DNA of 64,000 bases from an uncultured Spirochaetales bacterium (GTDB taxonomy: Bacteria > UBP6 > UBA1177): positions 372,001-436,000 of the forward strand of contig CACYHH010000002.1 of the NCBI GenBank assembly GCA_902774115.1. The letters run 5' to 3'. Both the position numbers and the translations under genes were made by a program. Below the pieces are notes generated by a model. That model saw nothing but the letters and a program-made list of their open reading frames with translations. It was not told the origin of the DNA and did no database searches. The first letter of the stretch is position 1; every line of letters begins with the position of its first letter. Below, in pieces: positions 1 through 64,000 of this stretch.

Positions 1-242
1 GTGCTTAAAAAACTATCGCTGCCTGAAATTTCTTCATCGGAATAAAAAAGAGTCGCCGGAGAAATGCCGAGAAATGCCGAAGCTTTTTCGATAAGCTCTG
101 CCGAAACGAAAGTCGAACCGTTTTCGATAAGCCCCAGATGCTTGGAAGTTACACCTATTGCTTCCGCGAGAGCTTCCTGTGTCAGGTGATTCTTTTTTCT
201 GTATTGGCGCAGATTACTGCCGAAAATCTTCTTCACATCCAT
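1..242 (-). CDS. XRE-family HTH transcriptional regulator (3' end cut by window edge)
   Basis: Reading the minus strand from ATG at 242 gives a protein starting MDVKKIFGSNLRQYRKKNHL, followed by TQEALAEAIGV, SKHLGLIENG and LIEKASAFLGISPATLF. This is a complete XRE/Cro-C1 helix-turn-helix: helix 2 and recognition helix 3 lie at about residues 21-43, and FLGISPATLF is the usual end of the domain. The frame stays open to base 1, so the C-terminus lies outside the window. It is divergent from the radical SAM/Cys-rich peptide genes. A role in regulating that locus is possible from position only and is not shown by the sequence. Confidence 0.85.
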   Translation of the reverse strand, partial: MDVKKIFGSNLRQYRKKNHLTQEALAEAIGVTSKHLGLIENGSTFVSAELIEKASAFLGISPATLFYSDEEISGSDSFLS

Positions 243-286
243 GGCGTGTAAATATAAATATAAAAATTTCTAAAAGAACCGCATTT

Positions 287-314
287 AATGTAGTTTTTAA
301 AGCAAAAACACCAA
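287..314 (-). promoter_or_regulatory. Candidate sigma-70 promoter for the XRE regulator
   Basis: On the minus strand TTGGTG is followed after 16 nt by TACATT, upstream of the ATG at 242. The -35 is imperfect. It is listed because the geometry matches the other promoters in the window. Confidence 0.35.
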
Positions 315-331
315 TAAAAGGTTTTGTTTTC

Positions 332-359
332 TTGATTTTACAACCTTTCGTGGTATATT
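332..359 (+). promoter_or_regulatory. Candidate sigma-70 promoter of the radical SAM/RiPP operon
   Basis: TTGATT (332-337), a 16-nt spacer, then TATATT (354-359), 40 nt before the radical SAM start at 399. Confidence 0.55.
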
Positions 360-398
360 TACCGGAATTTTTTGGTTCATGCTGATAAGGAGAAAATA

Positions 399-1517
399 AT
401 GGTTGAAAAGAAGCCGCCCTTTGAACTGACGCTGATTATAACGCACCGTTGCAATCTGAACTGTGTTTACTGTTACGAACATCACAAAGATTTGCGAAAA
501 ATGGATATCGAATTTGCCAAAAAAACTGTTGAAAAGTACCTGACAACAGGAGATTACGAAGAGATTAAAATAGGTTTTTTCGGTGGAGAACCTTTCCTTG
601 AATTTCCTATTATAAAAGAAGTCTGCGAGTGGACATGGAGCAGGACTTGGCCTAAGAACTACTGCTTTTATGCAGATACGAACGGAACTGTTCTGACGGA
701 CGAAATTAAGGAATGGCTGATTAGCCACAAAAATTATTTTTATATGTGTCTTAGTCTGGACGGTACAAAAAAGACGCATGATCTGAACCGCAGCAATTCA
801 TTTGATAAAATCGATTTGGATTTTTTTCATAAAAACTGGCCTGACGAACCTGTAAAAATGACTATTTCCGATAAAAATTTAGCTGATCTTGCTGAAGACT
901 TCATTTTTTTACATGAAAAAGGGTTTAAGATCAACGGATCAAATTTTGCCGAAGGTCAGGATATCAAGAATCCCGGTAAAAATCTGGAAATCATAACGGA
1001 GCAGCTTTTTAAACTGGCTGACTGGTATGTTGCTCACCCCGAAGTCAAGCCGGCACAGATTTTCAGTCTTCCTTTGGCAAGATGTGAAGCCAAAAAAGAA
1101 TATCGCAGACAGTGCGGAATAGGCGGCAACGGAATGCGCGTAATAGATTTAGACGGTCGGGAATATTTTTGCACATTTTCTTCTCCTGTTTCCATGAATG
1201 AAGAACAGATTGCTGAAATAAAGAAAATGGATTTGTCAGATGAGAGCTTGTTTATAAACGATGATTGTTTTAACAATTGTTATCTTTTCCCTGTCTGCAT
1301 CGACTGCTATGCAGCCAACTTTGTTTCAACAGGATCTTTCGCCGAAAAATCACAGATGAAATGCGAACTTGCCAAAATTAAAGCAGTTGCAAATGCATAT
1401 TTCCAGGGTAAAAGATTTCTAAGCAAAAATATGTCTGAAATCACAGAAAAAGAAAAGCAGACAATAAAAGCTGTTTTAAAGATAAACAATCTGTTTGGGG
1501 GAAAACGAGTTTCGTGA
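399..1517 (+). CDS. Radical SAM/SPASM peptide maturase
   Basis: The 372-residue protein is predicted to cleave SAM reductively and modify the Cys-rich peptide encoded just downstream. The radical SAM cluster motif CNLNCVYC (CX3CX2C) is at C18, C22 and C25, followed by the GGEP loop (FFGGEPFLEF). The C-terminal third is SPASM-like: RRQC-GIGGNGMRVIDLDGREYF-C, then DDCFNNCYLFPVCIDC and a final MKC, enough cysteines for one or two auxiliary Fe-S clusters. The ATG at 399 is chosen because AAGGAG lies just upstream; an in-frame TTG at 372 has no such site. The architecture is that of maturases making thioether (ranthipeptide-like) RiPPs. The actual chemistry is inferred. Confidence 0.85.
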   Translation: MVEKKPPFELTLIITHRCNLNCVYCYEHHKDLRKMDIEFAKKTVEKYLTTGDYEEIKIGFFGGEPFLEFPIIKEVCEWTWSRTWPKNYCFYADTNGTVLTDEIKEWLISHKNYFYMCLSLDGTKKTHDLNRSNSFDKIDLDFFHKNWPDEPVKMTISDKNLADLAEDFIFLHEKGFKINGSNFAEGQDIKNPGKNLEIITEQLFKLADWYVAHPEVKPAQIFSLPLARCEAKKEYRRQCGIGGNGMRVIDLDGREYFCTFSSPVSMNEEQIAEIKKMDLSDESLFINDDCFNNCYLFPVCIDCYAANFVSTGSFAEKSQMKCELAKIKAVANAYFQGKRFLSKNMSEITEKEKQTIKAVLKINNLFGGKRVS

Positions 1518-1539
1518 GGGGGTAAAAATCCCTTTTTTA
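1517..1539 (+). terminator. Weak hairpin plus T-run between maturase and precursor
   Basis: AGGG, a 9-nt loop and CCCT are followed by TTTTTT. The stem is only four pairs, so partial termination or attenuation is possible but weakly supported. Confidence 0.3.
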
Positions 1540-1562
1540 ATAATTTTTTTAAGGAGGATCTC

Positions 1563-1829
1563 ATGAAAATTTCAAAACTTCTGCTTCCGGAAAATCTTGT
1601 TAAGGAAGCTATGCTTTTTGCATTGTTCACACCGGCTGTTGCACAGTTTACGCTGCCTGAAAAAGATGTTAACGACCTGAATCAGCTTCTTTCTCTGCCG
1701 GCATCAGCTGTTGTAGATGCTGAAGAAATTTCTCAGCAGCCTACAGCATGCGGTTACAGTTGTTCGGGCTCTTGTGATGGAAGTTGCTATGGCGGTTGCA
1801 CAGCTTCATGTCAGGGTTATATGCAGTAA
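1563..1829 (+). CDS. Cys-rich RiPP precursor peptide with (CX3)5C core
   Basis: This 88-residue peptide has a strong Shine-Dalgarno (AAGGAGGATCTC before ATG). Residues 1-60 form a hydrophobic/acidic leader (KISKLLLPENLVKEAMLFAL, then DLNQLLSLPASAVVDAEE). The C-terminal core carries six cysteines at 63, 67, 71, 75, 79 and 83, spaced exactly every fourth residue, with Gly/Ser/Ala/Tyr/Asp/Thr between them (CGYSCSGSC, CDGSCYGGC, TASC) and the tail QGYMQ. It lies 45 bp after a radical SAM/SPASM maturase and is followed by a terminator. This strongly resembles Cys-rich precursors paired with radical SAM maturases in clostridia (CLI_3235-type, ranthipeptides). Cys-to-alpha-carbon thioether links are the expected product, by inference. 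No transporter or protease gene is adjacent. Confidence 0.8.
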   Translation: MKISKLLLPENLVKEAMLFALFTPAVAQFTLPEKDVNDLNQLLSLPASAVVDAEEISQQPTACGYSCSGSCDGSCYGGCTASCQGYMQ

Positions 1830-1855
1830 CAATCAGACAACATCCAAAAATTTTT

Positions 1856-1882
1856 GGGGCGGCAGAAGCCGCCTCTTTTTTT
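1856..1882 (+). terminator. Rho-independent terminator after the RiPP precursor
   Basis: GGGGCGGC, loop AGAA, then GCCGCCTC (one G-U pair), followed by seven T residues. It closes the maturase-precursor unit. Confidence 0.85.
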
Positions 1883-1921
1883 ATCGGAATTTACAGAAAG
1901 TTGCTTAAGTTTCTCCAAAGA

Positions 1922-2032
1922 ATGTCGTCACGGCGTCACATCGTTTCGTCGTCATCTTGTCGTAGTGACGGCGTTACGTCGTTTCGATGTCACGTTTCGT
2001 CGTCGCATCGTCACGGCGTTTCGTCGTAACGA
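1922..2032. repeat. Low-complexity TCGTCACG/TTTCGTCGT array, upstream copy
   Basis: About 110 bp made almost only of CGTCAC, GGCG and TTTCGTCGT words. It contains CGTCACGGCGTTTCGTCGT (2009-2027), which recurs exactly at 2951-2969 on the other side of the four-helix-bundle gene. No coding assignment fits and there is no regular period. Confidence 0.8.
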
Positions 2033-2115
2033 TTTAAAGAAAACTTGACTTTTTATTTTTAAATCTGAAAATTAATAGTTGATGTTTTTTAATTATAATT
2101 TTTGGAGATTGAAAA

Positions 2116-2856
2116 ATGGAAATTAAAGTTCCTAGTTTTTATTGGCTTGACACTTGGGTTCTTGGTAGCATAATTCAAATTGCGACACAAGATTTCTGCG
2201 AAAAGTATCTTGACAGGAAGAATGATCCTTGCGGCCGTCAGTATGACCAGATGACGCAGGCGGCGCGTTCTGTTCCCGCAAACATTGCGGAAGGTGTTTC
2301 CCGCCATAGCACATCGAAAGAAACGGAAATGAAGCTTTCCGATGTCGCCAGAGCGAGTCTTTCCGAACTCACAAATGACTACATCAACTGGATCCTGCGG
2401 CACGGCAGTTTCCCTTGGTCGATAAAATCGACTGAATACAAAGAAGTTCAGGCGGTACGAATGGAGCATCCGGACTATAAAGAAGATGTTGTTTACAATA
2501 GTTCCGTTCACATAATGACTCAGAAACAAAAATTCGACCAATGGCTGACTGGCAACGACTCGCTTGTCGAAGCCAACTGCATTGTTACTCTGTGCCGAAG
2601 ACTCTCGATGATGCTTCGCAGACAGATAATCAACCAGTTAGAAACATTCAGGGAAGAGGGCGGTTTCACCGAAAAACTGACGGCAGAACGCCTTGCAAAC
2701 CGCACCGAAAAAAGCGTGGAGGAAAATGCACCGGAGTGCCCCAAATGCGGCAAACCGATGATCAGACGAGTCGCTCAGAAAGGAAAAAATTCAGGAAAAG
2801 AATTCTGGAGCTGTTCCGCTTATCCGGACTGCAACGGAACCCGGTCAATTGATTGA
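2116..2856 (+). CDS. Four helix bundle protein with suffix domain and C-terminal C4 zinc ribbon
   Basis: The 246-residue protein resembles the four-helix-bundle family of 23S rRNA intervening-sequence proteins and DGR Avd proteins: YDQMTQAARSVPANIAEGVSRHSTSKETEMKLSDVARASLSEL is the hallmark segment (residues about 43-85). A suffix region extends to about 200. The C-terminus is a topoisomerase-type zinc ribbon with C208, C211, C233 and C239 (CPKCGKPM, FWSCSAYPDCNGT). GGAG at 2103-2106 supports the ATG. The function of the family is unknown; the ribbon suggests nucleic-acid binding. It stands alone between two TCGTCACG arrays, and the downstream array starts at the base after its stop codon. 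No reverse transcriptase or rRNA gene is nearby. Confidence 0.85.
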   Translation: MEIKVPSFYWLDTWVLGSIIQIATQDFCEKYLDRKNDPCGRQYDQMTQAARSVPANIAEGVSRHSTSKETEMKLSDVARASLSELTNDYINWILRHGSFPWSIKSTEYKEVQAVRMEHPDYKEDVVYNSSVHIMTQKQKFDQWLTGNDSLVEANCIVTLCRRLSMMLRRQIINQLETFREEGGFTEKLTAERLANRTEKSVEENAPECPKCGKPMIRRVAQKGKNSGKEFWSCSAYPDCNGTRSID

Positions 2857-2980
2857 TCGTCACGTCGTTTCGCCGTTTCGTCGTCACGTTTTTGTCGTCA
2901 CGTCGTTACATCGTCACGTCGTCACGTTGTCGTCACGTTGTCGTCACGGTCGTCACGGCGTTTCGTCGTCACGTTGTCAC
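2857..2980. repeat. Low-complexity TCGTCACG array, downstream copy
   Basis: About 125 bp with roughly nine exact or near-exact TCGTCACG words, all in the same orientation, separated by TCGTT, TTGTCG or GG. It starts immediately after the TGA of the four-helix-bundle gene and ends at the glycine cleavage operon terminator. Confidence 0.85.
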
Positions 2981-2983
2981 AAG

Positions 2984-3014
2984 ATAAAAAAAAGGCGGCC
3001 CGAAGACCGCCCTT
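2984..3014 (-). terminator. Terminator of gcvPB
   Basis: On the minus strand GGCGGTC-TTCG-GGCCGCC is followed by eight T residues, just after the gcvPB stop. It is a stable UUCG-loop hairpin. Confidence 0.85.
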
Positions 3015-3019
3015 TGAAG

Positions 3020-4483
3020 TTAATGTTGCCACTTGAGTACAGGTTTCCTTGCCGCGAGGGTTTCATCCGGGCGGCTGATAGCAGTGTTAAGCGGAGCGTT
3101 GAGGATGTTTTCGGGATTGGTCTTAGCGGTTTCGGCGATGTCGATCATGGCTTCGATGAATTCGTCAAGAGTCTCTTTGCTTTCGCTTTCGGTGGGCTCG
3201 ATCATGAGTGCGCCGTGAACGATGAGCGGGAAGTAGACTGTCGGCGGATGGTAGCCGCGGTCGATGAGAGCTTTTGCGATATCCATCGTCGTGATGTGGT
3301 TCGGCATTTCGGAATCGTCGAAAACGACTTCGTGGAGCGTGTCTGATTTGTATTTGAGGTGATAGTAGTCACGAAGGCACGCTTTGATATAGTTCGCGTT
3401 GAGAACAGCGTTCTGCGCGGTTTCGCCGAGGTGTTCCTTTCCGTATTCAAGGATGTAGATGAACGCTTTGAGAGTTACGCCCATGTTTCCGTAGAATGAG
3501 CGGACTCTTCCCATCGAGTTGTCGGAGTCGTTGAAGGTGTAAAGGCCGTCTTTTTCGACTACGAACGGGTTCGGAAGGAATTCAACAAGTTTCTGGCATA
3601 CGCCTACAGGACCTGCACCCGGACCGCCGCCGCCGTGAGGCGTCGAGAAGGTTTTGTGAAGGTTGTAGTGGAGAACATCGATTCCCATATCTCCCGGTCT
3701 TGCCATGCCGAGAAGCGCGTTCATGTTCGCGCCGTCGCCGTAAACAAGGCCGCCGGCATCGTGGACCATCTTCGTGATTGCGAGGATGTCGCTCTCGAAA
3801 ACGCCGAGTGTGTTCGGGTTGGTGAGCATGATGCCTGCAACTTCGTCTGTGAGAAGCGATTTGAGCGTGTCAAGGTTGACTTTCCCGTGCTCGTCGCTCT
3901 GAAGGACGACAACTTCAAATCCGTTGAGAGCGCAGCTTGCGGGGTTCGTGCCGTGTGCGCTGTCGGGGATGATTATTTTTTTACGTTTCTTGTCGCCGAT
4001 TTTGTCGAAATAGCTTCTGATAATGCCGATTCCGGTGTATTCACCGTGTGCGCCTGCAGCGGGATTGAGCGTGCATGCCGCAAAGCCGCCGATTTCAGCG
4101 AGCATTCTCTGCATTTCGAACATGATCTTGAGAGTTCCCTGCGCGTAAGGTGCCGGAGTTTCGGGGTGAAGTTCCGTGAACTGCGGGTTGCGGACAAGTT
4201 TCTCGTTGATTTTCGGGTTGTATTTCATCGTGCAGCTGCCGAGCGGATAGAAACCGTGGTCAAGGCTGTAGTTGTATGTCGAAAGTCTTGTGTAGTGGCG
4301 GACTACATCAACTTCGCTGAGTTCCGGAAGGTCAAGGTCTGCTCTGCGGAGCTCTGCCGGAAGAATGTTCTCAGCTCCTTCGAGATTCTCTTCGGGAAGC
4401 GAGTAACCGCGTCTTCCTTCGCGGCTTCTTTCAAAGATTACCGATTCTTTGAGTTTGAGGTCTTTCATTCCGGGGTAACTCAT
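3020..4483 (-). CDS. gcvPB: Glycine dehydrogenase (decarboxylating) subunit 2
   Basis: This is the catalytic half of the split P-protein, which with GcvPA decarboxylates glycine and passes the aminomethyl group to lipoyl-GcvH. At 487 residues it has the usual length for GcvPB. The PLP-binding lysine is K277 in HYNLHKTFSTPHGGGGPG, and the conserved GSCTMKYNP and LNPAAGAHGEYTG segments are present. Its start overlaps the gcvPA stop by four bases, so the subunits are translationally coupled. It is the last gene of the gcvT-H-PA-PB set. Confidence 0.97.
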   Translation of the reverse strand: MSYPGMKDLKLKESVIFERSREGRRGYSLPEENLEGAENILPAELRRADLDLPELSEVDVVRHYTRLSTYNYSLDHGFYPLGSCTMKYNPKINEKLVRNPQFTELHPETPAPYAQGTLKIMFEMQRMLAEIGGFAACTLNPAAGAHGEYTGIGIIRSYFDKIGDKKRKKIIIPDSAHGTNPASCALNGFEVVVLQSDEHGKVNLDTLKSLLTDEVAGIMLTNPNTLGVFESDILAITKMVHDAGGLVYGDGANMNALLGMARPGDMGIDVLHYNLHKTFSTPHGGGGPGAGPVGVCQKLVEFLPNPFVVEKDGLYTFNDSDNSMGRVRSFYGNMGVTLKAFIYILEYGKEHLGETAQNAVLNANYIKACLRDYYHLKYKSDTLHEVVFDDSEMPNHITTMDIAKALIDRGYHPPTVYFPLIVHGALMIEPTESESKETLDEFIEAMIDIAETAKTNPENILNAPLNTAISRPDETLAARKPVLKWQH

Positions 4484-5838
4484 TTTGCACCTCCTGTAAC
4501 TTCTTTAAGTGCCGCGACAAATTTGTCGAGCTCTTCGTAGCTGTGGATCTCCGTGGTGTTTACGATGATCGCGTTCTCAAGTTCCGGATAATATTTTTTC
4601 GCAGCGATTCCGCCGAGAATTCCTTTTTCAGCGAGTGCTTTGAGCGTGCAGCATGCACATCCAGGAGTGAGGATCGTGAATTCGTTGTAGTTGCTTCCTT
4701 TGAAAGCGACTTTGCACGGAGTTTCCTTTTCGATTTTGTTCTTGAGGTAGTCAGCGCGTTTGAGGTTCATGAGCGCGACTTCCTTCATGCCCTGTTTGCC
4801 CATCGTAGCGAGGTAAATAGAAGCCGCCGTCGCCATAAGTCCCTGGTTGGAGCAGATGTTCGAGGTCGCTTTTTCGCGTTTGATGTGCTGCTCTCTGGCC
4901 GAAAGTGTGAGAACGTAGCAGGGGTTGCCGTTCTTGTCGACTGTCTGGCCGATAAGTCTGCCGGGCATCTTTCTCATGTATTTTTCCTTGCAGGTGAAAA
5001 GACCTACGCCGGGACCGCCGAAGTTTACCGGAATTCCGAGTGCCTGGCCGTCGCCGACAGCGATGTCAGCGTCGATATCGCCGGGAGTCGCGAGGATTCC
5101 GAGAGCCGTTGTTTCGGTGATCACCGGAATGAGCAACGCGCCCTTTTCATGCGTAACTTCGGAAATCTTGCGGATGTTTTCGATCATTCCGAAGTAGTTC
5201 GGATACTGGAAAACCACGCAGATTGTGTCTTCGTCGATTTTTGCAAGTTCCTTTTCTGCAACGCAGCCTGTAGCGGCATCCATTTCAAGAAGGTCGATCG
5301 AATCTACAACGAAACCGGTGTAGGTTCTGATCGTCTGGATGTACTGCGGGTTGACAGTGGACGCGATGAGGACTTTGTGTCTTTTCGTCTGGATTTTGTG
5401 CGACATGAGGACTGCTTCGGCAGCAGCGGTCGCGCCGTCATACATCGAAGCGTTCGCGACATCCATTTTGAAAAGGTTAGCGATCATCGTCTGGAACTCG
5501 AATATAGCCTGAAGCGTTCCCTGGCTGACTTCGGGCTGATAAGGAGTGTATGAAGTGTAGAACTCGCTTCTCGAGATCATCTGGTCAACGAGAGCGGGAC
5601 AGTGGTGTTTGTAGCAGCCGCCGCCGAGGAAGGAAAGCATGTTGGCACCGGTGTTTTCCCTGCCGAGTTCGTCCATGATTTTTTCAAGTTCGGGTTCGCT
5701 TTTAGCAGAAGGGATGTTCAGCTCTTTTTTGAGGAGAACATTCTGCGGAAGCGGGGAGAAGAGGTCGGAAACCGACTTTACGCCGATTTTGTCGAGCATC
5801 TCTTTCCTTTCTTTATCCGTTATCGGAAGGTATCTCAT
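4480..5838 (-). CDS. gcvPA: Glycine dehydrogenase (decarboxylating) subunit 1
   Basis: This is the N-terminal half of the split P-protein (452 residues, standard for GcvPA). Family segments include MLSFLGGGCYKHHCPALVD, FYTSYTPYQPEVSQGTLQA and GGPGVGLFTCKEKYMRKMPGRLIG. It lacks the PLP lysine, which is in GcvPB. It lies 75 bp after gcvH, a gap containing a rho-independent terminator, so P-protein output may be uncoupled from gcvT-gcvH. It overlaps gcvPB by ATGA. Confidence 0.96.
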   Translation of the reverse strand: MRYLPITDKERKEMLDKIGVKSVSDLFSPLPQNVLLKKELNIPSAKSEPELEKIMDELGRENTGANMLSFLGGGCYKHHCPALVDQMISRSEFYTSYTPYQPEVSQGTLQAIFEFQTMIANLFKMDVANASMYDGATAAAEAVLMSHKIQTKRHKVLIASTVNPQYIQTIRTYTGFVVDSIDLLEMDAATGCVAEKELAKIDEDTICVVFQYPNYFGMIENIRKISEVTHEKGALLIPVITETTALGILATPGDIDADIAVGDGQALGIPVNFGGPGVGLFTCKEKYMRKMPGRLIGQTVDKNGNPCYVLTLSAREQHIKREKATSNICSNQGLMATAASIYLATMGKQGMKEVALMNLKRADYLKNKIEKETPCKVAFKGSNYNEFTILTPGCACCTLKALAEKGILGGIAAKKYYPELENAIIVNTTEIHSYEELDKFVAALKEVTGGAK

Positions 5839-5861
5839 TTTTTACCTCTCAAGTTTTTAAT

Positions 5862-5889
5862 AAAAAAAGGGGAACGAAAAACGCTCCCC
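5862..5889 (-). terminator. Terminator between gcvH and gcvPA
   Basis: On the minus strand GGGGAGCG, loop TTTTT, then CGTTCCCC, followed by seven T residues. All eight stem positions pair (one G-U). Its place inside the gcv gene set suggests partial termination. Confidence 0.75.
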
Positions 5890-5913
5890 CGAATCAAAAA
5901 TCCTCTGAAACAC

Positions 5914-6315
5914 TTAGTCTTCCTGAGTTGCAAGGAATTCTTCGTATTCTTCAGCTGTCATAAGCGAGCTGAAATCCTCGTCGTTTTCAGCTTCTACTTC
6001 ATAAAGCCAGCCGTCGCCGTAGCAGTCGCTGCTTACAGTTTCGGGGCTGTCTTCGAGCATATCGTTTACTGCGATAACGGTTCCGGTGATCTGGTTGCAG
6101 ATGTCTTCGGAGCTTTTTACAGTCTCGATAGTGCAGTCAACGCCGTCTTTGTCGATAACGGTTTCGGTTTCCGGAAGTTCAACGTAGGTGATGTCGCCGG
6201 CATGCTGTGCAGCGAAATCGGTGATACCGAGGCGGTATCTTTTGTTGCCGAGATCCATAACCCATTCGTGTGTTCTCGAATACCTGAGTTCGGAAGGAAC
6301 ATTGTAATTTGACAT
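5914..6315 (-). CDS. gcvH: Glycine cleavage system H protein
   Basis: This is the lipoyl carrier of the glycine cleavage system, 133 residues. The lipoylation site is K67 in DCTIETVKSSEDICN. The N-terminal RYSRTHEWVM and the segment ITDFAAQHAGDITYVELPE are typical of GcvH. It begins 30 bp after gcvT with a clear ribosome binding site (AGGAGAAAATC). It shuttles the methylamine intermediate between GcvPAB, GcvT and lipoamide dehydrogenase; no lpd gene is in this window. Confidence 0.96.
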   Translation of the reverse strand: MSNYNVPSELRYSRTHEWVMDLGNKRYRLGITDFAAQHAGDITYVELPETETVIDKDGVDCTIETVKSSEDICNQITGTVIAVNDMLEDSPETVSSDCYGDGWLYEVEAENDEDFSSLMTAEEYEEFLATQED

Positions 6316-6345
6316 GATTTTCTCCTGAAAAAAGTTATTAAAAAG

Positions 6346-7455
6346 TTATAACATTGAAGCCATTTTCTTTCTTGAAGTACCCTTTACAAGCGGATTTGCC
6401 TTGACAAAAGCCTTGAAAGTCTTGCCTTTTTCGTTCAAAAGTTCGATCTCTTCATCGATTGCAAGTTCCTTGTTGACTCTGATGAAGCCGGCCGGAACCA
6501 TTCCGAGCGAAACTGCCATGATTTCCGACGTGAGAACACCGATTTCCTCGCCTTTGTAGAGAACTTTCGAGTGGTCGCCCGGTTTTCTCTTGCCTTCGAC
6601 CGTGATCGCATAAGCGAAAATCGTTCCTTTTGCAGCCATAAGCGGCTCTTTGCCGATGAAATCGTGCTCGTAGCTGATTGCGAATTCCCACGGAGTTCCT
6701 GCAGCTACTACATCCGGACGTACTTCGTGGCCCGAAAGCGGAAGACCTGCTTCAAGTCTGAGCGTGTCTCTTGCGCCGAGTCCTGCCGGCATGATTCCGT
6801 ATTTTTCGCCTCTCGTAAGAAGGAGATCCCAAAGTTTTACAGTTTCGTTTATGTCGCAGTAGATTTCGAAACCGATCTCGCCTGTGTAGCCTGTTCTGCT
6901 GAGGAGAACCTTAATTCCGTCAAGGTTTACGTTGTCTGCGAAGCGGAAGAATTTAAGTCCTTCGATCGCCTCTCTTCCTGCGATTTCGGCGATAAGTTTC
7001 GGAGCGTTCGGACCCTGAAGGTCAAGTTTGCAGGTCTGAGCACTGATGTTTTCAAGTTTCATGTCGGGAAGAGCGTTCTTTTTGAGCCATTCGAAGTCGC
7101 TGTCCTGAGTTCCTGCGTTGACAACGAGCATCCATTTTTCCTCGTTGAAGCGGTAAACGATGCAGTCGTCGATTACGCAGCCTTTCTCGTTGAGCATGAA
7201 GTTGTACTGAGCCTGACCGTCTTCGATCGCTCTTACGTCGTTTGTGAGCATCTTCTGCCAGAAAGCGAAGGAATCTTTTCCGGTAATGATGTATTCACCC
7301 ATGTGGCAGATGTCGAAAAGACCGCAGTTTTCACGAGTTGCCTTATGCTCGGCAGTCTGACCGGTTTTATACCACAGCGGCATATCCCAACCGCCGAATT
7401 CAGCCATTGTAGCGCCCATTGCTACGTGTCTTTCAAATAACGGAGTCTTGTTCAT
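6346..7455 (-). CDS. gcvT: Glycine cleavage system T protein (aminomethyltransferase)
   Basis: It transfers the aminomethyl carbon from lipoyl-GcvH to tetrahydrofolate, releasing ammonia. At 369 residues it has the usual GcvT length. Recognisable segments are FGGWDMPLWYKTGQTAEHKATRENCGLFD, the folate-site region YNFMLNEKGCVIDDCIVYR, and LLSRTGYTGEIGFEIY followed by GLGARDTLRLEAGLPLSGHE. It is the first gene of the set and has its own promoter. No glycine riboswitch was seen in its 108-bp upstream region. Confidence 0.97.
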   Translation of the reverse strand: MNKTPLFERHVAMGATMAEFGGWDMPLWYKTGQTAEHKATRENCGLFDICHMGEYIITGKDSFAFWQKMLTNDVRAIEDGQAQYNFMLNEKGCVIDDCIVYRFNEEKWMLVVNAGTQDSDFEWLKKNALPDMKLENISAQTCKLDLQGPNAPKLIAEIAGREAIEGLKFFRFADNVNLDGIKVLLSRTGYTGEIGFEIYCDINETVKLWDLLLTRGEKYGIMPAGLGARDTLRLEAGLPLSGHEVRPDVVAAGTPWEFAISYEHDFIGKEPLMAAKGTIFAYAITVEGKRKPGDHSKVLYKGEEIGVLTSEIMAVSLGMVPAGFIRVNKELAIDEEIELLNEKGKTFKAFVKANPLVKGTSRKKMASML

Positions 7456-7497
7456 AATTTCCTCTCTTAAATTTATAAGAAAACAAAAAATCGATTG

Positions 7498-7525
7498 TTT
7501 ATAGTAAAAAAAATATTCAATGCAA
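7498..7525 (-). promoter_or_regulatory. Candidate promoter of gcvT
   Basis: On the minus strand TTGCAT, a 16-nt spacer and TATAAA, about 43 nt upstream of the gcvT ATG. Confidence 0.6.
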
Positions 7526-7563
7526 GGAAAATCTATAGCTTTTGCAGAGTATTTTTCTTTTGT

Positions 7564-8559
7564 TTATTTCGCCGTCTGAACGAAGAAAGCCGGAATTTCG
7601 CGGTTTATTGCCGCTCTGATGTTCAAGGCTTCTTCTGAAGTCAGTTTTTTTGCGAAAATTGTGAGAGTTGCTTCGAGTTTTCCATCTGAAAAGAGAATTT
7701 CCAAATCGTAGTTTTCTGTTTTTAAGGTTAGAGCCTCTTTTTTCTGCAACTCAGGGTAAAACAAGGAGATTTTATATGTCCCGTGGTCGTTTTCCTTGTC
7801 CGTTATGTATTCTGTTTTGGGGATTCTTATTCCTTTCAGTCCCTTTCCTTCGAGGCGGACGCTGCTCGGAGCGAAAAAAGGCTCTCCGGTTGAGTCGGCT
7901 TTTATGTCCAATAGCTCGAAAAGCTCTTTTTTTTCGTACGGAAGCCGGTTTTCCGTTATTATTCTGAGCTCGAAAGAGTCGTTTTTTCCGACATTCAGAT
8001 AAAAAAGTTCCCGCAGAGGGAAGACTTTTTCCCAGTTTCCCTTTGAATAGATAAATTCCGGGTGAATGACTTTTCCGAGGTTGTTTGTGAAAATTCCGTC
8101 CTCGCTTTTTGTCATGATCTCTCCCGTTGTGTCGCTCATTTCTTCGAATTTTACAGTCGAATCGTAAAAAAGCGTTGTTTCAGCAGTTTCGATGTGCCGC
8201 CAGTTTTCGGGAAGAGTTATTGCCGAAGTTTTCTTTTTTACGGTAAAAACTTTTTTTGAAGGAAAAAAAGAGACAGAACGGGAACACAGTTTTTTCTTTC
8301 TGAAGAAAAATTCTATTCCTCCGAGCGGATTCGAGCAGTCAAGCTCTTCAACGATAACGATATTTTTTTCTTCAATGATATTAAGACCTTCTTCCGAAAT
8401 ACAGGAACCGAATTTTTTCAGATACTGCCGACGGACTGAAATATCGTCAGAATGAAGTACAATCGACTTATATAAATCTTCGGCTGTTTCGAATCTTGAC
8501 TGGCAAACAGGATTTTCTGCTGAAAATGCGAGAAATAACGCGAATAAAAACGAAAACAC
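7564..8559 (-). CDS. Exported protein of unknown function
   Basis: The 331-residue protein starts at a GTG whose G is also the last base of the rplS stop codon, so it is coupled to rplS. The first 15 or so residues (MFSFLFALFLAFSAENP) form a short signal peptide. The rest is beta-rich with Lys/Glu-rich stretches; the only cysteines are C19, C52, C75 and C92 in the first third. I recognise no family. Its place at the end of a translation-related operon gives no functional hint beyond co-expression. Confidence 0.7.
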   Translation of the reverse strand: MFSFLFALFLAFSAENPVCQSRFETAEDLYKSIVLHSDDISVRRQYLKKFGSCISEEGLNIIEEKNIVIVEELDCSNPLGGIEFFFRKKKLCSRSVSFFPSKKVFTVKKKTSAITLPENWRHIETAETTLFYDSTVKFEEMSDTTGEIMTKSEDGIFTNNLGKVIHPEFIYSKGNWEKVFPLRELFYLNVGKNDSFELRIITENRLPYEKKELFELLDIKADSTGEPFFAPSSVRLEGKGLKGIRIPKTEYITDKENDHGTYKISLFYPELQKKEALTLKTENYDLEILFSDGKLEATLTIFAKKLTSEEALNIRAAINREIPAFFVQTAK

Positions 8560-8918
8560 TACCAGATGTTTTTCGGTTTGATTCTTGCTGCGTTGCCCTT
8601 ACGAAGTCTCTGATAGTAAAGTTTGCTTCTGCGGACGAGACCTCTGTTTACAAGCTCTATCTTTTCGATCATCGGGGAGTGAAGCGGGAAAATTTTCTCA
8701 ACGCCGTAGCCGCCCGAGAACTTTCTGACTGTTATTGTCGTTCTGTTGTTGTCTCTGCCGTTTTTAATAGCGATGACATCGCCTTTGAAGATCTGGATAC
8801 GAACTTTTTCACCTTCGATGATACGGGTGTGAACTTCGATTTTATCTCCCGGTTTTACATAGTAATGGTCAATTCTTCTCTGCTGATTTTCAAGTTTTTG
8901 AATAATGTTGGTTGTCAT
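8559..8918 (-). CDS. rplS: 50S ribosomal protein L19
   Basis: The 119-residue L19 lies at the 30S/50S interface. Family signature segments are IDHYYVKPGDKIEVHTRIIEG, TITVRKFSGGYGVEKIFPLHSPMIEKIE and GLVRRSKLYYQRLRKGNAARI. The ATG at 8918 is chosen because GGAGGAG lies directly upstream; a longer frame from 8933 would translate that Shine-Dalgarno. It follows the RNA methyltransferase gene by 33 bp. This keeps the usual trmD-rplS order, but rpsP and rimM are not adjacent. Confidence 0.97.
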   Translation of the reverse strand: MTTNIIQKLENQQRRIDHYYVKPGDKIEVHTRIIEGEKVRIQIFKGDVIAIKNGRDNNRTTITVRKFSGGYGVEKIFPLHSPMIEKIELVNRGLVRRSKLYYQRLRKGNAARIKPKNIW

Positions 8919-8951
8919 TTTTAACTCCTCCAAAAATAACGCGGCGGCATA

Positions 8952-9500
8952 TTAGTCAGTTCTGCTCAGTCTGTCAATAAAAATCGACACCGCGCTTCTT
9001 ACGCTAAGATGGTTATAGCCTGTTCCCAAGTCTATCGGCTCAAGTAAAAAATCTAATGAATTTAGAAAGTTATCTTCCATTCCGCCAGCCGTTCCGAAGA
9101 GTATCAGAACGGGTCTGTTTTTTTCTTCTTTCAGCTCTCTTATCGTGATCGATTTTTCTTTTTTTCTCGCAGTCGTTCCGATCGTTACCGGTTTTATTCC
9201 CCATTTTTCTTCGATCTCTTTTTTCGCTTCATCCAGACTCGGAACTATCTTCATTACCTGCAGCGCTTTGAAGCGGTCGGGATTGTAGGTTTTTCCTTCG
9301 CCCTGAGTCCAGTGCGACGCGAGCTGAGTCGCGATCGAGCGCATTTTTTCGTCCGGATGGATCACGAAATATCCGCCGAGATCGTAAGTCGCACACACTC
9401 TCGCGATGTCGTGAAGGTCGAGGTTGGTTATCGATGAAGTTATAGCTGCGCCGTTTCTTAAAACGGGGCTGTGGATCAGTCCGATATAAAAATTTTTCAT
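8952..9500 (-). CDS. SAM-dependent SPOUT-like RNA methyltransferase family protein
   Basis: The 182-residue protein matches a small methyltransferase family found next to or fused with TrmD in several phyla. It starts FYIGLIHSPVLRNGAAITSSITNLDLHDIAR. The C-terminal half has the SPOUT-type knot signature PVLILFGTAGGMEDNF and PIDLGTGYNHLSVRSAVSIFIDRL. The target RNA is unknown. The ATG overlaps the trmD stop by four bases (ATGA), so it is probably made stoichiometrically with TrmD. Confidence 0.85.
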   Translation of the reverse strand: MKNFYIGLIHSPVLRNGAAITSSITNLDLHDIARVCATYDLGGYFVIHPDEKMRSIATQLASHWTQGEGKTYNPDRFKALQVMKIVPSLDEAKKEIEEKWGIKPVTIGTTARKKEKSITIRELKEEKNRPVLILFGTAGGMEDNFLNSLDFLLEPIDLGTGYNHLSVRSAVSIFIDRLSRTD

Positions 9501-10213
9501 TTCATTTCTTCCCAGAATTCAGGTGGAATTTTTGAAAGCAGATCAGGTCTGTTTTCGGCGGTTTTCGCAAGAGCGTTTCTCAGTCTCCACGCTTCGATCT
9601 TTGCGTGGTTGCCGCCGGTAAGAACTTTAGGGATCGCCAGACCTCTGAAAACGCGCGGCATCGTGTACTGGTCGTGTTCAAGCAGCGGAAGAGAGAAAGA
9701 TTCGTTTTTGAACGATTCTTCATTGCCGAGTACGCCAGGAATAAGCCTTGTCACTGCATCTATCACCGAAAGTGCCGCAGTTTCTCCGCCTGTTAAAACA
9801 TAGTCGCCGACAGAAAGTTCTATTGCCCCGGAAATTTCTATGAAACGCTGGTCGATCCCTTCGTAATGACCGCATACGATAATCAGATGCTCTGCGGTTT
9901 CGGCAAGCTCTACCGCCTTCTGCTGATTGAAAAGTTTCCCGCGCGGAGACATTACTATCGTCAAAGTTTTTTCGGTTTTCGGAAGCGCTTCCCAGGCCGC
10001 GGTTATCACTTCGGGTTTCATTATGAGTCCCGCTCCGCCGCCGTAAGGCGAATCATCGACCTGCCGTCTGTTGCCGAGTCCGAAATCGCGGATCTGATGC
10101 AGGTTGAGTTCGATTATGTTGTTGTCGACAGCTCTTTTCATCATGCTGACCGAGAAAGGCGACTCGAAAAATTCGGGGAAAAGTGTCAGGACATCAATTT
10201 TCAGGTGCGTCAT
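9497..10213 (-). CDS. trmD: tRNA (guanine-N1-)-methyltransferase
   Basis: TrmD methylates G37 of tRNAs reading codons that start with C or G, protecting against frameshifts. Length (238) and motifs fit: DVLTLFPEFFESPFSVSMMKRA, DDSPYGGGAGLIMKPEV, VCGHYEGIDQRF and the knot/SAM loop LSVGDYVLTGGETAALSVIDAVTRLIPGVLG. The start overlaps the upstream lipoprotein gene by 20 bp. It is followed by the SPOUT-like methyltransferase and rplS. Confidence 0.97.
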   Translation of the reverse strand: MTHLKIDVLTLFPEFFESPFSVSMMKRAVDNNIIELNLHQIRDFGLGNRRQVDDSPYGGGAGLIMKPEVITAAWEALPKTEKTLTIVMSPRGKLFNQQKAVELAETAEHLIIVCGHYEGIDQRFIEISGAIELSVGDYVLTGGETAALSVIDAVTRLIPGVLGNEESFKNESFSLPLLEHDQYTMPRVFRGLAIPKVLTGGNHAKIEAWRLRNALAKTAENRPDLLSKIPPEFWEEMK

Positions 10214-12287
10214 TTTCCGCCTCTTCCGGTTTTCCTTCTTTAAGTTTTTCCTCGGCTTTGCGTTTAAGCTCCTCTTCGATCTCTTCCTTGGTCATGAAGG
10301 GTTCTTTTTTCCTGCCGATAAGTATTGCGCCGCTTCCTGCCATGCGGTTGAGTTCGTCGAATTTTACCGCTTTTCCCGAAATGAGCGAGGTGTATGAAGT
10401 GTTTTTCAGCGCCTCTACAAAGTTTCCCATATCGCTTTTCTGCGAAGCCGCGAGAGCCGAAAGGACCGTGTCCGTCACTTCTGCCGCAACTGTTTCGGCA
10501 AAGTAGAGACTGCGGTTGTTCGCGTCTTTAAAAGCCTTTGATATTTTTGAATATTTTTCATTTTTTTCAGTCGTGTCGGGTCTGGGCGAGAAAATTATCA
10601 TGCCGTCAATAAGTTTGTCGAGTTCTTCAATATTTTTCGTGCTGTTCAGCATTTCTGAAGGTCCGAGAACGAGGATCTGCTGAATGTCCCAGTCGTAGCC
10701 GTCTTTTCTCAATTCCTGCTTTTTGACAGTTACGGCGCGGTTCAGATATTTCTGGAAATATGCAAATTCGACGTTGAGGTAGGGGAATGCCGGAAGAAGG
10801 CTCGCCGTCTGCTTCGGATCGGTAAGGACAACAAGAACTTCGAAGTTGCACTTTCCCGGAATCCTTTTGATGAAGCCGTCCACTGCGCGGTTCATTATCG
10901 CGTCGGTGGAGAATTTTTCTTTGTTGCGCCATTTGAAAGCGCGGATCGCTTCGTCGTAGTTGTCCTGTTTTCCGACAACTTTTTCGACATCGTCCTTGTA
11001 TGCTCTGTCTGCCGGAGAAATGTTTATGATATCAGTGACCTGGCCGCCTGCTTTCTCGATTTTTTTCCAGTATGTGTCGCGCAGCGCCCTTCCGTTGGCG
11101 TCGTCAATGTAAGCGATTGCGAATTTTGTTTTTTCTCTTTCGGAAACTGCGTATTTTACAAGGTTTTCAGCTTCAAGATCTTTTGTCTGGCGTACGTTGA
11201 AAAAGAGTGATCCGGGAACTGTGCCGAAAGGAATGTATGAAATTACGGGAATTGAGTATTCAGCTGATTTTTCTATGAAACTTTCGGCAAATTCCGGTGC
11301 GAAAAACGGGCCGACAATAGCAAAGCACTTGATTTCCCTGGCTTTCTTCATTAAGTCATCAACTGTTGCAGCACTTTCGTATTCGATGAATTCGGGTTTT
11401 ATTCCGTTTTTGTCGAATTTCTCAAGATGCCAGTTTATATAGGTTTTTATTACTTCGTTGTACTTGCTCCATTTGTCGTTTGAAGAGAGCGCGATGCAGA
11501 CTTTTTTCCAGTCGGGAACGTAGCTTCCGTCAAATTCAAAAACGGCTGCCGCAGGGCTTTCTTCAATGTTTTCGCTGCCTGCAGGAGCTGTTTCATCTTT
11601 TTCTTCCGCATTCTCTGCCGGGGCGGCTTCCTGAATCATTTCATTTATTGTTTTCGGCTGCGCTTCTTCGGCTGCCGGTGCGGAATTTCCGTTCAGCGCG
11701 TTCTCGAAATTGCGCCTGTTTTCGGTGCTTTCATTCAGCCAAGCGTCAAATTCAGGCTGAAGGTTCGCCTTTTTTTCATCGTCAAATTCGTTGTACCATC
11801 TTGCCGCAGCATTGAATCTTTTCGAGTAGAGATATGCAAAGAAAACGGTTTTTGAAGCGGCAAGTTTGGGTTCTTTTTCAAGTTTGAGATAAACCGAAAA
11901 AATCCATTTCAGCGCATCGTTGTAATTTTTTTCTGCAAGAGCCGCGTTTCCTGCCATGAGGTGCGTTTTATGGGTGAAAGGAGCGACGTCTTTCAGCTCT
12001 TCCAGCACTTTGAGCGCTTCGCCGTACTTCTTCTGGTTGTATAGAGCCGACGCGAGCATGAATTTTATCTGGTTTGTCTGCCATTTTGCCCATTCGAAAA
12101 CGAAAAGCTCTTTCGAATAAGATTCCATTTCGGCAAAATTATTCTCTGATTCCAATGATTTATATTTTGTTTCGACTTCTTCCCATTCCGGATTTGCCGG
12201 AGTTTCATTTGCTTCAAGAGTCGAACAGCCTGTCTGAAATAAAGCTGAAATAAGTATTAAAACGAATGCAAAAAGTCTGATTTTCAT
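10194..12287 (-). CDS. LpoA-like lipoprotein: TPR region plus periplasmic-binding-like domain
   Basis: The 697-residue protein has a lipoprotein signal peptide (ALFQTGC, lipid Cys at 21). Residues about 30-200 are alpha-helical and TPR-like (ALYNQKKYGEALKVLEEL, GNAALAEKNYNDALKWIF). A short Ala/Glu-rich linker follows. From about 260 it resembles type I periplasmic-binding/LpoA proteins (KVCIALSSNDKWSKYNEVIK, CFAIVGPFFAPEFAESF, PVISYIPFGTVPGSLFFNVRQT, FAIAYIDDANGRALRDTYW). This layout is that of LpoA, the activator of class A PBPs, and a PBP1A homologue occurs at 56198. The function is inferred. It is the first gene of the trmD-rplS operon. Confidence 0.7.
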   Translation of the reverse strand: MKIRLFAFVLILISALFQTGCSTLEANETPANPEWEEVETKYKSLESENNFAEMESYSKELFVFEWAKWQTNQIKFMLASALYNQKKYGEALKVLEELKDVAPFTHKTHLMAGNAALAEKNYNDALKWIFSVYLKLEKEPKLAASKTVFFAYLYSKRFNAAARWYNEFDDEKKANLQPEFDAWLNESTENRRNFENALNGNSAPAAEEAQPKTINEMIQEAAPAENAEEKDETAPAGSENIEESPAAAVFEFDGSYVPDWKKVCIALSSNDKWSKYNEVIKTYINWHLEKFDKNGIKPEFIEYESAATVDDLMKKAREIKCFAIVGPFFAPEFAESFIEKSAEYSIPVISYIPFGTVPGSLFFNVRQTKDLEAENLVKYAVSEREKTKFAIAYIDDANGRALRDTYWKKIEKAGGQVTDIINISPADRAYKDDVEKVVGKQDNYDEAIRAFKWRNKEKFSTDAIMNRAVDGFIKRIPGKCNFEVLVVLTDPKQTASLLPAFPYLNVEFAYFQKYLNRAVTVKKQELRKDGYDWDIQQILVLGPSEMLNSTKNIEELDKLIDGMIIFSPRPDTTEKNEKYSKISKAFKDANNRSLYFAETVAAEVTDTVLSALAASQKSDMGNFVEALKNTSYTSLISGKAVKFDELNRMAGSGAILIGRKKEPFMTKEEIEEELKRKAEEKLKEGKPEEAENDAPEN

Positions 12288-12312
12288 AAGTCACCTCACT
12301 TAAAAACGGGGT

Positions 12313-12340
12313 ATTTTACGAAAAAACGGTCAATAATCAA
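12313..12340 (-). promoter_or_regulatory. Candidate promoter for the LpoA-like/trmD/rplS operon
   Basis: On the minus strand TTGATT, a 16-nt spacer and TAAAAT, about 26 nt before the ATG at 12287. It is divergent from the promoter at 12367-12394. Confidence 0.5.
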
Positions 12341-12366
12341 GTGATATTGAAATGATGATTCTTATC

Positions 12367-12394
12367 TTGCCATCCTTAAAATAAAAAATATACT
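12367..12394 (+). promoter_or_regulatory. Candidate promoter for the IgGFc-binding-like lipoprotein
   Basis: TTGCCA, a 16-nt spacer and TATACT, 38 nt before the ATG at 12432. Confidence 0.6.
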
Positions 12395-12431
12395 CCTGCA
12401 CTGTTGTTTTCGATAATTTCGAGGTGAATCC

Positions 12432-14390
12432 ATGAAAAAAGTGTTTTTTTTGATGTTTGTTTTTATTTCGGCGTTTATGTTTGCGGGATGCGCGGCATCG
12501 GATGACGATGAAGAAGAGATTTCGCTTCCCGACAGCGACGGCGGAGAAATGATTTCGGACGGGGACGGTTCCGGAACAAACGATTCTGACAACGGGACAG
12601 GTTCTGATTCCGACAGTGTCGTGCCGGATGCCGATGCGGATACTGACGGCGGAAACAGTCAGGAGCAGCCGGATACCGATACAACGCCTGTTACAACAAA
12701 CTGCAACCCCGGGATGAAAGTTTGTGATGCAAGTGACCCGGGCAGCATTTTCCTATGCAAAGATGACGGATCGGGAGTCGAAACACCGGCAGTGGAAAAG
12801 TGTGCCGAAGGTTTGGTCTGCTCTTTCGGAAAGTGCGAAACTAAGGCGTGTGCTTCGGCCGGAAGCAGCTATTTGGGATGCGATTTCTACACGGCTAAAC
12901 TCTACAACGGCAGAAAAAGCGAAAAAATCACGAGCAAAGATTCTTTTTCGGTAGCTCTTGCCAACTCTCACCCGGCCGAAACCGCGACAATCGAATTTTT
13001 CAAGACTCTGGAAGACGGAAGCGAAGCGAAGATCGAGAGCTTTGAATACTGCTACAAAGTTACGAAATCGTTTCTGGGAAGCGAATATGACGACATGGAG
13101 TGCAAAAACTACGATTCCTCTTTCGTAATAACGGTAAATCCGCAGGAAACGATAGTCGTAACGCCGAAAAAAGAGGACAGGATGCTCATCGGTACGGCGG
13201 CAAGCTATCTCAGCTATCACATAAAATCGGATCTTCCGATAATCGTCTATCAGTTCAACCCGTTCTACAACCTTCATTCGAACGATGCTTCGCTTGTACT
13301 TCCTTCGACGAAGCTCGGTGCAGACTATATTATCGCGAGTTATCCCGACGAAACCGGCGTAGGCGGGGACGGTCCCGGCTATTTCACGATAATCGGCGCC
13401 TATGACATGCCTGTCGAACTTGAGATCACGCCTACTGCCGACATTGCGCCGAGCGGAAAGATACCCGGAACTTCGGCAGGTGTTCCGATGACTGTCGAAG
13501 TTGCGAAAGGAGAAGTTCTGAACATTGTTACGACGATGAACGCCGCTGATTTTACTGGAACGAAGATCACATGCAAAAATCCATATTCGAAGTGTGCTCC
13601 GGTCGCTGTTTTCGGCGGTCACGGCTGTGCCGATATCCCTAAGGACAGAGGCTACTGCGACCATCTTGAACACCAGCTTCTTCCTGTCAGCCGCTGGGGA
13701 ACGCGTTATGCCGTTGTCAAAACAAAACCGAGAAGTTACGCCCGTGATTTTGTCCGTGTCGTTGCGGCTAACGATGCGACAAATGTCTCGATAAAGATAA
13801 AGGATGAAGAATACACGAGCGGTACCGAAAAAAATATCACGCTCAATGCCGGTCAGTTCTATGAATACGAACTCAACTACATTGACGACGGCGGCAGCTG
13901 GTTCACTTCCGGAACATCGTTTATCGAAGCGGACAAGCCTGTGCAGGTAACTCAGTATTTAAGCGGTTCCGAGGATATCAGCTCCGATTGCCGCGACGAT
14001 TCTCCCGGTTCTTCGCACTCATACTGTTTCGGCGATCCGGCAATGACCATAATCCCGCCGGTAGAGCAGTTCAGAAACGAATACTACTTCTTTGCATACT
14101 CGGTCGAAGACACCGAAACAGACGGCGGAAATGCCAATTTCGTCGAAGTCATCACAGATCCGGGAGTCGAAATCACGCTTGACGGCGAAACCCCGACACC
14201 GGCAATGGACGGCGAGATGCAGGGCGCGGTCTACGGCAGCAACAAAGTTTACTACATTTTTGAACTTGATTCATGGTTCATGCGCCACCACCTGACATGC
14301 ACCGGCTCATGCGGAATACTTGTCTACGGCTGGGGAATGGACGTAAGCTATATGTATCCCGGCGGACTTGACCTTAAGATGCTGAAATAG
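12432..14390 (+). CDS. Surface lipoprotein with acidic spacer and IgGFc-binding-like domain
   Basis: The 652-residue protein has a lipoprotein signal (FISAFMFAGC, Cys at 20), then about 65 residues rich in Asp, Ser and Gly (SDGDGSGTNDSDNGTGSDSD) as a spacer. A small Cys-rich module follows (CNPGMKVCD, SIFLCKDDGSG, CAEGLVCSFGKCE). The remainder, starting near SSYLGCDFYTAKLYN, resembles the IgGFc-binding domain common in myxobacterial surface proteins, with repeated beta units (FSVALANSHPAETATIEFF, PIIVYQFNPFYNLHSNDASLVLP). It is monocistronic. The ligand is unknown; IgG-Fc binding is the family name, not a claim about this protein. Confidence 0.75.
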   Translation: MKKVFFLMFVFISAFMFAGCAASDDDEEEISLPDSDGGEMISDGDGSGTNDSDNGTGSDSDSVVPDADADTDGGNSQEQPDTDTTPVTTNCNPGMKVCDASDPGSIFLCKDDGSGVETPAVEKCAEGLVCSFGKCETKACASAGSSYLGCDFYTAKLYNGRKSEKITSKDSFSVALANSHPAETATIEFFKTLEDGSEAKIESFEYCYKVTKSFLGSEYDDMECKNYDSSFVITVNPQETIVVTPKKEDRMLIGTAASYLSYHIKSDLPIIVYQFNPFYNLHSNDASLVLPSTKLGADYIIASYPDETGVGGDGPGYFTIIGAYDMPVELEITPTADIAPSGKIPGTSAGVPMTVEVAKGEVLNIVTTMNAADFTGTKITCKNPYSKCAPVAVFGGHGCADIPKDRGYCDHLEHQLLPVSRWGTRYAVVKTKPRSYARDFVRVVAANDATNVSIKIKDEEYTSGTEKNITLNAGQFYEYELNYIDDGGSWFTSGTSFIEADKPVQVTQYLSGSEDISSDCRDDSPGSSHSYCFGDPAMTIIPPVEQFRNEYYFFAYSVEDTETDGGNANFVEVITDPGVEITLDGETPTPAMDGEMQGAVYGSNKVYYIFELDSWFMRHHLTCTGSCGILVYGWGMDVSYMYPGGLDLKMLK

Positions 14391-14516
14391 TTCCTGTGAA
14401 AATAATGATGTATATAAAATGCAATGAGGTTTCTGTTGAGCTTCTTTGTGTTAAAACGGTGATAAAAAAGTGTGTAATAGATTCGATGGAGAGCAAATTA
14501 TAACGGAGAATTAAAA

Positions 14517-15368
14517 ATGAAAAGAATGGTGATTTGTGTTGGTTTCATGTTTTGTTGCTCGCAACTTGTGGCGTTGGAGTGGTCTTCACTTTTTTCTGTG
14601 ATTCTGAATTGGAATCAAGCAATGGATTATTGCAAACAACTTAATGAAGGAGGTTATGATGACTGGCGGCTTCCAGATATTGACGAATTGAGAACACTTA
14701 TTCAAAATTGCCCGAACACTGCTCTGGGTGGAGAATGCAATGTTAGTGCAAAAAACAGTTGTTTGTCTAAAAAATGTTGGTATCCCAAAGGTTCGTGTTA
14801 TTGCATAAGGATACCAAACAATTATGGGCATTACAGCAATTTGGGGGATGATGATACAATAATTCTTTGGTCTTCATCATATGAGAGATATGAAAAGTGT
14901 GCATGGGGGGTATTTTTTGACGAAGGAGGAGTGGCTTGTATTCCTAAGTCAGATGGTTTAAAGGTTCGTTGTGTGAGAAGTGGCAACGGAAGGTACTCTG
15001 AACAATTTGTATATTCAAATTCAGGTGGCATTTATAAATCCAATGATTCTGAACCTACTAAAACTCGAATTCCAAATATAACTGTTACATTTGGACTTAA
15101 TGGAGAATGGACATTCTCTTTTAGCTCTAACGGAACATTTAGAAGTCGTGAATGGAGTGGATATCATGGTCGGTTCGATACACAATACATGAAAAATATA
15201 TCAACTTATAGCGGAACATATTACATAACGGAAGACTCTTCGGGATTCAAGACTATTTATTTACGTTATGGTAACGGGAACGAAAAAACTGCAATACTCA
15301 GTTATAATATTGGTAATGCCAGAGCAAAACTATCTTTTGATGGAAAAACTCATAGTCAAATTGATTAA
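14517..15368 (+). CDS. Exported DUF1566 (Lcl-type) domain protein
   Basis: The 283-residue protein has an N-terminal signal peptide (MVICVGFMFCCSQLVAL). A DUF1566/Lcl domain follows, with the family WRLP hallmark (LNWNQAMDYCKQLNEGGYDDWRLPDIDELRTLI), an eight-Cys insert at about 63-101 and the closing LKVRCVRSG. Residues 175-283 are beta-rich and unassigned (ITVTFGLNGEWTFSFSSNGTFRSR). Codon use is visibly more AT-rich than in the flanking lipoprotein genes, suggesting transfer or weaker selection. AACGGAG precedes the ATG. Degraded coding fragments lie just downstream. Confidence 0.75.
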   Translation: MKRMVICVGFMFCCSQLVALEWSSLFSVILNWNQAMDYCKQLNEGGYDDWRLPDIDELRTLIQNCPNTALGGECNVSAKNSCLSKKCWYPKGSCYCIRIPNNYGHYSNLGDDDTIILWSSSYERYEKCAWGVFFDEGGVACIPKSDGLKVRCVRSGNGRYSEQFVYSNSGGIYKSNDSEPTKTRIPNITVTFGLNGEWTFSFSSNGTFRSREWSGYHGRFDTQYMKNISTYSGTYYITEDSSGFKTIYLRYGNGNEKTAILSYNIGNARAKLSFDGKTHSQID

Positions 15369-15437
15369 TCTAATTCTGCCTTATTAGGTTGTGCAGCAAC
15401 GAACCTTTTTTCACTTCTTTAATGTGCTGAAAAAATA

Positions 15438-15601
15438 AGATTCTATATCATTAACTTTATCTATTCTTGCTTCTGGTGGAGATGGTAGTTTGTCAATGTT
15501 TGTTGATGACTATAAACATTAAAGGGAAAGCAGACTATACGGAAATAAAAAAAGCTCTTACAATGTCAGATGTGTCAGGAATCTTTAATAAAACTGTGTA
15601 A
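15438..15601 (+). pseudogene. Probable degraded coding fragment in an otherwise gene-free stretch
   Basis: The 368-bp gap (15369-15736) has no intact gene. One frame reads SILASGGDGSLSMFVDDYKH and stops at about 15523. A second, starting at ATG 15506, reads MTINIKGKADYTEIKKALT and ends TVSNGIF-like at TAA 15599-15601 (its last residues are SDVSGIFNKTV). The two could be pieces of one gene broken by a frameshift, but they are short and no family is recognised. The region beyond 15614 is the repeat array. Confidence 0.3.
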
Positions 15602-15614
15602 ATCCTTAAAACAC

Positions 15615-15729
15615 GGCGCAATCGTGAAAAACTGCCTCTGAAAATATGGCGCAAACGTGAAAATTTACTTGACAAAACATGGCGCAAACGTGAAAATAAT
15701 ACCGTAAATTAGTGGCGCAATCGTGAGGA
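15615..15729. repeat. 33-bp-period repeat array upstream of the first DUF4143 ATPase (4 copies)
   Basis: The 16-bp core GGCGCAA(A/T)CGTGAAAA starts at 15615, 15648, 15681 and 15714, exactly 33 bp apart, separated by three unrelated 17-bp spacers. In the fourth copy the terminal AAAA is changed so that GAGGA appears (15725-15729), 7 nt before the GTG start of the ATPase, where it can serve as Shine-Dalgarno. The core recurs exactly as the first unit of the array at 17121-17263. Confidence 0.9.
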
Positions 15730-15736
15730 TACAGCC

Positions 15737-17074
15737 GTGTTTGAAAGAAAAGCGTATAGCGAAATGCTTAAATGGAAAAGGGAATATGCACCCGATTATG
15801 CTCTGTTTCTGAAAGGTGCGAGACGCACAGGAAAGACGACTCTTGCCGAAAAATTCGGAAAAGAGGAATACCGTTCCTATATTCTGATCAGATTCGATCA
15901 GGTTGAAGAAGGTATCAAAAATCTGTTCGTAAACAGTCTCAGGGATCTTGATTCTTTTTTCAGCACTATTCAGTTCGCATACAATACAAGACTTTACAAA
16001 AGAAACTCTTTGATCATTTTGGATGAAATACAGCTTTTTCCGCCTGCTCGTCAGGCGCTGAAGACGCTGCTTGAGGACGGAAGATACGATTATCTTGAAA
16101 CGGGTTCTCTGGCTTCAATAAAGAAGAAAAGTGCGAATATACTGATTCCGTCGGAAGAATATACAGTTGAAGTTCTGCCGATGGATTATGAGGAATATCT
16201 CAAGGCAAATGGTAATGATTTTGTCATTCCTGTTCTTGCAGAGCATCTTTCGACATTAAAACCTATGGGAAGTCTGCACCAGCAAATTATGAAATCCTTC
16301 AGGGAATACATGCTTGTAGGTGGCATGCCGCAAGTCGTCAAAGCGTTTGTCGAAACAAAAGATTTCGGGAAGGTCGATTTTGCAAAACAGCAGATACTCA
16401 ACCTTTACCGGAACGATATGGAAGAGCAGGAAGAGGAAAATCCACGCTATGTCACCAATTTTTTTGAAAGGATTCCGTCTGAGCTCTCGAAACACGACAA
16501 ACGCTATATACTGACACATATTGAACCAAGTGCGAGACTGAGGAATTACCGACCGCCGATTTTATGGCTTGACGAAGCAATGATAATAAATATCGCGAGC
16601 AATGCGGATGATCCGAGCGCGGCTTTTAATCTTGCTGTTATCGATCCCTCTTTCAAATGTTACATGATGGACACCGGTCTGCTCGTAACACTTGCATACA
16701 AAGACCGTTTATATCTCGAAAACGAGCTTTACAAGGCGATACTTCTTGACAAACTGCATGTGAACGAAGGAATGATCGTCGAAAATATTGTTGCTCAGTG
16801 TTTGAGGGCGAACGGACACCGTGCGTATTTTTACAAAGAAACCGACAAAGAAACAAAAAAGACTAGTGTCGAAATTGATTTCCTGATACGCCGGCAGAAC
16901 AAGGTGATTCCGATCGAAGTTAAGTCTGGCGAAAACAAAAGTACTGCTTCGATCCTGAAACTTAAAGAGACTTTCGGCAAACGGATCGGGCAGGGCATTA
17001 TTCTGCATCACGGCGAAATCAAGAGCGAAGAAAATTTTCTCTGGCTGCCGTACTATATGGCTGCGGTATTGTGA
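15737..17074 (+). CDS. AAA-family ATPase with DUF4143 C-terminal domain (paralogue 1)
   Basis: The 445-residue protein has an N-terminal P-loop ATPase: KGARRTGKTTLAEKFG (Walker A, about residues 27-42) and SLIILDEIQLFPPARQALKTLL (Walker B/DE). LETGSLASIKKKSANILIPSEEYTVEVLPMDYEEYL follows. The C-terminal DUF4143 region ends with the nuclease-fold-like EIDFLIRRQNKVIPIEVKSGEN. This family is widespread and of unknown function; the E/D...EVKSG pattern recalls PD-(D/E)XK nucleases. It is clearly paralogous with the 445-residue protein at 17314. The start is GTG, with the Shine-Dalgarno inside the last upstream repeat. Confidence 0.88.
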   Translation: MFERKAYSEMLKWKREYAPDYALFLKGARRTGKTTLAEKFGKEEYRSYILIRFDQVEEGIKNLFVNSLRDLDSFFSTIQFAYNTRLYKRNSLIILDEIQLFPPARQALKTLLEDGRYDYLETGSLASIKKKSANILIPSEEYTVEVLPMDYEEYLKANGNDFVIPVLAEHLSTLKPMGSLHQQIMKSFREYMLVGGMPQVVKAFVETKDFGKVDFAKQQILNLYRNDMEEQEEENPRYVTNFFERIPSELSKHDKRYILTHIEPSARLRNYRPPILWLDEAMIINIASNADDPSAAFNLAVIDPSFKCYMMDTGLLVTLAYKDRLYLENELYKAILLDKLHVNEGMIVENIVAQCLRANGHRAYFYKETDKETKKTSVEIDFLIRRQNKVIPIEVKSGENKSTASILKLKETFGKRIGQGIILHHGEIKSEENFLWLPYYMAAVL

Positions 17075-17120
17075 TATGGAATATTTACGGCAAAATTTTT
17101 GGATAGATTAGTTGAGATCG

Positions 17121-17263
17121 GCGCAAACGTGAAAATCAGCGTTTTTTGAACCTGCTTTTTCGTGCAAAATCAGCATGGTTCAACCTGCTTTTTCGTGCAA
17201 AATCGGCGTCAGCCAACTTGCTTTTTCGTGAAAAATCGGCACTTCTTAACTTGCTTTTTCGTG
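17121..17263. repeat. 33-bp-period repeat array upstream of the second DUF4143 ATPase (5 copies)
   Basis: The CGTG core occurs at 17128, 17161, 17194, 17227 and 17260, exactly 33 bp apart. The first copy has the same core as the earlier array (GGCGCAAACGTGAAAAT). Copies 2-5 instead carry TGCTTTTTCGTG, most followed by (C/A)AAAATC(A/G)GC. The last copy overlaps a promoter (17251-17278), with CGTG inside the -35/-10 spacer. One minus-strand frame is open through copies 2-5 and reads an 11-residue repeat (ADFARKSRLNH-like) with no start codon. Confidence 0.9.
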
Positions 17264-17278
17264 ATTTTCAATTATTAT
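17251..17278 (+). promoter_or_regulatory. Promoter of the second DUF4143 ATPase, overlapping the last 33-bp repeat
   Basis: TTGCTT (17251-17256), a 16-nt spacer and TATTAT (17273-17278), 36 nt before the ATG. The -35 is part of the repeat, and its CGTG (17260-17263) lies in the spacer, so a factor bound to the repeat would cover the promoter. Confidence 0.6.
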
Positions 17279-17313
17279 GATGTTGATTTTATTAAGTTCT
17301 TTCGAGGCTTGGT

Positions 17314-18651
17314 ATGAAAAGAAAAATTTATCAGAAAATGCTTGAGTGGAAAACGAAGTCAGGCGGTTCTTCGGCTCTCCTTATTGACGGGGCTCGGCGT
17401 GTCGGAAAAAGTTATATCGCAAGTCTGTTCGCAAAACAGGAGTATAAAAGCTATATCATTATAGATTTTGGCAATGTGTCGCCGGAAATAACTTCACTTT
17501 TTGAAAACGAAAGCTCTAATCTCGACTTTTTTTTAGCAAAACTTTCATCTTTTTATTCTACAAAACTTTATGAAAGGGACTCTCTGATTGTTTTTGACGA
17601 GGTTCAGCAGTTTCCGAGAGCGCGCCAGCTGATAAAATATCTGGTTGCGGACGGGCGTTACGATTATCTGGAAACAGGTTCGCTGATCAGGCTGAAAAAG
17701 AACACCGAAAACATCATAATTCCTTCGGAAGAAGAGCATATCGAGATGTTTCCGCTTGATTTCGAGGAATTTCTCTGGGCCATGGGCGATGAGGCGACGG
17801 TTCCTTTAATCCGGCAGTGTTTTGAAGAAAAGAAACCGTTAGGACAGGCACTTCACAGAAAAATAATGAATGATTTCAGACAGTATGTCCTTGTTGGAGG
17901 AATGCCGCAATCGGTCCTTGCCTATCTCAAAGAAAAGGATTTTGCCGCAGCTGACGAAGCAAAAAGAAAGATTTTACGCCTTTACCGCGATGACATTTCC
18001 AAATTTGCGGCAGGTTACGAGGAAAAAGTTTACGCAGTTTTTGATGAGATTCCGGGGCAGCTTTCCAAAAAAGAGAAAAAATACACTCTTGCATCGATCG
18101 ACAAAAACGCCCGTTTCAGAAGCTACGAGGATTCTTTTATCTGGCTTAACGAAGCAATGGTTACGAATTCCTGCTACAATTCGACAGATCCCAACATCGG
18201 GCTTGCCATGACCTCGGAACACTCGACGCAGAAATGCTACATGGCTGACACAGGACTTCTTGTAACGCTAACTTTCATGGATAAATTCTACACCGCAAAC
18301 GAGCTCTACAAAGCGGTTCTCTTCGATAAAATCGATATCAACGAAGGAATGATAATGGAAAACATTGTGGCGCAGATGCTTCGCACAAACGGTCATAAAC
18401 TCTATTTTTACTCTCGCAGCGACAATCTTCATCGGGAAAACCACATCGAGATCGACTTTCTTATCGCAAACGGCAAAAAAATTTCTCCGATAGAAGTAAA
18501 ATCGGCTTCTTACCGTTCCCACGCATCACTTGACAAATTTTTGAGGAAATTCTCTGCAAAAACCGGCACTCCTTACATTCTTTACCCGAAAGATGTCGCC
18601 GAAAAAGACGGAATTCTTCACCTTCCGCTTTACATGGCGATGTGCCTGTAA
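17314..18651 (+). CDS. AAA-family ATPase with DUF4143 C-terminal domain (paralogue 2)
   Basis: The 445-residue protein is the same length as its neighbour and collinear with it. Walker A is DGARRVGKSYIASLFA and Walker B is SLIVFDEVQQFPRARQLIKYL. The motif LETGSLIRLKKNTENIIIPSEEEHIEMFPLDFEEFL closely matches the first paralogue. The C-terminal DUF4143 part contains YMADTGLLVTLTF and HIEIDFLIANGKKISPIEVKSAS. Tandem paralogues with homologous upstream repeats imply duplication of gene and control region together. The cellular role is unknown. Confidence 0.88.
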   Translation: MKRKIYQKMLEWKTKSGGSSALLIDGARRVGKSYIASLFAKQEYKSYIIIDFGNVSPEITSLFENESSNLDFFLAKLSSFYSTKLYERDSLIVFDEVQQFPRARQLIKYLVADGRYDYLETGSLIRLKKNTENIIIPSEEEHIEMFPLDFEEFLWAMGDEATVPLIRQCFEEKKPLGQALHRKIMNDFRQYVLVGGMPQSVLAYLKEKDFAAADEAKRKILRLYRDDISKFAAGYEEKVYAVFDEIPGQLSKKEKKYTLASIDKNARFRSYEDSFIWLNEAMVTNSCYNSTDPNIGLAMTSEHSTQKCYMADTGLLVTLTFMDKFYTANELYKAVLFDKIDINEGMIMENIVAQMLRTNGHKLYFYSRSDNLHRENHIEIDFLIANGKKISPIEVKSASYRSHASLDKFLRKFSAKTGTPYILYPKDVAEKDGILHLPLYMAMCL

Positions 18652-18692
18652 AAAAGCCGATTCAATTTCTGTCAGTTAGTTGTAAACATTTC

Positions 18693-18720
18693 TTTACTTT
18701 TACTCTCGCATCACTATAAT
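18693..18720 (+). promoter_or_regulatory. Candidate promoter for the large DUF1566 lipoprotein
   Basis: TTTACT, a 16-nt spacer and a consensus TATAAT, 37 nt before the ATG at 18757. Confidence 0.6.
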
Positions 18721-18756
18721 ATCACCGCTTTTGTTTAATTTTCGTGAGGTCCCGTC

Positions 18757-21624
18757 ATGAAAACTCTTTTTTCCATCATACTGATTTTCCTTTTTATTTC
18801 GTGCAGCGGCGGTTCAAAAGCGCCTGTTGACGAGGATTCGGCGGCGGTTCTGCCGGACGAAGATGAGGATATTCTTGAAGATGAAGATTTTGTCGAAGAC
18901 GACGATGACGAGCCTTACACAAAGCCTGACAAGGATTCGGACAAACCTGATAATGATGAGGATATCGAGCCGGTCTCCGATCCCTGCCACCCGAATTATT
19001 GCTGGGACAGGGGCGGAACGGGAGAGTGCTTTCCCAGTGACGACGAGTACGGCTATACTTGCGTGTGCCGTGACCACCGAACGTGGACCGGCACTTACTG
19101 CAGGGAGGATATCAACGAGGTCGAGTGTACCGGGCTTCCCGAACACGCGCACTGGAGTGTTTCCCCGATTTGTGAGCAGACATGGCGGGAAAGTTTGGAA
19201 GAGTGGTATCCATCTCCCGAAGCAAGATACGGCTGGTCTCAGAAAGCCGAATGTTACTTTTTATGTGATGAAAATTATTTCTGGAACGGTTCCGATTGCG
19301 TAAATCTGTGCGAAAGTGAACCGTGCAAGGATGTGCCGCATTCTGACGGAGTATGTTCGTCTGTCGGAGCGACGCTTTTTACCTGCGGTTGCGAGGACGG
19401 TTACTACTGGTGGGGAGAAAGGCGCGGCTGCACGACGCAGAAGCCGGCTCTCGGAAATGTCTGTTCGGGACAGAGCGAGTGTTACGACAATGCGAGTGAA
19501 ATCGAGTGCCCGCTTGATCCGGATGATGCTTTTTACGGTCAGGAAGCGCATTACGCAAAGCTCGGAACCTGCTCTCCGCTTGATATAACGGTCGATTCGT
19601 CAAATCCCGGCGAACCTCTCATCATAAACAGAAACACTGGGCTTATGTGGCAGCAGAAAATCACAGAGGAGAGTTATACATGGGAAAATGCGGTGTCGCA
19701 TTGCGAAGACTTGACTTATGCGGGTTATGACGACTGGCGCCTTCCTTCGGTCAAAGAACTGATGTCGATTATTATCAGCAGCGGTTATATGTTTGAGTAC
19801 AACATGACTTTCTTCAATTTCTTTCCCGAGCATGCGGATTATGCCGACCGGTTCCGTTTCTGGACGTCAGACTGGGCTGTTTATGCCTATGATTATGCGT
19901 GGTATCTGACATTTTATAACAACAAAATAGAGGCATATAATGCAACAGATACAAATTTTGCTATATGTGTCCGCGGCGAAAAACTGCCTGAAGCTGAATT
20001 TGAGGTCTCAGAGATAAACGGTAACGCAGTTGTGACCGATTCAACGACAGGGCTTATGTGGCAGCAGGTCCCCGGCAGGGCAACGGTGTGGAAGCAGGCT
20101 CTTTATTACTGCGAACACCTTGTTTATGCGGGATACAGCGACTGGAGACTTCCGAACAGGAGCGAGATCCTTTCGCTTATCAATTACGACAAGGCTTACC
20201 CTGCATCGGATTTTCCCGGAATATATTCGTCTTCTGATGTTTATTCTTCAACTACCGCTTTTTACGGTATAGGGGTGAAAGATATTATGACCGGAAGTGG
20301 TAATGTATTTATACCCTATGTAAGCTACGGATATGTGCTGGTCAGTTCCAAAGCCAATATGTACAGGTACTATGAAGATCCGGTTTATTGCGTCCGCTCT
20401 GATATCTGCCCGGATGGTCAGTTCCTGCGCGGCCTGGAATGCCTTGACGATCCGTGCAGTACGGCATCGTGCGAAGTTTCAAATTCGACCGGTGACTGTG
20501 TTCCGAAGACGGAAACAGATTACGAATGCAAATGTCTCGACGGATATTTCTGGAACGGATCGGAGTGTGTTGACCCGTGCGAAGCGAATCCGTGCTCGGG
20601 AGCAGCCAACGCAAAAGGTTACAGCTGCAAGGCCGTAAATTCAAGCATCTATTTATGCGACTGTGAGGAAGGATACGTCTGGAATAACGGCAAATGCGAC
20701 ACTTTCGCAACTGATGTGAAAACTGTAGGCAGCATCTGTACAGGTCAGCAGTGGTGCTATGATGACGACGGGGGAATAGAGTGCTCCGGCTCGAAGTCAA
20801 AGCCTTTTTCGGGGCAGGATGCATATTTTGCAGCAAGAGGCACATGTCTGAAGCAGGATTTTTCCGTCAAAACGGTCAACGGTCAGAATATTGTCGTTGA
20901 CAACAACACAAAGCTGGAGTGGCAGCAGGCAGCTCCGCAGAAGCAGTTCAACTGGTACGACGCCTACGCTTACTGCGACGAACTGGAATACGGCGGAAAA
21001 AGCGACTGGCGCCTTCCTGCCACGCATGAACTTCTTACCATAGCCGATATAAGCGGGATGACCGGAACATGGATGATGCTGAACAGGGATTATTTCACGG
21101 AAATTCCGGAAAATCCGACAGACGGCCGTATTTTCTGGGCGGACAACGCACAGCTTCTGGATTCAAGGGAAGGCTGGACGGTCTCATATCCTAAAAAAGA
21201 AGATCTTTATTTTGTCATGTGTGTCAGAGGCAAAACTCTTCCGAAAGCAAACCTTTCTATTGTAAAGATAAAGAAGGTCGAAGTCATCAAAGACTCAACC
21301 ACAGGGCTCACCTGGGCAGATAGAAATTTTTCAACGGAAAAGTGGGAAGATGCCCTTGCTTACTGCATGAAACTGGATTACGCAGGGTACAACAATTGGA
21401 GACTTCCGAACAAAAACGAACTCGCCTCGCTTATCGGTTTTGACGAAAGATCCGTTCCCGGTTTTGACGGAAATTCGTGGTCTTCAACCACATATCAGTA
21501 CCGTAGCGAGTATGTTATCGATGTTTCTCCGAGCGGCAGCTTCGATTACAGCCTGAAAAATTGGGATAACTATCAGGGTTCAGGAATGTCAAAATCAGTC
21601 ATCTGTGTCGGAAATTTTGATTAA
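18757..21624 (+). CDS. Large surface lipoprotein: acidic spacer, EGF-like Cys modules and four DUF1566 domains
   Basis: The 955-residue protein has a lipoprotein signal (IFLFISC, Cys at 16) and an Asp/Glu/Pro-rich spacer (residues about 22-70). EGF-like modules occur near 75-110 and 550-640 (CHPNYCWDRGGTGECFP, CEVSNSTGDCVPKTETDYECKCLDGYFWNG). Two pairs of DUF1566/Lcl domains follow, each marked by TGLMWQQ-type and DWRLP segments: NTGLMWQQKITEESYTWENA, TTGLMWQQVPGRATVW, NTKLEWQQAAPQKQFNW and TTGLTWADRNFSTEKW. The second half is an internal duplication of the first. The convergent gene dgt overlaps its stop by four bases. It is probably surface exposed; its binding partner is unknown. Confidence 0.85.
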   Translation: MKTLFSIILIFLFISCSGGSKAPVDEDSAAVLPDEDEDILEDEDFVEDDDDEPYTKPDKDSDKPDNDEDIEPVSDPCHPNYCWDRGGTGECFPSDDEYGYTCVCRDHRTWTGTYCREDINEVECTGLPEHAHWSVSPICEQTWRESLEEWYPSPEARYGWSQKAECYFLCDENYFWNGSDCVNLCESEPCKDVPHSDGVCSSVGATLFTCGCEDGYYWWGERRGCTTQKPALGNVCSGQSECYDNASEIECPLDPDDAFYGQEAHYAKLGTCSPLDITVDSSNPGEPLIINRNTGLMWQQKITEESYTWENAVSHCEDLTYAGYDDWRLPSVKELMSIIISSGYMFEYNMTFFNFFPEHADYADRFRFWTSDWAVYAYDYAWYLTFYNNKIEAYNATDTNFAICVRGEKLPEAEFEVSEINGNAVVTDSTTGLMWQQVPGRATVWKQALYYCEHLVYAGYSDWRLPNRSEILSLINYDKAYPASDFPGIYSSSDVYSSTTAFYGIGVKDIMTGSGNVFIPYVSYGYVLVSSKANMYRYYEDPVYCVRSDICPDGQFLRGLECLDDPCSTASCEVSNSTGDCVPKTETDYECKCLDGYFWNGSECVDPCEANPCSGAANAKGYSCKAVNSSIYLCDCEEGYVWNNGKCDTFATDVKTVGSICTGQQWCYDDDGGIECSGSKSKPFSGQDAYFAARGTCLKQDFSVKTVNGQNIVVDNNTKLEWQQAAPQKQFNWYDAYAYCDELEYGGKSDWRLPATHELLTIADISGMTGTWMMLNRDYFTEIPENPTDGRIFWADNAQLLDSREGWTVSYPKKEDLYFVMCVRGKTLPKANLSIVKIKKVEVIKDSTTGLTWADRNFSTEKWEDALAYCMKLDYAGYNNWRLPNKNELASLIGFDERSVPGFDGNSWSSTTYQYRSEYVIDVSPSGSFDYSLKNWDNYQGSGMSKSVICVGNFD

Positions 21625-22667
21625 ATCTCAGGAAAACTCAGCGTTTTCGGGATGAAGAAGGTGTTATAGAGGTGGATCGCGTAGGAGTCGGTGAGGCTCG
21701 CGATGAAGTCCGCGATTGTTGTTTCCTGATCATCCGAAACGGGAATGAAATTCGAGTTCAGAATGATGTCGTAGTTTTCCTGAAAATGCCTGAAAAGAAC
21801 GGAAATGATCTGCTCGGCTTTCGCGAATTCCTTTCTGATGGCGGGAAGTTCGTAGACGTTTTTGAACATGAATTCCCTTAAATCGCCGATGATCTGCACC
21901 ATTTTGTCGGAAAAGCGGATGATTTTTTCGTGTGCCGAAATCGCTTCGTAGCTGTTGTAGATGAGGTCTGTCGTCATCGCGTTGATGCGCTGGGAGCCTC
22001 TTTCGCCTAAAATATCTTTGTGCGGAACGTCTTTAATGTCGAGAAATCCGCCGCGGACGGCATCGTCAATATCGTGATTCAAATAGGCGATGATATCGGA
22101 AAAGCGGATGATCTGCCCTTCGAGAGTTTCCGGAATGCCCGTTTTTTTGATGAGCGGCCCTTTTCCCTTGGAATGAAGCACGATCCCGTTGCGGACTTCG
22201 TGCGTCAGATTAAGTCCCTGACCGTTTTTGGCGAGAAAATCGACGACACGGAGGCTCTGCTGCTCATGCCGGAAACCGTTTTTGAGAAGGGCGTTGAGAG
22301 CTCTTTCGCCCGAATGACCGAAAGGAGTGTGCCCCAAATCGTGCCCGAGACCTATCGCCTCTGTCAGCGATTCGTTGAGAAGAAGCGCCTTTGCCACAGT
22401 TCTTCCGATCTGCGAAACTTCAAGCGTGTGGGTGAGGCGGTTGCTGTAGTTGCTCCCTTTCGGCGAAAGGAAGACTTGCGTTTTGTCGCCTAATCTGCGG
22501 AAAGCCTTGGTGTGGACGATCCTGTCGCGGTCGTGCTGGAATGCAGGACGGATGCTGCACGGTTCCTCTTCGCGCATTCTTCCTTTTGACTGCGAACTCA
22601 GCGCCGCAGCCCACGAAAGTTCCCGTTTTTCTATTTCTTCAAGATGTTCGCGGATGTTTTCGATCAT
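21621..22667 (-). CDS. dgt: dGTP triphosphohydrolase-like HD-domain protein
   Basis: It hydrolyses dGTP, or other dNTPs, to nucleoside and triphosphate. From ATG 22667 it is 348 residues. The HD metal site is spread over RLTHTLEVSQIGRTVAKALLL and EAIGLGHDLGHTPFGHSGERAL, with FSDIIAYLNHDIDDAVRGG as the later Asp motif. The N-terminal FQHDRDRIVHTKAFRRLGDKTQVF is the family signature. GGAGGAACAAAA directly precedes 22667, so an upstream in-frame start at 22715 is rejected. Confidence 0.93.
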   Translation of the reverse strand: MIENIREHLEEIEKRELSWAAALSSQSKGRMREEEPCSIRPAFQHDRDRIVHTKAFRRLGDKTQVFLSPKGSNYSNRLTHTLEVSQIGRTVAKALLLNESLTEAIGLGHDLGHTPFGHSGERALNALLKNGFRHEQQSLRVVDFLAKNGQGLNLTHEVRNGIVLHSKGKGPLIKKTGIPETLEGQIIRFSDIIAYLNHDIDDAVRGGFLDIKDVPHKDILGERGSQRINAMTTDLIYNSYEAISAHEKIIRFSDKMVQIIGDLREFMFKNVYELPAIRKEFAKAEQIISVLFRHFQENYDIILNSNFIPVSDDQETTIADFIASLTDSYAIHLYNTFFIPKTLSFPEI

Positions 22668-22717
22668 TTTTGTTCCTCCGAAAAAAATTGATATCTTATA
22701 CTCTGTTTTACTCATAA

Positions 22718-22745
22718 TTGAAAAAAAAATCGTTTCTGCTAATAT
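22718..22745 (+). promoter_or_regulatory. Candidate promoter for the citrate synthase-like gene and valS
   Basis: TTGAAA, a 16-nt spacer and TAATAT, about 96 nt before the ATG at 22842. The long leader contains no obvious structure. Confidence 0.45.
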
Positions 22746-22841
22746 ATTTAGTTTTTTAGCGGGCTGCTTGTTTTCCGTTTTCCGGGAAATTTGCAGGCTC
22801 TAATGCAAGTTATTTAATTTATTGAAATTTTGGAGGAAATC

Positions 22842-23618
22842 ATGGCAGAATGGACGACGGCTGTTACTTCTATCAAACCGAACGAAATTTTGATCAGAGG
22901 CTATGCGATAGAAGATATTATGGAAAATCTGAGTTACGCGGAAACGGTTTATCTCATTTTGAAGGGCGAGCTTCCGACAAAAGAGGAAGGACGCGTTTTC
23001 CAGGCTGTGCTTGTTTCTTCCGTTGACCACGGCGTAACTCCTCCGAGCGCACTTGCTACTCTCAACGCGACTTCGACGGGGGCACCGCTCAATGGCGCGA
23101 TCGCTTCGGGACTTCTGGCTATCAACGCTTTCCACGGCGGAGCGATAGAAAACACGATGAAAATGCTCAAGGCTGCCGCTGAATACTGCGGAAACGAACT
23201 CAACGAAGCGAAAGTAGAAGAATTCGTAAAGATGAAATTCGAGCAGAAATTCAGATTCCCGGGAATGGGCCACAGAGTCCACACCGAGGATCCGAGAAGC
23301 GTAAAACTTGCTGAAATCTGCTTCAAAAACCTGCCGGAAGAGAAACTTTTCTTCATCAAACTCGCAAAAATGATCGAAGCAAACATCTTCAAAGTAAAAG
23401 GAACGAAACTTCCGGTCAATGTCGACGGAATGATCGGCGCGGTCCTTCTCGCTCTTGAAATTCCTGCCGAACTTGCTAACGGAATCTTCATGATTTCGAG
23501 AGTCCCCGGCCTCATGGCTCACTATGTCGAGGAGAAGACAACGCAGAAACCGATGCGCAACATCGACCAGAAGGCTGCGATATACAACGGACACGAAAAG
23601 AGGAAAATCGGAGAATAG
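22842..23618 (+). CDS. Short citrate synthase-like protein (probable citryl-CoA lyase)
   Basis: The 258-residue protein belongs to the citrate synthase superfamily but lacks much of the large domain of a 370-430-residue citrate synthase; this length is typical of citryl-CoA lyase-like members. Conserved pieces are IRGYAIEDIMENLSYAETVYLILKGELPT, SSVDHGVTPPSALATLNATSTGAPLNGAIASGLLAIN, HGGAIENTMKML and FRFPGMGHRVHTEDPRSVKL with the active-site His. The start is taken at 22842 because GGAGGAAATC precedes it. Its stop lies one base before valS, so the two are co-transcribed. The substrate is not certain. Confidence 0.82.
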   Translation: MAEWTTAVTSIKPNEILIRGYAIEDIMENLSYAETVYLILKGELPTKEEGRVFQAVLVSSVDHGVTPPSALATLNATSTGAPLNGAIASGLLAINAFHGGAIENTMKMLKAAAEYCGNELNEAKVEEFVKMKFEQKFRFPGMGHRVHTEDPRSVKLAEICFKNLPEEKLFFIKLAKMIEANIFKVKGTKLPVNVDGMIGAVLLALEIPAELANGIFMISRVPGLMAHYVEEKTTQKPMRNIDQKAAIYNGHEKRKIGE

Positions 23619-23619
23619 A

Positions 23620-26280
23620 ATGGAAATCGATAAAAAATACGACCACCTGTCAATCGAGAAAAAATGGTACACTTTCTGGGAAGAGAAGGGCTTTTTCAAG
23701 GCTGATCCCAGCAGCAAGAAGCCGCCTTACACGATAGTTCTCCCGCCGCCCAACGTCACGGGCGTCCTTCACATGGGACACGCCGTAATGGTCGTCGTTC
23801 AGGATGCGATGAGCAGATACAAACGGATGTCTGGTTACGACGTTCTCTGGCTTCCGGGCACTGACCACGCAGGTATCGCGACGCAGATGGTCGTAGAAAG
23901 GGCTCTCAACAAAGAAGGGATCTCGAGACACGACCTGGGACGCGAGAAATTCCTCGAAAGAGTCTGGAAATGGAAAAAGGAAAACGGCAGCACGATAACG
24001 CGCCAGCTCAGATGCCTGGGTGCATCGCTTGACTGGTCGAGAGAGCGTTTCACGATGGATGAAAACCTTTCCAAAGCAGTTCGCGAGGTCTTTGTTTCAC
24101 TTTACGAAGAAGGGCTCATCTACAAAAACACATACATCATCAACTGGTGTCCGCACTGCAGAACGGCACTTTCAGACCTTGAAGTCGACCACGAAAATGT
24201 CGAAGGTCACCTCTGGCACATCAAATACCCGATTTCCGGCAGCGATGAGTTCCTGACTATCGCAACAACCCGTCCCGAAACACTTCTCGGCGACAGCGCG
24301 GTAGCAGTCCATCCTGAAGACAAGCGTTATGCGCATCTCATCGGTAAAAAGGTGAAACTTCCGCTTACCGACAGAGAGATCCCGATAATCGGAGACGCGA
24401 TTTTAGTCGATATCGAATTCGGAACAGGTGCCGTAAAAGTTACTCCAGCGCATGATTTCAACGACTTCGAGACGGGAAAACGCCACAATCTTGAAGAGAT
24501 CAACGTCATCAACGAAAAAGGCGAGATCAACGAACTCGGCGGAAAATACGCCGGCATGACGACGACTGAAGCGAGAGAGGCGATAGTCGCAGACCTCGAC
24601 AAACTCGGTCTTCTTCTCAAAGTCGAAAAGCACATGCACGCTGTCGGCCACTGCCAGAGATGCAAAACCATAGTCGAACCGATACTTTCAGACCAGTGGT
24701 TCCTCAAAATGGAAGATTTGGCGAAACCGGCAATAGAGGCGGTCGAAACAGGCAAGATCGTCTTCCAGCCCGAAACCTGGAAAAAGACATATTTCGAATG
24801 GATGTACAACATCAAAGACTGGTGCATCAGCCGCCAGCTCTGGTGGGGACATCAGATCCCGGTATGGTACTGCGAGGAGTGCGGCGAGATGATAGTAAGC
24901 CGCGAAGATCCGGCGAAATGCCCGAAATGCGGCTCGACGAAGCTCAGACGCGATCCCGACGTCCTCGACACATGGTTCAGCTCTCAGCTCTGGCCCTTCT
25001 CGACTCTGGGATGGCCCGAAAAAACGCCGGAACTTGCAAAATATTACCCGACGACCCTCATGGAAACAGGCTTCGACATCATTTTCTTCTGGGTCGCGAG
25101 AATGATAATGATGGGATACAAGTTTATGGGCGAGAAACCTTTCGGAAAGGTATTCTTCCACGGTCTTGTCCGCGACAAATTCGGCCAGAAGATGTCAAAG
25201 AGCAAAGGAAACGTCATCGATCCGCTCGTTGTTACCGAAAAATACGGCGCGGACGCTCTCCGCTTCACCTTCGCGATGATGCCGCTCGCAGGCAGAGACG
25301 TAAAACTTTCTGACGAATGGTTCGAAGGCTACTGGGCTTTCATCAACAAGATATACAACGCGACGAGATTCTGCCTCATGCAGTTTGCTGACGGCGAGAA
25401 ACTCGATTTCAACCCGATAGAATACAAATCCGACGACTTCTCGTTTGCCGACAAGTGGATCCTTTCGAAGCTTGAGGATGTCACGAAGGAAGTCCGCAAA
25501 AACCTCGATGAAATGAGGCTCAACGACGCGGCGGGAGCGATCTATCACTTCTTCTGGCACGAGTTCTGCGACTGGTATATCGAACTCATCAAACCGACAT
25601 TCTTCGGCACTGACGAAAACGCGAAAACAGTCGGCAAAAAGGTCCTTCTCAAAGTCCTCGACGCAAGCTTCAAACTGCTTCACCCCTTCATGCCGCATGT
25701 CACCGAAGAGCTTTGGCAGAGTCTGCCTTTCAGCTTCGACGGACGCGAGGAATCGATAATGATAAGCCGCTTCCCCGAAGCCGGCGACTGCCCCGTTTTC
25801 GAGAAAGACGCGCAGACGATGGAAGAGATCATCGAGATCATCACCGTCATCAGAACGATCCGCGCCGAAAACAACATCAAACCCTCGGCGGAACTTCCGC
25901 TCAAACTTGCGCTTGTTGAGGGTCTCAGGAACGCGCTCAGCGAAAAACTTGAATACATAATCAAGCTCGCAAGAGTAAAAAATGTTGAATTTGTTGACAC
26001 TTTCACGCCCGACAAAGAAACCGCAAGCTCCCTCGTCAAAGGCGGAACGCTCTACATCCCGCTTGCAGGATTCATCGATTTCACCGACGAGATCAAGCGT
26101 CTTGAAAAGGAGATCGCGAAACTCCAGAAAGATTTCGACCTCTGCGACAGAAAACTCAACAACCCGAACTTCCTTTCAAAAGCGCAGCCCGAAGTAGTTG
26201 AGAAAGAAAAATCAAAACATACCGAACTTTCCGAAAATCTGGCACATCTCAAAGCGAGATTAGAGGAGATCAGCAAATAA
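23620..26280 (+). CDS. valS: Valyl-tRNA synthetase
   Basis: The 886-residue class I aminoacyl-tRNA synthetase charges tRNA-Val. The HIGH motif is HMGH at 51-54 (PPPNVTGVLHMGHAV) and KMSKS is in FGQKMSKSKGNVIDP near residue 525. The CP1 editing domain contains IATTRPETLLGDSAVAVHPED. The anticodon-binding domain and the C-terminal coiled-coil arm (EIKRLEKEIAKLQKDFDLCDRKLNNPNFLSKA) distinguish ValRS from IleRS. The ATG is one base after the upstream stop, with GGAG immediately before. A longer frame from 23524 runs inside the upstream gene and is rejected. Confidence 0.97.
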   Translation: MEIDKKYDHLSIEKKWYTFWEEKGFFKADPSSKKPPYTIVLPPPNVTGVLHMGHAVMVVVQDAMSRYKRMSGYDVLWLPGTDHAGIATQMVVERALNKEGISRHDLGREKFLERVWKWKKENGSTITRQLRCLGASLDWSRERFTMDENLSKAVREVFVSLYEEGLIYKNTYIINWCPHCRTALSDLEVDHENVEGHLWHIKYPISGSDEFLTIATTRPETLLGDSAVAVHPEDKRYAHLIGKKVKLPLTDREIPIIGDAILVDIEFGTGAVKVTPAHDFNDFETGKRHNLEEINVINEKGEINELGGKYAGMTTTEAREAIVADLDKLGLLLKVEKHMHAVGHCQRCKTIVEPILSDQWFLKMEDLAKPAIEAVETGKIVFQPETWKKTYFEWMYNIKDWCISRQLWWGHQIPVWYCEECGEMIVSREDPAKCPKCGSTKLRRDPDVLDTWFSSQLWPFSTLGWPEKTPELAKYYPTTLMETGFDIIFFWVARMIMMGYKFMGEKPFGKVFFHGLVRDKFGQKMSKSKGNVIDPLVVTEKYGADALRFTFAMMPLAGRDVKLSDEWFEGYWAFINKIYNATRFCLMQFADGEKLDFNPIEYKSDDFSFADKWILSKLEDVTKEVRKNLDEMRLNDAAGAIYHFFWHEFCDWYIELIKPTFFGTDENAKTVGKKVLLKVLDASFKLLHPFMPHVTEELWQSLPFSFDGREESIMISRFPEAGDCPVFEKDAQTMEEIIEIITVIRTIRAENNIKPSAELPLKLALVEGLRNALSEKLEYIIKLARVKNVEFVDTFTPDKETASSLVKGGTLYIPLAGFIDFTDEIKRLEKEIAKLQKDFDLCDRKLNNPNFLSKAQPEVVEKEKSKHTELSENLAHLKARLEEISK

Positions 26281-26293
26281 ATCCCTAAATACA

Positions 26294-26313
26294 AGCCGTG
26301 ACCTGACACGGCT
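26294..26313. terminator. Hairpin after valS
   Basis: AGCCGTG, loop ACCTGA, CACGGCT: a perfect 7-bp stem 13 bp after the valS stop, with only a weak T-rich tail. It lies between convergent valS and the CDF transporter. Confidence 0.5.
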
Positions 26314-26361
26314 CATTTCCCTCGCCACACTGGAGATGGAATCAAAGGGTGAGGTCAAAAC

Positions 26362-27510
26362 CTATTCTTCCGAAAAATCGGTATCCATGACGATCTGGAA
26401 CTGATAACCTGGAAATTCTTTGCTCACATCGTTCAGGATTTCCGTGTAGATCCTTCTTCTGTCGTCCGCTCCGAGGCTGACTACGACATCGAATCTCATG
26501 GTTTTTTCTTCTTTCACGAGATAGAAGCCGTGAAGCTGCAGCACATGCTCGCGGGAAAATACGATATCATGGATTTTGTTTCTGATTTCAATGGTTTCCG
26601 CATCGTGAGTGTTCACGGAATAGACTCCGATCGCGGTAAGGATCACGTTGTGTTTCGTGTAGACTGTGACCTGGATCTCGCGGATAAGCCTGTCGAGCAT
26701 ATCGGCGGAGTAGGTGTCGGGAACTTCAATGTGGATCGAGCCGTTCCACGAGTCGGGGCCGTAGTTGTTCAGCACGAGGTCATAAGCTCCGCTGACATCG
26801 GGAAAACTCAGGACGGTCTCTTTTATGCTGTGCGCAAGGTCGGGATCGTTTCTTTCGCCGAGCAGCCGCGAAACCGTATCTTTCAGCATTTCGATGCCCG
26901 ATTTTACGATCACGAGCGAGATCACCGCGCCGAGCCACGCTTCAAGCGAGATCCCGGCAAACAGAAAAACTGCCGCCGCGACAAGTGTCGAAGCCGAGAT
27001 CACGGAATCAAGCGTCGCGTCCTCGCCTGAGTTTACGAGAGAATCGGAATTTACCTTGAGTCCGACGCTTTTGACATAACGCCCGAGAACTATTTTCACC
27101 AGAACGGCGATACCGACGATCACAAGTGAAGTCGCTGTGTATTCCGGAGTTTCAGGAGTGATGATCTTTTTGACCGATTCAACAAGCGAAGTGACGCCGG
27201 CATAAAGCACGATCACGGAAATCACCATCGCGCTCAGATACTCGATCCTGCCGTAGCCGAAAGGGTGCTTTTTGTCGGGTTCGCGCCCCGCCAGCTTCGT
27301 TCCGATGATGGTAATGAGCGAACTTCCCGCATCCGAAATGTTGTTTACAGCGTCCAAAACGATCGCTATGGAGTTTGACATGAGACCGATCACCGCTTTG
27401 AAAGCTGCAAGAAAAATATTCGCGATGATTCCGATAATGCTTGTTCTGACGATTATTTTTTCCCGCGGTGTTCCGCCGTTTTCCGCGTTCGCGATTTTTT
27501 CTTTGTTCAT
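26362..27510 (-). CDS. Cation diffusion facilitator (CDF) family transporter
   Basis: This inner-membrane divalent metal/proton antiporter (382 residues) starts at 27510, where GGAG precedes the ATG; the frame extends further upstream to 27570. The N-terminal half has about six membrane segments (IIGIIANIFLAAFKAVIGLMSNSIAIVLDAVNNISDAGSSL, with the metal-site DAxxxxxD pattern; EYLSAMVISVIVLYAGVTSLVES). VNSGEDATLDSVISAS replaces the usual HxxxD-type second site. The C-terminal cytoplasmic domain (GAYDLVLNNYGPDSWNGSIHIEVPDTYS) is ferredoxin-like. Metal specificity cannot be read. Confidence 0.88.
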   Translation of the reverse strand: MNKEKIANAENGGTPREKIIVRTSIIGIIANIFLAAFKAVIGLMSNSIAIVLDAVNNISDAGSSLITIIGTKLAGREPDKKHPFGYGRIEYLSAMVISVIVLYAGVTSLVESVKKIITPETPEYTATSLVIVGIAVLVKIVLGRYVKSVGLKVNSDSLVNSGEDATLDSVISASTLVAAAVFLFAGISLEAWLGAVISLVIVKSGIEMLKDTVSRLLGERNDPDLAHSIKETVLSFPDVSGAYDLVLNNYGPDSWNGSIHIEVPDTYSADMLDRLIREIQVTVYTKHNVILTAIGVYSVNTHDAETIEIRNKIHDIVFSREHVLQLHGFYLVKEEKTMRFDVVVSLGADDRRRIYTEILNDVSKEFPGYQFQIVMDTDFSEE

Positions 27511-27601
27511 GTTATCTCCGTCCTCCTCAAAAAACAGGAAAAATAATAGAAAAAATCGATATTTTATCAAGTGGGGGAGGAAATTTTCCTTTTATATAAA
27601 C

Positions 27602-27624
27602 AGCATCGAACAGCCGTCGGATTT
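27602..27624. repeat. 23-bp direct repeat, copy 1
   Basis: Begins AGCATCGAACAGCC and ends GTCGGATTT. It is identical over 23 bp to 30253-30275 and lies just after the stop of the acyltransferase gene. The flanks of the two copies are unrelated. Confidence 0.85.
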
Positions 27625-27627
27625 ACG

Positions 27628-28647
27628 CTAAACTTTATCTTTGCATGTCACAATCTTATAGATTTTCAGCATCAGTTTTTCATATAACGCCGAAAATCTG
27701 TCTTTTCCGAAAATATAGACGATCAAAGCCGCAAAAACGGCACCGTCGATGAAAGTGAAATAGAGATTTTTATAAAAATCAAAACGGTAAATCAGAAGCG
27801 ATTTCAAGAAAAAGAACTGCATTATGTAGGGAATCATTGAATTTTTTCCGATTTTAGAAGCGAAGCATCTTTTCTGCGGAGTCAGAACAAGAAGTGAGGC
27901 AATGCAGAGGAACCCCCACGCAAGATTTATAAATCTATACAGCATCCCTTCATCCCAAGCCATTTTGAGAGCTTTGTAGCTGTAGGAATTCAGATACAAG
28001 CCGTAGTGCAGCTTCACTTCCGACACATAAATGAGAGCACCGGCCAGAACAAGAACCGATAAAACTGCATAAACCGGAAAAAATCTGCCGCTTTTTATTT
28101 TTTCCACAATTCCCTTTTCCTTGAATATGTTTCCAAGCACAAAAAACGGAAACAGAACCACCGTTCTTGAAACCGAAAGCGGATAGCCTATCGAGCTGAC
28201 CATACCGGCAACAAGCGCAAGAATCACGCTGATTACCAAAAGGAAGCGTATTTTATAAAGCAGCTGAAACGATATTCTCCAAAACGCGAGACTTAACAGA
28301 TACCACAGAATCCAATACGGAGCCAGATCCAAAGTTTTGCCTGAAAATTCATGGAAAACAACCCAGTGGAAAATCTCAAAAACCAACTGGAAAAAGAAAA
28401 GCGGAACTATTTGATTTAAAAGCACTTTTTCAAAGATTTTTCCGTCACCTTTCCGTGCGAAATACCCTGAAACAAAAACAAATCCCGGCATGTGGAACAA
28501 ATAGATGAACTGATACGCTATTCTTGTCGATTCGCTTGCATAGATGCTCTGAAAATTTTCGATGAAATGACCGTAAACGACAAGAAAAATCAAAAGACAT
28601 TTCAGATTGTCGAACAAGCAGTTTCGCTTTTCCATCGGGTTTTTCAT
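27628..28647 (-). CDS. Acyltransferase-3 family membrane protein
   Basis: The protein of about 339 residues has roughly ten membrane helices, of the type that O-acetylates sugars or polymers. The N-terminus RNCLFDNLKCLLIFLVVYGHF carries the conserved His of the family, followed by FHMPGFVFVSGYFARK. The start is uncertain: ATG 28647 has GGA nearby, TTG 28659 has AGG upstream and ATG 28635 is also possible. It lies between the two 23-bp repeats. The substrate is unknown. Confidence 0.8.
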   Translation of the reverse strand: MKNPMEKRNCLFDNLKCLLIFLVVYGHFIENFQSIYASESTRIAYQFIYLFHMPGFVFVSGYFARKGDGKIFEKVLLNQIVPLFFFQLVFEIFHWVVFHEFSGKTLDLAPYWILWYLLSLAFWRISFQLLYKIRFLLVISVILALVAGMVSSIGYPLSVSRTVVLFPFFVLGNIFKEKGIVEKIKSGRFFPVYAVLSVLVLAGALIYVSEVKLHYGLYLNSYSYKALKMAWDEGMLYRFINLAWGFLCIASLLVLTPQKRCFASKIGKNSMIPYIMQFFFLKSLLIYRFDFYKNLYFTFIDGAVFAALIVYIFGKDRFSALYEKLMLKIYKIVTCKDKV

Positions 28648-28688
28648 GAATTTTTCCAATATGCCTATTTTGACACCGTGTCAGGTTT

Positions 28689-29168
28689 TTAGAACTCGAA
28701 TGTCACTTCGTAATTATGTTCTTTGTAGGAAACTTTTACACCTTTGATTGCAGTGATTTCTTCTTCCGATTTGCCTTCATAAACCATCGGCATGACATGG
28801 CAGCATCCGGCACACATAGCACCCGCATTGGGATTTGTGTCGTATTGTTTGATGGAAACTTCGAGAATGTTGTCTTTTACTCCGCCTACTTCATAGCCGA
28901 ATTCCCAGTCATTGCCGCACGGAAATTCGCCGTACCACTCGAAATTGAGAACTTTTCCCTCTTTTTTGGTAACTTCAAGATAATCGCGGCAAGCAGGAGA
29001 TGCCTGAGTTTCCGGATAAATCTTGTCTTTCATTACAATTGCAGGTTGTTCTGCCGGTTCTTCATAAATACATTTCCCGACATCAACGGGATCAAAATCC
29101 GCACCGTTGCCGCAGCCCAAAATCATGAAAAACGCTGAAACCGCAACTAAAAAAAGTGATTTTTTCAT
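28689..29168 (-). CDS. Small lipoprotein of unknown function
   Basis: The 159-residue protein has a clear lipoprotein signal (VSAFFMILGC, Cys at 19). The mature part has further cysteines (GKCIYEEP, PACRDYLEV, EFPCGNDWEF, MCAGCCHVMP). The AGAMCAGCCHVMP patch could bind metal or form disulfides. GGAGG 5 nt before the ATG at 29168 fixes the start. No family is recognised. It lies 42 bp upstream of the acyltransferase on the same strand. Confidence 0.7.
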   Translation of the reverse strand: MKKSLFLVAVSAFFMILGCGNGADFDPVDVGKCIYEEPAEQPAIVMKDKIYPETQASPACRDYLEVTKKEGKVLNFEWYGEFPCGNDWEFGYEVGGVKDNILEVSIKQYDTNPNAGAMCAGCCHVMPMVYEGKSEEEITAIKGVKVSYKEHNYEVTFEF

Positions 29169-29320
29169 GGTATCCTCCAAAGTTAAAAAAAACCGAATAA
29201 TCATATATTTAGTTACACAAAGTGCCAATTTTTCTGACCAGGCACAGAAATTTTTTACATTGCTTTATTTAAATTTTTAATATTTTGCAAAAAATATTCT
29301 GATTTTTATTCAACTTAAAT

Positions 29321-29348
29321 TTGATATTTTTTATAGATATACTAAAAT
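29321..29348 (+). promoter_or_regulatory. Candidate promoter for the BRO-N gene
   Basis: TTGATA, a 16-nt spacer and TAAAAT, 27 nt before the ATG at 29376. Confidence 0.55.
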
Positions 29349-29375
29349 AAAGCGTTTTATTTGGAGGAGAAAAAC

Positions 29376-30245
29376 ATGGAAGAAGTAAAAAACACTAAAA
29401 TCAAGATTTTTCAAGAGCGACAGGTCCGCACAATCTGGGACAAAGAAAAAGAGGAATGGTATTTTTCAGTGGTTGATGTCATCGCAGTTTTGACTGATTC
29501 AGACAGACCGAGAAAATACTGGAATGACTTGAAAAACAAACTAATTGCTGAAGGAAGTGAGTTGTCCGAAAAAATCGGACAACTGAAAATGTTGTCATCA
29601 GACGGTAAATTTTACAAGACAGACTGCATGACAACGGAGCAGCTTTTCCGCCTGATTCAGTCAGTTCCGTCACCGAAAGCGGAACCTTTCAAACTTTGGA
29701 TGGCGCAGGTCGCAAGAGAAAGGCTTGACGAAATCAAAGATCCTGAAATTTCAATAAACCGCGCACTCTTCAACTACCGTCAGCTCGGATATTCCGAAAG
29801 CTGGATAAACCAGCGGCTGAAAAGTATGGAAATCAGAAAAGATCTGACCGACGAATGGAAAAAGCACGGATTGCAGGACGGAATCCAGTTCGCGACCCTG
29901 ACCGACATAATTTACAAGACATGGGCAGGCAAAACCGCCAAAGAATACAAGGAATTCAAAGGGTTGAAGAAAGAAAACCTGCGTGACAACATGACAAATC
30001 AGGAACTTGTTCTGAACATGCTTGCGGAGCTTTCGACAAAAGAAATTTCAGAATCAAGAGATCCCCAGAACTTTGCCGAACATGCCGATGTTGCAAGGCG
30101 CGGCGGAACAATCGCAAAGGAAGCACGTGAAAAGTTAGAAGCGGAAACCGGCAAAAAAATCGTTTCCCCTTCAAATGTGCTTGCTAACGATCATCTTATC
30201 AAAACAAAAGCCTCTGTTTTTGACGAAGACGAGGAATCGAAATAG
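29376..30245 (+). CDS. BRO-N domain protein (phage antirepressor-like)
   Basis: The 289-residue protein has a BRO-N domain at residues about 8-105: IKIFQERQVRTIWDKEKEEWYFSVVDVIAVLTDSDRPRKYWNDLKNKL, then LIQSVPSPKAEPFKLWMAQVARERLDEI. The C-terminal part (INRALFNYRQLGYSESWINQRLKSMEIRKDLTDEW and an Arg/Lys-rich tail) is shared by chromosomal BRO-like proteins of many anaerobes. The BRO-N fold binds DNA; the role is unknown. ATG 29376 follows GGAGGAG; a TTG at 29361 is rejected. The TAG stop is followed in the same frame by about 57 further open codons that begin at a 23-bp repeat. Confidence 0.85.
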   Translation: MEEVKNTKIKIFQERQVRTIWDKEKEEWYFSVVDVIAVLTDSDRPRKYWNDLKNKLIAEGSELSEKIGQLKMLSSDGKFYKTDCMTTEQLFRLIQSVPSPKAEPFKLWMAQVARERLDEIKDPEISINRALFNYRQLGYSESWINQRLKSMEIRKDLTDEWKKHGLQDGIQFATLTDIIYKTWAGKTAKEYKEFKGLKKENLRDNMTNQELVLNMLAELSTKEISESRDPQNFAEHADVARRGGTIAKEAREKLEAETGKKIVSPSNVLANDHLIKTKASVFDEDEESK

Positions 30246-30416
30246 CCTGAAAAGCATCGAACAGCCGTCGGATTTGCCAGGCAAAAAATTGACACATTAT
30301 CATTCATCGTCCGAGCAACATATTCCGACGGTGCATATCACAATTTTCCGGCTTCGCAGATCATCGCTGACGGTGTCCGCCTGATCGAAGCCGAAGGACA
30401 AATTCAATAAAGCGTA
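30246..30416 (+). pseudogene. Orphan C-terminal coding fragment in frame with the BRO-N stop
   Basis: After the TAG at 30243-30245 the same frame continues without a stop for about 55 codons to TAA near 30411. It reads RQKIDTLSFIVRATYSDGAY and then HNFPASQIIADGVRLIEAEG, which looks like genuine protein sequence but matches no family I know. There is no start codon or Shine-Dalgarno. Either it is the 3' end of another gene joined here by recombination at the 23-bp repeat, or it is the original C-terminus of the BRO-N gene after a nonsense mutation. Confidence 0.4.
30253..30275. repeat. 23-bp direct repeat, copy 2
   Basis: Identical to 27602-27624 over 23 bp and in the same orientation. It starts 7 nt after the BRO-N stop codon. 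Confidence 0.85.
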
Positions 30417-30519
30417 ATGCAATACTCAACTGTCAGGTACAAAATATATCCTGAAAATCTTGCCTTTATTCAAAAATCTTTAAAAATTATCCGTTTTGAT
30501 TTTGTGATCGGAGATAAAA

Positions 30520-32496
30520 ATGAAAAAAATCGCATCCTTTTTGCTGTTTTTGCTTCCGTTTTTTCTGTTCGCGGAAAACCTTTACTACTATTCGAACGGT
30601 AAAAAAATTCAGCTTGCCGAAACTTCAGGCTACACTTTTATTGATGCCAGAGTGACGAAAAACGCTGCTTTGCCGAAAGGGCTCAACTTTAAGCTGAAAC
30701 ACGAAAATATCTATCTTTTCGATAAGTTAAGCTCGAAAAACATTAAAGAACTTAAAAAAAGCGGCATGATCCTTCCAGCCTACAAAAGAAACGGCACTGA
30801 AAAGGTCTATGCGAGCGGCAGGATCTTTGTAAAACTTCCGAAAACGGACGAAAAATCAGCCGGAAAATGGTGTGAATCAAACGGTTTGCGCCTCATTAAA
30901 AAATTCAAATACGCGACCGACTGGTATCTTGCCGAAACGACTGAAAATCCGATAAAAAAATCGGTCGAACTTGTTGAAAAAAAGATTGCGGAACAGGCGG
31001 AACCGAGCTTTTTCATGACTTTTGAACCGATGACTTACATCCCGAACGATACGCTTTTTCCCAAACAGTGGCACCTTTACAACGCTGGTACGGATACGAC
31101 TCTTTCGGGTTCTGACAGCTCGTATGTCGCCGAAGCGTGGGATGTCCTGCGCCAGATCAAAGGCGAGCTCGGCGGATCGGATGTAAAAATTGCGATAGTT
31201 GATGACGGTTTTGACCTTGATCACGAAGATCTGCAGGGGCGTTTTCTGCCTGGACACGATTTTGTTGACAATGACGACAATCCATCTCCCGGAAAGCATG
31301 GAACGCAGCTTGACCAGCACGGAACTTCGGTTGCCGGAGTTGCAGCAGGTACTGCCGACAACGGAATAGGTATCGCCGGTGCCTGCCCTAACTGCCAGAT
31401 TATTCCGATAAGAATGGGGACAACTACAGCTGATGAAATAGGTATCGAAGCTTTTGAATGGGCGTTTGACGCAGGAGCCGACATCATTTCGAACAGCTGG
31501 GGACCTTCCGACAGCAACGCGGACATGAACCAGCCTTTGAAAGATCTTGTCGCGAACATTACGACGACCGGCAGAAACGGCTTGGGGACGATCATTCTTT
31601 TTGCATCAGGCAACAGCAGTTTAAGTGTCAGTGACAACGTTTTTGTAGGCAATCCGAATGTTTTCACGATAGGTGCTACCAATGCTGCCGGAATCAAAGC
31701 CTCTTATTCCAACTTCGGTCCTGCAGTTGATTTTGTGGCTTCAAGCTGTGACACTGAAGGTGAGGGATGGCAGGGAGGTAATACGATTGACGGTATCTGG
31801 ACGACCGATAACATGGGCGCTTCAGGTTATAATCTCGGCGGTAACGAAAACGACGGAGATTCCGCAGGCAACTACACGAACGGTTTCGGCGGAACATCCT
31901 CGGCATGCCCGCTTGTAGCAGGCATCACAGGGCTTGTAATGTTTGCAAATCCGGCTCTCACGAAAGACCAGATATACAATATTTTCAAAGATACTTCAGA
32001 TAAAGTTGGCGGCGAACAGTATGATGCGAACGGTTTCAATCAGAATTACGGCTACGGCAGAATAAATGCATGCAAAGCTGTCAAAAAGGCTTTGGAGATG
32101 ACGGGAACGGATGTTTCAGGCGTTGAATGCGGCGGAGACATCAACCAGTCAGATACGGTCACTCCCGATCCGGGTGATACCGATACCGCAGACACTGACG
32201 TTCCGGTCAATCCGACTGATAGCGGAGATACTTCCCCTGTATCGCTTTGCGGAAACGGCAGTATTGATGCAAACGAAATATGCGACGGTAACACGATACC
32301 ATGCGCTGATCTTGCCGGAGCTCCCAAAAACGGAGAGGCAAAATGTACTTCAGACTGCATGGGCTGGGACAAATCGTCCTGCTATAACGACGGCGAGGAG
32401 CCGCAGGCTGACAATCAGGATGGTGCGGCTGACGGCAACGGCGAAACCACTCTGGCAGAGGAAGATGACGGTGGTTGCGCACTCGTAATACTCTAA
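30520..32496 (+). CDS. Secreted subtilisin-like (S8) serine protease with Cys-rich C-terminus
   Basis: The 658-residue protein has a signal peptide (SFLLFLLPFFLFAENL), an N-terminal propeptide-like region to about 190 and a catalytic S8 domain: Asp228 (IAIVDDGFDLDHEDL), His267 (LDQHGTSVAGVAAGT) and Ser460 (GFGGTSSACPLVAGITGLV), with the oxyanion region LFASGNSS. After an Asp/Pro/Thr linker (PDPGDTDTADTD) comes CGNGSIDANEICDG, an eukaryote-like Cys module also seen in myxobacterial surface proteins, then an acidic stretch. The protein ends in GGCALVIL, a lone Cys with a short hydrophobic tail. It has its own terminator. Confidence 0.9.
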   Translation: MKKIASFLLFLLPFFLFAENLYYYSNGKKIQLAETSGYTFIDARVTKNAALPKGLNFKLKHENIYLFDKLSSKNIKELKKSGMILPAYKRNGTEKVYASGRIFVKLPKTDEKSAGKWCESNGLRLIKKFKYATDWYLAETTENPIKKSVELVEKKIAEQAEPSFFMTFEPMTYIPNDTLFPKQWHLYNAGTDTTLSGSDSSYVAEAWDVLRQIKGELGGSDVKIAIVDDGFDLDHEDLQGRFLPGHDFVDNDDNPSPGKHGTQLDQHGTSVAGVAAGTADNGIGIAGACPNCQIIPIRMGTTTADEIGIEAFEWAFDAGADIISNSWGPSDSNADMNQPLKDLVANITTTGRNGLGTIILFASGNSSLSVSDNVFVGNPNVFTIGATNAAGIKASYSNFGPAVDFVASSCDTEGEGWQGGNTIDGIWTTDNMGASGYNLGGNENDGDSAGNYTNGFGGTSSACPLVAGITGLVMFANPALTKDQIYNIFKDTSDKVGGEQYDANGFNQNYGYGRINACKAVKKALEMTGTDVSGVECGGDINQSDTVTPDPGDTDTADTDVPVNPTDSGDTSPVSLCGNGSIDANEICDGNTIPCADLAGAPKNGEAKCTSDCMGWDKSSCYNDGEEPQADNQDGAADGNGETTLAEEDDGGCALVIL

Positions 32497-32520
32497 TTGT
32501 CAATCACTTTTTGATTTTTC

Positions 32521-32543
32521 AGGGCGCTTCGGCGCCCTTTTTG
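32521..32543 (+). terminator. Rho-independent terminator after the S8 protease
   Basis: AGGGCGC, loop TTCG, GCGCCCT, then a T-run. Perfect 7-bp stem. Confidence 0.9.
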
Positions 32544-32549
32544 ATTTAT

Positions 32550-32605
32550 GTCATTCTGAACGTAGTGAAGAATCTAAGAGATATTTCGCTGGCGCTCAAT
32601 ATGAC
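32550..32605. repeat. REP-like imperfect palindrome
   Basis: Starts GTCATTCTGAACG and ends CTCAATATGAC, imperfectly complementary, with GTGAAGAATCT next to the first arm. This resembles the TCATTCTGAGCG...GAAGAATCT short dispersed palindromes seen in many unrelated bacterial genomes. Only one copy is in the window. Confidence 0.55.
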
Positions 32606-32622
32606 GAATTTGTGGCGTTCTG

Positions 32623-34731
32623 TTAAGATTTTGCCCCTTTCATCGAAAGGGAGATACGTTTTCTGTCGAGGTTGATATTTTTGACCGAAACCTTGATTTT
32701 TTGCCCTAATTTCAGGCATTCGGAAGGATGTCTGATGAATTTGTCGGTGATTTCGGAGATGTGGAGAAGTCCTTTTTCCTTGATTCCGATATCGACGAAA
32801 GCACCGAAATCGGTGAGGTTGCTGACGATTCCGTACAAAATCATTCCTTCCTTGAGGTCTGAGATCGTGCGTACTTCTTCGGAAAATTCCACTTGCTCGA
32901 ATTTTTCACGCGGATCAAGGCCGCGTTTTTTCAGTTCTTCTATGACAGAGGGCGGAAGAAGTTCCTGAAGTAGCCTGTTTTTGTCAATGATTTCCGGGTT
33001 TTTGACGAGTGTTTCAAGCTGAATGCCAGCTTTTTTCGCGGCGTTTTTCACTAATTCGTAGTTTTCAGGGTGAACGCCTGTCGAATCAAGGATTTCCTCT
33101 CCTTCGAAAATACGCAGAAATCCTGCGCACTGCTCGAAAGATTTTGCACCTATACCTTTGATATTCTTAAGTTCTTCGATGTTTTTGAAACGCTTTCCGC
33201 TGCGCCTGTAAGCTGCTATTTCAGCCGATTTTTTGCTGTCGAGACCTGAAATGTAGGCGAGAAGGTAGGGACTTGCGGTATTGAGGTTTGCTCCGACGCG
33301 GTTTACAGCCCATTCGACCGTTCTTCTGAGCCTTTCTGCCAGTTTTTTGACAGGGATATCATGCTGATACTGCCCGACACCGAGGCTTTCGGGCGGAATT
33401 TTGACGAGTTCAGAGAGCGGATCCTGAAACCTGCGCCCGATAGAAATTGCGCCGCGGACCGTGATGTCAAGATCGGGAAACTCCTCTCTGGCAACGGCGC
33501 TCGCGCTGTAAACCGAAGCTCCGTCCTCGCTGACAGAGGCGACGACGACCTGCTTTCCGAAGAAACTTTTCAGAATTTCGTGCGCCTCTCTGCCGAAAGT
33601 TCCGCTTCCTACGGCGATTCCCGCAACTTTGTACCCGGTTATCCACTTTTCGAGTTTTTTAGCCTCGTTTTTGTCAAGGTGGAGATTGAGGAGAGTCGAA
33701 GCAACGAAGTTTCCGTGTTCGTCAAGGAGAGCCGCCTTGCAGCCTGTTCTGATGCCGGGGTCAACGCCGATTACCGGTTTTTCGCCGAATGGCGGCATGA
33801 GAAGGATCTGCTCTAAATTTTTGTGGAAGGTATTAAGCGACACTTCGATCGCTGTCTCTTTTAGTTTATTGAAAGTCTCGGTCTCAAGCGAGCCTGAAAC
33901 TATGTTTTTGAGCGAATACGAGGCGCACTCTTTGAAAAAATCAGACTTTTTCGCAAAAAACAAGCCTTCAGTGCGGTCAACAAGGTCTTTTTCCGGCAGA
34001 TCGGTTTCGGCAGAAATATTGAGAATTCCCTCTTTTTCCGCTCGGTTAAGTGCCATGACGCGGTGCGGCGTGATCTTCCGCACGCTTTCCTTGAAATCGA
34101 AGTAGTCGCTGTATGTTGCACCGTTTTCCTGTTTGCCGCGTTTGACTTTCGAAACTATGCAGCCGTTTTCAATGCTGTTTCTGACAAGAGTTCTGACACT
34201 CTGATTATCGGCGATTTTTTGCGCTATGATCTCTTTTGCGCCGTTAAGAACACTTTCGGCGTCTGCAAAGGTGTTGCTGACGAAATCTTTAGCTTTTTCA
34301 AGGATTTTTGCCACGGAAGGATTGTTCAGCATGATATATTCCGCAAGCGGTTCTAACCCTGCTTCAATTGCTTTGTCGGCCTTGGTTTTGCGTCCCGGCT
34401 TGTAGGGTGCGTAAATATCTTCGAGAACGGTCATGTCTGCCGCGTTTGCAACCGCTTTTCCTAATTCGTCGGAATAGTTTCCTGTCTCTTCAAGCGATTT
34501 GAGAATAGTGCGCTTCCTTTTGTCGAGATTTGTTAATTTCTCTGAAAAATCAATGATTTCAGATATCTGAACTTCGTCAAGGTTGCCCGTCATCTCTTTT
34601 CGGTATCTCGCGATGAAAGGAATTGTGCAGCCCGATTCTGTGAGTTCAAGCACTGCACGAACCGATTTCTCAGATATTTTCAGGGTTTTTGACGTTTCCC
34701 ATGCAAGATTCAATTCTTTAAGTTCGATCAT
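32623..34731 (-). CDS. tex: Tex-family RNA-binding transcription accessory protein
   Basis: The 702-residue protein follows the Tex/Spt6-like layout: an N-terminal helical region (FIARYRKEMTGNLDEVQ, YAPYKPGRKTKADKAIEAGLEPLA), a YqgF-like domain (PVIGVDPGIRTGCKAALLDEHGNF), paired helix-hairpin-helix segments (GANLNTASPYLLAYISGLDSKKS, IKGIGAKSFEQCAGFLRI) and a C-terminal S1 domain (EGMILYGIVSNLTDFGAFVDIGIKEKGLLHISEI). It binds nucleic acid and is linked to transcription fitness. The ATG overlaps the preceding stop (ATGA). Confidence 0.95.
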   Translation of the reverse strand: MIELKELNLAWETSKTLKISEKSVRAVLELTESGCTIPFIARYRKEMTGNLDEVQISEIIDFSEKLTNLDKRKRTILKSLEETGNYSDELGKAVANAADMTVLEDIYAPYKPGRKTKADKAIEAGLEPLAEYIMLNNPSVAKILEKAKDFVSNTFADAESVLNGAKEIIAQKIADNQSVRTLVRNSIENGCIVSKVKRGKQENGATYSDYFDFKESVRKITPHRVMALNRAEKEGILNISAETDLPEKDLVDRTEGLFFAKKSDFFKECASYSLKNIVSGSLETETFNKLKETAIEVSLNTFHKNLEQILLMPPFGEKPVIGVDPGIRTGCKAALLDEHGNFVASTLLNLHLDKNEAKKLEKWITGYKVAGIAVGSGTFGREAHEILKSFFGKQVVVASVSEDGASVYSASAVAREEFPDLDITVRGAISIGRRFQDPLSELVKIPPESLGVGQYQHDIPVKKLAERLRRTVEWAVNRVGANLNTASPYLLAYISGLDSKKSAEIAAYRRSGKRFKNIEELKNIKGIGAKSFEQCAGFLRIFEGEEILDSTGVHPENYELVKNAAKKAGIQLETLVKNPEIIDKNRLLQELLPPSVIEELKKRGLDPREKFEQVEFSEEVRTISDLKEGMILYGIVSNLTDFGAFVDIGIKEKGLLHISEITDKFIRHPSECLKLGQKIKVSVKNINLDRKRISLSMKGAKS

Positions 34732-35492
34732 TTTTCCTCTTTTACCTGCTCTACTTCGCGTCTGAAATCATCGAAAGTCATGTCGTCGCGGATTCCGAAA
34801 CGGGTGAGCGCAAAATCGTATTTGACCGGATCTTCAGGGGCAATTTCGGCGTAATGCGAGGTTATTTCGAGAGCGGCTTTGTAATTCGGAGCCTTTTTTC
34901 CGGTAAAACCGAGTATTTTCGCAGCTTTGAATGCGTGCGTGTCAAGCGGAACTACCAGTTTGGCAGCGCTTGCCTTTGTCCAGCCGCCGGGATCGACCTC
35001 GTCGTTTCTCACCATCCAGCGGAAAAAGAGATTGAGCCTTTTGCAGGCCGAACCGTCGGCAGGAGAAGGGATAAGATACGATTTTTGCGAAAGGTTCATC
35101 TCGTCGACGAATTTTTCTACTCCGCAGAGATATAAATTCTCGAAATTTCCGTATTCCTTGAGAACGTGCTTCATTCCGCGGAAAAGTTTCGCGAGATCCT
35201 CGTCAGTCGTAAATCTGTGGACAAAACCTTTGTATATTTTGAGAAAATCATTCTCGCTGTGCGAAGTGACGAAATCGAACGGTTTCCCCTCGATCGGAAG
35301 CAGGATCCTGTCAATTGATTTAAGGATCTGAGCGACTCTGCCGTAAGCGATAGAAGAAGCCAGAAGCGCAATAATTTCACGGTCTTTTGTTTCAGGATAA
35401 TCATACAGGAATTTCAGCGGGTCGGGATCGACAAGACCTCTTTTATTGAGCTTTTTGTAGAGAGATTCAAGAAGATTTCTGAGTTCGCGCAT
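34728..35492 (-). CDS. TIGR02757 (DUF2400) family protein
   Basis: The 254-residue protein is recognised from LKFLYDYPETKDREIIALLASSIAYGRVAQILKSID, RFTTDEDLAKLFRGMKHVL, FFRWMVRNDEVDPGGWT and VVPLDTHAFKAAKILGFT. The fold resembles HhH DNA glycosylase-like proteins, but no activity is established for the family. It shares one base with the hutU stop and overlaps tex by four, so the three genes form one unit, though their functions do not obviously connect. Confidence 0.85.
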   Translation of the reverse strand: MRELRNLLESLYKKLNKRGLVDPDPLKFLYDYPETKDREIIALLASSIAYGRVAQILKSIDRILLPIEGKPFDFVTSHSENDFLKIYKGFVHRFTTDEDLAKLFRGMKHVLKEYGNFENLYLCGVEKFVDEMNLSQKSYLIPSPADGSACKRLNLFFRWMVRNDEVDPGGWTKASAAKLVVPLDTHAFKAAKILGFTGKKAPNYKAALEITSHYAEIAPEDPVKYDFALTRFGIRDDMTFDDFRREVEQVKEEK

Positions 35493-37522
35493 TATTTGAC
35501 CGCTTTCATGACCTTAGCGATAAGTTCGTCATTTACGATGTAAGGAAGGGTGAGATGGTCTTTATGCTCGTTGTTTTTATTGTATTCGACAACGGTTTCG
35601 ATAGAGTGCTTGTTTCTTGCCCAAGCTCTTCTTGAAACGCCGCCCATGACATCCCACGGGAATGCGATGTCGAGTATCGCGTCAACTCTTTCGGAGCCGT
35701 CAAGGACCATTCCGAAGCCGCCGTTGATCGATTTGCCGATTCCTACGCCGCCGCCGTTGTGAAGTGCTACAAGGCTCATGCCTCTTGCGCAGTTGCCGGC
35801 AAAAATGTTGGTTGCCATATCTGCCATGATGTTGGAGCCGTCTTTGATGTTCGATGTTTCGCGGTACGGGCTGTCTGTGCCGCCTGTGTCGTGGTGGTCA
35901 CGTCCGAGCATGATGGGACCGACAATGCCTTCACGGACCATTTCGTTGAATTTCTTTGCAATCTGTGTTCTTCCCGCCGCATCCTGATAAAGGATCCTTG
36001 CCTGAGTTCCGACGACGAGTTTGTTTTTCATCGCGTCTTTTACCCAGTGGTAGTTGTCCTTGTCCTGATAACGAAGGACCGGTCTGCAGTGCGCGATGAC
36101 TTCGGCAGCTGCTTCGTCGGTTTTTGCAAGGTCGCTCTCTTTGCCGCTGAGGCATACCCAGCGGAAGGGGCCGTAACCGTAATCGAAAAGTTCGGGTCCT
36201 AAAATATCCTCGACGTAGCTCGGCCAGATGAAGCCTTCGAAAGTGTCTTTTCCGTTCTTGGAGATCTCTTTGACACCTGCGTCGAAGATAGCTCTCATGA
36301 AGGAGTTGCCGTAATCAAAGAAGTATGTTCCTTTCGCGACGAGCTTTTTGATGACTTCGAAATGTCTGCGCAGCGTCGCGTCGACAAGCTGGCGGAATTT
36401 CGGTTTGTCGTTTGCAAGAAGCGCAGTTCTCTCTTCGAACGTGATCCCTGCCGGGCAGTATCCGCCTTCGTAGACTGCGTGGCAGCTTGTCTGGTCGCTG
36501 AGAAGGTCGATGTGGATGTTTTTGGAATCGGCGTATTCAAGCAGATCGACGATGTTGCCGTGGTAAGCGATACTGATGGGCTCTTTTTTCTCAATATATT
36601 CAAAGGCTTTCTTGAAAGCCTCTTCCGCGCTGTCGGTAACAAGCGAGACCCAGCCCTGCGAATGTCTTGTCTCGATCCTGGAAGCGTCAACTTCGGCAAA
36701 AATACCGACACCTTTCGCGATCTCCACTGCTTTCGGCTGTGCGCCGCTCATGCCGCCGAGACCGCTCGAAACGAAAAGTTTGCCGCGAAGGTCACCGTCC
36801 CACGGAACGCCGAGTTTCATTCTTCCTGCGATGAGGATCGTGTTGTATGTGCCGTGAACGATCCCCTGCGGGCCGATGTACATCCAGCCGCCGGCAGTCA
36901 TCTGTCCGTAGTTAGCTACACCGAGAGCCGCTGCGCGGTTGAAGTTCTGCATATCGTCGAAAAGTCCGACCATAAGTCCGTTCGTCGTGATGACGCGCGG
37001 TGCTCTTTTGTGCGATTTGAAAAGGCCGAGCGGGTGTCCGCTGTGAAGAACGAGTGTCTGTTCATCGGTCAAAACTTCCAAATATTTTTTGATGAGGCGG
37101 TACTGCATCCAGTTCTGGCAGACCTGTCCCGTTTCGCCGTAAGTTACGAGTTCATAAGGATAAAGCGCTGTCGCGAAGTCGAGGTTGTTGTCGATCATTA
37201 CCTGGAAAGCTTTGCCTTCGATGCAGTTTCCTTTGTATGAATCGATCGGTTTGCCCCAGATCTTGCCTTCAGGACGGAAACGGTAGCCGTAAATTCTGCC
37301 GCGGGTGAGAAGTTCTTCAAGAAATTCAGGCGCAAGTGCTTCGTGAAGCTCTTCCGGAACGTAGCGGAGAGCGTTTCTGAGAGAAAGTTCGATCTCGTTT
37401 TTCGTGAGCGTGAGCTCTCTTTTCGGAGCACGTCTGATACCTTCCACGAATTTCGGATATTCGGGAAGAACCAGGTCAAGTTTGATCGTCATTGCATTCG
37501 AAATGTCGAAATTATTGAGCAT
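35492..37522 (-). CDS. hutU: Urocanate hydratase
   Basis: It converts urocanate to imidazolonepropionate with bound NAD+ in histidine degradation. The 676-residue length is that of the long HutU form. Key segments are YGETGQVCQNWMQYRLIKKYLE, VLHSGHPLGLFKS, NYGQMTAGGWMYIGPQGIVHGTYNTI, LGGMSGAQPKA, DQTSCHAVYEGGYCPAG, GRDHHDTGGTDSPYRET and LHNGGGVGIGKSINGG. GGAGG precedes the ATG at 37522; a start at 37534 would translate it. No hutH, hutI or hutG is in the window, so the pathway must be completed elsewhere. Confidence 0.96.
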   Translation of the reverse strand: MLNNFDISNAMTIKLDLVLPEYPKFVEGIRRAPKRELTLTKNEIELSLRNALRYVPEELHEALAPEFLEELLTRGRIYGYRFRPEGKIWGKPIDSYKGNCIEGKAFQVMIDNNLDFATALYPYELVTYGETGQVCQNWMQYRLIKKYLEVLTDEQTLVLHSGHPLGLFKSHKRAPRVITTNGLMVGLFDDMQNFNRAAALGVANYGQMTAGGWMYIGPQGIVHGTYNTILIAGRMKLGVPWDGDLRGKLFVSSGLGGMSGAQPKAVEIAKGVGIFAEVDASRIETRHSQGWVSLVTDSAEEAFKKAFEYIEKKEPISIAYHGNIVDLLEYADSKNIHIDLLSDQTSCHAVYEGGYCPAGITFEERTALLANDKPKFRQLVDATLRRHFEVIKKLVAKGTYFFDYGNSFMRAIFDAGVKEISKNGKDTFEGFIWPSYVEDILGPELFDYGYGPFRWVCLSGKESDLAKTDEAAAEVIAHCRPVLRYQDKDNYHWVKDAMKNKLVVGTQARILYQDAAGRTQIAKKFNEMVREGIVGPIMLGRDHHDTGGTDSPYRETSNIKDGSNIMADMATNIFAGNCARGMSLVALHNGGGVGIGKSINGGFGMVLDGSERVDAILDIAFPWDVMGGVSRRAWARNKHSIETVVEYNKNNEHKDHLTLPYIVNDELIAKVMKAVK

Positions 37523-37553
37523 TTTTTCCTCCAAAACAGGTTTTTAACGGCGA

Positions 37554-37581
37554 AATATACTATTAAAAAAGAAAGTTGCAA
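37554..37581 (-). promoter_or_regulatory. Candidate promoter of hutU-TIGR02757-tex
   Basis: On the minus strand TTGCAA, a 16-nt spacer and TATATT, 32 nt before the hutU ATG. Confidence 0.55.
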
Positions 37582-37596
37582 GATTGCTGGGAAGGA

Positions 37597-37624
37597 TTGA
37601 CTTTTCAGCAGTTTTTACTATAAT
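37597..37624 (+). promoter_or_regulatory. Promoter of the tmRNA gene
   Basis: TTGACT, a 16-nt spacer and a consensus TATAAT, 35 nt before the mature 5' end of tmRNA. Confidence 0.75.
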
Positions 37625-37659
37625 ATCCGCCGTTCTTCAGGAACGCTTCTTTGACAAGT

Positions 37660-38006
37660 GGGGATGACTTGGTTTCGACAGGGAGGCTGGATTTTCCGGC
37701 TGCATGCCGAGGCGCCGCTGGCCTCGTAAAAAGCGGCAAAACAAGAAACGCAAATAATAATTTTGCATTGGCAGCTTAAGCCTGCCCGTCCTTCTGCGGT
37801 ATTTCCGCGGCTGTAGCAAGGGCGCCAAACAGCGGAATAGCGACCCGAGCCTTTTCGCAGGGCGAGGGAAGCGAAATCAATTGCGAAAAAGTGCGAGGGA
37901 TCCTGCTGCTGGGAGCCTGAACACTAATTAAAACAGACAGCTACGCACGTAGACGCCCGACTTTCCCCCTTTTTGGACGCGGGTTCGATTCCCGCCATCT
38001 CCACCA
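37660..38006 (+). ncRNA. ssrA: Transfer-messenger RNA
   Basis: The 347-nt RNA rescues stalled ribosomes and adds a degradation tag. The 5' end GGGGATGACTTGGTTTCGAC is the classic tmRNA start, and its GGGGATG pairs with CATCTCC before the encoded CCA (ACCA at 38003-38006; GGGTTCGATTCCCGC T-arm). The tag frame is GCA at 37750 to TAA at 37777-37779 and encodes ANNNFALAA, one residue shorter than the E. coli mRNA-encoded tag. Pseudoknot-like GC-rich segments follow. It is a single-piece (not permuted) form, between divergent hutU and convergent plsB. Confidence 0.97.
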
Positions 38007-38010
38007 GATT

Positions 38011-40269
38011 TTAATTCAGAGTCTTGATTTTATCGGTTAATTCCTGAGACAAATCTTTGTCGAAAATAGTGAGATTTTCTTTCAGAACCCCTTTCTTTTC
38101 GAGGAAAAAGAGCATTTCGTAGATTTCGTCAGCAGTGGCTGAGTGGATTTTTTCGCTCACTTTCGGCAGAAGTTTCCTGACTATTTCGGAGTGTCTTGAT
38201 TTTTCTTCCTTTAAAATGTTTCCCTCTCCCAAAAGTTCGAGAATCATGCCGAAAATCGCGAATTTATCTTCAAAAAATTTCCGGAGCATCGTTTTGAACC
38301 AGTCGGGAAGGGCAGAAACATCGATTTGATTTTCGGAATTGATCGATTCGTAGTAACCCATGATCGTGTTTTCGAGAAACTCGCTTACGAAAGTGTAAAG
38401 TTCCGTGTCGCGGAAAAGTTCGCAGAAGAAAGGCGCGAATGCGAACGCCGCCGAGTTTTTGTAGAACGAGAACTCGGGAATAGAATCTTTTGATATCGTA
38501 AGTTCCTGATTTTCTTCGTGATGTTTTCCTTTTTGTATCAGATCGCCTTTTTTAAGCAGGATACCCACAAGTTTCGAGCAGTTTACATCGAGATTGTTGA
38601 GAGCATAAGCTGTCTGAACATCCGGAAGAGTGTGAAGGATCTCGACGGTCTGTTCCATTCTTTCGACCAGATCTTTGATCGAAAGACTTTCAAAACCCAT
38701 GAAAACAGCCGAAAAAATTGCCGAAAAACTGATGACCGAGGCTTTTTCCTGCACTTCCGCGATTCTTGCCGCAGTCTCATCCGTGAATTTTGAGTTCAAA
38801 AGAATCGGCTGCGAAAATTTGACATAAACAGGACCGTAGTCTGCCCTGAAGAGGGTGAATACTTTTTTGAGAAAGTGTTCCGACTCCGGCTGCTTGACTC
38901 CTTGCTTTTCCCTGCTGTAATCCTCGATTTCCTTGAGTTTTTCATAAGTTATGGAAACAGGCACGATGTAGAGCTTTCTGTTTGTCGCCTTCGTGATTTC
39001 GGCTAACATTTTCAGCATTCCGGTTCGCGGAGAACGTACCATTCCGCTTCTCGACCGGCCTCCTTCGATGAAAAATTCCATGTTGTAACCGGCAGTTACG
39101 GTCTGTTCGAGGTAGGTCGTGAGGATTTTCTTATAAAATTCATCGTTCTGGATTTGCCGTCTGATGAAAAACGCCCCCATTTTTCTCAAAACCGGCGATA
39201 GCGGGAAAAAATCAAGGTTGTCGCCTGCCGCAACGAGCGGAACTGTTACTTTTTCGCGGTAAAGAATGTAGTTGAGTATCAGATAGTCGAAGTAGCTTTT
39301 ATGTGTCGGAACGAAAACGGTGTTTGTTTCAGAAAGGGCGCATAGTTTGCATAAATCATTGATTTCATTTGTGGAATACGTGAATCTCGAAAAACGCGCG
39401 TTCAATATTTTTCCGAGGAAATAGGAAAGTATTTCGGCGTACAGCGGGCTGTATTCCGATGACATCGAATTCATTATTTTTATCGCCGAGCGCTTCTCTT
39501 CCTGTGAGGACAACTCCATTTTGAACAGAGTTTCGTTTTTGAGGTCGAGCCAGTTTTTGAGTGCCGCACCGACGACATTGCGTTTTGAAGTGTTCATCAG
39601 GTCACACAGTCTGCGGACGAAAACCTCTTCGGAATCTTCAAGTTTTGCCGTAGACGAAATACCTATCCTGAGAGTCAGTTTTCTTCGTTTCAGCATGAAC
39701 ATGAGAAGTTCCCATGAGGTCGACCAGAAGTTGTAGCGCCCGATAAGCTGGTTTATCCACTCCCAGCGGTTCTTTTTGTCTAAATTCTTGTCCCACAGCG
39801 TGATTACCGGAATGAAAGTCGCCTCCTGATGTTTCAGTTTTCTGTAAACTTCCGCGAAAACCGGATCAATACTGAGTTCTTCGGGCGAATCGACCGGAAT
39901 GTAGAGCGATTCGATGAACCTCTCTTTGATTATCGACGGAGTGAAAAGGGAAATGAACATCATCCAGAGTTCACCGAGCGGACGGAAAAAACGGGTCTTG
40001 GGACCAAAAGAGTGGGTGGGCGGCGTTATTCCGTTTTCGATCATAAATCCGTTAAGAAGGAACTGCTCGATTTTGCTGTTCCGCCCTGAAATGTAGATTA
40101 CAAGGCGCTTTTTGTCGTTTTCATCTTTTGTTTTCAGCGATTCAAAACCGGCAGGATCGGGAATTTCTACATCGAATTTTCTGAAAAAATAGCGGTAAAT
40201 CCGCTTGTGAAGTCCGTGTGCGAACGAAGTTACGAAATTGCGTGAGTAGAAAAATCTGCCGTTTCCCAT
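38011..40269 (-). CDS. plsB: Glycerol-3-phosphate 1-O-acyltransferase
   Basis: This membrane-associated enzyme acylates sn-glycerol-3-phosphate at C1, the first step of phospholipid synthesis. The 752-residue length fits the long PlsB class rather than PlsY. The acyltransferase motifs are VPTHKSYFDYLILNY (HX4D), GAFFIRRQ, FFIEGGRSRSGMVRSPRTGML and KLYIVPVSITYEK. Flanking N- and C-terminal helical regions are present. It ends five bases from the tmRNA 3' end (convergent) and starts six bases after the FG-GAP lipoprotein gene. Confidence 0.92.
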   Translation of the reverse strand: MGNGRFFYSRNFVTSFAHGLHKRIYRYFFRKFDVEIPDPAGFESLKTKDENDKKRLVIYISGRNSKIEQFLLNGFMIENGITPPTHSFGPKTRFFRPLGELWMMFISLFTPSIIKERFIESLYIPVDSPEELSIDPVFAEVYRKLKHQEATFIPVITLWDKNLDKKNRWEWINQLIGRYNFWSTSWELLMFMLKRRKLTLRIGISSTAKLEDSEEVFVRRLCDLMNTSKRNVVGAALKNWLDLKNETLFKMELSSQEEKRSAIKIMNSMSSEYSPLYAEILSYFLGKILNARFSRFTYSTNEINDLCKLCALSETNTVFVPTHKSYFDYLILNYILYREKVTVPLVAAGDNLDFFPLSPVLRKMGAFFIRRQIQNDEFYKKILTTYLEQTVTAGYNMEFFIEGGRSRSGMVRSPRTGMLKMLAEITKATNRKLYIVPVSITYEKLKEIEDYSREKQGVKQPESEHFLKKVFTLFRADYGPVYVKFSQPILLNSKFTDETAARIAEVQEKASVISFSAIFSAVFMGFESLSIKDLVERMEQTVEILHTLPDVQTAYALNNLDVNCSKLVGILLKKGDLIQKGKHHEENQELTISKDSIPEFSFYKNSAAFAFAPFFCELFRDTELYTFVSEFLENTIMGYYESINSENQIDVSALPDWFKTMLRKFFEDKFAIFGMILELLGEGNILKEEKSRHSEIVRKLLPKVSEKIHSATADEIYEMLFFLEKKGVLKENLTIFDKDLSQELTDKIKTLN

Positions 40270-40275
40270 AAAACC

Positions 40276-41817
40276 TTAGAATCTGTGGATGTATTCAGGC
40301 ATTCCGACAACTATTTCGCCGTTTTTGTTGTTGAAAACGGAGTTCCCGAAGCCGCCTTCGGGAGAGGCAGGCTGGAATCTGCACGCTTCAGGCTCCGAGA
40401 TCGTCTGGTTGTTGATTGTTGCACAGTAGCTCATGCCGCCGCTGCTGAAATTCTTGCCGCCGACGACGATAAGATCGGTATCAGCCGATATTTTTATCGT
40501 ATCGAAATCGGAAATGTTTCCTTCTTCCGCAAAGGCCGACGGGAACGAAAAACGGCCTCTTGCTGCGAAATTTTCAGCCGGATCGTAGAAGTTGACCGTT
40601 CCGTAGTTTTTGTCTTTTGTTGCAAGTACTGCCAGATATTTTTTTCCGCCGGTTTCTATGATTTTCAAAGCGCTTCCGAATTGCGAATCGGCTTCGCCGA
40701 AAATTTTGTTCGAAGCAGCTGCCTGCCAGTCGGTTCCGCTGAGATAAATGTATACTCCGCCTGAATTTGCAGAATTTTTGCTTTCTTTCAAACCCCAGCC
40801 TGAAACTGCCAGATCAGGTTCGGAATCTCCGTTGAAGTCGTAGGCAAGCATCGAACTGCCGAAATACTGCGCCTTTTCTTCAACTTCGGGAAGCATTACC
40901 CAGCTTTCGTTTTCGGAAAGACCCGCCGCAGTGCCTTTGAAAAATGCGACCATTCCCTGACTTCCGCCGCCAGAAAGTTCAGGCCCTGCGTTCTGGCCGC
41001 CTGCAAAAATATCTGCAAAACCGTCGCCGTCGTAGTCGAGACACGCTAAAGACTGGCTCATGCTGTCCGCTTTCTGGATATATGCCGGGGAAAGGCGCGA
41101 AATCGAAAAATTCTCTTCGTTCCATCCGTCAGGACTGCCGTAAAAAACGACAATTTCGCCTGCCGCATAAAGGTCTCCGGATGCAGCAAGATGTGAAGAA
41201 ACGACAAGTTCGTCTAATCCGTCGCCGTTTATATCGCAGGGATCTGCCGCGGTATAGCCGAAGCCGGCGTTGAGCGCTTTTTCGGGGTGGTTCAGCACGA
41301 AAGCGGCATCCTCAAGCGATTCTACACGTTTGTTTTTATCGAAAATATATAGCTTGCCTGTCGCCTTGTCCCAGTCGAAAGCGGGAATCGACTCGTGAAT
41401 CGCGCTTACAGCCCAGTAATCTTTTCCGAGTGAGAAAATCGAAAAACCCAGAAATCCGCCGTTTCCCAGAATCTCTCTCGACTGAGCGTTGCCCGATTCG
41501 TCAAAATCGGAAAAAATGTAGATCCCGCCGGTCTGAAGCTCCTCGAAATCACCGTCTTCATCAGTTGTTTCATTGTCATTTTCCCCGCCGTCTTCATCGG
41601 AAAGAGCGGGATCGCTGTCTTTATCGGTTTCTTCGTCGTTTTCTTCGATTGAGGTGTCTGTGTCGGAAAAATCGGAATCTTCATCCGGCTGAACATTGTC
41701 GGAATCTCCCGCAGGATCGTTCTCATCGGGTATTTCGTTTGTCTCTTTGGACGAACTGCCGCATGCGAACATGAAAATGCAGAGCAGAATTGAAATTGTT
41801 TTGAGTATTGCGGACAT
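40276..41817 (-). CDS. FG-GAP/VCBS repeat surface lipoprotein with acidic spacer
   Basis: The 513-residue protein has a lipoprotein signal (SILLCIFMFAC, Cys at 19), then about 70 residues of almost only Asp, Glu, Asn, Ser, Thr and Pro. Several FG-GAP-like repeats of the beta-propeller type follow, with calcium-site DxDGDG-like motifs (DPCDINGDGLDELVVSS, ACLDYDGDGFADIFAGG, LAYDFNGDSEPDLAVSG). GGAGAAAATC places the start at 41817. It is probably outer-surface; the ligand is unknown. It is followed at once by plsB. Confidence 0.85.
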   Translation of the reverse strand: MSAILKTISILLCIFMFACGSSSKETNEIPDENDPAGDSDNVQPDEDSDFSDTDTSIEENDEETDKDSDPALSDEDGGENDNETTDEDGDFEELQTGGIYIFSDFDESGNAQSREILGNGGFLGFSIFSLGKDYWAVSAIHESIPAFDWDKATGKLYIFDKNKRVESLEDAAFVLNHPEKALNAGFGYTAADPCDINGDGLDELVVSSHLAASGDLYAAGEIVVFYGSPDGWNEENFSISRLSPAYIQKADSMSQSLACLDYDGDGFADIFAGGQNAGPELSGGGSQGMVAFFKGTAAGLSENESWVMLPEVEEKAQYFGSSMLAYDFNGDSEPDLAVSGWGLKESKNSANSGGVYIYLSGTDWQAAASNKIFGEADSQFGSALKIIETGGKKYLAVLATKDKNYGTVNFYDPAENFAARGRFSFPSAFAEEGNISDFDTIKISADTDLIVVGGKNFSSGGMSYCATINNQTISEPEACRFQPASPEGGFGNSVFNNKNGEIVVGMPEYIHRF

Positions 41818-41849
41818 GATTTTCTCCATTAAAAAACACTAAAACGGGC

Positions 41850-41865
41850 GATTATATATATAATC
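41850..41865. promoter_or_regulatory. Perfect 16-bp palindrome between divergent genes
   Basis: GATTATATATATAATC lies between the FG-GAP lipoprotein gene and ribD. It contains TATAAT in both orientations, so it may be a -10 region, an operator, or both. Confidence 0.4.
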
Positions 41866-41872
41866 AAAAAAT

Positions 41873-41900
41873 TTGACAGTAATATTTATTTCCATAAAAG
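41873..41900 (+). promoter_or_regulatory. Candidate promoter of ribD
   Basis: Consensus TTGACA, a 16-nt spacer and TAAAAG, 29 nt before the start. No FMN riboswitch was seen in the leader. Confidence 0.45.
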
Positions 41901-41929
41901 GGTGAGGCTTTGTTCACAAGGAGAGTGCT

Positions 41930-42988
41930 TTGGCTGAGATAGGCGAAAATATAGTTTCCGCGATGATGAAAAGGGCGGTTGAGCTTTCAAAAAAGGCTAC
42001 TGTGAAAACCTATCCAAATCCGAAAGTCGGGGCTGTGATTTTTGACGACGAGGGAAAGATCGTGTCTGCAGGTTTCACTCAGGAATATGGTCGTGACCAC
42101 GCCGAAGCTGACGCACTTAGAAAACTCGGTTTCAAAGCGCCGGGGCTCAGCATGGCTGTGACACTTGAACCCTGCAATCACTACGGAAAGACTCCGCCAT
42201 GCGCGAAAGCTATACTGAAAGCTGGTATCAAAAGAGTTTTCGTCGCAAAAGAAGAGGAAAACAAAAAAGCGTGCGGCGGAATCGAATTTTTAAGGCAAAA
42301 CGGCGTGAAATGTGCATTGGTAAATGGTTTTGCGGCAGAAGTCGAAGAGATAAACCGCTTCTTTTTTAAGGGGATCAGAACCAATCTTCCGTGGGTGACG
42401 GCAAAAATAGCACTCAGCAGCGACGGATTCATCACCGATAAAGTGGGGGAAAGGTGCATGATTTCAGGAAATGAGGCTCAAATTTATGTACATAAACTCA
42501 GAAGTGCTCATTCCGCGATCGCAGTCGGCGCGAATACCGTAAATATCGATGATCCCATGCTTACAGTAAGGCTTGTAGAGGGTTTTGACCCGCAGCCGGT
42601 TATTTTCAGCCGGAATTTCTCGCTTAATTTGAATTCAAAGATTATGGAAAGAGATCCGATAATCTTCACAAGTGCCAATAAAGCGCATGAAATCAAGGCG
42701 AAAATCGAAATCCTACCCGAAAATTTTGAACTTAAAGATGCTCTTTCGATTCTTTACACAAAATACAAAATCAATTCCGTTCTTTTAGAAGGCGGTGCCA
42801 ACCTCGTGAAAGCCTTTATGGAAGCAGGTATGGTCGATGAATTTCAGCTAATCGAATCGGAAAAAATTTTCGGAAGCGGACTAAAACTTTTTGATGAAGA
42901 AACCAAAAAACTTTTTGAAAATTCCTTTGATCTCACTCGCTCGGAAAAACTCGGCGGAGATTTATTGAAAATATACAGAAAAAAATAG
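41930..42988 (+). CDS. ribD: Bifunctional riboflavin biosynthesis deaminase/reductase
   Basis: It deaminates the pyrimidinone intermediate after GTP cyclohydrolase II and then reduces its ribose side chain. The N-terminal deaminase zinc motif is HAEADAL (GRDHAEADALRKLGF) with TLEPCNHYGKTPPCAKAI. The C-terminal reductase domain begins at WVTAKIALSSDGFITDKVGERCMISG and includes LLEGGANLVKAFMEAGMVDEF. At 352 residues it is near the family norm. The start is TTG with AAGGAG upstream. The gene stands apart from other rib genes. Confidence 0.93.
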   Translation: MAEIGENIVSAMMKRAVELSKKATVKTYPNPKVGAVIFDDEGKIVSAGFTQEYGRDHAEADALRKLGFKAPGLSMAVTLEPCNHYGKTPPCAKAILKAGIKRVFVAKEEENKKACGGIEFLRQNGVKCALVNGFAAEVEEINRFFFKGIRTNLPWVTAKIALSSDGFITDKVGERCMISGNEAQIYVHKLRSAHSAIAVGANTVNIDDPMLTVRLVEGFDPQPVIFSRNFSLNLNSKIMERDPIIFTSANKAHEIKAKIEILPENFELKDALSILYTKYKINSVLLEGGANLVKAFMEAGMVDEFQLIESEKIFGSGLKLFDEETKKLFENSFDLTRSEKLGGDLLKIYRKK

Positions 42989-42999
42989 GAGAGCTGAAA

Positions 43000-43116
43000 A
43001 TGGCCGGAAACAGTGATTTAAACGCGACTCCGACTTTGTGGATCGATGGCAAGTTGAAAAACACTTATCCGCGAGTTCTTATCCGCAACAAACATCCGGA
43101 AGCGGGGAAAGGTTAA
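43000..43116 (+). CDS. Small ORF of unknown function after ribD
   Basis: A 38-codon frame begins with ATG, preceded by AGGAG at suitable spacing, 11 bp after ribD. The product starts MAGNSDLNATPTLWIDGKLK and ends HPEAGKG, hydrophilic with no signal or motif. It could be a genuine small protein or the 5' end of a gene lost when the dinD/HNH segment was rearranged, since dinD ends three bases beyond on the other strand. Confidence 0.4.
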   Translation: MAGNSDLNATPTLWIDGKLKNTYPRVLIRNKHPEAGKG

Positions 43117-43118
43117 AA

Positions 43119-43946
43119 CTATTCCTTGTTTTTCAGCAGCTTTTTTTCTTCTTTTGCCAGACGGCGTTCCACTTTCTTAACATCTTCGGACGGCGGGAGA
43201 TCTTCAGGGACGATGCCGCGGCCAATAAGCATTTTGCGGACAGCTGCATTGTTTTCGACATGTTCTTCTGTGATTGCGTTCTCACCTTGCAGATCCTTTG
43301 TCTGCACATTGACGCTTGTCATTTCGGCGGCGAAATCCTTGGCTTTAATACTGATTGTAGGCAGAAAATCGGCGAGCGGACGCGCCTGCGGTATGCCCAT
43401 GCGCTGTTTCATCATGTTCGTGCTGAGCCGGAAAAGTGCCTGATCGCCTTTTGAACGGATTATGGCGAAGGTCTGTTCGTTCACGCCTCGTTCATAGAGT
43501 ATTCCCGAAAGTTTTTTCTCGGTTTCCTGCAATTTTGCACGGGCTCTGACACGCTCGACTTCCAGCAGCCGCTGTTCTATCAGTTCTGCTCTGCGGGTCT
43601 GAACCGCGAAATATGTCTGCGCAAAGGCTATCTGCGGTTTTCTCGGATCGCCGTTCTGTGCCACAAGATAACAGGCATAGCGTGTGAGCATTATGTCATC
43701 GACTTCTCTTTCCGCACCTGAACCAAGTACGACCATCTTATTGACGTCAATAAAATGGTCTGAGACTTGCTGACCCACGTTCCGACAAGCCTCCTTGGCC
43801 TTTTCAATCACTTTGCAGAAGTTCTGCCAAAGGCTGTATCCGAACAGTTTTTGCAGGTCTCTTGCGCTCCAGCACTCGGTTTCCTCGATTTTGCAGACTG
43901 CCTCTTCATAGCTGTTGAAAAGATTTTCGATTTCTTCTTTTTTCAT
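43119..43946 (-). CDS. dinD: DNA-damage-inducible protein D-like
   Basis: The 275-residue protein matches DinD/BRO-type proteins: [103 protein letters not shown], then [28 protein letters not shown] and [20 protein letters not shown]. In E. coli dinD is SOS induced and linked to RecA regulation. ATG 43946 follows GAGG; a start at 43979 has no ribosome site. No LexA-type box was recognised upstream. Confidence 0.9.
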
Positions 43947-44156
43947 TTTTGCCTCTGTAAGTAATATTTGTTTTAACAAAAAAGCATAAAAAACAAAATA
44001 TTATATTGAAAAATTTCAAAAATAAAAATAAAAATATTGGAAATTTATATTTTGTTTAAAGCGAATGGTCTTCGAAAACGGCGCCGGATACCTGATTTTA
44101 TTGAAACACTCCGCTTTTTATGCTTTACTCGTGCGGTTTTTGGCAGGGAGGTTGTC

Positions 44157-44515
44157 TTGGAAATAAAGGAATTGAAAGTTACTGTCGGTGACGTTTGCGA
44201 AGGCTACTTCAACGATGCGGAGGAAGGCGTTGTCGGATATGACGGCCGCCTTGATATCCGCCAGAAATATCAGCGCGAATTTGTCTACAAGGACAATCAG
44301 CGTGACGAGGTCATCCTATCCGCGCTTTTGACCGCCGCGATGCTTTGGCTGCCTATGAAAAACAAAATCACAAATGTGCGATCTGCGGCGAAACATTTGA
44401 ATTTGACGAAATGCACGCCGACCACATCATCCCCTGGAGCAAAGGCGGCAAAACAGTGCCGGAAAACTGCCAGATGCTCTGCCGTGACTGCAATCTGAAG
44501 AAAGGGGCGCAGTAA
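44157..44515 (+). pseudogene. Internally deleted DUF262/HNH endonuclease gene
   Basis: From TTG 44157 (AGGGAGG upstream) the frame reads LEIKELKVTVGDVCEGYFND and then DIRQKYQREFVYKDNQRDEVI, the N-terminus of DUF262 (GmrSD-type) proteins. The frame then shifts by about 44330-44350. The other frame (44351-44515) encodes a complete HNH domain: YEKQNHKCAICGE, MHADHIIPWSKGGK, NCQMLCRDCNLKKGAQ and stop. In intact relatives several hundred residues separate these parts, so a deletion plus frameshift is inferred. The ancestral gene would have been a modification-dependent restriction-type nuclease. Confidence 0.75.
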
Positions 44516-44526
44516 AGCATTAAATC

Positions 44527-46572
44527 ATGAGAAAAATATCTTTTTTCAAATTAAAAAATTTCCTCGAAAAAGCGAAACTGAAAGAGGGAACATTCCTTAT
44601 TTTCGCGGCGGTGCTTATCGGCATTTTAGCAGGATGCGCGTTTTTGTGCTTCAACTGGATGATAGATTCTCTTTCCAAACTTTTTATCGGTGCTCCCACG
44701 ATCGCTGCAGTCGAGGCTTTCAAGAAACTGCCGATGTGGTACAAGTTCGTTCTTCCGCTGACAGGCGTTTTCATAAGCGGCTTCATTATCCGCTATCTAT
44801 GCAAGGAAAGCGGAGGCGCGGGTTTCGGATTTCTTCTTAAAACTTTGAAACTGAAAAACGGTATAATGCCGCCGAAACTCGCGATTTTCAAAATGGTAAC
44901 TTCCTCTCTTTCGATTGCAACGGGAGTTCCGCTCGGCAACGAAGGTCCGATAATCATGATAGGTTCTACGCTGGGCTCGACTCTGGGGCAGTTCTTAAGT
45001 ATGCCGATATCGCGTATCAAACTCTTTGTGGGCTGCGGTGCAGCCGCAGGTCTCGCAGTCGCTTTCGATGCTCCGATCGCAGGGACCATTTTCGCGGTTG
45101 AGACGATTTTGGGAAACTATGCTATCGGCACTCTGACGCCCATTGTAGTTTCTGCTGCTACGGCAAGTTTTTTCGGCTCATATTTTATGCCGGGGCATAC
45201 CGCACTTCCGGCGGCTGCACTCGGTTTCAGCGCGGAGATAAGTTCGGGAACGGAAATTTTCCTTTTTACGACTTTCGGCCTTATCAACGCGCTTCTTGGA
45301 GTAGGGCTCATCAAACTCACATACTTCAATTCCAATATTTTTGACAGAGTGAAGGCAAAACTTCCTGAATATATCCACATTCCGCTGCTTCTTCTTCCCT
45401 TCGCGCTGACTGTTCCTTTTGTTCCTGAAATTTTCGGTCTCGGCAAGGACATGATGCTTGCCGGAAACGGTTTCACGCCGTCATTTCTCATAGGAATCGC
45501 CCTTCTCAAACTCCTTTTTCTTTCTATCGCGTTCGCAAGCGGCGCTTCGGGCGGGATTTTCCTTCCGATTCTGTTTGTCGGCTATATTTTCGGCCTCGGT
45601 TTCGGCAAAATAATCCCGATGCTTTATCCTGGGCTTGATCCGTCGATAGGTTTAAGTTTCGCATCTGTCGGGATCGGAGCTCTGCTTGGTGCGGCGACGC
45701 AGGAACCGGTTTCATCGCTTCTTCTCGTTTTCGAAATCACGCGGGACTACAACATGCTTCCTTCGCTTATGCTCGCGACTGTTGTTGCAACGATGATTTC
45801 AAAGCGGATGAGCGTTTTTTCAATTTACAACTATCAGCTTTACAAAGAGGGAATCGCGATTGACGACAGCGAAGAGGCTTCGATCATGAATGAAAACCAT
45901 GTCCAGCTCTGCCTCCGCCATGAATGTGTCGTCGTACACAAGGACGAATGTCTTCCGCAGATCCTCGACAAAATGAGGGATAAGGAGCGCTTCGAATCGT
46001 ATGTCGTCGATGATTCCGGCAAATATTTAGGCGCGATAAACGGCGTTTTCAGCTCGAACAACAAAGTCGATTACGATGCGATCGGCACGATGGTCCTTGC
46101 AAGCGACCTTCTGGACACAACTTTCCCGACAGTGAAACTCGATACTCCGCTTTCGCAGGCGATGAGATTCATGATAAAGCGCGAAGTCATCGAACTTCCT
46201 GTCCTTTCAGACGACGGTAAAGTGCTCGGCTGCATCCATGAACACGATCTGATCGACTTCTACCACCGCGAAATTCTTTCGAAGGCAAATATGCTGAAAA
46301 CCGTTCAGCGCGGCGAAGGAACCGAGTCGTGCAGTATCGAATTCGAGGATGAATACCGGATCGAGGCTGTGGCTACGAACAAAAAAATGTGGGGTCATAA
46401 TCTCATTGACCTCAGACTACGCGAAAATTTCAACGTTCTCGTTCTTGCAGTGCGCGAAAAATCGACAGGGAAGGGGACGATGTCGCCCACGAAAACGCTC
46501 GAAAAAGGCGATGTGCTTATCGCAGCCGGAACGAAAGAGGATCTGGACAGGATGAAATCTGTGTTCGGCTGA
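44527..46572 (+). CDS. CLC-family chloride channel/antiporter with CBS and RCK_C-like domains
   Basis: The 681-residue protein has a CLC membrane domain (residues about 20-430) with GVPLGNEGPIIMIGSTLGSTLG: the gating glutamate is E139 in GNEGP, where most members have GREGP. Other segments are VGCGAAAGLAVAFDAPIAGTIFAVE and FASGASGGIFLPILFVG. Two CBS repeats follow (about 465-590; LCLRHECVVVHKDECLPQILDKMRD, LDTPLSQAMRFMIKREVIELPVL). A C-terminal RCK_C/TrkA_C-like domain ends in LEKGDVLIAAGTKEDLDRM. Whether it is a channel or exchanger cannot be decided. Confidence 0.92.
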   Translation: MRKISFFKLKNFLEKAKLKEGTFLIFAAVLIGILAGCAFLCFNWMIDSLSKLFIGAPTIAAVEAFKKLPMWYKFVLPLTGVFISGFIIRYLCKESGGAGFGFLLKTLKLKNGIMPPKLAIFKMVTSSLSIATGVPLGNEGPIIMIGSTLGSTLGQFLSMPISRIKLFVGCGAAAGLAVAFDAPIAGTIFAVETILGNYAIGTLTPIVVSAATASFFGSYFMPGHTALPAAALGFSAEISSGTEIFLFTTFGLINALLGVGLIKLTYFNSNIFDRVKAKLPEYIHIPLLLLPFALTVPFVPEIFGLGKDMMLAGNGFTPSFLIGIALLKLLFLSIAFASGASGGIFLPILFVGYIFGLGFGKIIPMLYPGLDPSIGLSFASVGIGALLGAATQEPVSSLLLVFEITRDYNMLPSLMLATVVATMISKRMSVFSIYNYQLYKEGIAIDDSEEASIMNENHVQLCLRHECVVVHKDECLPQILDKMRDKERFESYVVDDSGKYLGAINGVFSSNNKVDYDAIGTMVLASDLLDTTFPTVKLDTPLSQAMRFMIKREVIELPVLSDDGKVLGCIHEHDLIDFYHREILSKANMLKTVQRGEGTESCSIEFEDEYRIEAVATNKKMWGHNLIDLRLRENFNVLVLAVREKSTGKGTMSPTKTLEKGDVLIAAGTKEDLDRMKSVFG

Positions 46573-46619
46573 TTCGCACGCGGTGCCCGATTTCTTTACG
46601 ATTTTTCCCTACATATATC

Positions 46620-46647
46620 TTGATTTTTAAATTTTAAGTATTATTAT
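46620..46647 (+). promoter_or_regulatory. Candidate promoter of dnaG-rpoD
   Basis: TTGATT, a 16-nt spacer and TATTAT, 27 nt before the TTG start. Confidence 0.55.
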
Positions 46648-46674
46648 ACTCAGCCTTTTTTTGGAGGAGTTGCG

Positions 46675-48414
46675 TTGGCATTGTATGCTGAAGTCAACAG
46701 GCTCGTTTCCGAGCGCATTTCCCTTGACAAACTGATCTCGAAGTATGCGAAGCTGGAACCGACTGGAAAAGGGTTCAAGTGCCTTTGCCCGCTTCACCAC
46801 GAAAAAACGCCGTCATTCCACATATATACGGACATGAATACCTTCTACTGCTTCGGCTGCGGCGCTTCAGGAAATGCGATAACTTTTCTGATGAAAAAAG
46901 AGGGTTACTCCTATATCGACGCGGTGAAAAAACTTGGTGAAGACTTCAATATTCCGGAACTTCTGAAGGACGAGCCGAAGGTCGACAGAGAAGCGGAGCA
47001 GCTTCGAAACGAAATTCTTGAGGCGAATAAAATCGCGGCGAAGATATTCATGCATAATCTCGAAAACAGCCCTGAAGCGCTCGAATATCTCAAAAAACGC
47101 GGTGTTTCCGACGAAATGAAGCGGCGTTTCGCGATCGGTTACATCGGAGACGGCGAAGTTTTCATGGAAGAACTCAGGACAAACGGTGTCAGCCTCAGTA
47201 CTGCGGCGCGTGCCGGGCTTATTAAGATCGACGAAAACTCAAGGGCTCGTTCATTCTTTTTCAACCGTCTGATGTTCCCGATAATCCATAAAAAGAATGT
47301 CATCGCTTTCGGCGGAAGAGTAATGTCCGGCGGAAATTCCGGTCCGAAATACCTCAATTCGCCCGATACGCCGGTATTCAACAAAAAACACAACCTTTTC
47401 GGCATAGATTTTGTCCGCGAATCGCTGAATGATTTCCCGTACGTCGTTCTTTGCGAAGGCTATTTCGATGTCGTCGCGATGCACCAGAACGGTTTCCAGA
47501 CTGCGGTTGCGGCTTTGGGAACTGCGGTAAGCGACGAACACCTTGAAATTCTGAGCAGGTTCAACAGACCTTTAGTCGTCATGCTCGACGGTGACAGCGC
47601 GGGGCGCAAAGCGGCAAAAAGGATCGCAACGCTCACAGTGCCCGACAAACTCGATCTTCGTGCGGCATTTATCACCGATGAAGGCGAAGATCCCGATTCA
47701 ATGCTGAAAAAAGAGGGCGGGGCTGAAAAAATCCGCGCTCTCATAGAAAAATCGAGACCGCTTTTTCAGGAACTTCTCGACGAGCAGCTTGTCATTTTCA
47801 ATTCGCAGGACAATGTTGAAGAAAAACTCAAGACCGAGCGTCTTATCCGCGATATTTTCACCAGAATTCCGCCAACGAAGACAAAGGCTTATTCGAACTA
47901 TGTGATGAAGAGGTCAAACGGAGAGATCAGAATCTACAAACCTGCGGGGTCTCAGGTCCGTACGCTTGCTGCAAAGGCGGAAAAAGGGGATGTGAAACAG
48001 CACGATATTTATGAAAAATACAGTTTCGACAATCTGAGAAAGCTGGTCGTACTCGCACTTCTGCACAACGAATTCGTTCGTCCGCTCGAAGAGGTCAGGG
48101 ATTATTTCGTATATTCCGGCTACGGAACGCTGATGGACGAAATTTCGGCGGCTTATGACGAGGGCGAATCTATGGAAAGCATTCTTGAAAGAGTCGATGC
48201 GTCGGGCAGTATTTCGGCTGAATTCATGGATAAAAAAGAGAGCTTTCTCGAAAAATACTTCAATCGTGAACTCGCAGGTGTGAAGATCGCCCAGAATGAG
48301 ATGCTCTATAAAACCCTGTGCAATGACAGTAGCGAGGAAGCTAAAAGTAAAATAACTGAAATTATTAGAGAAAATAGAGAGCTCGAAAAGAAAAAACGTG
48401 ATAATAAAATATAG
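46675..48414 (+). CDS. dnaG: DNA primase
   Basis: It synthesises RNA primers for replication. At 579 residues it has the usual DnaG size. The N-terminal CHC2 zinc finger is FKCLCPLHHEKTPSFHIYTDM followed by YCFGCGASGN. The core contains FFFNRLMFPIIHKKNVIAFGGR, and the TOPRIM domain reads VLCEGYFDVVAMHQNGF and LDGDSAGRKAAKRI. The C-terminal helicase-binding region is short. The start codon is TTG with GGAGG upstream. It forms the dnaG-rpoD pair of the macromolecular synthesis operon; rpsU is not adjacent. Confidence 0.96.
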   Translation: MALYAEVNRLVSERISLDKLISKYAKLEPTGKGFKCLCPLHHEKTPSFHIYTDMNTFYCFGCGASGNAITFLMKKEGYSYIDAVKKLGEDFNIPELLKDEPKVDREAEQLRNEILEANKIAAKIFMHNLENSPEALEYLKKRGVSDEMKRRFAIGYIGDGEVFMEELRTNGVSLSTAARAGLIKIDENSRARSFFFNRLMFPIIHKKNVIAFGGRVMSGGNSGPKYLNSPDTPVFNKKHNLFGIDFVRESLNDFPYVVLCEGYFDVVAMHQNGFQTAVAALGTAVSDEHLEILSRFNRPLVVMLDGDSAGRKAAKRIATLTVPDKLDLRAAFITDEGEDPDSMLKKEGGAEKIRALIEKSRPLFQELLDEQLVIFNSQDNVEEKLKTERLIRDIFTRIPPTKTKAYSNYVMKRSNGEIRIYKPAGSQVRTLAAKAEKGDVKQHDIYEKYSFDNLRKLVVLALLHNEFVRPLEEVRDYFVYSGYGTLMDEISAAYDEGESMESILERVDASGSISAEFMDKKESFLEKYFNRELAGVKIAQNEMLYKTLCNDSSEEAKSKITEIIRENRELEKKKRDNKI

Positions 48415-48444
48415 ACGAGGACAATTGATTTTCAGGAGGAAAAA

Positions 48445-50460
48445 ATGAGAATTCCGCCTTTCATGAAAAAAAGAAACGTGATCACAAGAGATTCCGAGGC
48501 TTTGACCCGCAGGAAAAAGGAAGAGCAGATTTCCGACAGAGTTAGACAGCTTCAGCAGGAGGGGAGAAACCCGAAAGAGTCGCTTGAACAGGTGGCAAAG
48601 GATGTTCTGCTGAATGCCGACAACTTCACCGATCCGCAGGATTTCAACAAAATGGTTCCGGATGATTTCAACGTCGACGATATGGAGATGCTCTTCAACG
48701 TTCTGCCGGATGACTTCAATCTCGACAGAAAGATCGGCACGCCGAGCGTACCGGATGAAACCGAGGTCCCGTCTGCCGATGCGGTTGCGACTATAATGAA
48801 AAAATCATCTTCCACGACGCATGAACGCGGAAGAAAGGATCCTCTCAGAATGTACATGCTTACTATCGGTTCGGTTCCGCTTCTCACCAAAGAGGGTGAA
48901 GTAGATATCGCAAAGAAGATCGAAAGCGGAGAAAAGGACATAATCAGGCTTCTTCTCGACTTTTTCATTACTTTCAAGGAGATCGTTACAATTCCCGACA
49001 AGGTGAGCAACGGTCAGTTGAATATAAAGGAAATCGTAAGGGAACAGGATGAGGAGATCGGAGGCGACGGCGACGATATGTCGGACGACGACGATGACGA
49101 CGACGATTTTGAGAACGAAAAAGGTCCTTCAGATATGGACGACGACGATGACGATGATGAAGCCGCAGATCCCGAAGCTCAGGGCAAAAAGGCAAAACAG
49201 CCTAAGGTGCCGACTCAGAAGGAAATTCAGAACAGTGAGAAAAATCAGTCACTTATAGAGGCAACTATTGCCTGCATCGAGTCTCTTAAGACCAAAAACA
49301 GAGAAAAAATAAAAATTCAGAAACAGCTCGAAACTCCGCGTCTCAGATCGGATGCAAAGAAAAAATATACTGCTGCTCTTGAGGCTGTTGTTGACGAAAT
49401 GGTCGATATAGTCATTGAAATGAGGCTCAACAAGGCTTATCTCAATTCTCTCTGCGAAAAAATCAGACTTTACGAGGAAAAGGCGAAACAGCTTCAGAAC
49501 AATATCAAAATCATCGAAGAAGAGATGAACATGACGTTCGAAGACATGGGTAGGATCATCGCAAATCCTGAAAAGTTCCCTCTGGTCGACGCGAATGCCC
49601 TCCACATCAGCGAAAAATACGCCCTTATCAACCAGACTAAGCGCAGCATCAAGAAACTCGAAGCCGAGACGACGCTTTCGATAGAAGAGCTTACGGCAAA
49701 TTCCAAAAAGCTCAGAGCGGCTGAAGATGCTGTCCGCAGCGCGAAAAACCAGCTGATTCAGGCTAACCTGAGACTCGTTGTCAGCATCGCGAAAAAGTAC
49801 AACAACCGCGGACTTGATTTCAAAGACATCATCTGCGAAGGAAATATCGGTCTTATCAAGGCGGTCGACAAGTTCGAATATCACCGCGGCTACAAGTTCT
49901 CGACCTATGCGACGTGGTGGATCAGACAGTCGATAACGAGAGCTATCGCGGATCAGGGCAGGACGATAAGAATCCCTGTCCACATGATCGAAATGATGAA
50001 TAAAATCAACAAGACCATCAAGGAACTTACCAATAAAAACGGCTTCGAGCCCAGTATTTCCGATGTTGCAAAGCAGATGAACCTTCCCGAAGACAAGATC
50101 CGTAAGGTTTGGCGCAGCGCGAGAGAGACTATTTCGCTCGAAACTCCTATCGGCGAGGACGAGGACAGCCAGCTTCAGGATTTCGTCGAGGATCCGAAGA
50201 CTTTAAGCCCCGAAGACTACACAGCGCGCCAGAACATGGCTGAAATCATAAGAGAACTTTTCCATGGTCTCACCCCGAGAGAGGAAAAAGTCATCAGAAT
50301 GCGTTTCGGAATAGGTGAAACCGACTCCTTCACACTTGACGAAATCGGCAAGGAATTCGGTGTTACCCGTGAAAGAATCAGACAGATCGAAGCCAAAGCT
50401 GTCATCAAACTCAAAAAAATGCTCAAGAGCAAAAAGACTTCCTGGGACGATTTCATGTAG
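48445..50460 (+). CDS. rpoD: Primary RNA polymerase sigma factor (sigma-70)
   Basis: The 671-residue protein has region 1.2 ([29 protein letters not shown]), a long non-conserved region with two poly-Asp runs (residues about 201-245), region 2 ([61 protein letters not shown]), region 3 ([14 protein letters not shown]) and region 4 ([15 protein letters not shown], ...[20 protein letters not shown]). Regions 2.4 and 4.2 predict standard -10 TATAAT and -35 TTGACA recognition, agreeing with the promoters in the window. It follows dnaG by 30 bp with AGGAGG. Confidence 0.97.
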
Positions 50461-50492
50461 AAATGTAAAATTTTTTTGATTTTTACATTTTT
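50461..50492. terminator. AT-rich hairpin after rpoD
   Basis: AAATGTAAAA and TTTTACATTT are perfectly complementary around a 10-nt loop, followed by a short T-run. It overlaps the -35 of the next promoter. Confidence 0.45.
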
Positions 50493-50503
50493 AATGGTAA
50501 ATA
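50476..50503 (+). promoter_or_regulatory. Candidate promoter of the rimP-nusA-infB operon
   Basis: TTGATT, a 16-nt spacer and TAAATA, about 78 nt before the rimP ATG. It overlaps the hairpin after rpoD. Confidence 0.4.
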
Positions 50504-50580
50504 ACGCGCCGTGAGGTTCTTTTTATCTCATTTCTCTGCATCTTTTTCGCAGTTTTTAATCCAAAGAGTGAGGTTGTTGA

Positions 50581-51060
50581 ATGTGGAGTGGCAGAGCTAA
50601 GGATATTTTTTTAAAGTTGGAGCCGTTGGCTAACAAAATGGGATTTAAAATCGTAGAGTTGGATCTCCCGACCGGTCAGAACGGCGTTTTCAGAGTTTAT
50701 CTGGACACACTTTCGCCGGAAACCCGCATTTCGCTTGACGAGTGCGGCAGATTCAGTCCGATCGTGAGCGATTTTCTTGATGCGGAAGACCCTTTTCCTT
50801 TCCGCTACTACCTTGAAGTAAGTTCGCCCGGGCTCGACAGACCGGTAAGAAGGTGGGACGATCTGCACGACGAGATCGGAAAAACGCTGAAAATAAAGCT
50901 TTCGGAACTGGTCGACGGCAGAAAACGCTTTACCGGCGAACTGGTTTCGGTCGATGACGACAAAGAGGAATTCGTCGTACGTGCCGAAGACGGAACTGAA
51001 CTTAAGATAGCAAAAGGATTTGTCAGAAAAATAAATGAAGTTTGGAATGGAGAAAAGTGA
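50581..51060 (+). CDS. rimP: Ribosome maturation factor RimP
   Basis: This 159-residue 30S assembly factor has IVELDLPTGQNGVFRVYLDT, ISLDECGRFSPIVSDFLDAEDPFPFRYYLEVSSPGLDRPVRRWDD (family signature) and a C-terminal SH3-like domain KTLKIKLSELVDGRKRFTGELVSVDDDKEEFVVR. It is the first gene of the rimP-nusA-ylxR-infB-rbfA cluster; its stop overlaps the nusA ATG (TGATG). Confidence 0.94.
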   Translation: MWSGRAKDIFLKLEPLANKMGFKIVELDLPTGQNGVFRVYLDTLSPETRISLDECGRFSPIVSDFLDAEDPFPFRYYLEVSSPGLDRPVRRWDDLHDEIGKTLKIKLSELVDGRKRFTGELVSVDDDKEEFVVRAEDGTELKIAKGFVRKINEVWNGEK

Positions 51061-52631
51061 TGGATTTTAATTTGAAGGAATTGATCGACCAGCTGGTCAA
51101 AATGAAAGGTATCAAAAGGGAACTTATCATCGACATCGTGAAAGAGGCTCTGTACCGCGCCGTTCAGAAAAAGCTAGGATCTGAAGCCGATATCGACATC
51201 ATGTATGACGATGCGACCGGTACTTTGGAGGCTTATTACTTCAGACTTGTTACCGACAGAGTCGAAGATCCTCTGCTTGATATTTCTCTTGACGAAGCGA
51301 AAAAAATCGACCCGGAAGCACAGCTCGGCGATACGCTCGGCATTAAAATGGAAGCTGACGAACTCGGCAGGATCGCGGCTCAGGTTGCGAAACAGGTTAT
51401 TCTTCAGAAGATAAAAACTCTTGAAGGCGACATAATTTACGACGAGTTCAAGAACAGACAGTCCGAAATCATCACAGGAACGGTCAGACGTTTCGAAAAG
51501 ACCGGCATCATCGTCGATATCGGCAAAACAGAGGCATACCTTCCGTACACGCAGCAGATCCCGTCCGACAGGTTCAAAACCGGCGACAGGATCAAGGCTT
51601 TCATTCTCGAAGTCAAAAAACCGGCTTCCGGACAGAGCTGCAACATTCTTCTCAGCCGTGTCAATACGATGTTCCTTATCAAACTTTTCGAGCTTGAAGT
51701 TCCTGAAATTGCTGAAAAAATCGTTAAAATCGAGGGCGTTGCGCGTGATCCGGGACACCGTTCCAAAATCAGCGTCAGATCAATCGACCACGATGTTGAC
51801 CCGGTCGGTGCATGCGTCGGTATGAAGGGTTCGAGAATCCAGAACGTAGTGCATGAGCTCAGCGGCGAAAAGATAGACATCATTCCGTGGGATGAAGATT
51901 CCGTAAAATACATCTGCAACACACTTTCTCCGGTCGAAGTTTCGCAGATCATCATTGACGATGACGAGCACAGCATGGACGTCATTGTTCCCGACGATCA
52001 GCTTTCGGTCGCTATAGGCCGCGGCGGCGAGAACGTCAGACTTGCAAGCCAGCTTACCGGCTGGAGCATCGATATTCAGAGCGAAAGCCAGATGCAGATG
52101 ATGCTTGAAGAGGCTAAGAGAAGACTTCTTTTCATCGACGGCATCGACGAAAGCATCGCAGATTCGCTAATCAAACTCGGCTATACCACTCTTGAAGACC
52201 TCACAACGGTTGCGCCGGAAGTTCTTGCAGAGCTTCCTGACATTTCGGTCGAAAAGGCTGAATCGATTATCGAACAGGCTAACATGATGCTTGAAAAAGG
52301 TATGGGTGTCATCAATATCGACGACGAACTCGAAAAGAAACTCGATGTTCCGACCACAACACTCAAGTGCATCAACGAAGAACTCGGTCAGTTCCTTGCA
52401 GAAAGAGGCTATCTCACGCTTGCCGACATTCAGAGCGAGCCCGATACCGAATCTTTCGCGAAGAACGCTGAACTCAGCATAAGAAGGGCGAGACAGATCC
52501 GTTACAGTCTCCAGATCCATATCGACGAGCTCAACGGCAAGAAACGCGACAAAATCGGCAGAGTAACGCCTGATTCCTTCTTCGATTTCTCGAAACTTGA
52601 AGAAGACGGCGAAAAGGAAGAAAAGGAGTAG
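51060..52631 (+). CDS. nusA: Transcription termination/antitermination factor NusA
   Basis: The 523-residue protein has an N-terminal RNAP-binding domain (residues 1-125), S1 (about 130-200: ITGTVRRFEKTGIIVDIGKTEAYLPYTQQIPSDRFKTGDRI), KH1/KH2 (ISVRSIDHDVDPVGACVGMKGSRIQNVVHELSGEKIDIIPW; VVPDDQLSVAIGRGGENVRLASQLTGWSIDI) and two C-terminal helix-hairpin-helix acidic repeats (LFIDGIDESIADSLIKLGYTTLEDL; FLAERGYLTLADIQSEP). The start is set by TGATG coupling to rimP with GGAGAAAAGTG upstream. Confidence 0.97.
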   Translation: MDFNLKELIDQLVKMKGIKRELIIDIVKEALYRAVQKKLGSEADIDIMYDDATGTLEAYYFRLVTDRVEDPLLDISLDEAKKIDPEAQLGDTLGIKMEADELGRIAAQVAKQVILQKIKTLEGDIIYDEFKNRQSEIITGTVRRFEKTGIIVDIGKTEAYLPYTQQIPSDRFKTGDRIKAFILEVKKPASGQSCNILLSRVNTMFLIKLFELEVPEIAEKIVKIEGVARDPGHRSKISVRSIDHDVDPVGACVGMKGSRIQNVVHELSGEKIDIIPWDEDSVKYICNTLSPVEVSQIIIDDDEHSMDVIVPDDQLSVAIGRGGENVRLASQLTGWSIDIQSESQMQMMLEEAKRRLLFIDGIDESIADSLIKLGYTTLEDLTTVAPEVLAELPDISVEKAESIIEQANMMLEKGMGVINIDDELEKKLDVPTTTLKCINEELGQFLAERGYLTLADIQSEPDTESFAKNAELSIRRARQIRYSLQIHIDELNGKKRDKIGRVTPDSFFDFSKLEEDGEKEEKE

Positions 52632-52632
52632 T

Positions 52633-53208
52633 ATGACCGAAAGGAGTTGTGTTTTCTGCGGCGGCAGAGGAGAGAAGGAAAGCCTTTTGCGCTGGGTTGC
52701 AGCGGGCGGCGTGCTCGTTCCCGACTGGACTCAGAAACTGGATGGCCGCTCTGTCTATACCCATTTTGACAAAAAATGTATCTGCGGGATCTACGGTGCA
52801 AAAAAAGCTCTGTCTTCTTTCGAAAACTGCACATCTTTCGGAGTTCCGCAGGAGAAAATTCTCGATTTTGTGCGGACTCAGGCGGAAAAATCGTTTGACT
52901 ACTATTTCGCAATATGCCGGAGGAGCGGAGTTCTTCTCAAAGGGCAGAACCTTATTGCCGAAGAAGCTGACGAAGGAACGGCTTTGGCTGCGATCCTTTT
53001 TGCTTCCGACGCATCGGAGAGAACTGTCAGGGAACTTGAAAAAAAGACAGGACTTAAAGGTACAAAAACAATATTTTCAAAAGATTTTTTTGGGAAAAAA
53101 TTCGACGGTCGTGCTGTTTCGGCACTTGCGCTGAAACCTTCGAAACAGTCGGAAAAACTTATGTTTTATATGAATTTATTAAATAATTTCACTTCGGGGG
53201 ATATTTAA
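52633..53208 (+). CDS. YlxR (DUF448) domain fused to an L7Ae-like domain
   Basis: The 191-residue protein has an N-terminal YlxR domain (RSCVFCGGRGEKESLLRWV, LDGRSVYTHFDKKCICGIYGAKKAL); the usual TGxRxxK region is modified and extra Cys pairs (CVFC, CICG) could bind metal. A C-terminal L7Ae/L30e-like RNA-binding region follows (ILDFVRTQAEKSFDYYFAICRRSGVLLKGQNLIAEEADEGTALAAILFASDASERTV). This fusion is known from deltaproteobacteria. It starts one base after nusA with GGAG. Its TAA overlaps the infB ATG (TAATG). Confidence 0.85.
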   Translation: MTERSCVFCGGRGEKESLLRWVAAGGVLVPDWTQKLDGRSVYTHFDKKCICGIYGAKKALSSFENCTSFGVPQEKILDFVRTQAEKSFDYYFAICRRSGVLLKGQNLIAEEADEGTALAAILFASDASERTVRELEKKTGLKGTKTIFSKDFFGKKFDGRAVSALALKPSKQSEKLMFYMNLLNNFTSGDI

Positions 53209-55835
53209 TGCTTATCAGAGAATTGGCAAAAGAACTCGGCTTTGAAAACAGCAAGGACATCATCGCTTATCTCGATTCAGAGGGCTACAGCGGTTACAAA
53301 GCTTCAAACAAAATTACCGATGATATTGAAAACATTGTCCGCAAGCATTTCAAAAAGGATGAACCGGACCAGGCAAGGCCGAAAGCTATACTCCGCAGAG
53401 GAAACAGAGAAAGAAGTTTCATTCCTTCGGACGAGCGTTCCGCAGTGCAGCAGGAAGAGGCTAAACAGCCTGAAACACCGGCGGAAGAAGTGACCGAAAC
53501 GAAGCCTGTAGAAGAAGCTCCTGCAGTTCCGGCGGAAGAGGCAGCCCCCGAATCTTCCGTAAATCCGGTCGAAGAAGCTCCTGCAGAAGTTCCGGCGGAA
53601 GAACAGCCTGAAGAAAACAGTGAAACTCCTGAAGAAAAGATCGTCAGTATCGAAGACGAGATCAGAAAGATAGCTGCGGCAGAGCAGGATGAAGAGGAGG
53701 AACGCCCCGAAGAGGAGAGAAGACCTCTGCGTAGAAAAGAGGAAGAGACGGCGGAAGATGACGATGAAGATTATTCCGACGATTTTAGAAACAGGGTCAA
53801 CAAAAAGAAAAAAGTCGTCATTCCCGAGTCAAATACTCCCGTTTCTCAGAACACTGGTATGCAGCAGCGTCACGGCAAGAAAAAAAGCGGAAACCGCGGC
53901 GACGGTGACGATTCTGTTCATCTTGTCGTTACCGGCAAACTCAGAGGAGCCGATATCTCGCAGTTTTTCGGTGATGACTCAGGAAGCAGCTACGGCGGCG
54001 GATATCAGGATTTCAGAAAGAAAAAGAAAGACAAGAAAAAGGCAAAACAGCAGCCGGTCGTTGCACCGAACCCGACCAAGGCTATAAAAAAGATACTCAA
54101 AATCGAGGATTCCATTCAGATCGCGGAACTTGCACGCAGAATGGGCGTCAAGGCGGCACAGCTTCTTTCAAAGCTCATGAGCATAGGCGAAATGTTCGGA
54201 ATCAACGACAAAATCCCGTACGACACGGCTCAGTTCCTTGCCGAAGAGTTCGGATTTACCGCTGAAAACGTCGCGCTCAGCGAGGAATCGTTCATCGAAG
54301 TTACCGAGAGCAAGCCTGAAAACATGGTTCCGCGTCCGCCGGTAGTAACCGTTATGGGTCACGTCGACCACGGCAAAACGAAACTTCTCGACGCGATCAG
54401 GCACACGAATGTCGTCGACCGCGAAGCAGGCGGTATCACGCAGCACATCGGTGCATATTCGGTTGAAATAAACGGCGGAAAGATCACTTTCCTCGATACT
54501 CCCGGTCACGAGGCTTTCACGGCGATGAGAAGCCGCGGCGCGCAGGCAACTGACGTCGTTATCCTCATTGTTGCGGCCGATGACGGTGTTATGCCGCAGA
54601 CTGTCGAAGCTATCAACCACGCAAAAGCGGCAAATGTTCCGATAATTGTTGCGATCAACAAAATCGACAAGCCGACTGCAAATCCGGCGAAAGTCAAAAA
54701 CGAACTTCTTAAATATGAGATCGTAGCTGAAGAGCTCGGCGGCGAAAACCTTTTCGTCGAAATTTCGGCAAAACAGAGGATCAACATCGAAGGTCTTCTC
54801 GAAGCGGTCCTTCTTCAGGTCGAAATGATGGATCTCAAGGCTGATCCTACAAAACCGGCTGAAGGTATCGTCATCGAATCGAGAATGGATCTTGGCAAAG
54901 GTCCTGTTGCGACAGTTCTTGTCAAGGACGGAACGCTGAAAATCGGCGACATGGTCGTAACCGGCGCTTCGATCGGTTTTGTCAGAAGCATGATGGACTG
55001 GACAGGAAAACGCGTCAAAGAGGCGTCACCTTCGATGGCTGTCGAAATCACGGGTCTCGACACAGTTCCGCCGGCAGGCGAAAAACTTTACGTCTTCAAG
55101 GACGAAAGAAGGGCGAAAGGTCTGGTAGAGCTCAGGATCAACAAACAGCGCGAGAAGAAAAACGTCGAAAAGGCAACTCCTTCGATCGAAGAATTCTTCG
55201 CTGCGGAACATGAAGAGGTCAAGGATCTCAACGTCATCGTAAAAGGCGATGTCGACGGTTCCGTAGAGGCTATCATCGCTTCCCTCAACAAGATAGAACA
55301 CAAGAAAATGAAGATAAAAGTCATCCACTCCGGCGTCGGCGGCATCAACGAAAACGACGTTCTGCTTGCAAGCGCGTCTCAGGGAATGATCATCGGCTTC
55401 AATGTCCGCGTTGACAACAAGGCAAAGCAGCTCGCTGCTTCGGAAGGTGTCAACATCCAGATATTCTCTATCATTTACGAGCTTATTGATGCCATCAAGG
55501 CGGCAATGTCCGGTATGCTCGCACCGATCATCAAAGAGGAGTTCATCGGAAAACTCGAAGTCAGAGAGATCTTCAAAGTCGGCAAAGTCGGAACGATCGC
55601 GGGCTGTATGGTCGTCGAGGGAAGAGTCGTCAAAAACTCCAAAATCAAACTTGTACGCGACAATGTCGTTATCTACAGCGGCAAACTCGGTACGCTCAAA
55701 CGCTTCAAGGACGATGTCAAAGAGGTCAAGAGCGGTTATGAATGCGGTGCTACGATCGACAGTTACAACGATATCAAGGTAGGTGACGTAATCGAGTGCT
55801 ACATCGACAAAGAATTCAGAGACGAGGTTATCTGA
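53208..55835 (+). CDS. infB: Translation initiation factor IF-2
   Basis: This 875-residue GTPase delivers initiator tRNA. The N-terminus has an IF2_N domain (LIRELAKELGFENSKDIIAYLDSEGY), then about 200 residues of Glu/Pro/Ala-rich repeats (EEAPAVPAEEAAPESS) and basic runs, and a second IF2_N-like segment (IQIAELARRMGVKAAQLLSKLMSIGEMFGINDKI). G1 is VMGHVDHGKTKLLDAI near residue 384, G3 FLDTPGHEAF, G4 AINKIDKP. Domains II-IV follow to IECYIDKEFRDEVI. The stop overlaps rbfA (TGATG). Confidence 0.97.
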   Translation: MLIRELAKELGFENSKDIIAYLDSEGYSGYKASNKITDDIENIVRKHFKKDEPDQARPKAILRRGNRERSFIPSDERSAVQQEEAKQPETPAEEVTETKPVEEAPAVPAEEAAPESSVNPVEEAPAEVPAEEQPEENSETPEEKIVSIEDEIRKIAAAEQDEEEERPEEERRPLRRKEEETAEDDDEDYSDDFRNRVNKKKKVVIPESNTPVSQNTGMQQRHGKKKSGNRGDGDDSVHLVVTGKLRGADISQFFGDDSGSSYGGGYQDFRKKKKDKKKAKQQPVVAPNPTKAIKKILKIEDSIQIAELARRMGVKAAQLLSKLMSIGEMFGINDKIPYDTAQFLAEEFGFTAENVALSEESFIEVTESKPENMVPRPPVVTVMGHVDHGKTKLLDAIRHTNVVDREAGGITQHIGAYSVEINGGKITFLDTPGHEAFTAMRSRGAQATDVVILIVAADDGVMPQTVEAINHAKAANVPIIVAINKIDKPTANPAKVKNELLKYEIVAEELGGENLFVEISAKQRINIEGLLEAVLLQVEMMDLKADPTKPAEGIVIESRMDLGKGPVATVLVKDGTLKIGDMVVTGASIGFVRSMMDWTGKRVKEASPSMAVEITGLDTVPPAGEKLYVFKDERRAKGLVELRINKQREKKNVEKATPSIEEFFAAEHEEVKDLNVIVKGDVDGSVEAIIASLNKIEHKKMKIKVIHSGVGGINENDVLLASASQGMIIGFNVRVDNKAKQLAASEGVNIQIFSIIYELIDAIKAAMSGMLAPIIKEEFIGKLEVREIFKVGKVGTIAGCMVVEGRVVKNSKIKLVRDNVVIYSGKLGTLKRFKDDVKEVKSGYECGATIDSYNDIKVGDVIECYIDKEFRDEVI

Positions 55836-56182
55836 TGGCTGGCGTAATAAGACAGGACAGAGTCGCCGAATCGATAAAAAGGTTTATCAGCACCATGGTT
55901 TACAGCGATTTCGGCGGTACTCCGGCAGATATGATCACTATAACACACGTTTCCGTGCTGCAGGATCTGAGGTCGGCTAAAATCTACTATTCGACTTTCA
56001 ATCCGCAAAATGTCGAAAAGATTCAGGAATACCTCGATTCAAACCTTAAAAACATCCGCTTTAAACTTGCGTCTCATCTGAGCAGACTTAAATTCGTGCC
56101 TGAAATCAAGTTTGTCTATGACGATTCCGTAGAACGTGAAATCAGGCTGGAAAAGATTTTTGAAGCAATAAAGAAGGATTAA
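55835..56182 (+). CDS. rbfA: 30S ribosome-binding factor RbfA
   Basis: The 115-residue KH-like factor aids 16S 5' maturation. Segments are MAGVIRQDRVAESIKRFIST, DMITITHVSVLQDLRSAKIYYSTF, IRFKLASHLSRLKFVPEIKFVYDDSVEREIRLEKIFEAI. Translation is coupled to infB by TGATG. It ends the cluster; the class A PBP gene starts 15 bp later, probably on the same transcript. Confidence 0.95.
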   Translation: MAGVIRQDRVAESIKRFISTMVYSDFGGTPADMITITHVSVLQDLRSAKIYYSTFNPQNVEKIQEYLDSNLKNIRFKLASHLSRLKFVPEIKFVYDDSVEREIRLEKIFEAIKKD

Positions 56183-56197
56183 CTCTTTGGAGGATAA

Positions 56198-58789
56198 ATG
56201 GCTCAAAAGAAGTTCGGTTCAAAATCAAATAAAATCCGTAAGATATTTAAAATAGCTCTGATTGCGGCTGCAGCTCTTTTTGTTGTCGGTGTTATTGCCG
56301 GTATTTCCGTTTATTCCAAGTTCAAAGCAGAGATCCCTGCAATCAACATGGTCAGCGACTACAAACCCGATGCCGGAACGAAAGTTTATTCCTACGACGG
56401 AGAGCTTATAGCAGAGTTTTACCACGAAAACAGAAGGATAATAATTCCTTACGACAAGATTCCCGAAAAACTTCGTCTCGCTTTTGTTGCAGGTGAAGAT
56501 TCGTCGTTCTACACGCATAAGGGTATCGATCCGCTCGGCATCATCCGTGCTGCATTCAAGTACATGACAACCGGAATAAAGCAGGGCGGGAGTACGATAA
56601 CGCAGCAGCTTTCCAAATCCTTTGTCGGTACGGAGAGGACTTTCAGCCGTAAAATAAAGGATATGATCATGGCGATAGAGCTTGAAAAACATCTTTCGAA
56701 AGAAGAGATCCTTTATCTTTACCTCAACGAAGTCTACCTCGGAAGCGGCGCATACGGCGTTGAAGCGGCTTCCCGCAAATATTTCAGCAAACACGTCTGG
56801 GAGCTTGAAATCGATGAAATGGCGATTCTTGCCGGACTTCCCAAATTTCCGTCGGCGGCTTCCCCGATACTCAATCCAGACAAGGCTCTGCGCCGGAGAA
56901 ACTACGTTCTCAAAAGGATGTTTGATGACAAATATATCACAAAATCCGAGTATGACGCAGCGCTGTCCAAGCCGATCACGACTAATCCTCAGAAGGATCT
57001 TTTCCTCGACAAAGCTCCTTATTTCAGTGAAAAAGTACGCAGATATCTGCTTGACAAGTACGGTTTCGACAAACTTTACAAAGAGGGGATGACTGTTCAG
57101 ACGACTGTTGATATGCGTGCCACGAAATATGCTCATGAAGCTGTTTTCTACGGCATCAGAGAACTTTCGAAGCGTCAGGGTTATGCAAGAGGAGAGGAGG
57201 ACAGCTATCAGAAAGGTGATAAGTTCGGCGGCGAAGTGACAAACCCGCTCTATTCGATAAACCTTAAAAAAGACCTTGAAACCTACCTCAAACGTCACGA
57301 AAAGACTTTCGGGAAAATCACTGAAGAAACGATAAAAAGCGGTATCTACTATCAGGGTGTCGTTCTTGAAACCAAGGAAAAAAGCGCGCTCGTTCAGGTC
57401 GGTGAAGTTAAACGCGAAATCTATCTCGAAGATCTGGGGTGGGCGCGTCCTTGGAGTCCTGTCGGTTCGTACGCGGTTGTGAGATCGGTCAAAGAAGTTT
57501 TCAAACCGGGCGATGTCATTCTCGTCAGGGCGACAGACAAAGCCGGAACACGCGATCAGTACGATTTCCGCAACTATTCGAAAAAATTGGGAAAAGACTT
57601 TTATTTCGTTCTTGAACAGATCCCGTCGTCTCAGGCTGCAATAATCGTCAAAGACCCGTATTCCGGGTATGTCAAGGCGCTTATGGGCGGTTATGACTTC
57701 GAAATCAGCGAATTCGACCGCACGACTCAGGCCTGCCGTCAGCCGGGAAGCTCGATAAAACCGATTTTCTACACTCTTGCACTCGAAAAACGCGGCGGCA
57801 GATCACCTCTTCTCACTCCGGCGACGATGGTGCTTGACGCGCCTGTAACAGTTACCGACACGAACTTCAAACCGGCGAACTTCGAGAACACTTTCAAAGG
57901 CGAAGTTACGGTCTGGGAAGCGCTCATTCACTCTATGAATACTCCTGCAATCAGAGTTCTTCAGAAACTGGGACTGCGTGACGCTATTGACGGTGCAAAG
58001 GCTCTCGGCATCAAAAGCGAGATCAAGCCTGAGTTCGGCAGTATGCTCGGTTCGAGCTGTCTCACGATAGACGAACTCACCGATGCTTATGCCCACTTCC
58101 CGAACATGGGAAAGGCTCCGCACACGACATACATCAGAAAAATCTACGACAAAAACGGAAATGTTCTCGAAGACAACACTGTTTTTTATGATCCTTACAT
58201 TTCCGCTCCGTCAAAGTTGGAAAGACTGCTTCACTTTGCAAAAAGAGATGAAAATCAGGTCCTTACGCCTCAGACGGCCTACATAACGAACAAAATTCTC
58301 GAAGATGTCGTAAACCGCGGAACCGCGGCGAGCGTGCGCGGATTCAACCACTACAAGTGCAAAAAGAGCAATCTCAGCGAGGAAGAGGAAGGCGAAGAAG
58401 GAATATGCAACCGTCACGTTGCAGGAAAAACCGGAACGACGAACGACTATTTCGATGCGTGGTTCATCGGTTATTCGCCGAATTTTGTCGCAGGTGTCTG
58501 GGTAGGCAACGACCAGCACGGACGTCCGCTCGGCAGAGTCGAAACAGGCTCGAAAACCGCTCTTCCGATCTGGCGCGACTTCATGGAAAGGTATCTCAAA
58601 AACTTTCCTCCGACATCCGATTATGAACTTCCGGCAGGCGTTGTCGGCAGAAATATCGATCCCAAAACAGGTCTTGTTTCCGATAAAGACGGCGTAAGAA
58701 TGTATTTCCATGCCGGCAGCGAACCGAACAAAACCGTCGAAGAAAAAGATGTTCTCGACCCGACTCAGGGTGCCGAGGATCTTTTCTAA
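56198..58789 (+). CDS. Class A penicillin-binding protein 1A-type
   Basis: The 863-residue bifunctional peptidoglycan synthase has an N-terminal membrane anchor (IALIAAAALFVVGVIAGISVY). The GT51 glycosyltransferase domain (about 60-240) has FVAGEDSSFYTHKGIDPLGIIRAAF, KQGGSTITQQLSKSFVG and YLNEVYLGSGAYGVEAASRKYF. An OB-like segment follows (about 380-450). The transpeptidase has SxxK in RQPGSSIKPIFYTLALE, SxN in SMNTPAIRVL and KTG in AGKTGTTNDYFDAWF. GGAGGATAA precedes the ATG. It could be the partner of the LpoA-like lipoprotein at 10194. Confidence 0.95.
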   Translation: MAQKKFGSKSNKIRKIFKIALIAAAALFVVGVIAGISVYSKFKAEIPAINMVSDYKPDAGTKVYSYDGELIAEFYHENRRIIIPYDKIPEKLRLAFVAGEDSSFYTHKGIDPLGIIRAAFKYMTTGIKQGGSTITQQLSKSFVGTERTFSRKIKDMIMAIELEKHLSKEEILYLYLNEVYLGSGAYGVEAASRKYFSKHVWELEIDEMAILAGLPKFPSAASPILNPDKALRRRNYVLKRMFDDKYITKSEYDAALSKPITTNPQKDLFLDKAPYFSEKVRRYLLDKYGFDKLYKEGMTVQTTVDMRATKYAHEAVFYGIRELSKRQGYARGEEDSYQKGDKFGGEVTNPLYSINLKKDLETYLKRHEKTFGKITEETIKSGIYYQGVVLETKEKSALVQVGEVKREIYLEDLGWARPWSPVGSYAVVRSVKEVFKPGDVILVRATDKAGTRDQYDFRNYSKKLGKDFYFVLEQIPSSQAAIIVKDPYSGYVKALMGGYDFEISEFDRTTQACRQPGSSIKPIFYTLALEKRGGRSPLLTPATMVLDAPVTVTDTNFKPANFENTFKGEVTVWEALIHSMNTPAIRVLQKLGLRDAIDGAKALGIKSEIKPEFGSMLGSSCLTIDELTDAYAHFPNMGKAPHTTYIRKIYDKNGNVLEDNTVFYDPYISAPSKLERLLHFAKRDENQVLTPQTAYITNKILEDVVNRGTAASVRGFNHYKCKKSNLSEEEEGEEGICNRHVAGKTGTTNDYFDAWFIGYSPNFVAGVWVGNDQHGRPLGRVETGSKTALPIWRDFMERYLKNFPPTSDYELPAGVVGRNIDPKTGLVSDKDGVRMYFHAGSEPNKTVEEKDVLDPTQGAEDLF

Positions 58790-58835
58790 ATATCTCTGTT
58801 TTTACCGATATTTTTAGTTTTTTTGCTCAAAAAAA

Positions 58836-58863
58836 TTGCTTTTTCATTAAAAATGTCTATAAT
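58836..58863 (+). promoter_or_regulatory. Promoter of rpmB
   Basis: TTGCTT, a 16-nt spacer and a consensus TATAAT, 44 nt before the ATG. Confidence 0.7.
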
Positions 58864-58907
58864 GCTTGCGTTTTTTTTGTTGTTGTTTTAATTTTATGGA
58901 GAAAATC

Positions 58908-59099
58908 ATGTCACGCAAATGTGAAATATGCGGCAAAAAACCGATGTTCGGTCACAATGTAAGCCACTCGAACAACAGAACCCAGAAAATCCAGAATCCG
59001 AATATTCAGAAAGTCAAAATCGTTGAGAACGGCACTGTAAAAACGGTTACCGTATGCTCGCGCTGCCTTCGTTCAGGTAAGGTTCAGAAAGCTGTCTAG
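58908..59099 (+). CDS. rpmB: 50S ribosomal protein L28
   Basis: The 63-residue L28 starts MSRKCEICGKKPMFGHNVSHSNNRT and ends TVTVCSRCLRSGKVQKA. The four cysteines (CEIC near the N-terminus, CSRC near the C-terminus) are those of the zinc-binding C+ form. ATG 58908 follows GGAGAAAATC. It is monocistronic with its own promoter; rpmG is not adjacent. Confidence 0.96.
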   Translation: MSRKCEICGKKPMFGHNVSHSNNRTQKIQNPNIQKVKIVENGTVKTVTVCSRCLRSGKVQKAV

Positions 59100-59164
59100 C
59101 CGGTTCTTCATTTCGATTCCAACTGAAATTCTTTTAAGTCAAATTTAAATTACGGGATTTTTGT

Positions 59165-59938
59165 ATGCTCGAAGTCCGCAGTCTTTCAGTCGAAATATCA
59201 GGGAAAAAAATCATAAGTGATATCTCGTTTTCTGCGGGAAAGTCGGAAAATATTTCGCTGATAGGAACAAACGGCGCGGGAAAGACGACTCTTCTGCGGG
59301 CGGTGTCTTCGCTTCTGAAGTATTCGGGAAGCGTTTTTGCAAACGGTGTCGAAGTTGCCTCGATGAGCGAGAGGGATCGGGCAAAACTCATTTCATTCGT
59401 GCCTCAGGGAGCAGAGATCACGGGCGATTTCGATGTTTCGCACTTCCTTGAACTTTCGCGTTACCCTTATAGAAAGCCGTGGGAAAAACTTTCCGTAGAG
59501 GATAAAGCTGCGATAGATAAGGCGCTTGAACTTACCGGTACGAAAAAATTTCTGTCGAGAAAAATAGGCACCCTGAGCGGAGGCGAAAGGCAGAGAGTTC
59601 TTATTGCCGGGGCTATAGCGCAGGATAGCGAGATCCTGCTTCTCGACGAGCCTCTGACTTATCTCGATCCTGTTCAGCGTATCGGAATATCGGAAATTAT
59701 TGCAAAGATTGCTGCAAGCGGCAGACTTGTGATAACAGTGACGCACGAAATCAACGAAGCTCTCGTTTTTTCGGACAGGATCCTCGCTTTGAAAGAGGGT
59801 GGGCTTGTTTTTGACGGAACTCCGTCGGAACTTGTAAAAAGCGGAGAACTGAAAACCCTTTTCAACAGCGATTTTATCACTTTCGGTGCTTTTGAAGAGG
59901 GAAAATCTTTGGTTTTTCCGAAATTCGATCAGGCGTAA
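59165..59938 (+). CDS. ABC transporter ATP-binding protein, iron-siderophore/cobalamin type
   Basis: The 257-residue ATPase subunit has Walker A SLIGTNGAGKTTLLRAVSSLLKYSG, Q-loop FVPQGAE, signature TLSGGERQRVLIAGAIAQ, Walker B ILLLDEPLTYLDPVQRI and switch His VTHEINEAL. The spacing and the segment VSHFLELSRYPYRKPW are typical of the FecE/BtuD/ZnuC-like importers. No permease or binding protein gene adjoins it, so its substrate is open. Its 3' end overlaps convergent nadD by 10 bp. Confidence 0.9.
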   Translation: MLEVRSLSVEISGKKIISDISFSAGKSENISLIGTNGAGKTTLLRAVSSLLKYSGSVFANGVEVASMSERDRAKLISFVPQGAEITGDFDVSHFLELSRYPYRKPWEKLSVEDKAAIDKALELTGTKKFLSRKIGTLSGGERQRVLIAGAIAQDSEILLLDEPLTYLDPVQRIGISEIIAKIAASGRLVITVTHEINEALVFSDRILALKEGGLVFDGTPSELVKSGELKTLFNSDFITFGAFEEGKSLVFPKFDQA

Positions 59939-60486
59939 AGCCCGTTTTTCCTTATATATTCCAGGATCCCTGCAGGAAGAAAGAGGTCTGGATTCTGATT
60001 GTTTTTTATCATCTCTTTTATCATCGTGCTTGAAATGTCGGGAAGGGAAAAACCTTTTTCTTTTTCTTCGCCCCGGCCGATGACGACTATTTTTCTGCAA
60101 ATTTCTTCGATTTTATCGAAATCCTTCCACTTTTGCCGCACATCCCAGTTGTCGGAACCGATCAGAAGCGAAAAATCGTTTCCAGGAAAGTTCTCTTTGA
60201 GATATTTGATCAAATCGACGGTGTAAACGACTTCAAGCCCGGTTTTGCGCTCGGTGTCAAGGACTTTCGCCTTTTTCCCGAAAGGTTTCGCCATGATGCG
60301 GCACATCTCGAGCCGTTTGTCAAAGTCGCCCGGATGAAAGCCGAAAGGGTGTGAAAAACTCGGAATGATCCAGACTTCGTCAAAACAGTATTTTTCGAGA
60401 GCTAAAAATATGCTGAGCTGGTGACCCAGATGCGGAGGATCGAACTTTCCGCCGAAAACTGCCGTATTTGTTTTTTGTCCGCTCAT
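59929..60486 (-). CDS. nadD: Nicotinate-nucleotide adenylyltransferase
   Basis: It adenylates NaMN to deamido-NAD. The 185-residue protein has the nucleotidyltransferase motif FGGKFDPPHLGHQLSIFLAL (with HxGH as HLGH), then WIIPSFSHPFG, SLLIGSDNWDVRQKW and the C-terminal ISSTMIKEMIKNN (the SSTxxR-like motif with Lys). It is the last gene of prmA-gtrA-dapF-hypothetical-nadD; its ATG overlaps the preceding stop (ATGA). Confidence 0.93.
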   Translation of the reverse strand: MSGQKTNTAVFGGKFDPPHLGHQLSIFLALEKYCFDEVWIIPSFSHPFGFHPGDFDKRLEMCRIMAKPFGKKAKVLDTERKTGLEVVYTVDLIKYLKENFPGNDFSLLIGSDNWDVRQKWKDFDKIEEICRKIVVIGRGEEKEKGFSLPDISSTMIKEMIKNNQNPDLFLPAGILEYIRKNGLYA

Positions 60487-61568
60487 TTCGATTCTATAAG
60501 CACTTTGCGTATTTCTTCTTTGACTTCCAGTTCGATTTTTTCGTCCCTAAGGATTTTCGTGAGTTCCGGAGCAAGATCGGAAAATGCAGGGATCAAGTCC
60601 TTTAACGCCGGGACAAATGCGAGTTTTGAATCGGTGATCCTGATATCTCCGGCGGTATTTGCCGTTCTGAACAGCGGAATTGCCGTTTCTTTGACGGTTT
60701 TTATGTCCGTATATTGCAGAAGAGCGGCGAAAAGTTCCTTGTGGGCAAACGGAATATTGTGAAAATCATAAAATAATCCGCCGCTTATCGCTGTTTTTAT
60801 AAAATAGGGCGCTTTGCCTGCAAAAGATGCACGCAGCTCTGCCGATTGTTTGAGAGCAAGTTTTTCTTTAAGTATCCGAAGCGCCTGCAAGCGGTCGTTG
60901 TCGCGCTGGGAAAGCATGAAGAGAAGCAGAATATCCGCACACGGATGTTCTTTCATGGCAACAAGGATCTTCGTTGTCTGCGGCTGCGAATCTATCTTGT
61001 AGAGTATCATGCCGGTCAGCTGCTCGATGTGTTCTTTCGGAACAAAAGCGAGTTTCGGCAGAGAAGAGAGATAGAATGCGAGAAAACTTATGTCCGCGTG
61101 ATCGATGAAACTATAGAGATCACGTGAAGCGATCTGGACAAGTTGTCTGTTTATGTTATCGGAAAAAGTAAAGCCGAAAAGATCGTATTTCCTGAAGATG
61201 AAACTTATGAGGTCGATAAGAAGACCGTTGTTGTTCCCGAGGATATCGGCAAATGTCTCACGAAGTTCTGTGTTGTTGTAAGTTATTGATTTCGTGAATA
61301 AATTCTTGATGTTTTCCTTCAGCATGTTTTTTGCAGGCTCGAAAAACATCCCGACCTTGTTTCCGTTTGCGGCTGCGTTTTTCAAAAAAATGTAAAAAGA
61401 GGATATGTCGAAAAGCCTGTTCGATTTGATGAGGTTTTTTATTATCAGATGCAGATCGGAAAATGCCTCTGCCTTATCTTTGTCACTTTCCGCAATCTCT
61501 TCCAGATAGCTTATGCAGGCTTTTAGCGGCTTGTCTTTGAATTGTTCCTTCTGTTCCTTCGTGGTCAA
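60483..61568 (-). CDS. Hypothetical helical protein between dapF and nadD
   Basis: The protein of about 361 residues is almost entirely alpha-helical with no signal peptide, cysteine motif or recognised domain (ISYLEEIAESDKDKAEAFSD, LIDLISFIFRKYDLFGFTF, TKILRDEKIELEVKEEIRKV). It could be a HEAT/TPR-like scaffold. The start is uncertain: TTG 61568 has GAAGGA seven bases upstream; GTG 61589 lies inside the dapF end with a poor site. Its neighbours link it by transcription only. Confidence 0.65.
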   Translation of the reverse strand: MTTKEQKEQFKDKPLKACISYLEEIAESDKDKAEAFSDLHLIIKNLIKSNRLFDISSFYIFLKNAAANGNKVGMFFEPAKNMLKENIKNLFTKSITYNNTELRETFADILGNNNGLLIDLISFIFRKYDLFGFTFSDNINRQLVQIASRDLYSFIDHADISFLAFYLSSLPKLAFVPKEHIEQLTGMILYKIDSQPQTTKILVAMKEHPCADILLLFMLSQRDNDRLQALRILKEKLALKQSAELRASFAGKAPYFIKTAISGGLFYDFHNIPFAHKELFAALLQYTDIKTVKETAIPLFRTANTAGDIRITDSKLAFVPALKDLIPAFSDLAPELTKILRDEKIELEVKEEIRKVLIESK

Positions 61569-61572
61569 GATA

Positions 61573-62379
61573 CTATCCTTCGAATTCACCTGTAAAAATT
61601 TTAAGAGGGATGCCTGAGATGACGGTTTCTCCGTCGCCGGTTATCGTGTAGTCAATGTCTCCGCCGGGAAATTTGACGGTAAATCTTTGATTCTGTTTGA
61701 TTTTTTTAGATATGAAAAGAGTGTTGACAACTGCTGCGCCGCCGGTTCCGCATGCTGGAGTTCTGCCTGCTCCGCGCTCGTAAACGTCGACTTTCGCGCA
61801 GTTTTTGACGAAATCTATATCTGTCACGAGTTCGACATTCGTTTCGTAGCCGAGTTCTTGCAGTTCCCAGAGTTCGCGGACATCGATCGTGCAGTTTTTC
61901 TCTTTTGCAATGTAGACTAAATGCGGGTTGCCGGTCGAAATGCCTGTCCGCTCGAAATCATGACCTTTTGCGGTAACGGTTTTTGTTTCGTCTAAAACTC
62001 TTATTTTCCCCAAAGTCGCGCTGATCCTGAAGGTGTTTCCCGCCTTTTCGCAGCGTGCTTCAAGAAGACCGTTGCCTGTTTCGATTTTCAGCGGATCGAA
62101 AGTCAGCCCGCAGTCTTTCGCGAGATAAAGTGCAAAGCAGCGGATCCCGTTTCCGCACATTTCAGCTGTTGAACCGTCGCTATTGAAAATCGTCATTTTT
62201 GCGTGTGCGTCTCTGCTTTCGGGGGAAGAGTGGAGAAGGATTCCGTCGGCTCCGATTCCGAATCTGCGGTCACAGATCCTGACGATATTCTCGGTTGTCA
62301 GTTTAAAACCGCCGAGTTCACGCTCGTTTATGATGACAAAATCATTTCCCGCGGCTGAATATTTAAAGAATTTGACCAT
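61573..62379 (-). CDS. dapF: Diaminopimelate epimerase
   Basis: It converts LL- to meso-diaminopimelate for lysine and peptidoglycan. The 268-residue protein has both catalytic cysteines: AEMCGNGIRCFALYLA and TPACGTGGAAVVN, with MVKFFKYSAAGNDFVII at the start and GIGADGIL. It begins three bases after gtrA in the same operon. Confidence 0.96.
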   Translation of the reverse strand: MVKFFKYSAAGNDFVIINERELGGFKLTTENIVRICDRRFGIGADGILLHSSPESRDAHAKMTIFNSDGSTAEMCGNGIRCFALYLAKDCGLTFDPLKIETGNGLLEARCEKAGNTFRISATLGKIRVLDETKTVTAKGHDFERTGISTGNPHLVYIAKEKNCTIDVRELWELQELGYETNVELVTDIDFVKNCAKVDVYERGAGRTPACGTGGAAVVNTLFISKKIKQNQRFTVKFPGGDIDYTITGDGETVISGIPLKIFTGEFEG

Positions 62380-62382
62380 TTA

Positions 62383-62889
62383 TCAGTTCTCGTCCTTGGG
62401 TTCGATGCGTTTCGGTTCTTCGTTTTTGAATCTGAAAACGACGAATTTGCTTCCGAAAAAGTTGGTGAACATTCCCGCTGCGATACCTCCGATATTGGCT
62501 AAATCAGGAGTGATGTTGTTGAAGATGAGCAGGAAAGTGTAGAAAGCGTATCTCGGAATGAGAGAGAAAAGGCTGACAGCGAAGAATTTTAAGAAAAGCT
62601 GGAACGAAACCCTCTGGTTTTCAGTCTCTTTGCCGAAAGTCCAGAAGTGGTTGACGAGATAGTTCTGGATAACTGCCGCGAGGTAGCCGAAAACTGGAAG
62701 AATGAAAAGAAGTATCGTGTCGGCTGTTGTTCTGTCTTTGCCTGCATTGACGTGCAGAAGCCACAGAAAAACGTGGTATATTACGGCGTCGGTGATGACT
62801 CCGAGGCTTCCTGTAACGCAGAAGCGCATGAACTGGAATTTCGTCAGAGCATTGAAAACATCCTTTAAATTTTTGAAAAATTCCTTCAT
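62383..62889 (-). CDS. GtrA-like family membrane protein
   Basis: The 168-residue protein has four membrane helices typical of GtrA (flippase-like proteins for polyprenyl-linked sugars): FMRFCVTGSLGVITDAVIYHVFLWLL, FILPVFGYLAAVIQNYLVNHFWTFG, FLKFFAVSLFSLIPRYAFYTFLL and NIGGIAAGMFTNFFGSKFVVF. The NHFWTF motif is characteristic. ATG 62889 follows AAGGAGAGACAA; a start at 62922 is rejected. It overlaps the prmA stop by four bases. Confidence 0.88.
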   Translation of the reverse strand: MKEFFKNLKDVFNALTKFQFMRFCVTGSLGVITDAVIYHVFLWLLHVNAGKDRTTADTILLFILPVFGYLAAVIQNYLVNHFWTFGKETENQRVSFQLFLKFFAVSLFSLIPRYAFYTFLLIFNNITPDLANIGGIAAGMFTNFFGSKFVVFRFKNEEPKRIEPKDEN

Positions 62890-63668
62890 TTGTCTCTCCT
62901 TTTCAAAAGATATCCTGACCATTCGTTTTCATTGGTTTTTTCGATAAGTTCAAACTCTTCCTCAAGCCCCATCCGCTGCATGAAAACAGGGGATTCGCTT
63001 TCAAGAACGCCCGAAAGCACGAGCCATTTCGAAGTGAGCCGCTTGAGATCGTCCGAAAGGAAATAGAGGACCGAAGAGATGATGTTGGCGATCACGAGAT
63101 CGTATTTCTCTTCGAATTTGAAAACAGGCTCGCTGCTTAAGGTTATTGAATCCTGAACATTGTTGAGAATCAGATTCTCGGCTGCGTTTTCGATCGCGTC
63201 GGTATCGTTGTCGACAGCTGTCGCATGTATCGAGTGTTTAAGTTTTACGGCGGCGATCGCCAGAATGCCTGAACCTGTGCCGGCATCAAATATCGTGTTC
63301 ACAGTGTTGTCTTTTTGAAGAACCTTTTCTACGAAGCCAAGAGCGAGTCTCGTCGTTTCGTGGTGACCCGTCCCGAAACCGCGTGCAGGGTTTATTATGA
63401 TGTCGCCTTCATCCTTTTTCCAAGGCGGAACTACGGTGAGAGAACCGATTTTTACCGGAACGAAGTATTCGCGCCAGGTCTCTTTCCAGTCTCCGTCGGA
63501 AATAACTGATATATTGTATTCTTTTAACTGTTCTTTAACTTTGTCGCTTTTCTCAAAATAAAGAATTGTTGCGTTTTCTTTTTCTTCACTTCCCAAAAAA
63601 CCTTCGATTTCCAGAAATCTGTCCGTTGACGAGTCTTTGGGTAGCGCTATCTGATACCACTGGTTCAT
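62886..63668 (-). CDS. prmA: Ribosomal protein L11 methyltransferase-like
   Basis: The 260-residue SAM-dependent methyltransferase has an N-terminal substrate-recognition domain and the Rossmann motif TIFDAGTGSGILAIAAVKL, with ATAVDNDTDAIENAAENLILN, YDLVIANIISSVLYFLSDDLKRL (the NxxxxxL catalytic loop) and INPARGFGTGHHETTRLAL, which is diagnostic of PrmA. GGAGGC precedes ATG 63668; the frame extends to 63722 without a ribosome site. It is the first gene of the operon. Confidence 0.93.
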   Translation of the reverse strand: MNQWYQIALPKDSSTDRFLEIEGFLGSEEKENATILYFEKSDKVKEQLKEYNISVISDGDWKETWREYFVPVKIGSLTVVPPWKKDEGDIIINPARGFGTGHHETTRLALGFVEKVLQKDNTVNTIFDAGTGSGILAIAAVKLKHSIHATAVDNDTDAIENAAENLILNNVQDSITLSSEPVFKFEEKYDLVIANIISSVLYFLSDDLKRLTSKWLVLSGVLESESPVFMQRMGLEEEFELIEKTNENEWSGYLLKRRDK

Positions 63669-63795
63669 TTCAGCCTCCGGCAAAATTGCGCGAAAGAATA
63701 ACCGTGAGACCGGAAAATGCAATTTTTATGTTTCTCATACAAATGAATTTTCTTGAAAAAAAATTCTATATAAGAATAATTGCGGGCGTTAAAAG

Positions 63796-63823
63796 TTGAT
63801 TGGAATTTTCGGATAACATTATA
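63796..63823 (+). promoter_or_regulatory. Candidate promoter for the right-edge lipoprotein
   Basis: TTGATT, a 16-nt spacer and ATTATA (or TTATAA two bases later), about 15 nt before the ATG at 63838. The distance to the start codon is short, so this call is tentative. Confidence 0.3.
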
Positions 63824-63837
63824 AAAAGGAGGGCTTC

Positions 63838-64000
63838 ATGAGGCGCTTTTTCAGTTTGATTTTGGTTTTTGTTCTGGTTTTTGCGGTCTTATCCTGCAAC
63901 AGCAAGAAGAAAAATAAGGAAAAACCTGCGTTCGAAGAACAGGTGACCCAGGAGGTTTCCGCGGAAGAAGGCGGAACCGTCAAAAATTCGGACGGTTCGA
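63838..64000 (+). CDS. Lipoprotein, 5' part only (cut by window edge)
   Basis: ATG after AAGGAGGGCTTC opens a frame beginning MRRFFSLILVFVLVFAVLSC, a lipoprotein signal peptide with the lipid Cys at 20, followed by a Lys-rich then Glu-rich spacer (SKKKNKEKPAFEEQVTQEVS). The frame is open at the right edge. The function cannot be judged. Confidence 0.75.
   Translation, partial: MRRFFSLILVFVLVFAVLSCNSKKKNKEKPAFEEQVTQEVSAEEGGTVKNSDGS

Follow-up and report, generated by a model that had tools for sequence, protein, structure and literature searches.

PDC-S01 is a candidate defence system described as ranking fourth in abundance among those of prokaryotes; its copies number tens of thousands, and no mechanism is given for it (PMC12988326). 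A different element of phage defence islands is RptR, a locus-encoded repressor that acts through three direct repeats at the promoter of such an island (PMC12255303). The DNA described here brings together features reminiscent of both, namely PDC-S01 genes and arrays of direct repeats placed immediately upstream of them. No description of arrays before PDC-S01 ATPases was found in the searchable literature, a scope outside which preprints and most subscription papers fall.

The two ATPases and their arrays

The window, which is the whole 64 kb stretch of DNA that was analysed, carries two ATPase genes within a hypervariable region, each preceded by regularly spaced repeats. The features are listed below, one per line, with the source in brackets where it is other than the sequence itself.

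14391-21620, no strand: hypervariable stretch holding both array and ATPase units (comparison with relatives)
15615-15626, + strand: array 1, unit 1, core GGCGCAATCGTG
15648-15659, + strand: array 1, unit 2, core GGCGCAAACGTG
15669-15674, + strand: consensus TTGACA, a putative -35 of array 1, between units 2 and 3, with no clear -10
15681-15692, + strand: array 1, unit 3, core GGCGCAAACGTG
15714-15725, + strand: array 1, unit 4, core GGCGCAATCGTG, continuing into the Shine-Dalgarno
15724-15728, + strand: GAGGA, likely Shine-Dalgarno of ATPase A
15737-17074, + strand: ATPase A, 445 aa, AAA_14 and DUF4143, PADLOC PDC-S01 (Pfam, PADLOC)
17120-17131, + strand: array-1-type unit GGCGCAAACGTG heading array 2
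17149-17164, + strand: array 2 unit AACCTGCTTTTTCGTG
17182-17197, + strand: array 2 unit AACCTGCTTTTTCGTG
17215-17230, + strand: array 2 unit AACTTGCTTTTTCGTG
17248-17263, + strand: array 2 last unit AACTTGCTTTTTCGTG, containing a -35-like TTGCTT
17273-17278, + strand: putative -10-like TATTAT, 16 nt after TTGCTT (17251-17256)
17314-18651, + strand: ATPase B, 445 aa, AAA_14 and DUF4143, PADLOC PDC-S01; AlphaFold2 mean pLDDT 89.6 (Pfam, PADLOC, model)

The CGTG cores of array 1 (15623, 15656, 15689, 15722) and of array 2 (17128, 17161, 17194, 17227, 17260) advance by 33 bp at every step, which confirms the exact stepping reported in a preliminary description of this DNA. Array 1 is composed of the units GGCGCAATCGTGA, GGCGCAAACGTGA, GGCGCAAACGTGA and GGCGCAATCGTGA beginning at 15615, 15648, 15681 and 15714 (spacing 33, 33, 33), for an overall pattern of four times GGCGCAAWCGTGA. 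Array 2 opens with a single unit of the array 1 type, GGCGCAAACGTGAAAA at 17120, as had been recognised at the outset, and continues with four units AACYTGCTTTTTCGTG at 17149, 17182, 17215 and 17248 (spacing 33). The last unit of array 1 does reach the Shine-Dalgarno GAGGA (15724-15728), upstream of the GTG start codon at 15737. The further proposal that the last unit of array 2 forms a promoter is plausible, from the combination of TTGCTT, a 16-nt spacer and TATTAT, with a weak -35. Tandem Repeats Finder detects only two arrays of period 33 in the whole window, arrays 1 and 2. A tandem repeat of another kind, of about 8-14 bp around CGTCACG, is found at 2857-2980.

The array score compares three 12-mers in the 200 nt upstream of a gene, placed at two spacings that are nearly equal and lie within 25-45; its maximum is 24. 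Both the threshold (21 of 24) and the region (200 nt) were set after inspection of the window and of the genus. Arrays 1 and 2 score 23 and 24 out of 24, and 0 of 700 dinucleotide-preserving shuffles reach 21.

ATPases A and B share 47% identity. Their Pfam matches are AAA_14, DUF4143 and a weak AAA_22, and the PDC-S01 profiles of PADLOC match both proteins over their full length (E 2.7e-97 for ATPase A and 7.8e-112 for ATPase B). The same models also match the scanned relatives, those with arrays as well as those without. The Walker A (GxxxxGK) and Walker B (DE) motifs are invariant in 29 diverse members, together with E349, E379, E394 and K396, while D381 is nearly so; E349, E379xD381 and E394xK396 are the catalytic residues of the PD-(D/E)XK domain. 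The PDC-S01 classification suggests an antiviral nuclease. A search of PDB sequences with the ATPases gave no match. Hits of the ATPase B model in a Foldseek search of the PDB include Apaf-1, Orc1/Cdc6 of archaea bound to origin DNA, MuB filaments on DNA and VC1899, with E values of 1e-5 to 1e-3 but low whole-chain TM-scores (0.18-0.40). The middle domain folded alone is modelled with a mean pLDDT of 88.7 and hits mostly winged-helix proteins, none of them singly below E 0.3. Judging from these models, DNA binding by the PDC-S01 ATPase is plausible.

Phased arrays across the ATPase family

Clustering of the genus proteins at 85% identity yielded 35 ATPase clusters, among which some kinship remains. 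Arrays scoring at least 21 precede 29 of them, with best periods of 33 (22 clusters), 32 (6) and 34 (1), against 0 of 700 shuffles. Control genes from the same loci reach this score in 8 cases out of 317, several of which are ATPase arrays on the opposite strand. When controls sharing 20-mers common to ATPase upstream regions are removed, 2 of 274 remain. One (L157) is apparently a simple repeat, and in the other (L206) the array precedes a gene for an Lcl_C lipoprotein. The genus ATPase upstream regions show autocorrelation maxima at periods 33 (z = 22.3) and 66 (z = 18.4). The controls give a comb of multiples of three, expected beside coding sequence, with 21 strongest and 33 at z 5.8, and they have no period where many genes score 12 of 14.

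Outside the genus, 61 ATPase genes (G015-G282) were counted unclustered; many of the genomes compared here are apparently draft assemblies. Arrays scoring at least 21 are present in 24 of the 61, against 0 of 1220 shuffles, and autocorrelation gives z = 22.1 at 33. At a score of at least 20 the periods are 33 (17 genes), 32 (8) and 34 (2). A collection scan with alignment A3, the pan-family alignment A1 being too diverse for it, gave 80 further loci, mainly of Clostridia and Bacteroidia but also of other bacteria and of the archaeon Methanocalculus. Their peaks at 33 (z 8.7) and 32 (z 7.8) come mostly from paired units: three units are seen in 5%, and the others show two units, an inverted repeat or no visible repeat. 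A plasmid of the cultured Segatella copri DSM 18205, whose homologue is WP_006847938.1, carries three perfect 12-mers at 33 (score 24/24), and weaker arrays occur in plasmids of Glaesserella parasuis, Vibrio coralliilyticus, Acinetobacter towneri and Parabacteroides distasonis. The period of about 33 bp is found again in Pseudomonadota, Bacteroidota and one archaeon. The preliminary description had proposed autocorrelation at 33 bp upstream of related DUF4143 ATPases as a check, and had named relatives without phased repeats as the outcome that would speak against it. That outcome was not observed: the phased arrays, with a conserved period of about 33 bp, are general in the family and linked to its genes.

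The 53 arrays scoring at least 21 have three units in 40 cases and four in 13, counts that are a lower bound given the 200 nt scanned and the divergent units missed. Their units are direct repeats of a 12-16 bp word, many of them AT-rich, and some last units contain a -35-like TTG word. The gaps between units are 31 (2), 32 (22), 33 (88) or 34 bp (7), that is exactly 33 in 88 of 119. The last unit ends 5-98 nt from the start codon, with a median of 38. Promoters are predicted in 36 of the 53 arrays, 28 of them overlapping a unit, though these are weak predictions made without a control set and hence do not count as evidence. One ATPase gene of the genome to which the window belongs is truncated and still has a three-unit array upstream (L061, G000:C13:17500-20759).

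The period changes with the protein subfamily. A sister DUF4143 clade, the L054 type (L054:678-1952, reverse strand), has arrays at exactly 23 bp with differing, clade-specific words; 6 of its 9 clusters at 85% identity score at least 21 at period 23, and 23 is the best period in 8 of 9. These arrays (L289-L312) are present both within the genus and in two further families, with a member in the window's own genome at G000:C4:25477-26751. In a tree of 103 proteins the L054 type comes out as a single clade (support 100%). Among the DUF4143 genes of a third group, the L051 type (L313-L342), 29 upstream regions were scored and none carries an array, the best score being 18/24; a few present, by eye, possible inverted repeats near the promoter. 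The difference between 23 and 33 bp is about one turn of DNA.

The repeat word, unlike the period, changes fast and is nearly private to its genes, a privacy that rests on four words checked genome-wide. GGCGCAAWCGTGAAAA has 4 exact sites in the 2.51 Mb of its own genome, all 4 in the window arrays. All 6 sites of AAATCKYGATTTGGTG fall in arrays belonging to its two genes, and GGAGATTTTGTGA has 4 sites, of which 3 are in its own array. Across 15 genomes of the genus, CTTGCTTTTTCGTG has 25 exact sites and its reversed pattern none; the sites that were placed fall in ATPase-B arrays or orphan copies, and one further site is at G009:C69. Some ten distinct words share one spacing in the window's genome. 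Proteins that are more than about 80% identical have similar words, and those less than about 60% identical have words with essentially no resemblance; Mantel tests of protein-domain against repeat-word divergence gave correlations of 0.03-0.10, no domain or segment tracking the word. A constant period, a changing word and a period that depends on the subfamily together point to the encoded protein as the likely ruler of the array, as far as can be read from sequence comparison.

Two observations concern the distribution of array types. Three GCCGATTTTTTGACATAT units of another type lie directly before an ATPase-B array (L069:8619-8885), and therefore arrays of different kinds can be stacked. 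ATPases very close to A and B, with similar words, are present in genome G118 (L259, L262), which by kinship lies outside the phylum of the window; these close copies reflect either transfer or contamination.

A hypervariable locus with orphan arrays

A lipoprotein gene, whose end is at 14390, and a dGTPase-like gene, whose end is at 21621, frame the two array and ATPase units of the window. These flanks are kept in relatives, and the interior varies (L064-L070), holding differing combinations of Lcl_C lipoproteins and ATPase units; the two genes scanned next to the window ATPases code for Lcl_C proteins. ATPase B and its array are found in at least four genomic contexts, with homology that starts inside the array and that in G011 stops at the stop codon. 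ATPase A has its own unit type on both sides. Orphan units of both types, with no ATPase, are located at gene junctions in G002, G006, G013 and G014, some of them directly before Lcl_C genes (L064:4871; L065:10893; L066:9422, 10495 and 12680; L067:12828; L210 near 3050), and two orphan A-type units of G014 (L066:12680-12728) directly abut the conserved right flank. These orphans would be explained if a gene lying between two copies had been deleted, or if the repeats had recombined. Boundaries read by eye and with blastn displayed neither terminal inverted repeats nor target-site duplications.

Two claims of the preliminary description fare less well at this locus. Gene and repeats had been thought to have duplicated together, which is unsupported because an array-1-type unit heads ATPase B in G013 (L067), at a site from which ATPase A is absent; the ATPases are moreover only 47% identical and their unit words differ. 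The alternative of dispersed repeats unrelated to the ATPases, which it had also raised, is excluded in the window's own genome for the exact words checked, but orphan copies exist in relatives at this very locus.

Arrays are also found next to lipoprotein genes elsewhere: one with a 32-bp period precedes an Lcl_C lipoprotein gene (L206:4960-5685), and another lies between divergent ATPase and Lcl_C genes (L178:2817-3011). Lcl_C lipoproteins may share the proposed operator of the ATPase.

Function of the arrays and comparison with known systems

We favour, as a probable reading with real room for others, that each array is a cis-acting operator of the gene that follows and is bound by the cognate ATPase in an autoregulatory manner. 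In the preliminary description the arrays were seen as phased operators for cooperative, perhaps autoregulatory binding. The gene-linked arrays behind this idea proved general, while binding, cooperativity and autoregulation are the best-fitting interpretation of sequence patterns. The mode of action has a precedent, since RptR represses through direct repeats (PMC12255303). The bound protein would combine an AAA+ domain, a winged-helix-like middle domain and a PD-(D/E)XK nuclease domain. Several copies would sit next to one another on the units, each turned by the same angle relative to the last, building a short protein helix over the promoter and the ribosome-binding region, and the ATPase on its array would keep expression of its own gene low, its nuclease being possibly toxic. 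The geometry of the protein assembly would set the period and fast-evolving recognition residues the word; divergent words would let many paralogues share a genome and not interfere with one another. Infection, ATP state or titration could then free the protein and so switch on the putatively antiviral nuclease. In a further reading, which we hold only tentatively and rate as rather unlikely, the array is a functional component of a new class of sequence-addressed immune ATPases: each PDC-S01 protein would form a helix on its near-private array, which would be the off-state of the nuclease, and a word that changes fast at constant period would keep a dozen or more paralogues orthogonal in a cell.

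The array could instead be a docking or licensing element of immunity, on which the ATPase-nuclease is parked inactive until freed by infection, control of transcription being secondary. The presence of a STAND/ORC-like AAA+ and a nuclease in one chain, the near-private words, the PDC-S01 classification and the fact that a recognisable promoter is not always under the array all agree with such a depot. We nevertheless consider it unlikely, since a pure depot has no need to lie directly before the start codon of the ATPase gene and since RptR, in a defence island, simply represses through direct repeats (PMC12255303).

The repeats could also be sites of recombination or mobility, the array marking the end of a cassette moved by homologous recombination or by nuclease action. 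The four or more contexts of ATPase B, with homology beginning inside its array, the copies of its own unit on both sides of ATPase A and the orphan A-type units against the right flank of G014 fit this scenario. A fixed phase of 33 or 23 bp is however superfluous for recombination, the proximity to start codons is left unexplained, and the junctions read have no target-site duplication or terminal inverted repeat, so that this too seems improbable.

Repeats of type III toxin-antitoxin systems, about 35 nt long in the known cases, act as RNA that inhibits the product of the following gene. The resemblance to tandem repeats of similar length directly before a potentially toxic gene is evident, yet we give an RNA role of the arrays very little credence. 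The promoter predicted at the last unit of array 2 would leave most units untranscribed from it, and short words with a variable spacer at constant spacing fit phasing on DNA. Moreover, the protein is not of the ToxN, CptN or TenpN type, its Pfam matches being those given above, and an Rfam search of positions 14000-19000 gave no match to a repeat RNA or to any other family at E<=1. Binding by a host factor, either a nucleoid protein or an activator, would account for the AT-rich units and the TTG word of some last units, but it is most improbable given about ten words at the same period in one genome and a period that shifts with the protein subfamily, which a shared factor does not explain.

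Two other identities were rejected. The arrays are not CRISPR arrays: their units are 12-16 bp long, the array-1 spacers are near-identical in G000, G002 and G006, and the neighbours scanned are Lcl_C rather than cas genes. Nor do they appear to encode an 11-codon peptide repeat (33 = 3 x 11), for in-frame stretches in both arrays hit stop codons and the 23-bp arrays do not fit, as judged by eye.

The autoregulatory reading, if correct, gives the arrays a predictive value: the conserved, near-private cis element, whose period goes with the subfamily, would predict for each protein its DNA target, the spacing of its copies and its autoregulation, and is thereby a direct handle on the widespread PDC-S01. 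A constant period combined with a quickly changing word would provide a natural collection of numerous mutually orthogonal DNA-binding specificities.

As in ToxIN-like systems, a single gene directly follows a short tandem array, whereas the protein is unrelated and array 2 is probably mostly upstream of its promoter. Orc1/Cdc6 and other AAA+ origin-binding proteins would share, according to the structural matches, an AAA+ domain plus a winged helix reading repeated DNA words; the TM-scores are low, however, and here a nuclease domain is fused and there is no sign of a replication origin. With PDC-S01 the likeness is in the protein itself, the window ATPases being likewise an ATPase fused to a PD-(D/E)XK domain. 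The available part of its description mentions no cis element (PADLOC; PMC12988326), whereas here arrays precede the genes. RptR is a separate 9-kDa repressor that recognises 9-bp repeats close together with the one word TAGCTA (PMC12255303). The 53 arrays have in common with it direct repeats immediately upstream, here of the ATPase's own gene, and differ in that the only linked gene is the ATPase-nuclease, units are spaced at 33 (or 23) bp and words vary among genes.
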